A DNA stretch of 48,390 nucleotides from Chryseobacterium gleum (lineage in GTDB: Bacteria; Bacteroidota; Bacteroidia; UBA10329): positions 1 through 48,390 of the forward strand of contig CAMDOM010000020.1 of the NCBI GenBank assembly GCA_945903645.1. The letters are read 5' to 3'. Made by a program: the position numbers and the translations under genes. Shown here piece after piece: positions 1-48,390 of the stretch. The notes under the pieces were generated by a model. That model ran no database searches and was not told the origin of the DNA. It saw only the letters and a program-made list of their open reading frames with translations. Numbering within the stretch: position 1 is the first letter of the stretch; the number at the start of each line of letters is the position of its first letter.

Positions 1-560
1 CCATCGCCTTCTTTGGTTATAACCTCCGAAATTTTCCCTTTCTTAGTGTTGAAATTGTAGCGCATATTTTCGGCCACAAATTCCGATTCACCACTCTTGA
101 ATACGGGTTTACCTACTATTCTTCCTGTTGAGTCGGCTACACCAATGGCATACACTTCCTTTTTTTCTTGGTCTATTTCAATGTACTCGGCCTTCAAATC
201 AATATCCTGATAATTGATTTGAGCTTCTCCAAAGAGATACACCATTTTTAAATCAACACTAAAGCGAATGGAATCGCGCGCATGATATTTTACCGGGCTA
301 TCTAAACCTTCGCCTGCATTTTTCTTTTTGGTAAAAGACAGAGAATCCTGTGCAACTACGGTAGTGTCTGACTGCGCTGGCAGGCTATCTAATTCGAATA
401 CTTTAGTAGAATCGGTTAACTGTAAGTTACTGTCGAGCGAGTAAATCTTGCCGCCTTTCAAGGGCTTATTGACCACAGAATCTGTTGGCGCATCCTGAGC
501 CATTGCGCAGCGCGAAACTAAAAGGACTAACAGGCAGTACCTTACCAATCGTATAAACAC
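1..560 (-). CDS. lptD: LPS assembly protein LptD, N-terminal part (cut by window edge)
   Basis: LptD is the outer membrane barrel that inserts lipopolysaccharide into the outer leaflet. Only about the first 186 residues lie in the window. The translation gives a hydrophobic signal peptide ending near RCAMAQD. A Ser/Asp-rich linker follows, and then the OstA-like beta-jellyroll with phrases common in Bacteroidota LptD (SPVKYHARDSI, LKAEYIEID, DSTGRIVGKPVF, MRYNFNTKKGKI). No ATG precedes the signal peptide. I chose GTG at 560; an in-frame TTG at 575 is the alternative. It is divergent from the amidase gene, a pairing often seen in this phylum. The family call is from memory of related proteins and is firm. 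The start is uncertain. Confidence 0.85.
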   Translation of the reverse strand, partial: MFIRLVRYCLLVLLVSRCAMAQDAPTDSVVNKPLKGGKIYSLDSNLQLTDSTKVFELDSLPAQSDTTVVAQDSLSFTKKKNAGEGLDSPVKYHARDSIRFSVDLKMVYLFGEAQINYQDIDLKAEYIEIDQEKKEVYAIGVADSTGRIVGKPVFKSGESEFVAENMRYNFNTKKGKISEVITKEGD

Positions 561-663
561 GTTTCTGATGCGCAAAGGGGCTGCTTTATATTGCAGGAAA
601 AGGCGTTATTTTGGGCGTTCAAAGCTAACTATTTCACCAAACCGCTACAGATAGTAACAATTG

Positions 664-2466
664 ATGGAGGCGAGTACGCTACAACGCTTTTTTTGGGTCT
701 TTATTGCATTCGTTGCGGTCGTGTTTTCTGGCTACGCTCAAAAGGCCGAACTGGCCTATAAAATGAAGACCGTTGTGATTGATGCAGGGCATGGTGGAAA
801 TGACCCTGGCAATCTTGGAACTGGAAGATATAAGAACAAGGAAAAGGATATTTCTCTTGATGTTGCGAAGCGACTAGGCACATTGATTAAACAAACCTAT
901 CCGAATGTTTCGGTAAAATATACCCGAGAAACGGATATTTTTATTGGTTTAAATGAGCGGGCTGACGTTGCAAACAAAGCCGATGCCGACATTTTTATAA
1001 GTATTCACTGTAATGCGGCCAAAAGTACTTCTGCGCAAGGGGTAGAAACGTTTGCGCTGGGCTTGCATCGCAATGACGAGAATTTGCAGGTGGCCATGAA
1101 AGAAAACCAAGCCATCTTTTTAGAGGACGATTATCAAACTAAATACGAGGGCTTTGACCCTAATTCTCCAGAAAGCATCATTGCTCTTACCATTATGCAA
1201 AGTGCCTTTTTGGAACAAAGTCTTCGGATTTCCTCTTATATACAAGGACAGTTTAAGGATAGTGTTGGTAGGAAGGATAGAGGTGTGAAGCAAGCAGGTT
1301 TCCTTGTACTACGCAGAACTACAATGCCAAGCATACTGATTGAGCTTGGGTTTCTGACTAATGCTCAAGAAGAGGATTTCTTGAATTCTGAGAACGGCAA
1401 AGCCACTATGGTATCGGCTATTTTTCGCGGATTTCAGGAGTACAAAGAGCGCGTTGAAGGCGGAACTTCTGCGGTAAAACCTTCAGAAGTAAAATCGCAA
1501 ACAGAGGCTGTTAAAGAAAAACATGTTGAGACAGAAAAACCAAAAGAAACTCCAGCGCCTAGCACGGCCGAGCAAGAGAAAGCGCAGAAGCAGCAAGCTT
1601 TGGATGCGGCAATTGCAGAAAAAGCACGTTTAGAGAAATTAAAACAGGAACAGGCCATCGAAGCCCAAAAGAAAAACAGAGAGGAGCAGAAGAGGAAGGA
1701 AGAAGCAGACAGGTTGGCCGCTGAAAAACGTGCAAAAGAGGGAGAATTGGAAGCGGCAAAAGTTTTGGCCGAACAGAAAGAAAAGCAAGAAAAAGAAGAT
1801 CGCCTAAAACGTGAAATGGTAGCGGAACAAGCGCGTGTTGAGTTTGCTGAACGCTTGTCCGAGCGCGAAAAAGCAAAGCAAGATTCGATACAACAGGTTC
1901 ACGCTAGGCAACGTGAGAAAGTGAATAATGAGCCAGAGAGGAAAGAATCTACCGTAGAAACTGCCCCAGTAAAGAAGGATGTAGTTCCGCAACTTTCGGA
2001 TAAGCCCATAACAACCGATGAGGCCGAACTTTTATTTCTCGAAAAGCGAAAGGTTGAACTTGAAAGCAGAATAGCTAAGGTAAAAGGTGTGGAATCATCA
2101 TCAGCTGTTTCTTCGGAGGCTGTAGACCTTAAATCAGTGGAAAATCCTGCAGCACCCGTTAAAACGGAAACTCCTGTAAAGCAATCGGTGCCTACAAGGG
2201 TTGAAAAAGGTGTGGTATTGTCGGTACAAGTTGCCTCATCAGCCAAACCGCTTGATGTAAATTCGCCACAATTCAAAGGGCAAAAAGCTTCAAGCTATGC
2301 ACAAGACGGTCAGTACAAGTACATCATTGGCAGTTTCACCACTTTCGCAGCTGCAAGCGCAGAGCAATCGAGGCTCAGAAAATTGGGATTTGAAGGGGCA
2401 TTTGTGGTTGCTTTTAGAGATGGACTTCGCATCACAGCCGATGAGGCAAGACGGGTTTTAAAGTAA
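664..2466 (+). CDS. N-acetylmuramoyl-L-alanine amidase with coiled coil and SPOR-like tail
   Basis: A cell-wall hydrolase that cuts the bond between MurNAc and L-Ala of the stem peptide, acting in the periplasm during growth and division. Residues 1-25 are a signal peptide (FSGYAQ). Residues 36-255 form an Amidase_3 domain with the expected zinc and catalytic residues: His43 in IDAGHGG, Glu60, His115 in ISIHCNA and Glu228 in LIELGF. Residues about 300-430 are a Lys/Glu/Ala-rich coiled coil. The last 80 residues (VQVASS, YKYIIGSF, then a Leu-Arg-Lys-Leu-Gly-Phe stretch) look like a SPOR domain, which binds denuded septal glycan. The ATG at 664 is preferred to the adjacent TTG at 661. The next gene starts 9 bases downstream, so the two are probably co-transcribed. 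Confidence 0.9.
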   Translation: MEASTLQRFFWVFIAFVAVVFSGYAQKAELAYKMKTVVIDAGHGGNDPGNLGTGRYKNKEKDISLDVAKRLGTLIKQTYPNVSVKYTRETDIFIGLNERADVANKADADIFISIHCNAAKSTSAQGVETFALGLHRNDENLQVAMKENQAIFLEDDYQTKYEGFDPNSPESIIALTIMQSAFLEQSLRISSYIQGQFKDSVGRKDRGVKQAGFLVLRRTTMPSILIELGFLTNAQEEDFLNSENGKATMVSAIFRGFQEYKERVEGGTSAVKPSEVKSQTEAVKEKHVETEKPKETPAPSTAEQEKAQKQQALDAAIAEKARLEKLKQEQAIEAQKKNREEQKRKEEADRLAAEKRAKEGELEAAKVLAEQKEKQEKEDRLKREMVAEQARVEFAERLSEREKAKQDSIQQVHARQREKVNNEPERKESTVETAPVKKDVVPQLSDKPITTDEAELLFLEKRKVELESRIAKVKGVESSSAVSSEAVDLKSVENPAAPVKTETPVKQSVPTRVEKGVVLSVQVASSAKPLDVNSPQFKGQKASSYAQDGQYKYIIGSFTTFAAASAEQSRLRKLGFEGAFVVAFRDGLRITADEARRVLK

Positions 2467-2475
2467 AAAGAGTAC

Positions 2476-3429
2476 ATGAGATATTCGAAAGAAGTTAGAA
2501 CTGCTTTAGTAACCATTGCAACATTGGTGGCTTTCGTTTGGGGGTATAATTTCCTGAAAGGCAATGATATTTTTAGCAAGCAAAGGGTATACTATTCGGT
2601 GTTCGAAAATGCAGGAGGATTGGTTACTTCCGCGCCAGTATTAGCTAATGGATATAAGGTTGGTTTGGTTAGGAGTATCTATTTCGAGCCTGACAACGGG
2701 CGAAGGTTGATTGTTGAAATAATGCTCACTGCTGATGACTTCGAGATTCCCAATGGTACAGTGGCCGAACTTTCATCTGATTTGTTTGGAACAACAAGCA
2801 TTCAATTGATGTTAGGAAGTATCGAAGGCTTCTTTGCGGAAGGAGATACCTTGCCAACGCAATTGAAAGTTGGTTTAATGGCAAGCCTCGACCCTTTGAA
2901 AGACAAAGCCGATAAACTCATACAAAATTTGGATTCCTTGGTGTTAGATATTCGAGATGCGTTGGGTAAAGGTGAAAAAGCCTCTTCCATCAACACTGCG
3001 TTGAGAGACTTAGCAGTAACAATGGAAAATCTAAAACGCGCTACAGGAAAAATCGATGGTCTAGTTTCGAAAGATGGAGATTTGAGCAGAATTCTAGCCG
3101 ATGTGGAAGCATTCACATCGGTGCTAGACGAAAACAAAGGTGAAATAGATCGGTTGCTGGGCAATTTGGCAACCTTCTCCGATTCGCTTGCGGCAGCTGA
3201 TATTGCTTCCACAATCAACAATGCAAACAAAACTTTTGCAGAATTGGCGGTTGCTATGGAGAAAATCAATAGTGGAGAAGGCACTATTGGTAAGCTCATA
3301 AGCAACGATACCATATTCACTAATCTGGCATCAGCCACAGCCAATTTGGATAGCCTCTTTATCGACATCAAAGCGCGGCCTAGCAGATACGTTCATGTAT
3401 CCTTGTTTGGCAAGAAAAACAAGGACTGA
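2476..3429 (+). CDS. MCE (MlaD-like) family protein
   Basis: Substrate-binding component of an MCE/Mla-type lipid transport system, anchored in the inner membrane and facing the periplasm. Residues 7-27 form one transmembrane anchor. Residues 36-115 form the MCE domain, with the family pattern of a YYSVFENAGGL strand and then GYKVGLVRSIYF. The rest is helical with repeated Leu/Asp/Asn heptads, as in MlaD-like proteins that form a hexameric ring with a helical tail. The length, 317 residues, is normal for Bacteroidota. It follows the amidase by 9 bases. No MlaE or MlaF genes are in the window, so its transporter partners must be elsewhere. The exact lipid is unknown. Confidence 0.85.
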   Translation: MRYSKEVRTALVTIATLVAFVWGYNFLKGNDIFSKQRVYYSVFENAGGLVTSAPVLANGYKVGLVRSIYFEPDNGRRLIVEIMLTADDFEIPNGTVAELSSDLFGTTSIQLMLGSIEGFFAEGDTLPTQLKVGLMASLDPLKDKADKLIQNLDSLVLDIRDALGKGEKASSINTALRDLAVTMENLKRATGKIDGLVSKDGDLSRILADVEAFTSVLDENKGEIDRLLGNLATFSDSLAAADIASTINNANKTFAELAVAMEKINSGEGTIGKLISNDTIFTNLASATANLDSLFIDIKARPSRYVHVSLFGKKNKD

Positions 3430-3465
3430 TTCTGAATCAAACCACCACCAGTTAAGCACATATCT

Positions 3466-4779
3466 ATGCAGTATATCCCTAACATAATTTTCCTCATAGC
3501 ATTTCTAGCAGCCGGAGGGTTGTTTTATCGCAACGCTAGTAAAATATATCGTAACATAATGCTTGGTCGCTCGGTGGATAGAACCGACCGCCCATCCGAC
3601 CGCTTGAAAACCATGCTCAAAGTGGCATTCGGTCAAAGTAAAATGATGGTGAGGCCAATTCCTGCCCTATTGCATTTCATGGTCTATATTGGATTCATTC
3701 TCATCAATATTGAGGTGTTGGAAATAGTGATTGATGGTATTTTGGGCACACATCGCGTTTTTGCGGCCCCACTTGGGGTATTGTATACCGTTGCAATAGG
3801 GTTCTTCGAAATTCTTGCGGTGCTCGTTATAGTGGCATGTATCGCTTTTTTGTGGAGAAGAAATGTGATGAAGTTGGCGCGGTTTCACAAGCCCGAAATG
3901 AAAGGTTGGGCTTTCACCGATGCCAATAACATCTTGGTAATTGAAATAGTGTTGATGTGCGCCCTTTTGATAATGAATGCTAGCGAAGCTAATATGCCAG
4001 AGGAACATCGGTCGGGACCGTTTCTTATCAGTCAGTTTTTAGCACCAATGTTTGTAGGACTTGGATTCGAAACACTTCACATCATCGAACGCGTTTGCTG
4101 GTGGGCGCATATTCTTGGCATTTTTGCCTTTCTCAATTATCTCCCTTTTTCGAAGCATTTGCACATTATGTTGGCGTTTCCCAACACGTATATGTCCAAT
4201 CTGGAGAAAAAAGGAAGGTTCACTAACTTAGAAAGTGTTACCAATGAGGTGAAGTTGATGATGGACCCCAATGCTGACCCGTATGCAGCCCCAGTCGCAG
4301 GTACTTCGGAACCGCAGCGGTTTGGTGCAAAGGATGTGCAAGATTTATCTCAGATTCAATTACTTAACGCTTACACCTGCACTGAGTGTGGCCGTTGCAC
4401 ATCTAACTGTCCTGCCAATATCACCGGCAAGTTGCTTTCTCCGCGCAAAATAATGATGGATACCCGCGACCGATTGGAAGAAGTGGGCAAAAATATGGAC
4501 ACCAATGGTGGTCAGTTTATGGACGATGGTAAGAGTCTATTGCATAACTTTATTACTCCAGAAGAATTGTGGGCCTGCACTTCGTGCAATGCTTGTGTGG
4601 AAAGTTGCCCGGTAAATATTGATCCGCTTAGCATTATTGTCGATTTGCGCAGATACTTGGTAATGGAAGAATCTAAGCCACCTTCAGCGCTAGCCACTGT
4701 GTTTAGCAACATCGAGAACAACGGAGCGCCTTGGCAGTTTTCTCCTGCCGATAGAGCAAATTGGACTGCAGAAAATTGA
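3466..4779 (+). CDS. Membrane (Fe-S)-binding oxidoreductase subunit, HdrC/GlpC-like
   Basis: A membrane electron-transfer protein. The N-terminal half (to about residue 240) has several transmembrane helices with histidines that could bind haem, as in NarI/DsrM-type domains. The C-terminal half carries two cysteine clusters of the 4Fe-4S ferredoxin type: CTECGRCTSNCP and CTSCNACVESCP, each with the CxxCxxCxxxCP spacing. The next gene encodes a protein with a CCG domain, so the pair probably forms a heterodisulfide-reductase-like or quinone-linked oxidoreductase. The pair sits downstream of amidase-MCE, an order I recall from other Bacteroidota. The electron donor and acceptor cannot be read from the sequence. 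The gene starts 36 bases after the MCE stop. Confidence 0.85.
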   Translation: MQYIPNIIFLIAFLAAGGLFYRNASKIYRNIMLGRSVDRTDRPSDRLKTMLKVAFGQSKMMVRPIPALLHFMVYIGFILINIEVLEIVIDGILGTHRVFAAPLGVLYTVAIGFFEILAVLVIVACIAFLWRRNVMKLARFHKPEMKGWAFTDANNILVIEIVLMCALLIMNASEANMPEEHRSGPFLISQFLAPMFVGLGFETLHIIERVCWWAHILGIFAFLNYLPFSKHLHIMLAFPNTYMSNLEKKGRFTNLESVTNEVKLMMDPNADPYAAPVAGTSEPQRFGAKDVQDLSQIQLLNAYTCTECGRCTSNCPANITGKLLSPRKIMMDTRDRLEEVGKNMDTNGGQFMDDGKSLLHNFITPEELWACTSCNACVESCPVNIDPLSIIVDLRRYLVMEESKPPSALATVFSNIENNGAPWQFSPADRANWTAEN

Positions 4780-4848
4780 TGAATTACTACTTGTTTTTGG
4801 GAGTGATTTAATTCCAGACCTTTTTAGATAATTAAGAAACTGATTGAT

Positions 4849-5640
4849 ATGAGCGATTTATTAAAAGTGCCAACAATGGCCGAAATGATGGCCGCAGGCG
4901 AAACTCCAGACATTCTATTTTGGGTAGGATGTTCGGGCAGTTTTGACGACCGTGCCAAGAAAATCACCAAGGCTATTGTGAAAATTCTGAATAAGGTGAA
5001 CATCAAGTTTGCCATATTGGGAACGGAAGAAACCTGCACTGGAGACCCTGCAAAGCGCGCTGGAAACGAGTTTTTATTTCAAATGCAAGCCATGACTAAC
5101 ATTCAGGTTTTGAATGCTTACGAGGTGAAAAAAATAGTAACTGGCTGCCCACATTGTTTCAATACCTTGAAAAATGAATATCCTGAATTGGGTGGAAAGT
5201 ATGAGGTAATTCATCATACTCAATTGATTCAGCAATTGATTGATGAAGGAAAATTGAAGGTGGATGGAGGCTCCTTCAAAGGTCAGAAAATCACGTTTCA
5301 CGATCCATGTTATCTGGGTAGAGCAAATGATGAGTATGAAGCACCGCGAGCAATCATTCAAAAGTTAGATGCTGAATTGGCCGAAATGAAACGCTCTCGC
5401 GCCAATGGATTGTGCTGTGGTGCTGGCGGTGCTCAAATGTTTAAGGAAGCCGAGCATGGCGACAAAGAAGTGAACATGGAGCGTGCAGAGGAAGCCCTCG
5501 AATTAAAGCCACAGGTTATTGCTACTGGTTGTCCGTTTTGCAACACAATGATGACCGATGGTGTGAAATACAACAACAAATCGGAAGAAACCAAAGTGCT
5601 TGATGTGGCCGAGCTTATTGCCCAAGCTGCCGATTTGTGA
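4849..5640 (+). CDS. (Fe-S)-binding protein with CCG domains, HdrB/GlpC/LutA-like
   Basis: A soluble partner of the preceding membrane Fe-S protein. The 263 residues contain two cysteine-rich CCG-type modules. The first has GCSGS near residue 26, a cysteine at ETCTGD and the GCPHCFNT cluster. The second has HDPCYLGR, the diagnostic GLCCGAGGA motif and GCPFCNTMM. In heterodisulfide reductase HdrB and its relatives these cysteines bind an unusual Fe-S cluster that handles thiols or quinones. The protein lacks a signal peptide and transmembrane helices. It is 69 bases from the membrane subunit and its stop overlaps the start of the next gene (TGATG), which suggests one operon. Substrate unknown. 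Confidence 0.85.
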   Translation: MSDLLKVPTMAEMMAAGETPDILFWVGCSGSFDDRAKKITKAIVKILNKVNIKFAILGTEETCTGDPAKRAGNEFLFQMQAMTNIQVLNAYEVKKIVTGCPHCFNTLKNEYPELGGKYEVIHHTQLIQQLIDEGKLKVDGGSFKGQKITFHDPCYLGRANDEYEAPRAIIQKLDAELAEMKRSRANGLCCGAGGAQMFKEAEHGDKEVNMERAEEALELKPQVIATGCPFCNTMMTDGVKYNNKSEETKVLDVAELIAQAADL

Positions 5641-6173
5641 TGCTGGCGCCCACAATTTCCCCCGATATGAATACTAGTTTATCCGATTTCGATGCATTTT
5701 CGCTTCATGCCCGTACATGGGTGTATCAAGGTTCGCGGACGCTTATGGATGACGAAACTGCTTTGGTGGGCACCTTAGCCAACGCTTTTGTAAAAGACTG
5801 GAAAGCTCACGGCCAGCCGCTTATGGCTGCAGCTGATGTACTGTATAATCGCTTTTTGGTAATAATGGTAGATGAAGATGCTGCCCATGCCAGCGGCTGT
5901 TCTATTGATAGTTCAGTGGCGTTTATCCGTTCGCTGCAGAATCGCCTCAATGTTGATTTTATGGACCGTATGCAATTGGCCTATATTTCATCTTCCAATG
6001 CGGTGATGCAGGTGCATGTTAACCAATTGGAAACTGCGTTTGCCCAAGGAGAGTTAAACGCTGCCACCACTGTGTTTAATAATATGGTTGTTTCGCACGC
6101 AGAACTTCAATCCAAATGGCGCATTCCTTTAGCGCAAAGCTGGGCAGCAACCAGAGTAGGGGAGTTGGGGTAG
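5640..6173 (+). CDS. Conserved small protein of Bacteroidota (often mislabelled ABC transporter ATPase)
   Basis: A 177-residue soluble protein of unknown function. The ATG at 5640 overlaps the stop of the Fe-S gene as TGATG; another in-frame ATG lies at 5667 and gives the start MNTSLSDFDAF. Recognisable family phrases are ARTWVYQGSR, a VDEDAAHASGCSIDSSV segment and DFMDRMQLAY. Homologues I recall in this phylum carry the same Gly-Cys-Ser-Ile-Asp block. Database entries often call them ABC transporter ATPases, but no Walker A, signature or Walker B motif is present here, so that name should not be copied. The overlap with the Fe-S gene suggests a shared role or at least shared expression. Confidence 0.7.
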   Translation: MLAPTISPDMNTSLSDFDAFSLHARTWVYQGSRTLMDDETALVGTLANAFVKDWKAHGQPLMAAADVLYNRFLVIMVDEDAAHASGCSIDSSVAFIRSLQNRLNVDFMDRMQLAYISSSNAVMQVHVNQLETAFAQGELNAATTVFNNMVVSHAELQSKWRIPLAQSWAATRVGELG

Positions 6174-6594
6174 CCTACTCTTTGGTTGGTGCTCAATGCT
6201 TTTGATTGTAGGTTCTAGTAGGTTGTAGTTCTGTGAATCAGAGCTGGTTTAGGTTATAGCAAATCCTGAATCTATTTCAGGAACATGATAGGTCGGATAT
6301 TCCCATTTGTTTTTAAAGCACCCATTGCCAGTAAAAGTCTACACAGAAATTGGGATTGCCTTAAACTATTTAAACTTTTGTCCGTTGGTAACTACCTAAT
6401 TGATTTGATTAGTGCAATTAGAAACTATGGCGTGGTTGGTAGTTTTTCATGAGAAATATACGGTCAGAAAGCTACCATAAGCATCAAAGTGATTGGAGGT
6501 AACTAGCTCTTAAAGCAATGGACTGATTTAGTTTTGTCAAGTCAAACATTGGTTTTTCGCTAAACCCTTTCATCTGCCAATCGTCTTACTCACC
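6174..6594. other. Non-coding gap of 421 bases
   Basis: No convincing gene is seen on either strand. The only structure is a perfect 7-base inverted repeat, TCCTGAA at 6264-6270 and TTCAGGA at 6276-6282, with a 5-base loop and no T-run. It may be a weak transcript end for the operon upstream, but I cannot show that. Confidence 0.5.
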
Positions 6595-7899
6595 ATGAAA
6601 CACATATACTTCCTCTTGGTGCTGTTCGCCACCACGCTTGCCACCGCCCAATCACTCTACTTTCCGCCTATAGTTGGCAACGCTTGGGAAACCACCACGC
6701 CCGAAGAGCTGGGCTGGTGCCCCGAAAAGGTGGACACCCTGCTCGACTATTTGGACGCCAAAAACACCAAAGCATTCATTTTGCTCAAAGACGGGCGTAT
6801 CGTCATTGAGCAGTATTTCGGTACTTTCACTCAAGACAGCGCATGGTATTGGGCCTCGGCTGGCAAAACCATCACTTCCTTTATGGTGGGCATTGCGCAG
6901 CAAGAAGGCCATCTCTCCATAGCCGACACCACCTCCGATTATCTCGGCACAGGCTGGACCAGCTGCACCTCTCAAGAGGAGGAGAAAATCACCATTCGCC
7001 ACCAACTTAGCATGACCAGCGGCCTTGATGATGATGTGCCCGACCACTTTTGCACCCTCGCCTCGTGCCTCCTCTGCATTGCCAATCCAGGCACCCGCTG
7101 GGCCTACCACAACGGTCCCTATACCCTGCTTGACGGGGTGATTGAGGCGGCCTCCGGCCAAACCCTTAACACCTACACCACCCAAAAACTGAAAACCCCA
7201 ACAGGAATGACGGGGGCGTTTTTTTCATCGGGCTACAATAATGTGTTCTTTAGCAAACCCCGAAGTATGGCCCGTTTTGGTCTATTGATGCTTAATAACG
7301 GAAACTGGAACGGAAACCAAATAATGACCGATGCCACTTATTTCAACGCCATGGTAAATACCTCGCAATCGCTCAACCTGAGCTACGGCTACTTATGGTG
7401 GCTCAACGGCAAGGCCACAGCCATGCTGCCCGGCTCACAATTTCAGTTTGCAGGTCCGCTAAACCCCAACGCACCCGATGATATGTATGCGGCATTGGGC
7501 AAAGACGGGCAGATCATCAACGTGGTGCCCAGCCTCAATCTGGTATACATCCGCATGGGTAATGCCCCCGGAGTGGGCGAAGTGCCCATCACTTTCAACG
7601 ACACCATCTGGCAGCGGGTAAACGATCTGATGTGCAGTTCTGTTGGGGTAAATGATGCGGATGTTGCCCAAGAAATTCGCATCTATCCGAACCCAGGCAG
7701 CGGAGAATTCAACCTTTCTATCCCCTCAACTATTGAGGTAATGGACATGTATGGAAGAATACTACTAGGCCCCATGCGCACCAGCACCATCAACCTAAGC
7801 GCCCATAGTGATGGGGTTTATTTGGTACGGATAACGGAGGATGGGCTGCCGAGAATTGAGCGAGTGCTCAAGGCATCTTCTTCCATTTTCACCCCTTAA
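6595..7899 (+). CDS. Secreted serine hydrolase (beta-lactamase/class C family) with T9SS sorting domain
   Basis: A secreted hydrolase of the beta-lactamase-related family (class C, esterase or D-Ala-D-Ala peptidase type). Residues 1-19 are a signal peptide ending ATAQS. The nucleophile motif SxxK is Ser88-Ala-Gly-Lys91 and the YxN motif is Tyr171-His-Asn173. The last 75 residues begin with IYPNPGSGEFNLS and continue through VMDMYGRIL and GVYLVRI, a typical type A C-terminal sorting domain for the type IX secretion system. The product should therefore reach the cell surface or medium. The first 600 bases are visibly richer in C and G, with many C-ending codons (ACC, GCC), than the neighbours, which hints at separate origin. 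Substrate cannot be told. Confidence 0.85.
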   Translation: MKHIYFLLVLFATTLATAQSLYFPPIVGNAWETTTPEELGWCPEKVDTLLDYLDAKNTKAFILLKDGRIVIEQYFGTFTQDSAWYWASAGKTITSFMVGIAQQEGHLSIADTTSDYLGTGWTSCTSQEEEKITIRHQLSMTSGLDDDVPDHFCTLASCLLCIANPGTRWAYHNGPYTLLDGVIEAASGQTLNTYTTQKLKTPTGMTGAFFSSGYNNVFFSKPRSMARFGLLMLNNGNWNGNQIMTDATYFNAMVNTSQSLNLSYGYLWWLNGKATAMLPGSQFQFAGPLNPNAPDDMYAALGKDGQIINVVPSLNLVYIRMGNAPGVGEVPITFNDTIWQRVNDLMCSSVGVNDADVAQEIRIYPNPGSGEFNLSIPSTIEVMDMYGRILLGPMRTSTINLSAHSDGVYLVRITEDGLPRIERVLKASSSIFTP

Positions 7900-7911
7900 A
7901 ATTGATTATTC

Positions 7912-7919
7912 TATCTTTG
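7912..7919 (+). promoter_or_regulatory. Promoter -7 box TATCTTTG directly before mltD-like gene
   Basis: TATCTTTG matches the Bacteroidota -7 consensus TAnnTTTG exactly. Only four bases (TACC) separate it from the ATG at 7924, so transcription would begin at or inside the start codon. I see no clear -33 TTTG at the right distance. Confidence 0.55.
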
Positions 7920-7923
7920 TACC

Positions 7924-8967
7924 ATGCTAAGGATAGATAAGAAGAGATTCCGATTCCCTACCGCACTGGTTATTTTGGCCCTTTCGGCTTGGACCATGAT
8001 GCTCGTTTCCTATTCGTTTTCGAACAAACATGATTCGGATGATGCATTCGAAAAACGCTTTCAAGAGGACTACCGCGTTTACAGTTTAACGCTTCCCAAC
8101 AACCTCACGTTTTGCGGCAATCGTGTGCCCACATTCGATACCGATATCCGCGAGCGTATGGACCGCGAACTGTTGGTAAACACCTACTGGCAAAGCAACA
8201 CCATGCTGTTTCACAAGCGCGCCCATCGCTGGTTTCCTGTAATAGAACCGATATTGAAGCAGTATGGCGTCCCCGAAGATTTTAAGTATCTCGCAGTGAT
8301 AGAAAGCGGATTGATAAACTCCGTATCGCCATCTGGCGCAGTGGGCTATTGGCAGATATTGGAACCTACCGCCAAAGAATTGGGTCTAGAGGTGAATACC
8401 GAAGTTGACGAACGCTATCATGTAGAGAAATCCACGGTTGCCGCTTGCAAATTTCTGCGCGATGCTTACGATAAACTGGGCAGTTGGGAAATGGCCGCTG
8501 CGGCCTACAACATGGGCCTTGGCGGAGTGAGTAAGCAGATGAAACGCCAAAACACCACCAACTACTACGACCTTATTCTGGGTTCTGAAACCAGTCGCTA
8601 TGTGTTTCGCATCATTGCCGCCAAGTTGATTCTTGAAAATCCAACTCGCTACGGATTTCATTACCGCGAAAAAGACCTCTACAAACCAGAGAAAACCTAC
8701 GAGGTGAAGATTGATAGTACCATCACCGATTTTAGCCACGTGGTAGCCAAACTAAACACTACCTACAAGATCCTCAAAATCTTTAATCCTTGGCTGCGCG
8801 AACCCACATTGGCCAACAAGGACAACAAGACCTACATCTTGAAATTGCCCGAAAAGGGATATTTCAACATTTCGGCTATGGATCCATCTATACTGGCCGA
8901 CAGCGCCCTGTGGGAGCATCCAGAGGATTTCTCGTCTAAGGTTGTTTTGCCCGAAGCGACAGAGTAA
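7924..8967 (+). CDS. Membrane-bound lytic murein transglycosylase, MltD-like
   Basis: Cuts the glycan strand of peptidoglycan with formation of 1,6-anhydroMurNAc, in the periplasm. Residues 12-32 are a signal anchor. The SLT domain spans about 100-240, with the catalytic Glu127 in VIESGL, the SPSGAVGYWQI stretch, the DERYHVEKS segment and the AAAYNMGLGGV motif. These are the standard motifs of family 1D transglycosylases. A short region follows (about 260-325) that may be a degenerate LysM-like segment (YKILKIFNPWL, YILKLP); MltD homologues usually carry clearer LysM repeats. A promoter box lies only 4 bases upstream of ATG and there is no room for a Shine-Dalgarno site, so the mRNA is probably leaderless. 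Confidence 0.9.
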   Translation: MLRIDKKRFRFPTALVILALSAWTMMLVSYSFSNKHDSDDAFEKRFQEDYRVYSLTLPNNLTFCGNRVPTFDTDIRERMDRELLVNTYWQSNTMLFHKRAHRWFPVIEPILKQYGVPEDFKYLAVIESGLINSVSPSGAVGYWQILEPTAKELGLEVNTEVDERYHVEKSTVAACKFLRDAYDKLGSWEMAAAAYNMGLGGVSKQMKRQNTTNYYDLILGSETSRYVFRIIAAKLILENPTRYGFHYREKDLYKPEKTYEVKIDSTITDFSHVVAKLNTTYKILKIFNPWLREPTLANKDNKTYILKLPEKGYFNISAMDPSILADSALWEHPEDFSSKVVLPEATE

Positions 8968-9105
8968 TGTAGTATGCGAGGAACGAAGTAGCCTCTTGTA
9001 GGTAATACACCCTTCATTCCTTCATCACATCATTCCTGCAAAATCATTTTTCTCCTTTAAGCATTTTCTTTTCAGCCATCTTCCCCGTTTCTTTGTTCTT
9101 TCATA

Positions 9106-12003
9106 ATGAAAGAGAAGAAATCGAAGGCCAAAGAGGCAATTGTTGAAGCAATAACGCCCGAATTAGACGAGCTTCAGTACTTGGAAGTATATGGTGCTCG
9201 GGTTCACAATTTGAAGAATATTGATGTGAAAATTCCCCGCGATAAGTTGGTGGTTATCACCGGCCTTAGCGGAAGCGGCAAGAGCAGCCTAGCTTTCGAT
9301 ACCATTTATGCCGAGGGTCAACGCAGATACATTGAAACATTTGCCAGTTATGCCCGCCAGTTTTTGGGCACTTTGGAGCGGCCAGATGTGGACGAAATCA
9401 CAGGTCTCAGCCCGGTTATCAGCATCGAACAAAAGAGCACCAACCGCAATCCGCGCAGCACCGTGGGCACCATCACCGAAGTGTATGACCTCATCCGTTT
9501 GCTCTACGCTAGGACAGGGGAGGCTTTCAGCTACAATACGGGCGAGCGCATGGTGAAGTATTCTGACGATGATATTCTGCGCTCCATTCGCCAGGATTTG
9601 GATGGAAAGAGGGTGAACATTCTTGCCCCAGTGGTGCGCGGCAGAAAAGGCCATTACCGCGAATTGTTTGAGCAAGTGAGGCGCCAAGGATTTACTAAAG
9701 TGCGCATAGATGGCGTGCTGGAAGATATAAAGGCCGATATGAAGCTGGACCGTTACAAAACCCACGATATTGAAATTGTTGTAGACCGCCTTGAGGTAGA
9801 TGCCAGCGCCACCAAACGTCTTTCCGACTCGTTGCAATTGGCCATGAAACACGGTAAAGGCTCTATGATGGTGATGGAGCAATTGAGCCTTGTGCCTCGC
9901 TTTTATAGTCGGTTTTTAATGTGCCCCACCACGGGCATTGCCTATGACGAACCTGCACCCAATCTGTTTTCCTTCAACTCGCCCTATGGCGCTTGCTCCG
10001 ATTGCAGCGGACTGGGAACTGTGGCCGAAGTAGACGAAAATCTCATCATCCCAGACCGGAAAAAAAGCATTTACCGTGGCGGCATTGCCCCTATTGGAGA
10101 TTACAAAAACAACTGGATATTTCGCCAATTGGAGGCCATTTGTGTGAAATATGACGCCAAGCTGCAAACCCCCATCGAGGAGCTACCCTCAGAAGTGCTC
10201 AAAATGATTTTGAACGGGGGAAACGAAGTGCTTAAAGTGAAAGATTCGAGCGGCACAGGTACTACTCACATGGATGGATTCGAGGGTATCGTAAGTTTCA
10301 TAGCTGCGCAAAAAGATGAGTCCAACAGCGCGGCATTGGCAAAATGGGCCGACCGATTTACTGCACTTAAACCATGCCCAACATGCCATGGTGCGCGGCT
10401 GAACAAGCAAGCCTTGAATTTTCGGATGGATGGAAAAAACATAGCGGAACTCTCTGCCATCGACCTAGGCGAACTACAAGCATGGTTCTCTGCATTGGCA
10501 AGCAAACTGGACGAACGCAGGGCTTTTATTGCCCACGAAATCATCAAAGAGGTGCAAACCCGCATCCAATTTTTGCTGGATGTAGGACTCGATTACCTCT
10601 CGCTAGATCGCGAAGCCCGCACCCTTTCGGGCGGTGAGGCGCAGCGTATTCGACTGGCTACGCAAATTGGGTCGCAGTTGGTGGGAGTGCTCTACATATT
10701 GGACGAACCCAGCATTGGCCTACATCAGCGCGACAATCAACGTCTCATTGATGCCTTGAAAAAATTGCGCGACACAGGCAATTCCGTCATCGTGGTGGAA
10801 CACGATAAGGATATGATGGTGGCTGCCGACCATGTTATCGACATTGGCCCCAAAGCGGGCATCCATGGAGGGCGTATCGTGGGCCAAGGCACGTATGCCG
10901 AACTGATAAAAACCAATTCGCTCACGGCATCGCACCTCAACGGCACCAATACAATTCCGCATCGCACTGCGTTTCGCGAGGGCAATGGCAAAACATTGGG
11001 TTTAACGGGAGTTACGGGAAATAACCTTGTCAACGTGTCGGTGAAGTTTCCATTGGGCAAGTTCATTTGTGTTACAGGCGTTTCGGGTAGCGGAAAATCG
11101 ACCCTGATCAACGAAACGCTCTATCCAATTCTAAGCAGCAAATTGCATCGCAGCGAGTTGAAGCCCATGCCCTACAAAACCCTGACAGGCATCGAACATC
11201 TCGACAAAGTGATTGCCATAGACCAAGACCCCATTGGCCGCACTCCGCGCAGCAATCCTGCTACCTACACTGGCGTTTTCACTGACATCCGTGACCTATT
11301 TGCAAGCCTGCCCGAGTCGCAAATTAGAGGTTACAAGGTGGGTCGTTTTTCCTTTAATGTGGTAGGTGGGCGCTGCGATGAATGTCTTGGTGCAGGAGTT
11401 AAAACCATTGGCATGAATTTCCTGCCCGATGTGCACGTTCTTTGTCCGCGTTGCAATGGCTTGCGCTACAATCGCGAAACCCGCGAAGTGCGATTCAAAG
11501 GCAAATCCATAGCCGATGTGTTGGATATGGATATCGACCAAGCGGTGGTGTTTTTTGAGAGTATTCCATCCATAGTGCGCAAAATTCGCAGCATAGCCGA
11601 TGTGGGTTTGGGCTACATAAAACTTGGACAAAGCAGTACCACACTGTCTGGTGGCGAGGCGCAACGCATCAAATTGGCAGCTGAACTGGGCAGGCGCGAT
11701 ACGGGAAAAACCTTCTACATCTTGGACGAACCCACCACGGGCCTTCATTTTGAAGATGTTCGCATATTGCTTGACGTGCTCAATAAACTGGTGGACAAAG
11801 GTAACACTGTACTAGTAATAGAACACAATATGGATGTGATTCGCACAGCCGACCACATCATAGACCTCGGCCCCGAAGGCGGCAAGCGCGGAGGTCAGCT
11901 ATTGGTGGAAGGAAATCCACTCCAATTAGCCAAATCGGGAAAAGGACATACCGCAGAATACTTAAAGCGAGAGTTGGAAAGTATTCTTACTACGAGAAAA
12001 TAG
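9106..12003 (+). CDS. uvrA: Excinuclease ABC subunit UvrA
   Basis: Damage-recognition ATPase of nucleotide excision repair; a UvrA dimer loads UvrB on damaged DNA. The protein is 965 residues, close to the usual 940-960. It has two ABC modules: the first Walker A is GLSGSGKSS near residue 53 and the second is GVSGSGKST near 660. Both signature motifs are present (TLSGGEAQRIRLA and TLSGGEAQRIKLA), followed by LDEPSIGLH and LDEPTTGLH. Zinc-binding cysteine pairs are CSDCSG with CPTCHG, and CDECLG with CPRCNG. The ATG at 9106 follows a possible promoter-like TTTCTTTG at 9089-9096. No other uvr genes are in the window. Confidence 0.97.
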   Translation: MKEKKSKAKEAIVEAITPELDELQYLEVYGARVHNLKNIDVKIPRDKLVVITGLSGSGKSSLAFDTIYAEGQRRYIETFASYARQFLGTLERPDVDEITGLSPVISIEQKSTNRNPRSTVGTITEVYDLIRLLYARTGEAFSYNTGERMVKYSDDDILRSIRQDLDGKRVNILAPVVRGRKGHYRELFEQVRRQGFTKVRIDGVLEDIKADMKLDRYKTHDIEIVVDRLEVDASATKRLSDSLQLAMKHGKGSMMVMEQLSLVPRFYSRFLMCPTTGIAYDEPAPNLFSFNSPYGACSDCSGLGTVAEVDENLIIPDRKKSIYRGGIAPIGDYKNNWIFRQLEAICVKYDAKLQTPIEELPSEVLKMILNGGNEVLKVKDSSGTGTTHMDGFEGIVSFIAAQKDESNSAALAKWADRFTALKPCPTCHGARLNKQALNFRMDGKNIAELSAIDLGELQAWFSALASKLDERRAFIAHEIIKEVQTRIQFLLDVGLDYLSLDREARTLSGGEAQRIRLATQIGSQLVGVLYILDEPSIGLHQRDNQRLIDALKKLRDTGNSVIVVEHDKDMMVAADHVIDIGPKAGIHGGRIVGQGTYAELIKTNSLTASHLNGTNTIPHRTAFREGNGKTLGLTGVTGNNLVNVSVKFPLGKFICVTGVSGSGKSTLINETLYPILSSKLHRSELKPMPYKTLTGIEHLDKVIAIDQDPIGRTPRSNPATYTGVFTDIRDLFASLPESQIRGYKVGRFSFNVVGGRCDECLGAGVKTIGMNFLPDVHVLCPRCNGLRYNRETREVRFKGKSIADVLDMDIDQAVVFFESIPSIVRKIRSIADVGLGYIKLGQSSTTLSGGEAQRIKLAAELGRRDTGKTFYILDEPTTGLHFEDVRILLDVLNKLVDKGNTVLVIEHNMDVIRTADHIIDLGPEGGKRGGQLLVEGNPLQLAKSGKGHTAEYLKRELESILTTRK

Positions 12004-12096
12004 CGGGGCAAATGCCCAACCCACTATCCTTCGTGGCATAGACAACGGGGCATATGCCTAGTCCACTATCCTTCATGGCATAGGCAACGGGGCAAA
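12004..12096. repeat. 42-base tandem repeat, two full copies and a partial third
   Basis: Copies begin at 12004, 12046 and 12088, each starting CGGGGCA. The two full copies differ at about 6 of 42 positions. Each contains an ATGCC element and a GGCATA element that can pair, and the second holds the palindrome GGCATATGCC. It lies just after the uvrA stop and just before the convergent end of the small cysteine-rich gene, so it may fold as a bidirectional transcript end. Confidence 0.85.
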
Positions 12097-12100
12097 AATT

Positions 12101-12352
12101 CTACTCACAAAGGCAGGCTTCGCATTCGGCTTGGGTAGCAAACCCGTATTGCGAACATCCCGAATAGCCTATTGAGTCGCAGGCATTGCTCTCTGCATTG
12201 TAGAACCAGCGCTGGAAATATGCCAAGCAAGCTTCATCCGTTGGAGGTATGTCTTGGCAGGTGGCTGGGGTTTCGTCCGTGCAATCGTTTGCGCAGCACA
12301 TCAAAGTGGTGAAAGCGAAGGCGAGTAAGAGCAGGGGTAGTACGGTTTTCAT
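12101..12352 (-). CDS. Small secreted cysteine-rich protein with Kunitz/BPTI-like domain
   Basis: An 83-residue protein with a hydrophobic signal (MKTVLPLLLLAFAFTTLMCC). It may be lipid-anchored at Cys19 or Cys20, though the lipobox is not canonical. The mature part has cysteines at 32, 42, 58, 66, 77, 80 and 82. The spacing C42-15-C58-7-C66 is identical to that of bovine pancreatic trypsin inhibitor (C14-15-C30-7-C38). RWFYN sits where BPTI has RYFYN, YSGC where it has YGGC, and FATQAEC matches the F-x-[ST]-x-x-x-C end. By this alignment the P1 residue would be Leu43. The segment between C66 and C77 is two residues shorter than in BPTI and Gly12 of BPTI is not kept, so inhibition is an inference. 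It starts 9 bases after ftcD on the same strand. Confidence 0.65.
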   Translation of the reverse strand: MKTVLPLLLLAFAFTTLMCCANDCTDETPATCQDIPPTDEACLAYFQRWFYNAESNACDSIGYSGCSQYGFATQAECEACLCE

Positions 12353-12361
12353 CTCGTGGGT

Positions 12362-14053
12362 TTATAGTTTGTCTTCCACAATTGTCAAAATCTCTTTTTC
12401 AAGCGCAATGGCCTCATGTTCTAGTTGCTGGGCTTTTGAAAGTATATCCTCCAAGAAAGCCTTGTCGTGCAATCCGCCAGCATTGATGCGCACATTGAGG
12501 TGGGCGCCCATCACAGCCGAACGAGCACATAAGGCCCCGACACCAGCATCGCTCACCGAGTTGGGATTGCCCACTTCGGCCATAGCTTTAAGGTTAGACA
12601 TGCTGGCATGAGCTACCTGCATCACCTTGAACGGGATTAAAATGGCTTGCTTAGTAGCATCCTGAATTGCAGCGGTTCGGATGGCCTTTTCTGCATCCTT
12701 GGCCTTCGGCAAACCAAAAGCTGCCATAATACCGTTGAACGCGGCCGTGTCTTCATCCACCAAGCGCAACAGCTCTTCTTTCATGGCTTGTCCGTGTTCG
12801 GCATGGTCGCTAAACTCTTCCCAGCGTTCGTCCCAGCCGCGCTTGTGCGAGCTTAGATTGGCCACCATAGTGCCCAACGAAATGCCCAGCGCACCAACAT
12901 ACGCAGCAATGCTGCCACCACCTGGGGCAGGGCTTTCGCTGGCGGTTTCATCGGCAAAAGCTGTAAGACTCATGTCTACCAATCGCTTGCTGGCATCATC
13001 GGCAATCATGTATTCAATAATGCGCTGCTTTGGGTCGAAGGGAGTAAGTTCATCTAAGCCAAGGCTGCGAATGGCAATTTTTATCAGCTCGCTCTCACTT
13101 ACACCCACCGAGCGTTGCTGTTTTTTGAGGAAAAACCGACCCGCGTCTAGCATGGCTTCTAGCGGCACTAGGCCAACCAGTTCAGAGCCTGTAACCCGCA
13201 ATCCACGCTCCCAAGCTTTGTTACAAGCAGTGTCGAATGCCACATGCATGGGGGTAACGGTGATGTTGGTCAAATTGAGCGACACTTGAGCAATTCCGTA
13301 TTCCTCAATAAACCACCCAATACCTTTCACGGCTTTCAGCGCCCCAGGTTCGCGAATGGGGTTGCCATTGGCGTCTTTCACTTCCTTGCCTGTCACGGGG
13401 TCGCCTTCGCGCAGCACCCGTCCGTTTTCGCGCAAGTCGAAAGCCAAATTGTTGGCGCGCCTCACCGAAGTGGTGTTTAGGTTAATGTTATAGGCAATCA
13501 GAAAATCGCGGGCCGATATGGCGATGGCACCAGTACTTTTTACGCTATCGGTGAATGTTGCATCGCCAAAATCGGGTTTCCATGCAGGGTCAGTTAACTT
13601 CTTGGGCAATCCTTCATATTCGCCTGCTCGGCAATTGGCAAGGTTTCTACGTTTTTCTTCGGTGCAGGAATATTCATAGAAATAGCCAGGAATGCCCAAC
13701 TCTTTACCAACTCGTTCGCCCAGTTTGTGGGCATAAGGCACCACATCTTCCATACTAATGTTGGCAATGGGAATAAGCGGACACACATCTGTAGCACCAA
13801 AGCGAGGATGCTCTCCCTGATGCTTGCTCATGTCAATCAATTCAGCGGCCTTTTTTATGAGAAGAAATGCCGCTTCGATTACCGCATCTGGCTCACCCAC
13901 AAAGGTGATTACCGTCCGATTGGTGGCCGCACCTGGATCCACATTCAGCAATTTGATGCCCTCAACGGTGGTAACTACATTCGCAATGGCGTTAATTTTT
14001 ACTAGGTCGCGACCTTCCGAAATGTTCGGTACACACTCTATAAGTTGTTTCAT
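12362..14053 (-). CDS. ftcD: Glutamate formimidoyltransferase / formimidoyl-THF cyclodeaminase fusion
   Basis: The last step of histidine degradation: transfers the formimino group from formiminoglutamate to tetrahydrofolate, then releases ammonia to give methenyl-THF. The 563 residues hold both enzymes in one chain, as in the mammalian FTCD. The N-terminal transferase covers about 1-330 (ECVPNISEGRD at the start, HQGEHPRFGATDVCPLIP in the middle). The C-terminal cyclodeaminase covers about 365-560 (ESPAPGGGSIAAYVGALG and HASMSNLKAMAEVGN). No hutH, hutU or hutI lies nearby, so the gene is separated from the rest of the pathway. A near-consensus promoter box, TATACTTG, lies upstream on the minus strand (14101-14108). 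Confidence 0.95.
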   Translation of the reverse strand: MKQLIECVPNISEGRDLVKINAIANVVTTVEGIKLLNVDPGAATNRTVITFVGEPDAVIEAAFLLIKKAAELIDMSKHQGEHPRFGATDVCPLIPIANISMEDVVPYAHKLGERVGKELGIPGYFYEYSCTEEKRRNLANCRAGEYEGLPKKLTDPAWKPDFGDATFTDSVKSTGAIAISARDFLIAYNINLNTTSVRRANNLAFDLRENGRVLREGDPVTGKEVKDANGNPIREPGALKAVKGIGWFIEEYGIAQVSLNLTNITVTPMHVAFDTACNKAWERGLRVTGSELVGLVPLEAMLDAGRFFLKKQQRSVGVSESELIKIAIRSLGLDELTPFDPKQRIIEYMIADDASKRLVDMSLTAFADETASESPAPGGGSIAAYVGALGISLGTMVANLSSHKRGWDERWEEFSDHAEHGQAMKEELLRLVDEDTAAFNGIMAAFGLPKAKDAEKAIRTAAIQDATKQAILIPFKVMQVAHASMSNLKAMAEVGNPNSVSDAGVGALCARSAVMGAHLNVRINAGGLHDKAFLEDILSKAQQLEHEAIALEKEILTIVEDKL

Positions 14054-14100
14054 TTTTTAGCGGTTCAACGTGCATGAAGAGGGTTTTGCCTCTGAAACGG

Positions 14101-14108
14101 CAAGTATA
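14101..14108 (-). promoter_or_regulatory. Possible promoter -7 box for ftcD
   Basis: Reading the minus strand gives TATACTTG, one mismatch from TAnnTTTG, about 47 bases before the ftcD start codon. No clear -33 box is seen, so the call is tentative. Confidence 0.3.
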
Positions 14109-14185
14109 GTTGTTTATGTTTCATTAAAGGTATATCACGATATTCGCAGCCGCACAAAGCAACGGTCAAAAGCACACAACTAAGA

Positions 14186-14806
14186 ATGGCGTCTAATCTT
14201 GTAATTGTTGATTATGGAATGGGAAACGTACATTCTGTGTTCAAAAAGATTAACCGTCTTAATGTGAATTGCAAGCTATCCTCCAGTCCTGAAGAAATTT
14301 TACGTGCAGATAAACTGATTCTTCCCGGTGTGGGCCATTTTGGAATGGCTATGGAGCATTTAAAAACCAATCACATTCTCGAATCGCTTACCGAGGCTGT
14401 GATGCAAAAAAAGACGCCAATCTTAGGTATTTGCCTTGGAATGCAGCTTATGGCTACCCATAGCGAGGAAGGCATGGTAGATGGGTTGGGCTGGTTTGAT
14501 AGCAAAGTGGTTCGGTTCAAAATACAAGACACCTTGCATTACAAAATCCCACATACGGGATGGAATCAGATAACCATTGCCAAGGAAAGCCCCTTGATGC
14601 GGCAAATTCTCCCACAATCGGAATTCTACTTTGTGCATTCCTATCACATGGTTACTTCGCAATTGCAAGACGTGTTGAACGAAACCGAATACGAATACTC
14701 GTTCGTTTCTGGAGTTGAGAAAGAAAACATATTTGGCGTTCAGTACCATCCAGAGAAAAGCCATGATACAGGAGAGCAGCTGCTTAAGAATTTCTTGGCT
14801 ATTTAA
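14186..14806 (+). CDS. HisH-type glutamine amidotransferase (probably HisH2/WbuY class)
   Basis: A class I glutaminase that releases ammonia for a partner synthase. The 206 residues show the nucleophile Cys83 in GICLGMQ and the His-Glu pair in QYHPEKS near residue 190, with the oxyanion region LPGVGHFG near residue 50. In true histidine synthesis it pairs with HisF. Here it is followed by a HisF-like protein without Asp11 and by a WbpG-type sugar amidotransferase, and no other his genes are present. I therefore infer the sugar-modification role known for HisH2 in Pseudomonas aeruginosa B-band O-antigen synthesis. First gene of a three-gene plus-strand cassette. Confidence 0.85.
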   Translation: MASNLVIVDYGMGNVHSVFKKINRLNVNCKLSSSPEEILRADKLILPGVGHFGMAMEHLKTNHILESLTEAVMQKKTPILGICLGMQLMATHSEEGMVDGLGWFDSKVVRFKIQDTLHYKIPHTGWNQITIAKESPLMRQILPQSEFYFVHSYHMVTSQLQDVLNETEYEYSFVSGVEKENIFGVQYHPEKSHDTGEQLLKNFLAI

Positions 14807-14864
14807 GATGATTATTCGGTTTCAGGTTCCAATTTCTAGGGTGATTAAAGCAAACAAGTAAGGA

Positions 14865-15632
14865 ATGTTTAGACCGCGCGTTATTCCCGTATTGCTACTG
14901 CGCAAGTTGGGTTTGGTTAAATCTATTGGCTTCAAAAACCACAATTATATAGGCGATCCCATCAATGCCGTGCGAATATTCAACGATTTGAGGGCGGACG
15001 AACTTATCTTCCTAGACATTGATGCAACCAACGAGAATCGCTGCATTTCCTATGATTTTGTGCGTCAAGTGGGCGAAGAAGCCAATATGCCATTTGCCGT
15101 AGGCGGTGGAATTCGTAACCTAGAGCATATTGGTCAACTCATCAAAGCAGGAGCCGAAAAAGTGGTTATAAACGCTGCAGCAGTGAACAACCCAGATTTT
15201 ATTCGTCAAGCTGCCGATGCCTATGGCTCGTCTACCATTGTTGTTTGTATGGATGTGAAGAAGAAATTTCTTGGAGGATTGCGCACTTGGACCAACAACG
15301 GAAACAAAGCTTCACAGTATTCGCCTGTTGAATTTGCCCAGCAAATGGCCAAACTAGGTGCAGGAGAAATAGTAGTCCAATCTGTCGAATGCGATGGTTC
15401 TATGACAGGATATGATATTCCCCTCATTAAAAGCATCTCTGAGGCTGTAACTATTCCTGTAGTTGCTCTTGGCGGTGCGGGAAGCGTTACGGATTTAGAA
15501 AACGCATATACCCAAGGATTTGCCAATGGTCTTGCGGCTGGAAGTATGTTTGTTTATCATGGAAAAAAGCGAGGGGTTTTGGTTAATTATCCCGAAAAAA
15601 GCGACTTGAATTTTCAAACAAACAGGAAGTGA
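14865..15632 (+). CDS. HisF-like ammonia-channel protein (HisF2/WbuZ class)
   Basis: A 255-residue TIM barrel of the HisF family. In HisF, Asp11 and Asp130 are the catalytic acids. Here the first strand reads RVIPVLLLRKLG, so position 11 is Leu, while Asp130 is kept in VVCMD. The N-terminal stretch (KSIGFKNHNYIGDPINAVRIF) is of the WbuZ type seen in polysaccharide clusters rather than the CLDVKDGRVVKG type of histidine synthesis. The barrel probably serves as an ammonia tunnel between the HisH-like glutaminase and the next gene product, and not for making imidazole glycerol phosphate. The start is 58 bases after the hisH-like stop. Confidence 0.85.
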   Translation: MFRPRVIPVLLLRKLGLVKSIGFKNHNYIGDPINAVRIFNDLRADELIFLDIDATNENRCISYDFVRQVGEEANMPFAVGGGIRNLEHIGQLIKAGAEKVVINAAAVNNPDFIRQAADAYGSSTIVVCMDVKKKFLGGLRTWTNNGNKASQYSPVEFAQQMAKLGAGEIVVQSVECDGSMTGYDIPLIKSISEAVTIPVVALGGAGSVTDLENAYTQGFANGLAAGSMFVYHGKKRGVLVNYPEKSDLNFQTNRK

Positions 15633-15679
15633 AACGTATCACTTTCGTAGGTTAATTTGGGGTCAAACTAAATTTCCCA

Positions 15680-16813
15680 ATGGTCTCCTCAAAATACAAG
15701 ATTTGTACGCGATGTGTTATGGACACAACGGACTTGGACATAACCTTCGATGCTCAGGGCTTATGCAACAACTGCACAGATTTTTTGGATAAGAGGATTC
15801 AGCATAAATATCAAGGAGCCGCTACAGAACAGGAGCTGTTGCGATTAGTTGCCCAGATAAAAAAAGCAGGACAAGGCAAGGAATACGATTGCGTTATGGG
15901 CATGAGTGGCGGAATAGATAGCAGTTATGCGGCCTATATAGCCAAGCAGCATGGGCTTCGTGTGTTAGCCATACACATGGATAATGGCTGGAATTCGGAT
16001 GATGCAGCGCTCAACATCAAAAACGTAACCCAAAAACTGGGTATTGATTACGAAAGCTGGGTGCTTGATTGGGAGGAATTTAAAGACTTACAACTGTCAT
16101 TCCTTAAAGCTTCTGTACCCGAAGCGGAAACTCCAACCGATATGGCTATTCCCGCAGCAATGCACTCTGTCGCGGCCAAATACGGGGTGAAGTATATTAT
16201 TAGCGGAGGAAATTTTGCTACAGAAGGTATCCTCCCACGCTCGTGGCACTACAACGCCAAAGACACCACCTATCTAAAGGACATTCACAAAACTTTTGGC
16301 ACCAAACCACTTAAACGATTTCCGTTGTTTGGGTTCATAGAAGAGATGTATTACAAGGTGTTTAAGGGAATTAAAATTATTTATCTGCTCAACTATGTGC
16401 CATATTCCAAAAAGGATAGCATGCATATTCTGGAAACAGAATTGAATTGGAGGTACTACGGTGGCAAGCATTATGAGTCCAAATACACTGGGTTTATCCA
16501 GTCTTATTATCTATTCAAGAAGTTTGGATTTGATTATAGACGAGCCACTTTAGCTACGCAAATTTGTACGGGAGAGGTAACCCGAGAAGATGCTTTGCTT
16601 GAATTGAAATCGCTTCCATACGATGAGGTAAAGGTGAAACACGAAAAGGACTACATTGCCAAAAAACTTGGAATTACGCTAGCCGAGTTTGAGCAAATTA
16701 TCGATGCTCCTGCGAAGTCTTATCGCGATTATCGCAACAACGAAAAGTGGTTGGGCTTTATTTACGATATGTATCGAAAACTTTACAAGAAAGAAAAGCT
16801 AGCAAACTTCTAG
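15680..16813 (+). CDS. N-acetyl sugar amidotransferase, WbpG/PseA-like
   Basis: Uses ammonia from a HisH/HisF pair to convert an N-acetyl group on a nucleotide sugar to an acetamidino group. The N-terminus has a four-cysteine, probably zinc-binding cluster (C9xxC12 and C29xxC32: CTRCVMDTTD and CNNCTDF). The PP-loop ATP pyrophosphatase motif is SGGIDSS at 76-82. The 377-residue length agrees with WbpG. With the two preceding genes it completes the ammonia source, channel and acceptor set known from P. aeruginosa wbpG-hisH2-hisF2. The other sugar-synthesis genes are not here, so the acceptor sugar is unknown. Convergent with an IS982 remnant 21 bases downstream. Confidence 0.88.
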   Translation: MVSSKYKICTRCVMDTTDLDITFDAQGLCNNCTDFLDKRIQHKYQGAATEQELLRLVAQIKKAGQGKEYDCVMGMSGGIDSSYAAYIAKQHGLRVLAIHMDNGWNSDDAALNIKNVTQKLGIDYESWVLDWEEFKDLQLSFLKASVPEAETPTDMAIPAAMHSVAAKYGVKYIISGGNFATEGILPRSWHYNAKDTTYLKDIHKTFGTKPLKRFPLFGFIEEMYYKVFKGIKIIYLLNYVPYSKKDSMHILETELNWRYYGGKHYESKYTGFIQSYYLFKKFGFDYRRATLATQICTGEVTREDALLELKSLPYDEVKVKHEKDYIAKKLGITLAEFEQIIDAPAKSYRDYRNNEKWLGFIYDMYRKLYKKEKLANF

Positions 16814-16834
16814 GGTAGTCTTTTTGAATTTTCT

Positions 16835-17160
16835 AACCTGAGTTCGAGTTAAGCCACTAAGCATAGTTGAGTTTCGATAGCTTGAATAAGCTTTGGATTG
16901 GTTTCTTGAAACAAAGGCTTAATAGAGGGTTTTTGATCGGCAAAAGAATAAGTGGCTATTGCAATCATGAGGTTGAGTAGGTATCCAGATATGGATTGAT
17001 GCCTGGTATGTTCGGCCTGAAAGATGTTCTTGAGTTGGTTATTGACCGTTTCAATGACCGACCGTTTGCGCAGTAAGATTCGCTCCTCATTGCTCAATGC
17101 TACCGTCTTCATGTTGCGTCTCACTTGTGTGATGAGCTGTAACGATGGATGTATTCAGAT
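16835..17160 (-). pseudogene. IS982-family transposase remnant (C-terminal end with terminal repeat)
   Basis: Reading the minus strand, sense from about 17160 to the stop at 16849 gives LQLITQVRRNMK, then RSVIETVNNQLKN, EHTRHQSISGYLLNLM and a short tail. This is the C-terminal third of an IS982-type DDE transposase. An in-frame stop lies upstream of LQLITQ and the rest of the gene is gone. The outer end AACCTGAGTTCGAGTTAAG at 16835-16853 is nearly identical to the end of the second element at 48244. It matches the position of an IS terminal inverted repeat. The other end is missing, so the element is dead. Confidence 0.8.
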
Positions 17161-17166
17161 TATACG

Positions 17167-17660
17167 CAGGGCGCAAAGTGAATCATTATTTTAACATTTC
17201 ACTTACAACATAAAACTAAGAATTATCTTACACTATAAAAAAGGTAAGGCAGCATAAACTACTCCGAACCTTTTTTGGGCATACGTTCTCAAAAAGCACT
17301 AAAATTCACACGCCCACCTGCACGAAGTATCTGTAATAGCAACAGCTGCAAACCCCTCCCAAGTATCTACCCCTACGAAATACTGAGGATTTGCAAGCAT
17401 TGCAGACCTCCAATTGTCAGTTTCACAAATTGTGTCAAGCCCATAGCAAGGTGGTGCAATCCCATTACTATTGATTGCCATGCAACATCTTGTTTCATTA
17501 TCGCTACAACTCAGAATAAGAGTAGCAGATAAGAGTAGTACTTTTGTACATGGTTTGAATTTTAATGTAAATGTAGTTCACCTATCCAAGCAATTTGTGG
17601 AGGTCAAACTGAAAAACGAAAAAAGGTACTCCGACACGCATACCACAGGGCGCAAAGTGA
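17167..17660. repeat. 15-base direct repeat bracketing a decayed segment
   Basis: CAGGGCGCAAAGTGA occurs at 17167-17181 and again at 17646-17660, in the same direction. The first copy lies directly beside the broken edge of the IS982 remnant. The frameshifted lipoprotein gene lies between the copies. The repeat could be a footprint of insertion or deletion, or chance. Confidence 0.6.
17299..17551 (-). pseudogene. Small lipoprotein gene, apparently frameshifted near its start
   Basis: On the minus strand ATG at 17551 is followed by TACAAA and a run of four A bases (17542-17545). If one A is removed, the reading becomes a signal peptide of the form MYKVLLLSATLILSC followed by SDNETRCC. This has a good lipobox (LILSC), and the frame stays open to TAG at 17299 with about 60 further residues (VDTWEGFAAVAITDTSCRW). 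As written, the ATG frame stops early and the long frame has no start codon. The product is not recognised. It may be a real pseudogene beside IS debris or a single-base error in the A run. Confidence 0.5.
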
Positions 17661-17914
17661 TGCGAACCGAGTTCTTTTACCTCATTAGCGCTATTTCATT
17701 AGCATTTCACGCCAAGCACGAAAAAAGATAGGTTCTATCTTCAAAGATTCCCAAGCGGGAAAGGCAACCGCTAAACGATGCGTTTGACAGATTTTCAAAC
17801 GTTACGAACGAAAACAACCATTTACACTTACGTTTTCCGAGGTGCGTATTTATACCCAAAACAAACCCTGTTTGAAACGGATGAAGGACATTTTTGGGCA
17901 AAAAGTGGGCAAAC
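17552..17914. other. Non-coding stretch
   Basis: No supported gene on either strand. The stretch holds the second copy of the 15-base repeat (17646-17660). The rest looks like eroded sequence between the lipoprotein remnant and the tRNA terminator. Confidence 0.45.
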
Positions 17915-17951
17915 AAAAAAGGGTTACACTAATTTAATAGCGTAACCCTTT
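17915..17951 (-). terminator. Rho-independent terminator of the tRNA-Arg transcript
   Basis: On the minus strand a perfect 10-base stem, AAAGGGTTAC with GTAACCCTTT, has a 14-base loop and runs into TTTTTT. It lies 10 bases past the tRNA 3' end. Confidence 0.85.
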
Positions 17952-17961
17952 GATTATCAAG

Positions 17962-18035
17962 TGACCCTGTAGGGATTCGAACCCCAAACCTCCTGATCCG
18001 TAGTCAAGTGCTCTATCCAGTTGAGCTACAGAGCC
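17962..18035 (-). tRNA. tRNA-Arg, anticodon ACG
   Basis: A 74-base cloverleaf on the minus strand. The acceptor GGCTCTG pairs with CAGGGTC (two G-T pairs). The anticodon stem CTTGA pairs with TCAGG around the loop CTACGGA, giving anticodon ACG, which reads CGN arginine codons after A-to-I editing. The T arm is TGGGG-TTCGAAT-CCCTA. The 3' CCA is not encoded. A hairpin terminator follows. Confidence 0.95.
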
Positions 18036-18067
18036 AATTCCCTTTTTGTAAGGGGCTGCAAATATAT

Positions 18068-21000
18068 TTAATCCTCCGTCTTATTTTCAAACGAACGAAC
18101 AAAATTCCTTTTCTGTATTTCAGTACTTAATACATAGGTGAAATTGGCAGCCCCTTTCTCTCCTTTTTTAGTTCTGCTATCATCTTTAGTATCCCTAATT
18201 TGACCATTGAAATCGTCTGCAGAGCCTATTGCACCTAGAATTCCTCGTTGATAGTTGAAGAAAAACCAAACGCCATCGCTAGGCTCCAAATAAACCGTTA
18301 GCACATCGCCATTGCGTTTCTTTTTTAGCTCTATTAGGCCAAACATCATTTTGTTTATTTGGAAATCTCCTATGGAAGAAACTCCAATAAAGCCTTTATA
18401 GCGGTAAGAACCCGTTTTTGCATCCCATTGTAGTTTCACATCTGTGAGTAGCAATGTTTTCCGAAGCTCCTTAGGTAATTTTTTGAAACTTCCGTAGAGG
18501 TTAAGTTCTTGAATCAGCTTGGTGGTTTGCTCTTTTCCAACCAACTCAATAAGAGAATTTTCATACTCGGTTCCGTAGAAGATTTGATCCAATGGAGGGA
18601 AATGGACAGTCAACTTTTCCGCCATTATTCGCAAACATTCATCATTAAAGAAGAAATCGAGGCCCATGAGCACATTGAACTGGGTTGAATCGTTGTTCAT
18701 GTTGTGTACAACGGTTCCTGTAGTTGTCATTTCGAGTTGTCCGAAATCGAGACCCATTTGCAATTTGCCTTGGCCTTGAGCAATACACTCATTACTTAAG
18801 CTGACATAATTACCTGCCACCACAGCACCTTTCAGTTTTTCCTTGTTTGAGATACGATATTCTTGGCTCGCATTATCAAAATGCAAATATCCATCCGCTG
18901 CCACGATGTCAATATCGTTTGCTTTTCGTTTGTTGGAAAGGAATGTTGGGTAAACCGTAGTACTGTCTTTACTAATTACAACGCCAGATGACATTGAATT
19001 TCCATTGGCATCTTTAGGATTTGCGGGAATCGGGATATAAATGCTGGCAGGATCAATTTCTTCTTTGAACGCTAGCCAATCGCGGGTTATGCCAGGACAA
19101 TCATGCTTAATACGCGTACTACCCTCATATTGCAAGTGTTGGCGGCTGGCCGAAAGTTTTGCCTTGCCTTTGTAATCAAAGTTTGGACTAAGGGTGAAGG
19201 CAGCATCCTCCGCAATAATTCCTTCGCCATAAGTTTGTTTTACCGAATCGACTCGGATGTCAGCAAAAACTATGCTCTGCTTTTTTCCAGTTACGTCCTT
19301 GTAGTCATACTTTGCCGAGGCGGTGTATTTCCATCTGCCCGTTATATTAACAGCAGCCTCATAGAAGGTGTGGAACTTGGTGGTGCGGTTGGCCACAATT
19401 CCAGCATTTTGGAGTGGGTCAATAACCGCATCTGCTCTAACGGTTAGAGCACCACCGTCAGGCTTTATAATTGCATCAGCCACGTCTATGTACGCCACTT
19501 TGCTAGCTGATATGGTATTGGTTTTCAAATCAAACAATGCAGAAGGCGACTTGAATTGGAGTGAATCTTGGTTTGGGTGTGTGCTTACGAAACGTGAACC
19601 TTCACCTTGGTCTGAGCCAATTTCAATATTTTTCTGATTGATATTCCACTTAAACTCATCTATATAGCACAGGTATTTGTTGACTGGAAAGTCAACGAAA
19701 TCACCACCTGTATTGGAGCGGAACCGACCTTGACGCGTCTTCAAATCGATGTCCATTTTCACGTTTGTTGTTCGAAAAGCAAAGGCATCCGAACCAGGAC
19801 CTTTAAGTTTGAATGCAGCTTGATCTGCATGAAAATCTTGGAACTTAAAGTTGAAGTTTTTGGATTCCATTTCCGAATCAGCAAAATCAATTTGGCCAGC
19901 GCCATCAAGCCCTTTGGGAGATAAGTCTATCATGCCATGGTGGGCCAATTCGCCTCCATAAATGTCAAATGCATTCTGAACCTTATGCGCATAAAAGTGA
20001 TCTTCCTTCGGCATCCAATGGATTCGAACATCTACGCCTTTCACAGGAGGATATTGCACACCACCACTTTGGCTTGCCATGGTGAAATCTTGGGCAATTC
20101 CATTTACCGAATCTGGGAAAAACAAGAGGTCTCTCGATTTTGAAACCGAAGTTAGATATTCCAATTGGCCATCACCGCGAAGTCCTTCATGACTCATGTT
20201 GATAGTTGCTTTGTAATCACCCTTGCCTGCAAAAACAGGGTAGCCCTCGGCCGGTGTTTCACGCACAAATCCAAGCGAAAAGTCGGGCTGCAAGCGCAGT
20301 GTTTCCTGAAAATTTGGGAATATTCCTCCCGAAACAAACTCGCCAGCAAATTCCAATCCTTCCTTGGTGAAATTATCCAACGAGTCGATTGTAAATGGAA
20401 CAAGGTGCATATAGAAGTCCTCTTTTTTATAGGCTCCATCTTGAATTGAACGGCTATCGTAATAGACATACGAATCTTCCAAACTATTGAAAACGGGATA
20501 GCGTGGATGGTCTTTTACTCCAGATTTGTTGTCCTGTCTATCCACTAAAAGCTCGCCATTTAAGTCGCGCAACAGTGTTTTTACTTTTTTGAGCTTTTGT
20601 TTGCCAAAGTCGTCCATTGGCCCGTCTGGAACTGACAATCGGAGGGAATCCACTTGCTTGAGGTCTATTTTAAACTCATCATAATGGAAGTAAAATTTCT
20701 TGCCATAGAAATCCAATCTACCTGCCAATACTTTGCCATCAAACGCAAAATCGCGGTTCTTTTTAACAGTTAATTCCTGATTGTATGGGAAAATAGTTAC
20801 GTTTTGAGAATCGGACAGAAATATGCGCCCCACACCATTCAAGTCCAAATCCCAGTTTAAGAGATTCAGTTTTCCGTTGGGTAAACCTTTGATAACCGAT
20901 TCGAATTGCAATACATCATAGTCGGTCTTTTTAGATTTAGACAATACATAATGGTGCAATTTGGGCTTCACATCAACCTCGTCTTTATCGTAATTGTAGT

Positions 21001-22495
21001 CCATATAGCCTGCATTCGCTAGATTGATTAGAAACACTTTTGTATCCGAAAGGTCTGCTCTGAGCACACCTGCTGCTTCGTCCAAACGTAGGTTTTGTCG
21101 ATTATTCTTTTGGCAATAATCCCGTATTTTCCATAGGGGGTGGGTGTCGGCCATACCTTTTACTTTGTCGTATCTAAACTCGTCATAGTAGGTTTCAGAT
21201 TCGAACATGGCGCCACTTTGATCGCCTCCGCTTTTGTTTTCCAACGAAAGCCATTCTTCCCCCAAGCTCCATGTGAGCGCCTCCACGTGAATCTCTACTT
21301 TATGGTAAGAATCGAAAAATGGGCTGCGTCCTGTACCTTCTTTGTCCTTGGTGAACACCACAGAATGGCTTTCCACATTGTAATTCATCTGTATGCCAGG
21401 GTGGTAAATGGAGTCTTGCTCGTACAAAATGGACAGTTTCACTTTATCTGCCAGCACCTTGTCTTTTTTGATTACAAAAGCTCTGGAGCGCGCAATAATA
21501 AAGGGCTCTACTTTTTTGGTGATTTGATTTTTCTTTTTAAACATGAACATGGCCTCAAACCCAACGGTGCCCGAACCAAGAAATTTTACCCCATGTTGGG
21601 AAAACCCACCTGAATAATCCACATCCTTAAAAATCTCCTTAATCACAATGCGTTTGTCATACGAATCGAAGCGTGGATAGGAGGCCTTGTCGTCCTTTAC
21701 GTCTGCTAATATCTTTTCCGTCAATGTTCCTCTGTGCGGTTTTGAGAGGTATTTGGGGTGATAAAACGTTACGGAATCAATGGTATATCCCGGTTTGCTC
21801 ACATCCAAGATGTAATCTCCCAGTTGGGCATAGGTTTCGGCCGCGTCAAAACCGGCCCGAACCCAATCCACTTTTCCTCCTTTGCCTTGCCATTGCTGAC
21901 GCGTTGGGAAATAAACGCCTGAAGTGCCATAAATGATAGAGCTATCGCCTTTGGAGTAGGCTTTCAAGTCAATTTTACCGAACACCACTTTGGGGATGCT
22001 ATCGTATTCAAGCGAATACTGTTCGGCTTTGGCCACCCATTTCACACTCTTAGAATCGAAGAGAACAAAATCAGTAAAGAGCCCGCGGCACATTTCTAAA
22101 TAATCGGTGAACTGCTTTCGCGAAAGTTGGGTCACCACCTTTTCCAATCCGTCATGAAAAGCGTCAAAATCGGTGGACGATTTCGAGCTATTGGCAAATG
22201 CAATTAAGGTGTAGATGTAGTTTTCGAAATCAACAGCTTTCTTCTTTTTGTCAACCATCAAGTTGCTCACTTTGTAAACGCGGTCTTTCTGTGTTGGACT
22301 AAAATGGCCGCTATTCCAAATGGGAAGCACCGTTTCTTCAAAGAATTTCTCGGCCTTTTTTTCGTCTCCTTGGGCAAAAAGAGCCTGCAGTTCTTGAATG
22401 TATTTGTCACTGTCGGCAGTGAAAGGTTTCATTTGTTGCGCCTGCACCGACATGGCAACCAGCGCGAATAGAATTCCAAAAAAAGTGCTTTTCAT
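18068..22495 (-). CDS. Very large secreted protein of unknown function (about 1475 residues)
   Basis: I do not recognise a named family. The start MKSTFFGILFALVAMSVQAQ is a clean signal peptide. An ATG sits directly before it (22498), and the open frame continues upstream to 22771 without a signal-like start, so I exclude that extension. Residues to about 170 are helical (FFEETVLPIWNSG). The remainder is rich in short beta strands, with Lys, Asp and Gly turns and many phrases of the pattern DFYGKKFYFHYDEFKIDLK. It ends in a basic stretch. No transmembrane helix other than the signal, no catalytic motif and no T9SS tail is visible. It could be a periplasmic or outer-membrane-associated beta-rich scaffold. 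The gene ends 32 bases from the tRNA-Arg start and seems monocistronic. Confidence 0.75.
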   Translation of the reverse strand: MKSTFFGILFALVAMSVQAQQMKPFTADSDKYIQELQALFAQGDEKKAEKFFEETVLPIWNSGHFSPTQKDRVYKVSNLMVDKKKKAVDFENYIYTLIAFANSSKSSTDFDAFHDGLEKVVTQLSRKQFTDYLEMCRGLFTDFVLFDSKSVKWVAKAEQYSLEYDSIPKVVFGKIDLKAYSKGDSSIIYGTSGVYFPTRQQWQGKGGKVDWVRAGFDAAETYAQLGDYILDVSKPGYTIDSVTFYHPKYLSKPHRGTLTEKILADVKDDKASYPRFDSYDKRIVIKEIFKDVDYSGGFSQHGVKFLGSGTVGFEAMFMFKKKNQITKKVEPFIIARSRAFVIKKDKVLADKVKLSILYEQDSIYHPGIQMNYNVESHSVVFTKDKEGTGRSPFFDSYHKVEIHVEALTWSLGEEWLSLENKSGGDQSGAMFESETYYDEFRYDKVKGMADTHPLWKIRDYCQKNNRQNLRLDEAAGVLRADLSDTKVFLINLANAGYMDYNYDKDEVDVKPKLHHYVLSKSKKTDYDVLQFESVIKGLPNGKLNLLNWDLDLNGVGRIFLSDSQNVTIFPYNQELTVKKNRDFAFDGKVLAGRLDFYGKKFYFHYDEFKIDLKQVDSLRLSVPDGPMDDFGKQKLKKVKTLLRDLNGELLVDRQDNKSGVKDHPRYPVFNSLEDSYVYYDSRSIQDGAYKKEDFYMHLVPFTIDSLDNFTKEGLEFAGEFVSGGIFPNFQETLRLQPDFSLGFVRETPAEGYPVFAGKGDYKATINMSHEGLRGDGQLEYLTSVSKSRDLLFFPDSVNGIAQDFTMASQSGGVQYPPVKGVDVRIHWMPKEDHFYAHKVQNAFDIYGGELAHHGMIDLSPKGLDGAGQIDFADSEMESKNFNFKFQDFHADQAAFKLKGPGSDAFAFRTTNVKMDIDLKTRQGRFRSNTGGDFVDFPVNKYLCYIDEFKWNINQKNIEIGSDQGEGSRFVSTHPNQDSLQFKSPSALFDLKTNTISASKVAYIDVADAIIKPDGGALTVRADAVIDPLQNAGIVANRTTKFHTFYEAAVNITGRWKYTASAKYDYKDVTGKKQSIVFADIRVDSVKQTYGEGIIAEDAAFTLSPNFDYKGKAKLSASRQHLQYEGSTRIKHDCPGITRDWLAFKEEIDPASIYIPIPANPKDANGNSMSSGVVISKDSTTVYPTFLSNKRKANDIDIVAADGYLHFDNASQEYRISNKEKLKGAVVAGNYVSLSNECIAQGQGKLQMGLDFGQLEMTTTGTVVHNMNNDSTQFNVLMGLDFFFNDECLRIMAEKLTVHFPPLDQIFYGTEYENSLIELVGKEQTTKLIQELNLYGSFKKLPKELRKTLLLTDVKLQWDAKTGSYRYKGFIGVSSIGDFQINKMMFGLIELKKKRNGDVLTVYLEPSDGVWFFFNYQRGILGAIGSADDFNGQIRDTKDDSRTKKGEKGAANFTYVLSTEIQKRNFVRSFENKTED

Positions 22496-22498
22496 CAT

Positions 22499-22785
22499 GG
22501 CATAAATATAGCGGGCAAAGGTGGGAAAAAGGTTTGGCTGCGCATTTGAAATCAACACATTCACCACAGTTGATTGCACGTAAAGTGATGTTTTTTTGTC
22601 ATTTATATTCATCTTAATAGCTGTTATAAATCGCTCTTTACTAGGTAGTTTTATGGCAATTTTAATTTGACTACTTTCTTTTAGTTGCGGAAATATGGAC
22701 AACACCAAGCTTAGCTGCATACCAGGATACCATTTGGAATTAGGGTGTAAGTGAGGAAACTTTACGCTCAAATAATCAAGTATTG
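22499..22785. other. Divergent intergenic region
   Basis: Separates the large secreted protein gene from the DUF4190-like pseudogene. A weak minus-strand box CACCTTTG lies about 17 bases before the large gene and could be its -7 element. Nothing else is recognised. Confidence 0.4.
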
Positions 22786-23348
22786 ATGGAAACTGCCACT
22801 AATTTGGCGTCTATTCCTAGCAGTTATGACGGAGGTGCGCCCTAAATGGATGGCAATCTGACGGCCGCTTCTGCCAAGGAAATTGTACCTAGTTCAATAC
22901 CCAAAAAAGCAAGTAAATTTGAACGATTGACTATCAAGGTAGTGATGGAACCTATGCGTCAATTAAATCGCGATAGGTTGAGCAGCCTCTTGCGGAGATT
23001 GGTGTTTTCATAAGAAGGCGAAGAAAAATACGGTTGGAGCGTGGTTGGAATCATTGCCATGTCACTTAGTGCTATTGCGTCTATCGCCTTATCACTTGTA
23101 GTTTTTACGCTAGTTTAGGGTGCTACGTTTTGGCTTTTGCCGCTCATACTGGGCTACATTTTTGGTTTGGTGGGAATGATTCTCGGCATAGTTGGAAATC
23201 GCCAAACAAAAGCAGGAGGCAAAAAGGTAGAGGATTTGCCATTGCTGGAATGATACTCGGCATTGTGAGTTTTGCCTTAAGCCTTATTGCTCTTGTGATA
23301 GGCTTGGTAATAAACCTGCAGACTAGCAACTATATTTTTAACCGTTAA
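22786..23348 (+). pseudogene. DUF4190-like membrane protein, inactivated by three stops and a frameshift
   Basis: From ATG at 22786 one frame reads METATNLASIPSSYDGGAP, stop TAA at 22843, then MDGNLTAASAKEIVPSS and KASKFERLTIKVVMEPM, stop TAA at 23011. It continues KYGWSVVGIIAMSLSAIAS, stop TAG at 23116, then LGYIFGLVGMILGIVGN. Near 23225 the sense moves to another frame: GRGFAIAGMILGIVSFALS, ending at 23348. Two Gly-rich hydrophobic hairpins with MILGIV repeats are typical of DUF4190-like proteins. All three stops would become Gln by a single T-to-C change. A terminator follows. This is a decayed gene. Confidence 0.75.
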
Positions 23349-23377
23349 ATAGGTCAACCCTAAATAGAATATATGAG

Positions 23378-23411
23378 AAAACCTCAAATGCACCTGCAGT
23401 TGAGGTTTTTT
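23378..23411 (+). terminator. Rho-independent terminator after the DUF4190-like pseudogene
   Basis: AAAACCTCAA at 23378-23387 pairs with TTGAGGTTTT at 23400-23409, with a 12-base loop and a T-run. This hairpin is why I do not start the next gene at the ATG at 23373. Confidence 0.8.
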
Positions 23412-23454
23412 CCTTTCTGTCTGGCGATGGGTAGCATTGCCCATGGGCTTTCCT

Positions 23455-23462
23455 TACCTTTC
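23455..23462 (+). promoter_or_regulatory. Possible promoter -7 box for the ABC permease
   Basis: TACCTTTC is one base from TAnnTTTG and lies 15 bases before the chosen ATG at 23478, after the terminator of the preceding gene. Confidence 0.35.
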
Positions 23463-23477
23463 GGACCTATAAATCAA

Positions 23478-24731
23478 ATGGATAAGAAATATCTGCAACT
23501 CATTTATGAGAACGTAAATGTGGCCCTCACTAGCATTAGAGGGCAGTTATTGCGCACCATTCTCACCATGCTCATCATTGCTATTGGAATTATGGCGCTG
23601 GTTGGCATTCTTACATCTATTGATGGTATTCGTGGTTCTATCAATAGCAATTTTACGAGTATGGGAGCCAATACCTTCACTATTCGAAACAGAGGAACCC
23701 AGGTTAGAATTGGCATGGGAGGTATGAAACCCAAAACCTACGAGCGCATTCATTATCGGCAGGCAATTAAGTTCAAGGAGATTTTTGACTACCCTGCGCT
23801 AGTATCAATTTCGGCCATGGCAAGTTTTTCTGCCAAATTGAAGTATGAAAACGAAGCTACCCAGCCGAACATCAATGTGATGGGTTGCGATGATGCTTAT
23901 TTCGCGGTGAGTGGCTATGAGATTGAGGAAGGGCGCAATTTTTCTGACCCTGAATTGCGGTTTGGCATTCCTGTAATTGTAATTGGGAAGGAGGTGCGCA
24001 AGACTCTTTTTTCTGCAAATCAAGACCCGATTGGCAAAGAAGTTTTGGTGGGAGCATATCGCTATAAAGTGATAGGAGTTTTGGCCGAGAAAGGCTCGAG
24101 CATGAGCTTTGGAGGCGATAAAACCTGCATGATTCCCCTCACAAATGCCCGTCAAAACTATCTTGGAGGAACTACATCTTTCACTGTTAGTGTATTAGCC
24201 ACCGATGCCACGCGTTTGGATGAAGCGATAAGTGAAGCAACGGGCTATTTTCGAGTTTCCCGTGGATTAAAAGCAACCACGGAAAATAATTTTGACATTC
24301 TGCGGAGCGATAATTTATCCCGCATACTAGGCGATAACCTCTATCAAGTGCAATTGGCGGGAATGCTCATCGGTATCGTTACGTTGATGGGCGCAGCAAT
24401 TGGTTTGATGAATATTATGTTGGTTTCAGTAACCGAACGCACAAGAGAAATTGGGGTGCGGAAGGCTTTGGGAGCCACTAAAGCATTTATTCGACTTCAA
24501 TTTCTTGTAGAAGCAGTGCTTATCTCAGTTATTGGGGGAATTGTGGGGATTTTGCTCGGAATAGGAATAGGAAATTCAGTCTCCGCTTTTATTGGAGGTG
24601 GATTTATCATTCCTTGGCTTTGGATAACCGTAGGCGTGGTATTGTGCTTTGTGACGGGTGTGGTTTCTGGAATTTATCCCGCCATCAAAGCTTCGAATCT
24701 CGACCCAATTGAGTCGTTACGATTCGAGTAG
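23478..24731 (+). CDS. MacB/FtsX-type ABC transporter permease
   Basis: An inner-membrane permease of the type that works with an ATPase and often an adaptor to move peptides, lipids or drugs mechanically across the periplasm. Of 417 residues, one transmembrane helix lies near 20-45 (TILTMLIIAIGIMALVG). A large periplasmic MacB-PCD-like domain follows. Three C-terminal helices form the FtsX domain with the motif GLMNIMLVSVTERTREIGVR and ALGATKAFIRLQFL. I start at ATG 23478 because the open frame upstream of it runs through a terminator hairpin. No ATPase (MacB/LolD-type) or membrane-fusion gene is adjacent, so its partner is encoded elsewhere. It converges with the lipase-like gene 11 bases downstream. 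Confidence 0.9.
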   Translation: MDKKYLQLIYENVNVALTSIRGQLLRTILTMLIIAIGIMALVGILTSIDGIRGSINSNFTSMGANTFTIRNRGTQVRIGMGGMKPKTYERIHYRQAIKFKEIFDYPALVSISAMASFSAKLKYENEATQPNINVMGCDDAYFAVSGYEIEEGRNFSDPELRFGIPVIVIGKEVRKTLFSANQDPIGKEVLVGAYRYKVIGVLAEKGSSMSFGGDKTCMIPLTNARQNYLGGTTSFTVSVLATDATRLDEAISEATGYFRVSRGLKATTENNFDILRSDNLSRILGDNLYQVQLAGMLIGIVTLMGAAIGLMNIMLVSVTERTREIGVRKALGATKAFIRLQFLVEAVLISVIGGIVGILLGIGIGNSVSAFIGGGFIIPWLWITVGVVLCFVTGVVSGIYPAIKASNLDPIESLRFE

Positions 24732-24742
24732 CAATCTCCGAA

Positions 24743-26047
24743 CTAGTCAAATACACCAATGGTAAGTCCTTCACTTTCTGAAGGCCAATTGCGCACATTC
24801 AACGTTCTTTGATTGAAGGTAAGTGTTATGGCTTCAGACGATGCGGTTGGAAAAAAAACGTCCACACCGCTTAAGAACGAAAGACTTCCAAATAGACCTA
24901 CGGCATTAGCATCGGTTTGTCCGTTTCCATTATCGTAAAGGAAAAATGCAATGGATGTATTGTCTGCTGAGGCAAATTCTGGAGTGCTGAGTTCCACATT
25001 GTTTGCGAAAAGCTCATCGCGACCAGTAATTACGGATTGACTAGATGCAAAAGCAATAACCACCGCTTGTTCGTCATCCGCTGGTAGACTTGCCAATAGA
25101 ATTCCAGCCAAGGAAGAAGCTGGAGGCATTGCACGTAGATAAACGATATTGTCAGATGTGAGAAAAGGCTCTCTGTAATAGTGCAGCTTGCGCCCAGATG
25201 CTTCTGCTGGCGTTACTTCAAATTCATAAAACGCACCTTCCTCAGCTTTAAAACAACCCCATTGTCCAAATTCGTTTGTGGTGTAAGTGATTATGGGTTC
25301 GTTCGCAATTCGCAATCCCGTAGCTCCATCCACCTCAAACACCTGCACAATTGCACCAACCAAGGGCTCATTTTCCCCTAAAGTGAGCACCTTTCCTCCA
25401 ATCTCTCTGGTTTCATCCGAAACTATAGTTGATGAAATTGCCGCTGTGCCACGAAAAAATTGAAACATTGCTTCGAATGTTTCGGGGGAAGTGGCTACCT
25501 CGTAATGATCCTTTCCAATTAACTGTACGTTTTGAGCGCCTGGAATATCTGCACCTGCAACAATCGCATAATAAGGCGACCAAATGTTTAGGGTTGGCAC
25601 CTCGCCATTGGGGCCAGCTGGAGCAGTTTGAGGGCTGCTTCCTAAGTGCACATAATGCGCAACTTTTACTGCGCGTGTGGCATCAGCCAAATAATCGTAG
25701 CCCAAACCACCACCAGCACTATGTCCAGCTAATTCTATTTGAGAAGCTCCAGTTCTGGCCAAAACACCTTCAATAAATGCGTCTAATGCCTCAACCTTAG
25801 AACCACCTCCTAGTGAGTTCCAGTCGAACACGTAAACGCTGACGCCACAATAATTATTTTGAAGAAATCGCTTTGCTTGCTTGGCATAAGTGTCTCCTGA
25901 AGCCAAAAAACCATGACACATTACAATTGGCAGATAGGTTGTGTCGCATGTTTGTGATTCATCCACATTGTTGATTATCTCATCATCTGGCGAACAAGCA
26001 GAAATAAACACAGCGATAACTGCTGAAAGGAAGAGAAGCTTTTTCAT
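24743..26047 (-). CDS. Lipase-like lipoprotein (alpha/beta hydrolase with C-terminal beta domain)
   Basis: A lipid-anchored secreted hydrolase. The signal ends in a lipobox with Cys18 (VFISAC). Residues 35-210 form an alpha/beta hydrolase fold of the triacylglycerol lipase type: oxyanion HGFLASG near residue 45, nucleophile Ser110 in AGHSAGG, and a possible catalytic His in GKDHYEV. Residues 210-434 form beta-rich domains; the first resembles a carboxypeptidase-regulatory or CNA-like beta sandwich (GKVLTLGENEPLVGAIVQVF). This suggests a surface lipase or esterase. It is the sole gene on its strand here and is divergent from the ABM-like gene. The substrate chain length cannot be inferred. Confidence 0.85.
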   Translation of the reverse strand: MKKLLFLSAVIAVFISACSPDDEIINNVDESQTCDTTYLPIVMCHGFLASGDTYAKQAKRFLQNNYCGVSVYVFDWNSLGGGSKVEALDAFIEGVLARTGASQIELAGHSAGGGLGYDYLADATRAVKVAHYVHLGSSPQTAPAGPNGEVPTLNIWSPYYAIVAGADIPGAQNVQLIGKDHYEVATSPETFEAMFQFFRGTAAISSTIVSDETREIGGKVLTLGENEPLVGAIVQVFEVDGATGLRIANEPIITYTTNEFGQWGCFKAEEGAFYEFEVTPAEASGRKLHYYREPFLTSDNIVYLRAMPPASSLAGILLASLPADDEQAVVIAFASSQSVITGRDELFANNVELSTPEFASADNTSIAFFLYDNGNGQTDANAVGLFGSLSFLSGVDVFFPTASSEAITLTFNQRTLNVRNWPSESEGLTIGVFD

Positions 26048-26147
26048 GATTTCGTTCGAATTGAACGTTGAAATTAAGAATTACTCCAACTCAGTTAAAG
26101 CATCAGAAACCAATTAGATTCGCCCATTCAATCAATCAGTAAAAAAT

Positions 26148-26435
26148 ATGATTACCCGAATTGTAAAACTCATATTTGAACCGCAAAATGTGGGTGAATT
26201 TCAAGCCATATTCAATAGGAATAGTGCGCTTATTCGGGCATTTGAGGGTTGTCATGGTGTTCGGTTAATGCGCGATTTAGAGAACACTTCTATCTTCTTC
26301 ACCATCTCAATTTGGGAAAGTGAAGCCCATTTGAATCGCTATCGAAAGTCGGAGCTTTTTATAGCCACATGGGCAAGCACAAAAAAACTGTTTGCTGCTC
26401 CAGCTAAAGCGAATTCGTTAGAGGAAGTTGGATAA
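26148..26435 (+). CDS. Small ABM-superfamily (dimeric ferredoxin-like) protein
   Basis: A 95-residue protein with the beta-alpha-beta-beta pattern of the antibiotic biosynthesis monooxygenase superfamily: a first strand TRIVKLIFEP, a helix around FQAIFNRNSALIRAF, then GCHGVRLMRDLENTSIFFTISIWES and a helix with HLNRYRKSELF. The Trp-Glu-Ser motif before a helix is common in this fold. Members may be haem-degrading enzymes, monooxygenases or have no known activity; I cannot choose. The methyltransferase gene begins 30 bases downstream on the same strand, so they may share a transcript. Confidence 0.7.
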   Translation: MITRIVKLIFEPQNVGEFQAIFNRNSALIRAFEGCHGVRLMRDLENTSIFFTISIWESEAHLNRYRKSELFIATWASTKKLFAAPAKANSLEEVG

Positions 26436-26465
26436 AACCAAAACATGTAATTGGAATTAGGCACT

Positions 26466-27854
26466 ATGAATCGGAACAAACTACTTCATCACATCGCGGA
26501 ATCATCTGGGGTTTTGGATGATGAAGGTGTCTTGAAATTCGTGGCTGCACATGATGCCTCCACTCCTGTAAGCATTCGGTTACATCCATCAAAATGGACT
26601 GGTAAGCCAAGTTTGTCGCCAGTTCCTTGGGCGTCCAATGCTTTTTACACTAACGGTAGACCTTCATTCACATTCGACCCACTGTTTCATGCCGGAGTTT
26701 ATTATGTGCAAGAAGCCAGCTCTATGTTTTTGGAACAGGCTGTAAAGGCGTGTGGGTTTGAGGATAAGGACATTTTGGCTTTGGACTTATGTGCGGCTCC
26801 AGGAGGTAAGTCGACACATTTGTTGTCTATTTTGGGGAAAGATGCGGTTTTGGTGAGCAACGAAGTGGTTCGACCGCGCGCAAAAGTTCTATGCGATAAT
26901 GTCACGAAATGGGGCATGTCCAACGTTTGCGTTACAGGAAGCGATACGGCTCTTTTTCTTGGTCTGCCCGACTATTTTGACCTTGTAGTTGTGGATGCTC
27001 CATGCTCAGGAGAAGGATTATTTCGCAAAGATGTGGATGCCATGCAGCACTGGTCCGAAGAGGCCGTGAACCACTGTGCTACACGACAAGCGAATATATT
27101 GGAACACGCGTGGGCAACGCTTCGCCCAGGAGGTTGCCTTATCTACAGCACATGCACCTACAACCGATTGGAAAATGAGGGAAATGTGCAGCGTCTTATT
27201 GAACTTGGCGGAACCAGTATTTCAATTCCAATCGATTCGAGTTGGGGAGTCACTGAAGTTTGTGGGGAGAATTTTTGGGCATATCGTTTTATGCCACATC
27301 TAACGATGGGCGAAGGATTCTTTATCTCCGCGATTCGTAAGCCAGAGTCTGGTCAAGCGTTTCGGCCAACTCAGGGAAAAACGGGGTGGAAAGTTTATAC
27401 AAATGCGGAAGCGCAAGGATGGATAAGTCCTGCCGAGCTGCAAGACTTGGATTTAGTTGTTCACAATGACAAGCTTTTGGCCCTGTCCAAGCTGATGAGT
27501 GCACTACTTCCGGGAACCATTCAACACGTTTATCCGCTGCAAATTGGAGTGGAAGTAGCCACAGTAAAGAATGGAGTTAATACGCCTTCACATGCTTTAG
27601 CTGCGTCAGTAGTAGTAAATGATGATGCTTTTCCTCGAATCGAAATATCGCTGCAGGAAGCTGTGCAATACTTGCGCGGAAATCCAGTTACGGGAATTGG
27701 AGCAAAAGGCTGGGGCATCGTTTCCTATAACGGACAAAACCTTGGGTTCGTCAAAGGAGCGGGAAATCGATGGAATAATCATTATCCCACACCATTGCGC
27801 ATACGCGATATGCGAACGGATGTGATGACTACTCCGTTGGTTGATTTGACGTGA
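26466..27854 (+). CDS. RsmF/NOL1-NOP2-Sun family RNA m5C methyltransferase
   Basis: SAM-dependent cytosine-5 methyltransferase acting on rRNA (16S C1407 in the RsmF type). ATG at 26466 is chosen over TTG 26451. Of 462 residues, 1-75 form a short N-terminal RNA-binding part (VSIRLHPSKW). The methyltransferase domain is at 75-290, with the SAM motif LDLCAAPGGKSTHLL and two cysteine motifs typical for the family: DAPCSGEGLFRK and YSTCTYNRLENE. The C-terminal region (310-462) matches the extra PUA-like domain of RsmF (LQEAVQYLRG, GAKGWGIVSYNGQNLGFVK). The gene end overlaps the convergent hydrolase gene by 26 bases. Confidence 0.9.
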   Translation: MNRNKLLHHIAESSGVLDDEGVLKFVAAHDASTPVSIRLHPSKWTGKPSLSPVPWASNAFYTNGRPSFTFDPLFHAGVYYVQEASSMFLEQAVKACGFEDKDILALDLCAAPGGKSTHLLSILGKDAVLVSNEVVRPRAKVLCDNVTKWGMSNVCVTGSDTALFLGLPDYFDLVVVDAPCSGEGLFRKDVDAMQHWSEEAVNHCATRQANILEHAWATLRPGGCLIYSTCTYNRLENEGNVQRLIELGGTSISIPIDSSWGVTEVCGENFWAYRFMPHLTMGEGFFISAIRKPESGQAFRPTQGKTGWKVYTNAEAQGWISPAELQDLDLVVHNDKLLALSKLMSALLPGTIQHVYPLQIGVEVATVKNGVNTPSHALAASVVVNDDAFPRIEISLQEAVQYLRGNPVTGIGAKGWGIVSYNGQNLGFVKGAGNRWNNHYPTPLRIRDMRTDVMTTPLVDLT

Positions 27855-28857
27855 TTACTGGTTCTTGTGCCTTCAGTCCAAGCACTTCCATGGCAAATTT
27901 TCGAGTTTCGAACTGCACACTTGCAACGTCTCTCGACCGTGCAGGATTTGTGATTACGTGTGCGCCCACATTCGGAAATTCGATCATTCGTTTATTTGCC
28001 TCTGGAGTTCCCAATAGGCCCAACATATTGCGCATTGCGGAAACGGAAACCACGCTATCCTGCGCTGCCTCGTTTTTGAAATAGCATCCTACAAAAACAG
28101 GTTGATGAATTTTCGCAAAGATTGACGGAACCATTGTTGCCTCAATTAATTGGCGCACTGCCACCAAGCCTTCCAATCGGTAACGTGTTTGCCAATAACG
28201 TTTGAAATCTGTTGGAGCATCGTATTCGCGAAACTCACTTCCTGTAAATAGTCGTGCTAATTGAAGTCCCCAAGGCCCAGTGAGCATTTTTGAGTTGGGG
28301 TCAAATATGTCGATGTTGGGCGAGTAGCAAAACACAGCAGCAATAGATGGGTCGTTTGCCGCTAGGTACAATCCAAGCGTTGCGCCAGTTGACGACCCCA
28401 TAATTATCACCTTTTCACCAATCACTTTGGCTATAGCAATGGCTTCTTTTGCCGATTCTATATAGTTTTCGGGTGTTAAGTCTATGAATGGTTCTGATGT
28501 GTCTAGACCGTGCCCATACAAGCGTGGCTCAAATAGGTTCATTCCAAATTCCTTCGCAAATTCAGTGGTTACAGGACGTCCTTCCATTTTACTTGCAGAA
28601 AATCCATGTAAGAAAACTATAGCGTAGCCTGTTTTATGAATGGAATCGCCTGCCCAAATTATTGCCGCTTCGTTTTCGGGTTTTAGCGTGTTGAAACGTT
28701 TTTCCAAACGGGTCAAATGCGAATCCAATTTTGATATTTCCACGGAACAAGACAGTGGAGCGGGGTCGAGAATCGGTGAAGCTGACTTAGGTCCAAGCAT
28801 AAATGCAATTGCCGCTACAGCAATTAGAAGCAAAGCGATGTAGGCGGCTTTTTTCAT
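27829..28857 (-). CDS. Alpha/beta hydrolase, membrane-anchored or secreted
   Basis: A 342-residue hydrolase with one N-terminal hydrophobic segment (residues 3-22) that may be a signal peptide or anchor. The fold shows HGFSASK near residue 84, GHGLDTS near 116 and a nucleophile elbow G154-S-S156-T-G158. A likely catalytic acid lies in a later DS pair and the catalytic His in NVGAHVITNP near residue 300. The type is carboxylesterase/monoglyceride lipase-like. It overlaps the methyltransferase gene tail by 26 bases in convergent orientation. The CNNM gene ends 6 bases upstream of its start, so it may be the last gene of the coaX operon. The substrate is not known. Confidence 0.82.
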   Translation of the reverse strand: MKKAAYIALLLIAVAAIAFMLGPKSASPILDPAPLSCSVEISKLDSHLTRLEKRFNTLKPENEAAIIWAGDSIHKTGYAIVFLHGFSASKMEGRPVTTEFAKEFGMNLFEPRLYGHGLDTSEPFIDLTPENYIESAKEAIAIAKVIGEKVIIMGSSTGATLGLYLAANDPSIAAVFCYSPNIDIFDPNSKMLTGPWGLQLARLFTGSEFREYDAPTDFKRYWQTRYRLEGLVAVRQLIEATMVPSIFAKIHQPVFVGCYFKNEAAQDSVVSVSAMRNMLGLLGTPEANKRMIEFPNVGAHVITNPARSRDVASVQFETRKFAMEVLGLKAQEPVITSNQPTE

Positions 28858-28863
28858 GGAATC

Positions 28864-30123
28864 CTACTCTTTTTTACCTATTCGAAGCGTTACTTCTTCT
28901 ATCCGGTTGGCATTCATGCGGTCTATGGAAAAATCGAAATGGTTGATGCGAATTTCCTGTCCCACCTCTGGAATGCTTTGATGGTTGGTAATAATGAATC
29001 CAGCCAATGTGCCGTAATCATCCGACTCAGGCAGGCCGATTCCATATTCCTCATTCAAATAGTAAATATCGTGCCGACCTGAAAAACGGAATACGTTATC
29101 GCCCAATTGTTCCTCCACCAAATCTTCGGTATCGTGTTCATCATCGAAATCACCAAAAATTTCTTCTATAATATCCTCAACAGTTACCATGCCTGCTGTA
29201 CCGCCAAATTCATTTAGAACCACCGCCACACTCCGATGTTGTTGTGCAAATTGCTTCAACAGGTCTTTGGCTTTAGTGCTTTCTGGAACCAAACTTATGG
29301 GGCGAATAATGCTTCGCAGGCTTTTAGGATTATGGAATAGTTCGAAGGAATGCACGTACCCAATAATGTTGTCGATGTCGTCTCGGTAGATTAGAATTTT
29401 GGAATAGCCCGTGCTTATAAGTTTTACGCGAAGTTCCTCTACTTCACTTTCCACATCCATAGCTTCAATTTCGGTGCGCGGAACCATACACTCACGAACC
29501 TTTAGCTCAGAGAAACTTAGGGCATTGCGAAAAATTCGAATTTCGTGGTCCACTTTTTCTTCTTCGGTAGACACAGGGTTGTAGTCATTCACAAATTGAT
29601 CCAAATCAACTCTGCCAAAGCTCAATTTTTCCTCGTTTACTTTCATCTTGAAAAGTGAGGAAAGTATTTTGTTGGAAAAGCGATCTAGCAACCAAACAAC
29701 AGGGTAAAGTAGGGTGTAGACCACTTTGGCCGGTATTGCAAACAGCATTAACATCCTATTGGGGTTAATGCGAAAGAATGCCTTAGGGGTGAATTCTGCG
29801 GTAATTAAAACAATTAGGGTAGCAATTACAGTTTGAGCAAGAAGAGCAAGCATTCCGTTTTTAATCCATTGGCCTAGGATGGGGTCAAGTACAGATGCCA
29901 TAAGAATACCATATGCCACCAATGCGATATTATTAGCTACCAACATAGTGCTGATAAATCGGGAAGGACGCTCCAGGAAATTAGCCATAATTCCAGCTGC
30001 GGTACTTCCTTTTTTGCGCTCTACTTCAAGCTTAAATCGATTGGCGGTAATAAACGCAATCTCCATTCCCGAAGAAAAAGCCGAGAACAACAGACAAATA
30101 ATTATGCCAATAGAAACAGTCAT
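28864..30123 (-). CDS. CNNM/CorC family transporter-like protein (DUF21, CBS pair, CorC_HlyC)
   Basis: A membrane protein of the hemolysin-C/CorC type, thought to take part in Mg2+ or Co2+ export. It has 419 residues. The N-terminal DUF21/CNNM domain (about 1-180) contains several hydrophobic helices, beginning SAFSSGMEIAFITANRFKLE. A CBS pair follows (about 195-325: RECMVPRTEIEAMDV, KILIYRDDIDNIIGYVHS and VVLNEFGGTAGMVTVEDIIEEIFGD). The C-terminal CorC_HlyC domain ends the chain. GldE of gliding bacteria belongs to the same family, but I cannot assign that name. Its ATG overlaps the stop of the small membrane protein gene (ATGA), a sign of translational coupling. Confidence 0.9.
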   Translation of the reverse strand: MTVSIGIIICLLFSAFSSGMEIAFITANRFKLEVERKKGSTAAGIMANFLERPSRFISTMLVANNIALVAYGILMASVLDPILGQWIKNGMLALLAQTVIATLIVLITAEFTPKAFFRINPNRMLMLFAIPAKVVYTLLYPVVWLLDRFSNKILSSLFKMKVNEEKLSFGRVDLDQFVNDYNPVSTEEEKVDHEIRIFRNALSFSELKVRECMVPRTEIEAMDVESEVEELRVKLISTGYSKILIYRDDIDNIIGYVHSFELFHNPKSLRSIIRPISLVPESTKAKDLLKQFAQQHRSVAVVLNEFGGTAGMVTVEDIIEEIFGDFDDEHDTEDLVEEQLGDNVFRFSGRHDIYYLNEEYGIGLPESDDYGTLAGFIITNHQSIPEVGQEIRINHFDFSIDRMNANRIEEVTLRIGKKE

Positions 30124-30329
30124 TTGTTTGGGTTTTGCTGTTCATCTTGCTCAAATTTTTTGCGCTGTTTCCTGCGAAATGCGTAAAAAATTCCTGCCAT
30201 AAATGTGCCCGCAAAAAACCATTGCGCAGCTTCCCAGCCGTGTTGATTAAACTGATATGCACCCATACCAAGCGAGAATATTCCTATGCCTAACCATGCC
30301 AATTCAAGGCCTTTCAGTACTCTTAGCAT
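30120..30329 (-). CDS. Small two-helix membrane protein
   Basis: A 69-residue protein with two hydrophobic helices (WLGIGIFSLGMGAY and AAQWFFAGTFMAGIFYAF) and a highly charged basic tail (RRKQRKKFEQDEQQNPNK). I do not recognise a functional family. It overlaps lptC by 26 bases at its start and the CNNM gene by 4 bases at its end, so it is embedded in the coaX-lptC operon. The position between lptC and the transporter-like gene is common in Bacteroidota, which supports it as real despite its size. Confidence 0.7.
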   Translation of the reverse strand: MLRVLKGLELAWLGIGIFSLGMGAYQFNQHGWEAAQWFFAGTFMAGIFYAFRRKQRKKFEQDEQQNPNK

Positions 30330-30879
30330 CTTCTATATTGATAGTTCCTTTTATGTTTTTTATTCGGTATTTGGTGAAATCTTGATTGGACTCCAAACCG
30401 TGTCCGAAGATAACTTCATCTTCCGTTGTAATTTTCACAAACTCTTCCGTGGTGATAGTCTTTTTTTCTTTGTTCCAAACAAGATGTTCGGTATTCAATG
30501 TTTCCTTTTTGGTGTTAACGACCACAACATCTTCACGCGCCTCCATCAATCCCGTTTTTTGATGATTGGTTGCGGATTTAGAACGCAATTCTGAAGTGAC
30601 ATTTCCACCACCGTCAAAGAAACGAACATGAACCCCTTGTGTCATCTCAATTCTGGGATTGTCACCAGTGTAGCGTTCCAGATGGGTTGCTGTTAATACG
30701 ACCTTAACTAATGCAGAGTCTGAGTACATAATGCGCACATCATCACCAGTTTCGGAGGGTAGTTCGATAGGACTATCTACAATTGCTGCCACTTCTTCCA
30801 AGTCATTTACACATGCTGAAAACGAAAAGGCAACAAAAAGAAAAAGGTAAGGGAGCGATAGGCTCCTTACCTTTTTCAT
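30304..30879 (-). CDS. lptC: LPS export protein LptC (lipoprotein form)
   Basis: Periplasmic part of the LPS transport bridge, linking LptBFG to LptA. ATG at 30879 gives a signal MKKVRSLSLPYLFLF with lipobox SFSAC, so this LptC is probably a lipoprotein, as often seen in Bacteroidota. The mature 170 residues are a beta-jellyroll of the OstA/LptC type: VRIMYSDSALVKVVLTATHLERY, GVHVRFFD, ATNHQKTGLMEAREDVVVVN, then LNTEHLVWNKEKKTITTEEFV. The open frame extends to 30909, but the extra residues precede the signal and are excluded. Downstream of the TPR gene with a short gap. Confidence 0.88.
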   Translation of the reverse strand: MKKVRSLSLPYLFLFVAFSFSACVNDLEEVAAIVDSPIELPSETGDDVRIMYSDSALVKVVLTATHLERYTGDNPRIEMTQGVHVRFFDGGGNVTSELRSKSATNHQKTGLMEAREDVVVVNTKKETLNTEHLVWNKEKKTITTEEFVKITTEDEVIFGHGLESNQDFTKYRIKNIKGTINIEDAKSTERP

Positions 30880-30898
30880 AAGTGATATGTGGTTAGAA

Positions 30899-32257
30899 TC
30901 AGTTGGCAAAACGTGCTCTGGTTTCTACTCCAATCCATCCGCCAACACTAACCACTTGCCCTTCTTGAATTCCCAAGAAGAAACATTGTTTTTGAGAAGG
31001 GAAATATTTCCGTGCTTGAGCACTTTTGCTATTTGCTTCAGCAGCGATAGATGAATCAACCGATTTCGCTTTATTGAACATATCATCGGCTGCCCAATAG
31101 CCATAAGTTTTAGAACATTCATCAGAACCACAACTTGAAGATTGGCTCAAGTACAAATTTCCGATATAGATGTATGGTTCTCCCCAACCTGACTTCAATC
31201 CAGCGGCCTCGTTAGCTTTTGAGCGAGCAGCGGCATACGAACCTTTAGAACCAAGTATTTGTGCTTGCTTCATAAGGTATTCCGCTTTCACCCCCGCATC
31301 TTTTTCCATTTTCACTGCTTCTTCCAAAAACTTGCCAGCTTCACTCAAATTTTCTGCCTTCACGTAGCCTTCATAAAGGTTATAGGCAGCTGAAGCGGAA
31401 GGGTTGATTTTGTAGAGTTTCTCCGATACAGAAAGGAAGAATGGATTGGCAGTCCATCTGCGTTTCACCATCATTGTGCTTACTTTTCCAAGCAGAGCAG
31501 AGTCACTTGGTGCGGCATCCACTTTTGGTTTCATTAAACCAACATATTGATCTTCTTGAGCAATACGTTCAAAGTTTTGATCCACAACTTCCTTGGATTG
31601 CTTGTAAAACGTGAAGCTTTTGTCCGCCTCTCCTTTTGCAAGGTTTGAGTCAATTACACTCGATACTTCATCATAAAGAACAAACAATACCTCAACATCC
31701 AATTTCTTGTCTGCTAACATTTTCATAGCAGCTTGATACAAGCGTAAAACAACATTTGCCTCTGTTTCACCCTTGCCCAACGTTAACGACTCTCTCAACG
31801 TTTGATACGCAACACTTTGATCACCTGTGGCAAATTCGTATTGGTCTATACCCTTACGACCCAACGTGTAGGCCTTATCAGTTGGATATAGCTCGATACG
31901 CTTATCATAAATCATCATTAAGGTGTCTGTGTATGCTTGCTTCACAGCAGCATTTTCCTTATTTTTTTCGATGAAATACTGAATGAGCGTTGGGCCATTT
32001 ATCACGATGTTCTTCGACCCAGCAGGACAGTTTAGAAATGCCCATCTCCATCCTGGCATCGCATCGTCATAGTTTTTTTGCTTGAAGTATTCGCGGTAAA
32101 GCGAAATGCTTTCACGGCATTTGTCGGGTTCGCTTCCCAATTTCTCGTCTTGAGCGAAAGATGGATTTAATCCAAGAGTTAGGGCAGCACAAAAGGTGAG
32201 TGCACCAAGAGATTTTTTAGTGTTTGTCATTCTGTTTTTATTCAAAGTAAGCTTCAT
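30899..32257 (-). CDS. Secreted TPR-repeat protein
   Basis: A periplasmic or outer-membrane-associated repeat protein of 452 residues. A signal peptide lies near 12-36 (ALTFCAALTLGLNPSFAQD). The body is helical, with tetratricopeptide-like repeats: CRESISLYREYFKQKNYDDAMPGW, YNLYEGYVKAENLSEAGKFLEEA, AEYLMKQAQILGSKGSYAAARSKA and WGEPYIYIGNLYL. ATG at 32257 is two bases after the outer membrane protein stop; ATG at 32230 is an alternative that still keeps the signal. Its place between an outer membrane barrel and lptC suggests an envelope scaffold. I know of no experimental function. Confidence 0.82.
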   Translation of the reverse strand: MKLTLNKNRMTNTKKSLGALTFCAALTLGLNPSFAQDEKLGSEPDKCRESISLYREYFKQKNYDDAMPGWRWAFLNCPAGSKNIVINGPTLIQYFIEKNKENAAVKQAYTDTLMMIYDKRIELYPTDKAYTLGRKGIDQYEFATGDQSVAYQTLRESLTLGKGETEANVVLRLYQAAMKMLADKKLDVEVLFVLYDEVSSVIDSNLAKGEADKSFTFYKQSKEVVDQNFERIAQEDQYVGLMKPKVDAAPSDSALLGKVSTMMVKRRWTANPFFLSVSEKLYKINPSASAAYNLYEGYVKAENLSEAGKFLEEAVKMEKDAGVKAEYLMKQAQILGSKGSYAAARSKANEAAGLKSGWGEPYIYIGNLYLSQSSSCGSDECSKTYGYWAADDMFNKAKSVDSSIAAEANSKSAQARKYFPSQKQCFFLGIQEGQVVSVGGWIGVETRARFAN

Positions 32258-32259
32258 GT

Positions 32260-33609
32260 TTAATCGTATTTACGTTTGATGAACCACCGGTCGTTAAGTG
32301 TGAATCCAAGACGGAAATTCCAGTAATTCTCGAGTAATAGGTTTTGAGAAATCGTTCCCCGTTGTCCCCATTCAACTGCTAAGTTGACCATACTCTGAAT
32401 GAACATATCGTTTCCTGCTTTTTTTCTCGATAGTGGAAACCCTAAACCAAGAGTTATGCCATACTCCGAAAGTTGCGTTCCGCGAACAGTATATTCACTC
32501 ATGCCAACAAATCCACCTAAGCGATAATGCATCTTGGTGAAGTAGCGGAAGAACCCACGAGCAGCATAATCTCCTTTAGGACGATACTCAACACCCACAG
32601 AACCTTTATAAGCGTCAGACAGCGAGTCGGAACCACCAGAAGTGCTTTGATATTGACTCCAAAACTGTTGGTTAAATTCTGCGCCTATCATCCATTTATC
32701 CATAATTTTCCAGGTCATGCCAAATCCATATTTCCATGGAATGGTGATACTTGCGTCTGAGTTTTCTTCAAAAACGATGGTATCGCGATAGATGTCTTCA
32801 TCGAAGGATGAAAGAAGGTAAGTTCTTCCAAGTTTGGAGGTAGACGCACTAACTTGCATAGGATGAGCAAACGTGGCTCCAAATACCAAAACGTTTCTCT
32901 GGTTCGCTTTTAGGGCGTATTGCAAACCGTAGTCCACGTAAAATCCACCCACGTTGGTAATGTTATCTGTACGAACATTGAATAATCCACTTGAAGGAAA
33001 TTCAACGCGCTGCAAACGATTTAGCTTTCCAAACAGATACGATACATTTAATCCAACGGAGAAATTTTTGAACGGTTTAGCGCCTAATCCAATGAAGAAC
33101 TGGCTCAATCCGCCATCACCTTGGTATTTATAATTTATTGAACCAGTAGATGTGTCGGAGTTTGCATATTGCTGCAAATCAGTTACCGAATAGTTGATGC
33201 TTGTAAATTCTCGCAATCCAAATGCACCACCCAACCATTTCGTTATTGGGAAACCTAGCGTGAAGTATGACAAGTTGAATCGGTTCACATCCTCACGCTG
33301 GGTGGTAGAGCTAATTGTGGCAATACTGGCATACGCTCCAACATCAAAAGAGGTAAATCGCAGCGAAGTGTAGGATGCAGGATTTATGAAATTTACCACA
33401 TACGGAATGCTGTCTTCGCGAATAGCCACCCCCATGTTTCCAAGTCCAGCCGAGCGCACATTTGGACCTGCAAGTCCGTTGCCAATGCCATTTCTGGCGT
33501 AAGGAGAATTGGTTACTGGCTGCGCAATTGTGGTGACCGTGAAGCCACACAACAACATGAAAAAGTAAATGGAGGCGCGGAGCCTATAGGTTGTAGCGTA
33601 AAATCTCAT
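32260..33609 (-). CDS. Outer membrane beta-barrel protein, FadL/OmpP1-like (Bacteroidota type)
   Basis: A predicted outer membrane barrel of 449 residues. The signal runs from MRFYATTYRL to VTTIAQ. The mature start TNSPYARNGIGN and the segment LGNMGVAIREDSIPYVVNFINPASY are typical of a Bacteroidota family found beside coaX. The remainder alternates short beta strands with Gly/Tyr/Asn turns and ends in a basic, aromatic strand (LNDRWFIKRKYD). ATG at 33609 overlaps coaX by 26 bases; ATG at 33558 gives a shorter signal without overlap. The open frame further upstream lies inside coaX and is excluded. Substrate unknown. Confidence 0.8.
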   Translation of the reverse strand: MRFYATTYRLRASIYFFMLLCGFTVTTIAQPVTNSPYARNGIGNGLAGPNVRSAGLGNMGVAIREDSIPYVVNFINPASYTSLRFTSFDVGAYASIATISSTTQREDVNRFNLSYFTLGFPITKWLGGAFGLREFTSINYSVTDLQQYANSDTSTGSINYKYQGDGGLSQFFIGLGAKPFKNFSVGLNVSYLFGKLNRLQRVEFPSSGLFNVRTDNITNVGGFYVDYGLQYALKANQRNVLVFGATFAHPMQVSASTSKLGRTYLLSSFDEDIYRDTIVFEENSDASITIPWKYGFGMTWKIMDKWMIGAEFNQQFWSQYQSTSGGSDSLSDAYKGSVGVEYRPKGDYAARGFFRYFTKMHYRLGGFVGMSEYTVRGTQLSEYGITLGLGFPLSRKKAGNDMFIQSMVNLAVEWGQRGTISQNLLLENYWNFRLGFTLNDRWFIKRKYD

Positions 33610-34300
33610 ATAATCCCCGAAGGACCAGAAATGGGTCTGCAAAGATGGGTGTTTTAAGGTCATTTGCAAAAAAGGGAAAGTCGCCACCTGTAGCAACAAT
33701 TTTAAGGTCCAAAAATTGAGTTGATAATGCACCAATAGTGCCCTGTAGCTCGGTAAGAATGCCATGTTGAACTCCAATGCGCATTGCTTCATCCGTGCTT
33801 TTTCCAATTAAGCTGCTGGTGGAAAGCGGTTCAAGATGGGGAAGTTTGGATGTGTAGTCGTTTAAAGCGCGAAACCGCATGCGCAATCCGGGTGATATAC
33901 TGCCTCCAAGATATTCTCCCTTTTCAGAAACTATATCGTAGGTAATGCACGTGCCCATGTCAATGGCCAAAACGGTATTTGCTGGGAAATAGTAATGCGC
34001 TGCTACTGCTGCGCAAATCCTATCAACCCCCAATGTGTGCGGAGTGCGGTAGCTCGAAGTTATGGGAAGCGAAGTTTTACCATCTGCAAGAAGCACCTGC
34101 TGCTGTTGAATCGCTTCTAATACCGAATCATCGAGGGTAATAACAGTGGCAAGTGCAATTTTTTTATCGCGGTTGGAGGTAATCAAGTCTTTGATAAACG
34201 CAGTTTCTGACGGGCCTACAATTACATCGCCCACAGGGTGTGCATCATCAAATACCAAGGCTTTGGTAAGCGTATTGCCTATATCGATGGTTAAAAACAT
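33584..34300 (-). CDS. coaX: Type III pantothenate kinase
   Basis: Phosphorylates pantothenate in the first step of coenzyme A synthesis. The 238 residues include the ASKHA-fold motifs of CoaX: MFLTIDIGNTLTKA at the start, HTLGVDRICAA near residue 90, and LAIDMGTCITYD near 110, followed by GGSISPGLRMR and the late VATGGDFP segment. The start is ATG 34300, since DIGNT must be near the N-terminus; the longer frame to 34327 crosses a promoter box. TATCTTTG is six bases upstream of this ATG, so the mRNA may be leaderless. It heads the operon that runs to the CNNM gene. Confidence 0.95.
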   Translation of the reverse strand: MFLTIDIGNTLTKALVFDDAHPVGDVIVGPSETAFIKDLITSNRDKKIALATVITLDDSVLEAIQQQQVLLADGKTSLPITSSYRTPHTLGVDRICAAVAAHYYFPANTVLAIDMGTCITYDIVSEKGEYLGGSISPGLRMRFRALNDYTSKLPHLEPLSTSSLIGKSTDEAMRIGVQHGILTELQGTIGALSTQFLDLKIVATGGDFPFFANDLKTPIFADPFLVLRGLYEILRYNL

Positions 34301-34306
34301 GCCCGT

Positions 34307-34314
34307 CAAAGATA
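34307..34314 (-). promoter_or_regulatory. Promoter -7 box TATCTTTG directly before coaX
   Basis: Reading the minus strand gives TATCTTTGACGGGCATG, an exact TAnnTTTG match with only six bases to the ATG. It drives coaX and probably the operon through to the CNNM gene. Confidence 0.6.
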
Positions 34315-34375
34315 GATTGACATTCAAGTTTCAAGCAAATTGAACAAACTGCATATAGATTACAGGGTCAACGCA

Positions 34376-34640
34376 TCAAAATTTCATTAGTGTTCTAAGG
34401 TATGCGTGATTCCAACCAGTGTTGAGTCTTTTGCTTTTGATTCCGAGTTTGATGGATTGTTCTCGTTTGAGTGTTGTAAGGAAAACTGCCTTTATCCAAG
34501 ATGGCAAACTCTGTGCGCCAGCGATAAAGTATTTTAGGCACAATCCCAAGCTCTTGCGCCAGTTGGCGAACATTATCGCGTTGGTAACTCATCTCCACTG
34601 CTTTCAATTTAAAAGCACGGTCAAAAATCCTTCTTGTCAT
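34376..34640 (-). pseudogene. IS3-family OrfA (helix-turn-helix) remnant
   Basis: The minus strand encodes TRRIFDRAFKLKAVEMSYQR and DNVRQLAQELGIVPKILYRW, the helix-turn-helix start of an IS3-type OrfA. After GSFP the sense breaks; a short stretch in another frame (KREQSIKLGIKSKRLN) may be the eroded end of the protein. No OrfB is present. The gene is truncated and not active. TGACC- or TGTAG-like ends near 34690-34712 might be a terminal repeat but I cannot pair them. Confidence 0.7.
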
Positions 34641-34721
34641 GGTTTTTAAGGTTGTGAATCTTCGCAATCTATCCCTTAAACGACTGTCTCGTCAAATGTA
34701 GCAGGTCCACTTTAAGTGCGC

Positions 34722-34729
34722 TACTTTTG
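34722..34729 (+). promoter_or_regulatory. Promoter -7 box TACTTTTG for bcp
   Basis: TACTTTTG matches TAnnTTTG and lies 24 bases before the bcp ATG. A similar TACTTTTG precedes recF and the TPR membrane gene. Confidence 0.55.
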
Positions 34730-34753
34730 CGGCCGAAATAAAAAACCACGGAA

Positions 34754-35203
34754 ATGGCTAAAATCGAGATAGGAGATACTGCTCCAGCGTTTGAATTGAA
34801 AGATAAGGATGGCAACTTAGTGCGATTGAGCGATTATCGCGGCAAAAAGAGCGTGGTGCTCTATTTCTATCCTAAAGACGAAACGCCAGGATGCACAGCC
34901 CAAGCCTGTTCTTTTCGCGATAGCTACGAAGATTTTAGGGCAGCAGGAGCGGAGGTGATTGGGGTGAGTAGCGATACCAAAAGCGCCCACGATTCGTTTG
35001 CCGCCAAACATCAATTGCCGTTTGTGTTACTTAGCGATATTATAGGAAAGGTGCGCAAAGCCTATGGCGCCTATGATTTGTTTGGCCTAATACCCGGCCG
35101 AGTTACGTTCGTTATCAATAAAGATGGGGTGGTTATCCATAAGTTCGATTCGCAACTGAGCCCCACCAAGCATATCCAAGAATCGCTGGCCAAGCTGAAA
35201 TGA
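34754..35203 (+). CDS. bcp: Thioredoxin-dependent thiol peroxidase (Bcp/PrxQ)
   Basis: Reduces hydrogen peroxide and organic hydroperoxides with electrons from thioredoxin, in the cytoplasm. At 149 residues it is the normal size. The peroxidatic Cys47 lies in DETPGCTAQAC and the resolving Cys52 five residues later, the typical atypical-2-Cys arrangement of PrxQ. Other family marks are FYPKDETPGC and VIGVSSDTKSAHDSFAAKH. It has its own promoter box upstream. The next gene (OmpH-like) starts 62 bases downstream and may be transcribed separately. Confidence 0.95.
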   Translation: MAKIEIGDTAPAFELKDKDGNLVRLSDYRGKKSVVLYFYPKDETPGCTAQACSFRDSYEDFRAAGAEVIGVSSDTKSAHDSFAAKHQLPFVLLSDIIGKVRKAYGAYDLFGLIPGRVTFVINKDGVVIHKFDSQLSPTKHIQESLAKLK

Positions 35204-35265
35204 ATCTTGGCGATTCCATGCAACTTTACGTCCTTTGCGACCTCATTAAATAGATAAAACACGAA

Positions 35266-35967
35266 GTGAAAAACCTCTCTCTTATTCTAAATGGCGTGTT
35301 GGCAGTGGCCATTGCCGTGCTGTATTATTTTCATTTTTCGGCCCAAAGTGCGAGCAAAATGCCCGATTCTACGGTGGATATGGCCAAAGTGGACAGTATT
35401 TCTTCCTTTATGCGCATAGCCTATGTGAACACCGATACGCTTTGGGAACAGTATGAAATGATAGATGTGTTGCAAGAAGAACTGGAGGCCGAGCGCGCCA
35501 AAAGCGAGAAGAAAGTGACTGGTCGTGCTAAAACAATTGAGGCCCAATTGAAAGAAATGATGGGAGCATTGCAAAAGAAAGCGCAAGACTTTCAGGCCAA
35601 TTCGGAAGGCATGAGCGAGTTGATTTACAACACCAAAATGCGCGAATTGCAAGAGCTGGAGGCCAATGCGCGTCAGTTTGAAGCTCAAGCCCAAGAGGAA
35701 GTGGGTGGATTGCAACAAACATTGACCAATAAACTTTTGGAGCAAGAAACCAAAGGCACTGAGGACATCAATAATCGCTTGAAAGCCTACATAAAGGAAT
35801 ACAACAAGGACAAGGATTTTACTTACGTTTTGGCCTATTCATCGCAAGCAGGTGGCATTTTATTGGGAAATCCTGCATTGGACATTACCGCTGATATTGT
35901 GGCTGGGCTCAATGCCCTTTATCAAGAAGAAAAGGCTGCAAAAGAAGCCAAAGCTGCTAAGAAATAG
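35266..35967 (+). CDS. OmpH/Skp family periplasmic chaperone
   Basis: A periplasmic holdase for unfolded outer membrane proteins. The start codon is GTG at 35266. A hydrophobic N-terminal segment (SLILNGVLAVAIAVLYYFHF) serves as signal or anchor. Residues 50-75 give the OmpH strand (RIAYVNTDTLWEQYEMID). Residues 80-190 form a long Glu/Lys/Gln coiled coil, as expected for the tentacles of Skp. The closing strand is FTYVLAYSSQAGGILLGNPALDITADI. The chain ends with a Lys/Ala-rich tail. The prenyltransferase gene begins 2 bases after the stop, so the genes form an operon with UbiA and maf. Confidence 0.88.
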   Translation: MKNLSLILNGVLAVAIAVLYYFHFSAQSASKMPDSTVDMAKVDSISSFMRIAYVNTDTLWEQYEMIDVLQEELEAERAKSEKKVTGRAKTIEAQLKEMMGALQKKAQDFQANSEGMSELIYNTKMRELQELEANARQFEAQAQEEVGGLQQTLTNKLLEQETKGTEDINNRLKAYIKEYNKDKDFTYVLAYSSQAGGILLGNPALDITADIVAGLNALYQEEKAAKEAKAAKK

Positions 35968-35969
35968 GA

Positions 35970-36893
35970 ATGGTTATCCCGTTTTTGAAGCTCGTTAGAT
36001 GGCCCAATCTGTTGATTATTGGGCTTATTTTCATCCTCATCAAAACCCAATTGATTGAGGGATTTTATGCCACTACGCTTTTAGAATCGTGTTTAACCAA
36101 TTGGCATTGGGTGCTTATGGCATCGGCCACAGTGCTTATTGCGGCATCGGGCAATGTGGTAAACGACATATTTGACCAAGATATAGACGGTCATAATCGG
36201 CCAGATAAAACCATTGTAGGCGTTTCTATAAGCGAAGAACAGGCTTGGAATATCTATTATGCGCTTTCGGGCACGGGCTTGGCATTGGGTGTTTTTCTAG
36301 CCTATTTGCTTGGGCATACTTCTAATGGTATGGTGTTTTTACTAGCGCTTGGCGGACTTTGGTTTTATTCCTATTCCTACAAGCGTCAGTTTTTGATTGG
36401 CAATTTGGTAGTGGCATTTTTGGCCGGATTGACGGTGTATTTACCGTTGTTGTTTGAAATGATGTGCAACCCAATGGGTTGGAAAATGCTGCCATGGATG
36501 CCGTTTTTAGTTGCGCTTTCGTTCTTCGCAGCGCTAAGCACGCTTATTCGCGAGATTATTAAGGATATGGAAGATGTGCAAGGCGACCAGCGTATGTTTT
36601 GCAGCACGGTTCCAATTGTGATTGGAATATCGGCAACTAAAGCGGTGGTGGCAGTGCTTACGCTTGTGTTGATGGCGGCTGTGGCGCGCTACCAATGGGT
36701 GAAATGGGAGGAAAATGATATGTTGTCCTTTTTCTACATTCTTGCCTCCGTGCAGGTGCCAGCAGGCTTGATGCTGCGTGAGGTGATGGTATCTACCAAT
36801 TCGAAAGGATATGGCAAAGCCAGCAAATTGGCCAAAGTGCTGATGATTGGCGGTATTAGTTCGATGCTACTTTTTAGATGGGTATTGGTGTGA
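35970..36893 (+). CDS. UbiA-family prenyltransferase
   Basis: An integral membrane enzyme that transfers a prenyl chain to an acceptor. It has 307 residues with about eight hydrophobic helices. Both Asp-rich Mg-diphosphate motifs are present: NDIFDQDIDG at 65-74 (NDxxDxxxD) and DMEDVQGDQR near 197-206 (DxxDxxGD). Bacteroidota members next to maf are often named geranylgeranylglycerol-phosphate geranylgeranyltransferase, but the acceptor cannot be proven from sequence. Other possibilities are heme O or quinone synthesis. The stop overlaps the maf start (TGATG). Confidence 0.88.
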   Translation: MVIPFLKLVRWPNLLIIGLIFILIKTQLIEGFYATTLLESCLTNWHWVLMASATVLIAASGNVVNDIFDQDIDGHNRPDKTIVGVSISEEQAWNIYYALSGTGLALGVFLAYLLGHTSNGMVFLLALGGLWFYSYSYKRQFLIGNLVVAFLAGLTVYLPLLFEMMCNPMGWKMLPWMPFLVALSFFAALSTLIREIIKDMEDVQGDQRMFCSTVPIVIGISATKAVVAVLTLVLMAAVARYQWVKWEENDMLSFFYILASVQVPAGLMLREVMVSTNSKGYGKASKLAKVLMIGGISSMLLFRWVLV

Positions 36894-37474
36894 TGCGCGA
36901 AAATGGGCGTAAGCTGGTGTTGGCTTCTGCGTCTCCGCGAAGAAGTTATTTGCTGAACGAATTAGGCGTTCCCTTCGAAATTGAAGCACGCCACGCAGAA
37001 GAACATTATCCCGAACATTTAGAACGCGAGCAAATTCCTTTGCATTTGGCTGCGCTTAAATCGGCAACTTTTTTGGAGCATGAGCTTGAGGATGGGCGCA
37101 TCATACTAACAGCCGATACCATAGTTTGGGTGAACGGACATGTGTTGAACAAACCAGAAAATGACATGGATGCCAAGCGTATGTTGCGCATTCTTTCGGG
37201 CACTATGCATGAGGTGTATAGCGCTATTCAGCTGCGCAGCAAAGACCAAGTACTACTTGATTTCGACCGAACAGAAGTGTATTTCAGGGAGTTGACAGAC
37301 GCAGAAATTGACCATTATGTGGACACGTTTCATCCGCTGGACAAGGCGGGAGCCTATGGTATTCAAGAATGGATAGGCTACATTGGCATTGAGCGCATCA
37401 ATGGATGCTATTTCAATGTAATGGGTTTGCCGCTGCGCAAAGTTTATAGCGCCTTGCAGCGCATGCAGCCTTAG
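36893..37474 (+). CDS. Maf-like nucleoside triphosphate pyrophosphatase
   Basis: Hydrolyses modified or non-canonical nucleoside triphosphates (dTTP/UTP/m5UTP type), thought to act in house-cleaning or division arrest. It has 193 residues starting at ATG 36893, which overlaps the preceding stop as TGATG; the frame from 36878 would overlap UbiA by 16 bases and is less likely. Motifs are LASASPRRSYLL at the start, LTADTIVWVNG near residue 80, and the later DKAGAYGIQEW and YFNVMGLPL that complete the Maf active site. Last gene of the OmpH-UbiA-maf group. Confidence 0.93.
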   Translation: MRENGRKLVLASASPRRSYLLNELGVPFEIEARHAEEHYPEHLEREQIPLHLAALKSATFLEHELEDGRIILTADTIVWVNGHVLNKPENDMDAKRMLRILSGTMHEVYSAIQLRSKDQVLLDFDRTEVYFRELTDAEIDHYVDTFHPLDKAGAYGIQEWIGYIGIERINGCYFNVMGLPLRKVYSALQRMQP

Positions 37475-37617
37475 GGCAAGAGATTTAGGCTATCTACTGC
37501 GCGAACTACATCGCCAGAGGTATAAAAATCTACCATCACAAAATTGGAAGTGTAAGGGGTTAAAATACCAGAACCACTAGACCTGATAAGGCTAAGTTGG
37601 AAAGTACAAAAAAGCAA
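37471..37617 (-). CDS. Possible 48-residue peptide or gene remnant after ribH
   Basis: On the minus strand an open frame from TTG (37617) to TAA (37471-37473) reads MLFCTFQLSL, IRSSGSGILTPYTSNFVMVD and FYTSGDVVRAVDSLNLLP. The amino-acid mix looks like real coding sequence. However, there is no ATG, an in-frame stop lies just upstream, and I know no family with this tail. It starts 16 bases after the ribH stop and ends across the maf stop by 4 bases. It could be a small peptide read with ribH, or the tail of a lost gene. Confidence 0.25.
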   Translation of the reverse strand: MLFCTFQLSLIRSSGSGILTPYTSNFVMVDFYTSGDVVRAVDSLNLLP

Positions 37618-37632
37618 TAGAATGGTTTATAA

Positions 37633-38181
37633 TCAGTTGATTAACCCTTCTGAATCAATGGGACCGGGAATGACTTGAAATCCCTCGGAATCATCCAATT
37701 TGCGTTGAAGGGCAACCATTTTAATTGCCGTAACGGCTGCTTCATCTCCTTTATTGCCATGTTTGCCACCGGCCCTATCAATGGCTTGTTGCATGCTGTC
37801 AGGAGTTAGAACCCCAAAAATGATGGGTAAATTGTACTCTATATTCAGGTTTGTGATTCCCTGCGCCACAGCTTGGCAAATGAAATCGAAATGGCGGGTT
37901 TCGCCTTGAATAACGCAGCCAAGGCAGATTACGGCATCAAACTCATTGCGCATTGCCATCAACTGGGCGCCTAACGTCAATTCAAAACTTCCGGGCACAT
38001 ATTGCCGAACGATATTGCTTGGTTTGGTTCCGTACTTGATTAGCGTATCAAATGCACCTTGATATAGCGCATTCGTTATCTCTGGGTTCCATTCACTAAC
38101 TACAATTCCAAAGCGCATACCTTCTGCTGAAGGCACGTCAGCGGGATTGTGCGCAGAAAGATTCTGTAAGGACGAGGCCAA
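37633..38181 (-). CDS. ribH: 6,7-dimethyl-8-ribityllumazine synthase
   Basis: Joins 3,4-dihydroxybutanone-4-phosphate with the pyrimidine intermediate in the penultimate step of riboflavin synthesis. It has 182 residues. The typical phrases are RFGIVVSEWNPEITNALYQGA, RQYVPGSFELTLGAQLM and the active-site GETRHFDFI with its catalytic His, followed by FGVLTPDSMQQAIDRAGG. It has an N-terminal extension of about 20 residues that is common in this phylum. The next upstream gene is the TPR membrane protein with a one-base gap, so ribH is the second gene of that transcript. No FMN riboswitch is seen near it. Confidence 0.96.
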   Translation of the reverse strand: MASSLQNLSAHNPADVPSAEGMRFGIVVSEWNPEITNALYQGAFDTLIKYGTKPSNIVRQYVPGSFELTLGAQLMAMRNEFDAVICLGCVIQGETRHFDFICQAVAQGITNLNIEYNLPIIFGVLTPDSMQQAIDRAGGKHGNKGDEAAVTAIKMVALQRKLDDSEGFQVIPGPIDSEGLIN

Positions 38182-38182
38182 A

Positions 38183-38875
38183 TTATTTCAACTGAGCTTG
38201 GGCGCGAGCAAGATACTTTTCTGCGTTGCGGCCTTCAATACTGGTTGCGAAATTCTCTTTAATCTCTGAATAGTAGGTCACTGCCTTGTCAAAGCTTCCT
38301 ACTTTTTCCGAAGCCAAACCAGCTTTCATAAGGTATACCGGTGTAGTGAATTCGTTGTCCGATTTCTTAGAAGCTTTTTCGTAGAAAGCAAGTGCTTTTT
38401 CGGCATCACCCAACTCCATGTGTGCATCTCCAGAGGCACCTAGAACAATAGCGCTCAAAATCAAATCGTCCGAATCAAATTTGTCCAAATGTGTTAATGC
38501 ATCTTCATATTGACCCAAACGTAGGTAGCAAATACCAGCATAGTATTCTGCAAGGTTTCCAGCGTTGGTAGAGCCGTATTCGTCAGCAATGTCTAAGAAT
38601 CCAAGGTAAGTGGCATCTCCATTCAAAGCGATATCGAAGCTGTCTTTTTGGAAGTATTGTTCAGCAACAAACATTTGCCCTTGCGCCTCTGTTTCCAATG
38701 GTCCCAAGTAAAAACGATTGTAGGAGTAGTAACCTAAAATGATAAATACAATTGCGCCAATGCTAGCTAAAATTTGAATTTGATTCTTGTGTATAAACTC
38801 TTCAGCTTTTGAATACACCAATTCAACATCAACAACTGCTTCGTTTTTTTCTACTTCCGTATGCTTTTTGGCCAT
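38183..38875 (-). CDS. Membrane-anchored TPR protein (YfgM-like)
   Basis: A 230-residue protein with a short charged cytoplasmic tail, one transmembrane helix at about 34-53 (ILASIGAIVFIILGYYSY) and a periplasmic series of TPR-like repeats (AEYYAGICYLRLGQYEDALTHL, GDAHMELGDAEKALAFYEKA, MKAGLASEKVGSFDKAVTYYSEI). The layout is that of YfgM, an ancillary subunit at the Sec translocon that may pass clients to periplasmic chaperones. The name is inferred from architecture only. Divergent from recF, with two promoter boxes between them. Confidence 0.8.
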   Translation of the reverse strand: MAKKHTEVEKNEAVVDVELVYSKAEEFIHKNQIQILASIGAIVFIILGYYSYNRFYLGPLETEAQGQMFVAEQYFQKDSFDIALNGDATYLGFLDIADEYGSTNAGNLAEYYAGICYLRLGQYEDALTHLDKFDSDDLILSAIVLGASGDAHMELGDAEKALAFYEKASKKSDNEFTTPVYLMKAGLASEKVGSFDKAVTYYSEIKENFATSIEGRNAEKYLARAQAQLK

Positions 38876-38894
38876 GGTCTTATTTTACGAATCG

Positions 38895-38902
38895 CAAAAG
38901 TA
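38895..38902 (-). promoter_or_regulatory. Promoter -7 box TACTTTTG for the TPR-ribH transcript
   Basis: The minus strand reads TACTTTTGCG, an exact TAnnTTTG match, 19 bases before the TPR gene start. A TTTTG about 25 bases further upstream may serve as -33, but the spacing is long. Confidence 0.5.
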
Positions 38903-38991
38903 GTTTTTATTTGGAATCATAATTACCCAAAAATCGCTTCCTGTGTTGGGTTCATTGTAGCATTAAAACGCCCATTTAATAAGGCAATGCC

Positions 38992-38999
38992 TACTTTTG
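38992..38999 (+). promoter_or_regulatory. Promoter -7 box TACTTTTG for recF
   Basis: TACTTTTG lies 19 bases before the GTG start of recF. The mirror-image arrangement with the TPR gene promoter makes this a divergent promoter pair. Confidence 0.5.
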
Positions 39000-39018
39000 G
39001 GCGTCAATTTCGCAAAAG

Positions 39019-40125
39019 GTGCAAATCCTACAACTCTCGCTTGTCAACTTCAAGAACATCTCAAGCGCTGATCTGCTTTTGGGCAAGAAATTCAACTGTT
39101 TTGTAGGTAATAACGGGTCGGGGAAAACAACAATTCTAGACGCGCTGCACTACCTATCTGTGTGCAAGAGCTTTTTGAATGCGATGGACACGCAGAACAT
39201 CAGCCACGAGCAACCATTCTTTCTGATTACGGGAACGTTTGAGCGAAATGGAGAAAGTGAAGCGATTCATTGTGCCATGAAACGGGAGGGAAAGAAACTT
39301 TTTAAGCGAAACAGAAAGGAATATCAGCGTTTGGTGGACCATGTGGGCTTGTTGCCTTCCGTTATTATTTCTCCGGCTGATGGCGACTTGATTTCTGGTG
39401 GAAGCGATGTGAGAAGGAAGTTTTTGGATGGGGTTCTTGCGCAACTTGATCGAAATTATTTAGAGCAATTAGTGGCCTACAATAAGGTGTTAGCGCAACG
39501 CAATGCGCTTTTGAAATCTTTTTCTGAAGGCAATCCTTTTGATGGCGGTTTGCTGGAGGTTTGGGACCTTCAGTTGGCGGAGCGCGGAGAACGCATTCAC
39601 GCACTTCGGGCCGCATTTTTCGAATCGTTTCGTACTGCTTTTCAATCCTATTACACAGTGATTTCTGGCGGAATGGAACAAGTGGACATTATCTATCAAA
39701 GTCCATTGGATGAAGGCCCCATGCTGCAATTGCTTAGCGATGCTTTGGTGCGCGATAGGGCTGCAACACATACTACGGTTGGTATTCATAAAGATGATGT
39801 GCTTTTTACTTTAGAGGGTTATCCGCTTCGGAAATTCGCTTCTCAAGGGCAGCAAAAGTCTATGCTGGTGGCGCTCAAATTGGCGCAATATGCAGTGATG
39901 AACAGTCAGTTGGAACTACTTCCATTGCTTTTGCTCGATGATATATTCGATAAGTTGGACGACAATCGCGTTAGTCAATTGCTGGATTTAGTTGGCGGTC
40001 CAGATTTTGGGCAGATTATGATTACCGATACTCATCCTAAGCGGATTGCCGAGTTGCTGCGTGGGCATGAGGAAGTGAAGGTTTTTAGCGTTTCGAGCGG
40101 GCAAGTGGAGGGCTCGAAAGGCTAG
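39019..40125 (+). CDS. recF: DNA replication and repair protein RecF
   Basis: SMC-like ATPase that works with RecO and RecR to load RecA at single-strand gaps. It has 368 residues and starts with GTG at 39019 (MQILQLSLVNFKNIS). Walker A is FVGNNGSGKTT near residue 30. The signature region is RKFASQGQQKSMLVALKLAQ and Walker B is LLLLDDIFDKLDD. Also present is the family phrase IHKDDVLFTLEGYPL. The stop TAG shares the palindrome CTAG with the stop of the convergent GT-C-like gene. The neighbouring order TPR-recF occurs in other Bacteroidota. Confidence 0.95.
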   Translation: MQILQLSLVNFKNISSADLLLGKKFNCFVGNNGSGKTTILDALHYLSVCKSFLNAMDTQNISHEQPFFLITGTFERNGESEAIHCAMKREGKKLFKRNRKEYQRLVDHVGLLPSVIISPADGDLISGGSDVRRKFLDGVLAQLDRNYLEQLVAYNKVLAQRNALLKSFSEGNPFDGGLLEVWDLQLAERGERIHALRAAFFESFRTAFQSYYTVISGGMEQVDIIYQSPLDEGPMLQLLSDALVRDRAATHTTVGIHKDDVLFTLEGYPLRKFASQGQQKSMLVALKLAQYAVMNSQLELLPLLLLDDIFDKLDDNRVSQLLDLVGGPDFGQIMITDTHPKRIAELLRGHEEVKVFSVSSGQVEGSKG

Positions 40126-41678
40126 TTCGGCACTGCTTGAAACATTTCTCGCGGAAGCGCATATTTCTCAATCCAAGGTTTGTTGGAAGGAATGTTGCGA
40201 ATGAGAATGATGCTTACATCATCTACCAAAATCGGCACCCAATCGGCATCTTGAGTTCGCCTAATGAGGAAAGGTTGTGCCCAAGGCGTTGCATCGTGAC
40301 GGTAGAAACAAATGGTGTTGATGTCATATTTCTCCACCATTTGCTTGAAAAAGGCATCGTTTTCTTGCATCGGTTTGTAAATGGAATCGAAAAATGCTAC
40401 CGAATATGCCTCTGGACGATTGTCTACAAACACCTTTTGCTTTTCCTTCAAGAAGTAGATGAGGTAGCTTCCAATGTCGTAGTTGTTAAATATATGTCCG
40501 GGAATTTCTGCGCGTTCTAAGAATTTGCCGCTTGTTTCCACGCCTTCAAACGTGCCCAGTGCATTGTATTCCTTGTTTGCCGATGCGTAACTTCCTTTCA
40601 TTGGAATGAAAATGACGCAGCAGAAGATTCCAACATACGGCAGCACCTTCAGTATCACTTCGCGCGATTTAAAATTGAGCGTTGCCGTTGCTTCAAACGC
40701 AATACCAGCAAGGAATGGAATACAAAATAGGACAAAAAGTGGAATGCCACGAACCGCCATTGCGCTTAGAGCAAGAAAACCAAGGTATAGGATACCTTCG
40801 GCAAATAGGGATTTCCATTTTCCTTTCACGATGGCCCAAATTGCTGCGCCAATTGCGATTGCTCCGAAAAGCTCTAAATGAATAAACTCTGGATTGCCAA
40901 AGCGATCTTGGAGAAAAAGTACGGTCTGGTTTTCAATGACCATATAGCCGTATTCGTTGAATATGGTGAGTGGCGCAAGCAGACCGCGATGAAAATGTGG
41001 GTTGATTAAACTAACGCTAACTAGTGCACCAAGAAGAGTGGCTATTTGGCGGGTTTTGGCTGTGTTCTTTTTGATGAGAAACGCATCTAGCAAAAACATT
41101 CCTGCAATTCCAATGCCTAGGAAGAAGAATATGTGAAGGTTGACCCAAAGCAGTTGCAGTGGAATTAGTGTTAGCAGCAGTGTTTTGAAACTCAAGGTAT
41201 CGCTTGCATTTCGCGAGAGCATCATGTAATAAATGGCCAAAAGCAAATAGCTAAATCCTTCAGGACGAACTTCTACGCGATATGCGTAAAGCGGTACAAC
41301 TAACATGGTGATGAGCAATGCCCAATGTGCTGATGATTTTTGAGCTGTAGCCTTTACCATCATTGCAAGGCTTGATACAGATAAAAAAAGGTAGAGTAGC
41401 GATAAGCCACTAAATCCCAACGCTTGATTGACTAAATGAAATATAACTCCACTGCCCCAATGATGGTTGGTGAATGGTTGTTTTGGCTCGGTGAACGAAT
41501 AGAAATTTGTAGTTAGAACATCCGTCATTCCTTGGAGCAAAAGAGCTCCGTTGGTAATATGTCGGCCCAAATCGGCAGTGGCAAAATTGATGGGAATGGC
41601 GAGAAATACCGCAGCATAAATGGCTAGCAAAGAGGCCCAAATGGCAAGGGAACGGCTTTGTGACGACTCAACTTTCAT
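40122..41678 (-). CDS. Polytopic membrane protein, GT-C glycosyltransferase-like
   Basis: A 518-residue membrane protein with roughly ten hydrophobic helices. The N-terminal outward loop contains NFATADLGRHITNGALLLQG and TNFYSFTEPKQPFTNHHWGS. An acidic residue (Asp36) followed by Arg-His in the first loop is reminiscent of GT-C enzymes that use lipid-linked sugars. The C-terminal 120 residues are soluble (GHIFNNYDIGSYLIYFLKE, KVFVDNRPEAY), as in Bacteroidota proteins of this kind. The donor and acceptor are unknown, and a pure transporter or ligase role is possible. A near-consensus promoter box is only 5 bases before its ATG. Confidence 0.65.
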   Translation of the reverse strand: MKVESSQSRSLAIWASLLAIYAAVFLAIPINFATADLGRHITNGALLLQGMTDVLTTNFYSFTEPKQPFTNHHWGSGVIFHLVNQALGFSGLSLLYLFLSVSSLAMMVKATAQKSSAHWALLITMLVVPLYAYRVEVRPEGFSYLLLAIYYMMLSRNASDTLSFKTLLLTLIPLQLLWVNLHIFFFLGIGIAGMFLLDAFLIKKNTAKTRQIATLLGALVSVSLINPHFHRGLLAPLTIFNEYGYMVIENQTVLFLQDRFGNPEFIHLELFGAIAIGAAIWAIVKGKWKSLFAEGILYLGFLALSAMAVRGIPLFVLFCIPFLAGIAFEATATLNFKSREVILKVLPYVGIFCCVIFIPMKGSYASANKEYNALGTFEGVETSGKFLERAEIPGHIFNNYDIGSYLIYFLKEKQKVFVDNRPEAYSVAFFDSIYKPMQENDAFFKQMVEKYDINTICFYRHDATPWAQPFLIRRTQDADWVPILVDDVSIILIRNIPSNKPWIEKYALPREMFQAVPN

Positions 41679-41683
41679 GTCGC

Positions 41684-41691
41684 CAAATTAA
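41684..41691 (-). promoter_or_regulatory. Near-consensus promoter box close to the GT-C-like gene start
   Basis: The minus strand reads TTAATTTGGCGACATG. TTAATTTG differs from TAnnTTTG at one base and is five bases from the ATG. It may be a fourth case of promoter box abutting the start codon, with weaker support. Confidence 0.3.
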
Positions 41692-41771
41692 GGTTTGCAA
41701 GCAATTGAAAACCGCTAGTTCCTTTGGTTAGCATGCCTTCGAAAAACACATCCAAAAAACGCGGCAACGTT

Positions 41772-43223
41772 TTATTCCTGCCGCTCGAAGGCTCCAAGGT
41801 CGGGGCCTGTGTCAAACGCGCGGGGATTGCCATTGAGGTCGTTTTGCAATTCTGCAATGGCATTCACAATAGACATGTAGCCCACGTCTTTGGCGGGAGA
41901 TAGGGTATCTAGCTCAAATTTATTTTCACTCGGATCTTTAAAATTTGGATCTTCATTATATATGATGTCCACAAATTGGGAAGCATTACTCACGTCCACG
42001 TCATCAGGATTGACGCGTATTAAACAGCGCTCAAATTGGAATTGAAAAGTTGTTGAGGTATTCACATCATTGCCAAGTTCATTCAAATTGTTTCCATAAA
42101 TGATACAATTACCGAAGTAGGCATTGAAATCAAACGCATAGGTTTGACCTTGCGCTTCATACCAATTGTTTTGCAATAGGGCAGGGGTTTGGCGGTTGCC
42201 ATTTACCCAATAATTGGCAAAAGTGCAGTGCCTAAAATTGTAGGTTCCACCAAGTGTTAATGCTGCCGAAAACTGTCCACCACTTCCGAACACACAGTTG
42301 TAGGCATCAATTTTTGCGGTTTGGGCAAAAAGGCTTGCTCCAGCCATATTCTCAATTACTGTATTGCTCATTCGCAATGTAGGATTGGGAGAAGTTTCGT
42401 TGAAGAAATCTACTTGCACGCCCACGTTGCCATTCTTAATAATGGCGTAGTTAATAGTATTGTCCTTGCTGCCTTGAGCAAGCCAAATGCGATCCCACTC
42501 ACCTGATTGATCCACATAAAACTCATCTAAACGGTCGCTGGAAAATACTACTTCATTGCCTTGAACACCATTTACATGCAGCGTGCCATCCCGGTAAACT
42601 AGAATTCCAGATCCTTTGTGGCTGAAAATTCTTGTTCCAGCTTCAATATCTAGAGTGCAAGCAGAATCAACTACCGCAGTTCCATAAATTACTATAGGCT
42701 TGGCAGAAGTCCAAACCATATTTGGACATTCAATTATAGAATAAGCGCCAAGACCCTCGAGATAATTTGTAGGATAGTAAAATATCGCGTCCCAACCACA
42801 CGCAGCCAAATCGACATCTTGCTGGACTCCATCGGTTACAAAAATCACACTGTCAGTTACCATTGCTGGGCCGCTTTGGTTGTTGGGGTCGAGTGTCACA
42901 TCTACAAAAACGAACATCGAATCGTTACCTTGTATCGTAATGTTGCTGAATATGATGCCCGGAGTGCCATCAACGTTAAGGCGATACTTGCTTTGCTGTC
43001 CACCAGCTAGGTAAATACTGCTTATAGTTACCTCATCGCCACTCGGATTGTAAACCTTAAACTGACGTGTGATGGAGCCTATGGTGGTGAAAACGGTGTC
43101 GAAGATTACGGTGTCTTCCGAGAAGTTTAATGAACCTTGGCCGGGAACGAGGTCGTCTTGACATCCTGTTAATATAGCGAAAGGTAGAATGAAGAGTGGC
43201 AATAGCCAGCGAAGTGGGCTCAT
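41772..43223 (-). CDS. Lipoprotein with right-handed beta-helix
   Basis: A lipid-anchored surface or periplasmic protein of 483 residues. ATG at 43223 gives the signal MSPLRWLLPLFILPFAILTGC with a canonical lipobox. Residues 30-140 form an Ig-like part typical of Bacteroidota lipoproteins (EDTVIFDTVFTTIGSITRQF, KVYNPSGDEVTISSIYL). Residues 180-440 form a beta helix with repeated strand-turn units (GTRIFSHKGSGILVYRDGTL, AIIKNGNVGVQVDF, NTVIENMAGASLFA). The C-terminus ends PDLGAFERQE, the usual closing phrase of choice-of-anchor beta-helix proteins. The binding partner may be a polysaccharide, but no catalytic site is visible. A promoter box lies six bases upstream of ATG. Confidence 0.85.
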   Translation of the reverse strand: MSPLRWLLPLFILPFAILTGCQDDLVPGQGSLNFSEDTVIFDTVFTTIGSITRQFKVYNPSGDEVTISSIYLAGGQQSKYRLNVDGTPGIIFSNITIQGNDSMFVFVDVTLDPNNQSGPAMVTDSVIFVTDGVQQDVDLAACGWDAIFYYPTNYLEGLGAYSIIECPNMVWTSAKPIVIYGTAVVDSACTLDIEAGTRIFSHKGSGILVYRDGTLHVNGVQGNEVVFSSDRLDEFYVDQSGEWDRIWLAQGSKDNTINYAIIKNGNVGVQVDFFNETSPNPTLRMSNTVIENMAGASLFAQTAKIDAYNCVFGSGGQFSAALTLGGTYNFRHCTFANYWVNGNRQTPALLQNNWYEAQGQTYAFDFNAYFGNCIIYGNNLNELGNDVNTSTTFQFQFERCLIRVNPDDVDVSNASQFVDIIYNEDPNFKDPSENKFELDTLSPAKDVGYMSIVNAIAELQNDLNGNPRAFDTGPDLGAFERQE

Positions 43224-43229
43224 GGGCGT

Positions 43230-43237
43230 CAAAGATA
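43230..43237 (-). promoter_or_regulatory. Promoter -7 box TATCTTTG directly before the beta-helix lipoprotein gene
   Basis: The minus strand reads TATCTTTGACGCCCATG, nearly the same as the coaX start region (TATCTTTGACGGGCATG). The box is six bases from ATG. The ATG at 43232 lies inside the box, which favours the start at 43223. Confidence 0.6.
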
Positions 43238-43354
43238 AAGGATTGAATTAACGGAATTGTTAGGGAAATAATGTGTGGTGAGGTAATTATTTTTACTGAG
43301 GATTAATATTTCTTTTCCTTGAAATAATGTGAGTTTTCATTTGAACGAAATGAG

Positions 43355-43362
43355 TACTTTCG
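43355..43362 (+). promoter_or_regulatory. Promoter -7 box for rpmE2
   Basis: TACTTTCG, one base from TAnnTTTG, lies 26 bases before the rpmE2 ATG. An 11-base repeat GAAATAATGTG occurs at 43265-43275 and 43321-43331, the second copy near the -33 region. Confidence 0.45.
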
Positions 43363-43388
43363 CAGCCCAATTCAGAATAAATAATCCA

Positions 43389-43664
43389 ATGAAAGACGGA
43401 ATCCACCCAAGTAACTATAGACTAGTCGTTTTCAAAGACATGTCTAATGATCACAATTTCGTTACGCGTTCTTGCGTAAATACCAAAGACACCATTGTAC
43501 TAGAAGACGGCAACACCTATCCATTGGTGAAGTTGGAGATTACTAGCGCATCGCATCCTTTCTACACAGGCAAAATGAAGCTTGTGGATACTGCTGGACG
43601 TGTGGACAAGTTCCGTACACGCTTTGCAAACCACAAAGCATCTCAGCGCACTGGGGAAGAATAA
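43389..43664 (+). CDS. rpmE2: 50S ribosomal protein L31, type B (zinc-free)
   Basis: A large-subunit ribosomal protein. The start is ATG 43389 ([19 protein letters not shown]); the open frame further upstream crosses the promoter box and is excluded. The 91 residues lack the CxxC zinc site of type A L31 and have the longer type B form, including [20 protein letters not shown] and a basic end. Type B is the common form in Bacteroidota; in other phyla it replaces L31 type A under zinc limitation. A terminator hairpin follows the gene. Confidence 0.95.
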
Positions 43665-43687
43665 TTTATTTAAAAAAGATATGCAGG

Positions 43688-43723
43688 CCTCGATCACCCC
43701 AAGTGGTCGGGGCTTTGCTTTTT
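43688..43723 (+). terminator. Terminator after rpmE2
   Basis: A 10-base stem, CCTCGATCAC with GTGGTCGGGG (two G-T pairs), has a 5-base loop and is followed by a short T-run. It could also act as an attenuator before the next gene. Confidence 0.65.
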
Positions 43724-43763
43724 GTGGTTATTTGGTGCACTCAAAGTGCTACATGCTATTCCT

Positions 43764-44936
43764 ATGAACCTTATTCTTTTTGATGGCCCATTTCGGGTGC
43801 AGTTACTTCCGCTCACGTTTACCCGACCCGTATGTGAGTTGCGTATTGGTATTCTCACTATTCGCGAGAAATGGGAGAAGTATTTGGAAAGTGCCTCTAG
43901 CACGCTTACTGAGGATTATCTCCAGAAGAAATATTCCCTTCAATCCAGTTCTGATAATTTATTGGTGCATGGTGCGGTGTGCCCAACATACGCTTTGGTT
44001 GATGCCATTGAGAAGTTAGAAATTGGTCAGCAATTAGTGAAAGGTCAAACGCTTTTGGCTGCCCGATTGTCCAATACAGACGCTTCATTCCTGGAAATTC
44101 GAGGAGACGCGATTTCGTTTGATGAGGAAATCACCATCATCCAACATCCATGGGACATGTTTGCCCAAAATGGAGCAGAACTAAATGCTGATTTCGCTTT
44201 GCTCACCAAAGGAAGGACAACCGCACCCGTATCAAAAACCAATGTTTTGATTGGAGATGCTCCGGTGTTTTTGGAAGCGGGAGCAAAAGTAGAGGCCTCC
44301 ATTTTGAATACCAATGCTGGACCGATATATATCAGTAAAGATGCCGAGGTGATGGAAGGCAGTCTTATTCGCGGTCCGTTTTCACTTGGCGAGCACAGTC
44401 AGTTGAAAATGGGCGCAAAAATTTATGGTCCTACAACTATTGGCCCGCATTCAAAAGTGGGTGGCGAGGTGAATAATTCGGTTATACTTGGCTATTCCAA
44501 CAAAGGACACGATGGCTTTTTAGGTAATTCCGTTTTGGGCGAATGGTGCAACCTTGGGGCAGATACTAATACCTCAAATCTGAAAAATAACTACGATGAA
44601 GTGCGGGTTTGGAGCTATGTGACCAAGAATTTTGTCCGCACAGGTCTACAGTTTTGCGGTTTGATTATGGGTGATCATTCTAAATCGGGCATCAATACTA
44701 TGTTTAACACAGGAACTGTAGTGGGTGTAAGTGCCAATGTTTTTGGAAGTGGATTTCCTCGAACGTTTGTGCCATCATACAGTTGGGGCGGTGCCTTTGG
44801 GTTTGTTGATTATCGCATAGACAAAGCCTTGGAAGTTGCCCAACGCGTAATGGAACGGAGAGGAATTGTGCTGAACGAAGTAGAAGAAGATATTCTGCGA
44901 ACGGTTTATGACCTGACAAAGCAATATCGTTCCTGA
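43764..44936 (+). CDS. GlmU-like putative sugar nucleotidyltransferase/acyltransferase
   Basis: A 390-residue protein. The start ATG 43764 (MNLILFDGPFRVQLLPLTFT) begins the NTP-transferase-like domain, with RPVCELRIGILTIREKWEKYL in place of the usual GGxGTR nucleotide loop. This places it in the Bacteroidota family with a GlmU-type N-terminus of uncertain activity. From about residue 180 a left-handed beta helix of hexapeptide repeats follows: GPIYISKDAEVMEGSLIRGPF, MGAKIYGPTTIGPHSKVGGEV, then GHDGFLGNSVLGEWCNLGADT. Homologues are often called glucose-1-phosphate thymidylyltransferase, which is doubtful. The usual metal and nucleotide residues are not obvious, so it may mainly be an acyltransferase or regulatory. 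Confidence 0.75.
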   Translation: MNLILFDGPFRVQLLPLTFTRPVCELRIGILTIREKWEKYLESASSTLTEDYLQKKYSLQSSSDNLLVHGAVCPTYALVDAIEKLEIGQQLVKGQTLLAARLSNTDASFLEIRGDAISFDEEITIIQHPWDMFAQNGAELNADFALLTKGRTTAPVSKTNVLIGDAPVFLEAGAKVEASILNTNAGPIYISKDAEVMEGSLIRGPFSLGEHSQLKMGAKIYGPTTIGPHSKVGGEVNNSVILGYSNKGHDGFLGNSVLGEWCNLGADTNTSNLKNNYDEVRVWSYVTKNFVRTGLQFCGLIMGDHSKSGINTMFNTGTVVGVSANVFGSGFPRTFVPSYSWGGAFGFVDYRIDKALEVAQRVMERRGIVLNEVEEDILRTVYDLTKQYRS

Positions 44937-44962
44937 CCTTTTGGCGGAGCATTGTCATAATA

Positions 44963-44993
44963 GTGCGAATGGCACGTTGGTTGCCATTCGCAC
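44963..44993 (+). terminator. Perfect 12-base hairpin between the GlmU-like gene and lon
   Basis: GTGCGAATGGCA pairs perfectly with TGCCATTCGCAC around a 7-base loop. It is followed by GCGACTTTAAAGTTT with only a weak T stretch. It could be a terminator or a hairpin in a lon leader. Confidence 0.5.
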
Positions 44994-45070
44994 GCGACTT
45001 TAAAGTTTCCCTAGGAACACATTTAGGCAACTGGACCTGTTTTTGCCTCTAAAATTTTTATTTCGAGCTG

Positions 45071-47518
45071 ATGAAAGACCAATTTGAAGATATTTTTTCC
45101 ATTCCTCACTTGGTTGAGGATGAAACTGAATATATCCCTCTTCTATCTCCAGAAGATGAAGAGTCGATGAATGCAGAGGAAATCCCTGACATTTTAGGCA
45201 TACTGCCATTACGCAATACTGTGCTTTTTCCGGGCGTAGTTATTCCAATCACGGTGGGTCGCGATAAGTCAATCAAGTTGATAAAGGACGCCTACAAAAA
45301 ATCGAAAATCATTGGTGTTTTGGCGCAGAAGGATGTGGGCATTGAAGATCCTTCGCCTAATGATATGAATACCATTGGCACTGTGGCGCGCATCCTAAAA
45401 ATGTTGCGCATGCCTGACGGAAATACAACCGTTATCATTCAAGGTAAAAAGCGATTTGCATTGCGTGAAATGGTTCAAACCGAGCCCTATTTCAAGGCAA
45501 CCATCACGCCTTTTGATGAGGTGAAACCAGCTAAGAAAACGAAGGAATTTACTGCGTTGGTTGGTTCACTAAAAGACTTGGCTTTAAGCATTATACGCCA
45601 GTCACCTAACATTCCAAGTGAAAGTGAATTTGCCATTAAAAACATCGAAAGCCCTTCGTTTCTGATTAATTTCATTTCGTCCAATATGGATGCGGATGTG
45701 GCCGAGAAACAGAAAATGCTTGAAGTGGCCGACCTAGAGCAGCGAGCCGTAATGGTGCTTGAGCACCTCACAAAAAGCCTTCAAATGCTTGAACTGAAAA
45801 ATCAGATTCAAAGCAAAGTGAAAGTGGATTTGGATAAACAGCAGCGCGATTATTTCCTCAATCAGCAAATGAAGCAGATTCAGGAAGAGTTGGGTGGAAG
45901 TTCGTTCGATCAAGAGATTGACGAAATGAACGAGCGGGCCAAGAATAAGAAATGGTCTCAATCTGTAGCGGATTACTTTCAGAAGGAAATGAGCAAATTG
46001 GAGCGTATGAATCCAAGTGCAGCGGAGTATTCGGTTCAAATGAACTACTTAGAGATAATGCTTGATTTGCCGTGGAACGAAAAATCGAAGGATAATTTCG
46101 ATTTGAAACACGCTCAAAAAGTGCTGGAAAACGATCACTTTGGACTCAAAAAAGTGAAGGAGCGTATTCTTGAGCATTTGGCTGTATTGAAGCTGAAAGG
46201 CGATATGAAAGCGCCAATTTTGTGCTTGGTTGGCCCTCCAGGAGTAGGTAAAACGAGTCTTGGAAAATCTATTGCTACGGCTGTAGGGCGCGAATATGTG
46301 CGGATGTCGCTGGGTGGCGTGAAAGACGAATCTGAGATTCGTGGTCATCGCAAAACCTACATTGGGGCTATGCCGGGACGTATTCTCAAGAATATTATCA
46401 AAGCCAAATATTCAAATCCAGTGTTTGTGTTGGATGAAATAGACAAAGTAGGCCGCGATTTTCATGGCGATCCTTCTTCGGCACTGTTGGAAGTGTTGGA
46501 TCCAGAGCAAAATACCTCATTTCACGATAATTTCCTAGAGCTGGATTACGATTTGAGCAATGTGATGTTTATCGCCACGGCCAATTCGCTCAGCACCATT
46601 CAGCCTGCTTTGCGCGATCGCCTTGAGATTATTGAGGTAAGTGGCTACACGGTGGAAGAGAAACAGGAAATTGCCAAGCGCCACCTGCTACCCAAGCAAA
46701 TTACTGAGCATGGTTTGAAAAAGGCTAATCTAAAGATTTCTAAGCAGGTGATGGAAAAGGTGATAGATGAATACACCCGCGAAAGTGGCGTGCGTTCGTT
46801 AGAAAAAACCATCGCCAAAATTGTTAGAAACCGCGCCATGTTTGTTGCCATGGACGAACCCAAGGATTCTAATGTAACCGCTGAAGATGTTGAAACTATA
46901 CTAGGCCCACCTCGCATGCAGCGCGATCGATATCAAGATAACGATATCGCTGGTGTGGTTACAGGCTTGGCATGGACTGCCGTTGGGGGCGATATTCTGT
47001 TTATCGAAACCAGTCTAAGCAAAGGCAAAGGCAAGTTGACATTAACGGGAAACTTGGGCGATGTGATGAAAGAATCGGCTACCATTGCCCTCGAATATCT
47101 TCGCGCCCATGCCGATAAACTCGACCTAAAACCAGAGGTGTTTGATAACTGGAATTTGCATATCCACGTTCCAGAAGGAGCAACACCAAAGGATGGCCCT
47201 TCGGCTGGCATTACTATGTTCACAGCCTTGGCATCAGTTTATACCCAAAGAAAAGTGCGTAGCCACATGGCTATGACGGGCGAAATTACCCTGCGCGGAA
47301 AAGTGCTTCCCGTTGGTGGTATAAAAGAAAAGATTTTGGCAGCCAAACGTGCGCACATCAAAGAGATTATCCTATGCGAAGACAATCGCAAGGACATTCT
47401 TGAAATTGAGCCCGAATATTTGAAAGGGCTGTCGTTTCATTATGTGAAAACTATGGATGATGTGATTGCGCTTGCACTTTTGAAGGAGAAAGTGAAAAAT
47501 GCCATCACCATCGAGTAA
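45071..47518 (+). CDS. lon: ATP-dependent protease Lon
   Basis: Cytoplasmic AAA+ serine protease that degrades misfolded and regulatory proteins. It has 815 residues. The N-terminal substrate domain starts near LGILPLRNTVLFPGVVIPI. Walker A is GPPGVGKTS near residue 388, Walker B is VFVLDEIDKVG, and the sensor-2 region follows. The catalytic dyad is Ser711 in PKDGPSAGITMF and Lys752 in GGIKEK. The acidic, short N-terminal extension (MKDQFEDIFSIPHLVEDETE) is common in Bacteroidota. A weak promoter-like TGTTTTTG lies about 35 bases before the ATG. I saw no heat-shock operator. Confidence 0.97.
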   Translation: MKDQFEDIFSIPHLVEDETEYIPLLSPEDEESMNAEEIPDILGILPLRNTVLFPGVVIPITVGRDKSIKLIKDAYKKSKIIGVLAQKDVGIEDPSPNDMNTIGTVARILKMLRMPDGNTTVIIQGKKRFALREMVQTEPYFKATITPFDEVKPAKKTKEFTALVGSLKDLALSIIRQSPNIPSESEFAIKNIESPSFLINFISSNMDADVAEKQKMLEVADLEQRAVMVLEHLTKSLQMLELKNQIQSKVKVDLDKQQRDYFLNQQMKQIQEELGGSSFDQEIDEMNERAKNKKWSQSVADYFQKEMSKLERMNPSAAEYSVQMNYLEIMLDLPWNEKSKDNFDLKHAQKVLENDHFGLKKVKERILEHLAVLKLKGDMKAPILCLVGPPGVGKTSLGKSIATAVGREYVRMSLGGVKDESEIRGHRKTYIGAMPGRILKNIIKAKYSNPVFVLDEIDKVGRDFHGDPSSALLEVLDPEQNTSFHDNFLELDYDLSNVMFIATANSLSTIQPALRDRLEIIEVSGYTVEEKQEIAKRHLLPKQITEHGLKKANLKISKQVMEKVIDEYTRESGVRSLEKTIAKIVRNRAMFVAMDEPKDSNVTAEDVETILGPPRMQRDRYQDNDIAGVVTGLAWTAVGGDILFIETSLSKGKGKLTLTGNLGDVMKESATIALEYLRAHADKLDLKPEVFDNWNLHIHVPEGATPKDGPSAGITMFTALASVYTQRKVRSHMAMTGEITLRGKVLPVGGIKEKILAAKRAHIKEIILCEDNRKDILEIEPEYLKGLSFHYVKTMDDVIALALLKEKVKNAITIE

Positions 47519-47565
47519 ATCGTTTTTATTTGAAATTTATAATTTCTTATTCGTAATTGAAATAA

Positions 47566-48150
47566 GTGGAAATCCTTTTTGCCTCAAACAACGCGCATAA
47601 AGTAGAGGAAGTGCGCGCTGCATTGCCGCGGCAGTTCACACTTCGCACATTGCGCGAAGTAATGGGCAATGTAGACATACCCGAAACAGGAGTGACGTTA
47701 GAGGAAAATGCGGCCATAAAAGCACGTTTTCTTTTCGCGGAAACTGGCATGAATTGCTTTGCAGACGATACAGGTTTAGAAATTTCCGCCCTAAACGGTG
47801 CGCCAGGCGTCTACTCTGCGCGCTATGCTGGCGAAGGTTGCTCGTTTGAGGATAATGTGAATAAAGTGCTGCTCAATTTAAAAGGAGAAACCGACCGTTC
47901 GGCTTGTTTTCGAACCGTTATTTGCCTCATTTTGCAGGGAAAAGAATACTTTTTTGAAGGAGAGATTAAAGGCCAAATTCTTGCCTGTAGATTGGGGAAT
48001 CAGGGCTTTGGTTACGATCCTATTTTCAAGCCCAACGGCTACGACCTCACCTTTGCCGAAATGCCCCTCGAACTGAAAAATACCATTAGCCATAGAGGAT
48101 TAGCGGTGCAGCAGTTGGTGGGGTTTTTGTCTGACAGTATAAAGTGTTGA
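47566..48150 (+). CDS. Non-canonical purine NTP pyrophosphatase, RdgB/HAM1
   Basis: Hydrolyses dITP, XTP and related purine nucleotides to prevent their use in DNA and RNA. It has 194 residues. The start is GTG at 47566 (MEILFASNNAHKVEEV), since the conserved FASNN strand must be near the N-terminus. Other motifs are NCFADDTGLEISALNGAPGVYSARYAG, FGYDPIF and SHRGLA. The start lies 47 bases after lon and may be co-transcribed with it. The last base is about 90 bases from the edge of an IS982 element. Confidence 0.95.
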   Translation: MEILFASNNAHKVEEVRAALPRQFTLRTLREVMGNVDIPETGVTLEENAAIKARFLFAETGMNCFADDTGLEISALNGAPGVYSARYAGEGCSFEDNVNKVLLNLKGETDRSACFRTVICLILQGKEYFFEGEIKGQILACRLGNQGFGYDPIFKPNGYDLTFAEMPLELKNTISHRGLAVQQLVGFLSDSIKC

Positions 48151-48243
48151 GCACATTCTAAGATGTATTATCAGCCATTGAATGGTTGGTTTAGAATGTC
48201 TTTCTCCAATCACTGCTTCGTTAAATTTTAAAACATAACCAAT

Positions 48244-48390
48244 AACCTGAGTTCGGGTTAAGCCGCCAATAGCAATTGGCTTTCATTGGCGTAGATTTCG
48301 GCTGGTTTTGTTTCCTTGACAATTGGGGTGATGCTGGGTTTTTTCTCAAAGAAAGAATAGGCTGCAAGTGCGCCCATTAGGTTCAGTAGG
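48244..48390 (-). mobile_element. IS982-family element, C-terminal end of transposase (cut by window edge)
   Basis: The minus strand encodes LLNLMGALAAYSFFEKKPSI and continues to a stop at 48258, homologous to the tail of the remnant at 16849 (YLLNLMIAIATYSFADQKPS). The terminal repeat-like AACCTGAGTTCGGGTTAAG at 48244-48262 differs from the first copy at one base. The coding sequence is open to the window edge, so this copy may be intact. Confidence 0.8.

Follow-up and report, generated by a model that had tools for sequence, protein, structure and literature searches.

A lipoprotein-type Kunitz-domain family in Bacteroidota as candidate membrane-anchored protease inhibitors

Accounts of Kunitz inhibitors usually treat them as a device of animals, known from venoms, saliva and blood clotting. 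The Kunitz/BPTI family (Pfam PF00014, MEROPS I2) includes BPTI, APPI, bikunin, boophilin, TFPI and SmCI, and the cysteine frame of BPTI is 8-15-7-12-3 (numbers of residues between successive cysteines). The open literature searched contains a single clear account of Kunitz domains in a bacterium: an anticoagulant protein with five such domains, reported from an assembly of Acinetobacter baumannii (F6W77); as recombinant proteins, its Kunitz domains inhibit factors XIa and Xa (PMC11511053). No paper on a Bacteroidota Kunitz family was found in the open literature, which is weak evidence of absence, as most subscription journals were outside the scope of the search.

The gene described here lies in a stretch of 48,390 nucleotides, which was analysed as a whole and is called the window below. 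The open reading frame (ORF) that the preliminary description had placed at 12101-12352 is real. It runs on the minus strand (12352→12101) from an ATG start and encodes a protein of 83 aa (MKTVLPLLLLAFAFTTLMCCANDCTDETPATCQDIPPTDEACLAYFQRWFYNAESNACDSIGYSGCSQYGFATQAECEACLCE); the plus-strand reading of the same interval is interrupted by stops. The upstream neighbour on the same strand is ftcD (12362..14053), encoding formiminotransferase-cyclodeaminase. Its identity is backed by Pfam, and the gap from the ftcD stop to the Kunitz ATG is 9 bases, as had been noted. The genes around it on this contig are bacterial: uvrA, ftcD and hisH/hisF-like genes. The interval between uvrA and the Kunitz gene is largely taken up by a pair of 42-base direct repeats that are 86% alike (12004-12087). 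A transposase remnant, a 91-aa ORF on the minus strand (16849-17124) that covers only the last 45 positions of DDE_Tnp_1_3, lies a few kb from the Kunitz gene, and positions 6595-7899 encode a protein that combines a beta-lactamase fold with a C-terminal sorting domain for type IX secretion. An operon link between the Kunitz gene and ftcD is unsupported: the neighbourhood is repeated at no relative locus, and in the stretches fetched from genus mates ftcD is not trailed by a Kunitz gene or by uvrA. Carriage by a phage or plasmid was also rejected, with no match in the phage collection, the plasmid collection or the viral contigs.

The window protein carries a true Kunitz domain. PF00014 matched residues 32-79 (12116-12259) with 27.6 bits (E 3.3e-6), above the curated Pfam cut-off of 21 bits, so the profile search suggested in the preliminary description gave a positive answer. 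When the protein was compared with all PDB chains by phmmer, the listed matches were Kunitz proteins or chains containing Kunitz domains, boophilin being the best (E 1.6e-9). To ask whether the Kunitz match rests on the cysteines alone, we held every cysteine in place, shuffled the other residues, and scored the products with a profile of ten animal domains. Seven of these domains were taken from alignments, with one or two residues completed where they had been cut, and the other three were BPTI, APPI and collagen VI alpha-3. None of 20,000 shuffles reached the real score of 28.4 bits, the best of them scoring 14.9. All members of the wider alignment (32/32) match PF00014; no model in NCBIfam matches the window protein. 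The details on which a Kunitz/BPTI-like framework had first been proposed hold as well: the spacing C42-15-C58-7-C66 is as described, R48-W49-F50-Y51-N52 aligns with R20-Y21-F22-Y23-N24 of BPTI, and Y63-S-G-C66 aligns with Y35-G-G-C38.

The ten closest sequences served as input for an AlphaFold2 model. Its mean pLDDT was 69.8 (medium confidence), with about 80-86 over residues 41-80. As anticipated in the preliminary description, a beta hairpin (46-52/57-63) and a C-terminal helix (74-81) were modelled, along with a helix over residues 4-18 of the signal segment, and Kunitz structures took the top ranks: the top Foldseek matches in the PDB were all Kunitz (best E 0.013, probability 0.94-1.00). 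Re-aligned on BPTI with VIA-align, the model gave Z 4.7 and an rmsd of 1.6 over 40 residues; a Z this low is not sufficient by itself, and it agrees with the sequence result. Modelled by itself, the mature part gave a poor result (pLDDT 51), which was set aside.

A scan of bacterial and archaeal genomes recovered nine loci with 48-60% identity, all in Bacteroidota-type records and including the isolates Taibaiella sp. KBW10 and Portibacter marinus. The bacterial Kunitz protein with a signal noted earlier is thus one of a Bacteroidota family. Its distribution is patchy: the family profile matches 30 of the 395 sampled genomes of the class, in 19 of 197 genera, and within the window's genus the gene is present in one of nine genomes, the window's own (some of the others are incomplete). 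PF00014 had no match in fourteen well-known control genomes. Members fall into two subfamilies. Subfamily A (30 sequences, including the window) has the frame C-9-C-15-C-7-C-10-C-2-C in 27/30, and subfamily B (eight sequences: L010, L017, L018, L043, L044, L046, L048 and L049) has C-8-C-15-C-7-C-11-C-2-C in 7/8. Subfamily B retains motifs of the GPC type and GGC, and its link to animal domains is readily made (2e-35 for its profile against SmCI). In L018, a 177-aa ORF on the minus strand has its Kunitz domain behind a cysteine-containing N-terminal region without a Pfam match. One further subfamily B copy (L020/L064/L069; G234:C12:366610-366833) is split by a frame change and is apparently a decaying gene. 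The candidate L068 was discarded as a chance match, a short stretch inside a 420-aa frame without the cysteine frame.

In several lineages, a small lipoprotein gene of the DUF6970 family (PF22311) adjoins or neighbours the Kunitz gene (L006:4537-4935; L012:1003-1365; L038:1746-2093; L039; L007:7793-8209). The two families co-occur in 8/395 genomes, where about 3.3 would be expected (Fisher p 0.011); in three of these eight (G082, G582 and G709) the genes are adjacent. No convincing solved relative of DUF6970 was found, and it may be a functional partner of the Kunitz lipoprotein.

In nearly all aligned members the N-terminus is a hydrophobic stretch that runs up to a lipobox cysteine. The signal peptide proposed earlier for the window protein is present (residues 1-20, 12293..12352, minus strand), but it is of the lipoprotein type and, by comparison with the relatives, ends at a putative acylated Cys20 (TLMC-C20). 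The lipobox LMCC is weaker than that of the relatives, with C19 at position −1 where they have S, A or G. From this alignment, Cys20 is probably acylated and the protein anchored in a membrane. The Kunitz domain follows at residues 32-83 (12104..12259, minus strand), with C32, C42, C58, C66, C77 and C80. The BPTI frame claimed for it stands in part: the 15 and 7 spacings match, but there are 9 residues rather than 8 between C32 and C42, 10 rather than 12 between C66 and C77, and 2 rather than 3 between C77 and C80. These six cysteine positions are present in 38/38 bacterial members collected, as the search pattern required. Two extra cysteines lie outside them, Cys24 (12281..12283, minus strand) and Cys82 (12107..12109, minus strand). 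All members of subfamily A collected have a cysteine about three residues past the lipobox cysteine and another two past C80. In subfamily B, L010, L043 and L044 have both equivalents and L017, L018, L048 and L049 have neither, L046 being the sole exception. We read this joint presence and absence, in members whose counts are not independent, as pointing to a fourth disulfide, C24-C82, which would tie the tether to the tail.

The predicted reactive-site loop is E40-A41-C42-L43(P1)-A44-Y45-F46 (12215..12235, minus strand), aligned to BPTI G12-I18. The P1 of Leu43 given in the preliminary description follows from this alignment, but Leu is not the residue of most relatives: P1 in subfamily A (n=30) is Q in 18, L in 4, D in 2, A in 2, and M, K, T and N in one each. 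It is mostly Glu in subfamily B. Gln and Glu are unusual at P1, and suit trypsin, chymotrypsin or elastase poorly. Around P1, subfamily A is nearly fixed, with Ala at P1' (28/30), an aromatic residue at P3' (29/30), Tyr35 fixed and Gly37 in 30/30. Its loop has one residue inserted before the second cysteine (C42 in the window). The Gly12 position is mostly Glu (Glu40 in the window, invariant in A1) and the Gly36 position of BPTI mostly Ser, as in the window. Of the three glycines that are conserved around the reactive loop of Kunitz-type inhibitors (Gly12, Gly36 and Gly37), subfamily A retains Gly37 alone and subfamily B retains all three.

Tandem copies show how P1 changes at a single locus. 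The Taibaiella locus (L006) has three, whose P1 residues are L, Q and K. Between copies 1 and 2 dN is 0.04 and dS 0.47, which indicates purifying selection. Of the five changes between their mature proteins three affect P3, P1 and the BPTI-36 position, an enrichment at contact positions that is suggestive only (p about 0.08). At another locus (L007), both of two tandem copies have Asp at P1. A fixed core with a changing P1 under purifying selection is the pattern of inhibitors facing changing proteases.

From the homology, the Kunitz profile and fold match, the lipobox of the relatives, the frame, the P1 variation and the purifying selection, we consider it rather likely that the window protein is a membrane-anchored canonical-type serine protease inhibitor, more probably acting against foreign proteases. 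It would be a small outer-membrane or periplasmic lipoprotein consisting of one Kunitz domain and a very short tether. Once Cys20 is processed, some ten residues would separate the domain from the membrane. The predicted disulfides C32-C80, C42-C66 and C58-C77 would close the domain, with C24-C82 joining the tether to the tail. In canonical ("standard mechanism") inhibition, a serine protease of the trypsin fold would be blocked by the P1 loop (Leu43) entering its active site, and P1 would be altered among species and tandem copies to suit different proteases. The targets would more likely belong to other microbes, grazers or hosts than to the cell itself.

Inhibition is open to real doubt on account of the lengthened loop, the lost Gly12 and a P1 rich in Gln and Glu. 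With the changed loop length, the loss of Gly36 as well, and no protease gene recurring in the flanks compared, the protein might have stopped inhibiting and become a stable binding or structural module, such as an adhesion, receptor or envelope factor; some animal Kunitz proteins act on targets other than proteases. We hold this to be unlikely, though a serious competitor, because P1 varies whereas P1' and the surrounding core are fixed, and because the tandem copies differ at P1, P3 and the BPTI-36 position. If the protein does inhibit, it could instead act in the periplasm as a regulator of proteases in the cell's own envelope (DegP/HtrA-like, or dipeptidyl peptidases of the trypsin fold). 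PF00089 matches occur in 59/59 genomes tested, Kunitz carriers and non-carriers; they are mostly partial, in frames of about 350-600 aa, and the top ones are HtrA-like proteases of about 500 aa. In the window's genome there are three, two of which lie in frames of more than 900 aa and the third in one of HtrA-like length. Yet such proteases are everywhere we tested and the Kunitz gene is patchy (30/395; 1/9 in the genus), and regulation of own proteases seems improbable to us. In the carriers, PF00089 matches are only partial and mostly of HtrA-like length, and the two strongest matches, which score 205 and 154 bits and may be true trypsins, come from genomes that lack the Kunitz gene. No partner protease was identified among the 59 genomes and the flanks compared, where no neighbour gene is common to the family. 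Since there is no shared neighbour and the strongest PF00089 matches are in Kunitz-negative genomes, foreign proteases are by elimination the likelier target of the proposed inhibitor.

Kunitz domains are mainly known from animals, and the gene might for that reason be taken for contaminating animal DNA or an assembly artefact. However, its flanks on one contig are bacterial (uvrA, ftcD, hisH/hisF-like genes), it has a lipobox and no intron, its relatives are spread over many bacterial genomes, some of them in a single contig (G222, for example), and the bacterial clade is separate from the animal sequences. On genomic context and bacterial relatives, we rejected a stray animal gene, and the chance of such an origin is negligible. 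In a tree of 50 columns, subfamily A (100/99) and subfamily B (97/93) each formed a clade apart from the ten animal domains. Trees with and without A and B grouped were equal (p-AU 0.52), 50 columns being too few to speak for or against a single origin. The shortened C5-x2-C6, found in both subfamilies and absent from the animal sequences compared, is one character that speaks for a common origin of A and B. Sampling for this question was confined to Bacteroidota, and any transfer could have run from animals to bacteria or the other way. More tentatively, and with doubts that outweigh our confidence, we propose a long-standing Bacteroidota lineage of Kunitz inhibitors that carry a lipid anchor, a fourth disulfide and a loop of altered shape. 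Tandem duplication would have diversified them at P1, and they would have spread between families. These inhibitors would shield cells from foreign proteases, and the lineage would possibly pre-date, or be independent of, the recent animal radiation.

If these readings are true, bacteria would gain a class of canonical inhibitors that the literature searched seldom discusses, in the form of a coherent lipid-anchored family present in metagenome-assembled genomes and named isolates (Taibaiella, Portibacter). Its members would be unusual as scaffolds, with one disulfide more predicted, and the timing and direction of domain movement between animals and bacteria would become testable. PF00014 matches all members, so annotation pipelines may well label them already.

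Compared with the Kunitz/BPTI family, the window protein shares the profile, the C2-15-C3-7-C4 spacing, the R-[WY]-F-Y-N and Y-x-G-C motifs, and the hairpin with the C-terminal helix. It differs in its 9/10/2 spacing at C1-C2, C4-C5 and C5-C6 instead of 8/12/3, in two extra cysteines and a lipoprotein signal, in a P1 that is mostly Gln in its family, and in having no Gly12, Gly36 or Asn43. Subfamily B resembles it in the Kunitz domain, in a signal with lipobox in most members, and in C5-x2-C6 (7/8), but has GPC and GGC loops, keeps Phe33, shows 8/11 spacing and a P1 of mostly Glu, in some members is without the extra cysteine pair, and is clearly nearer the animal sequences. The A. baumannii F6W77 protein is alike in that its Kunitz domains were reported in a bacterial assembly; it has five classical six-cysteine domains (P1 Arg in KABP1) and a plain signal peptide with no lipid anchor reported (PMC11511053), whereas the window protein has a single domain with P1 Leu and a lipoprotein-type signal. 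Given this bacterial precedent, what the window protein adds is a variant, new in its family, its probable anchoring and its frame.
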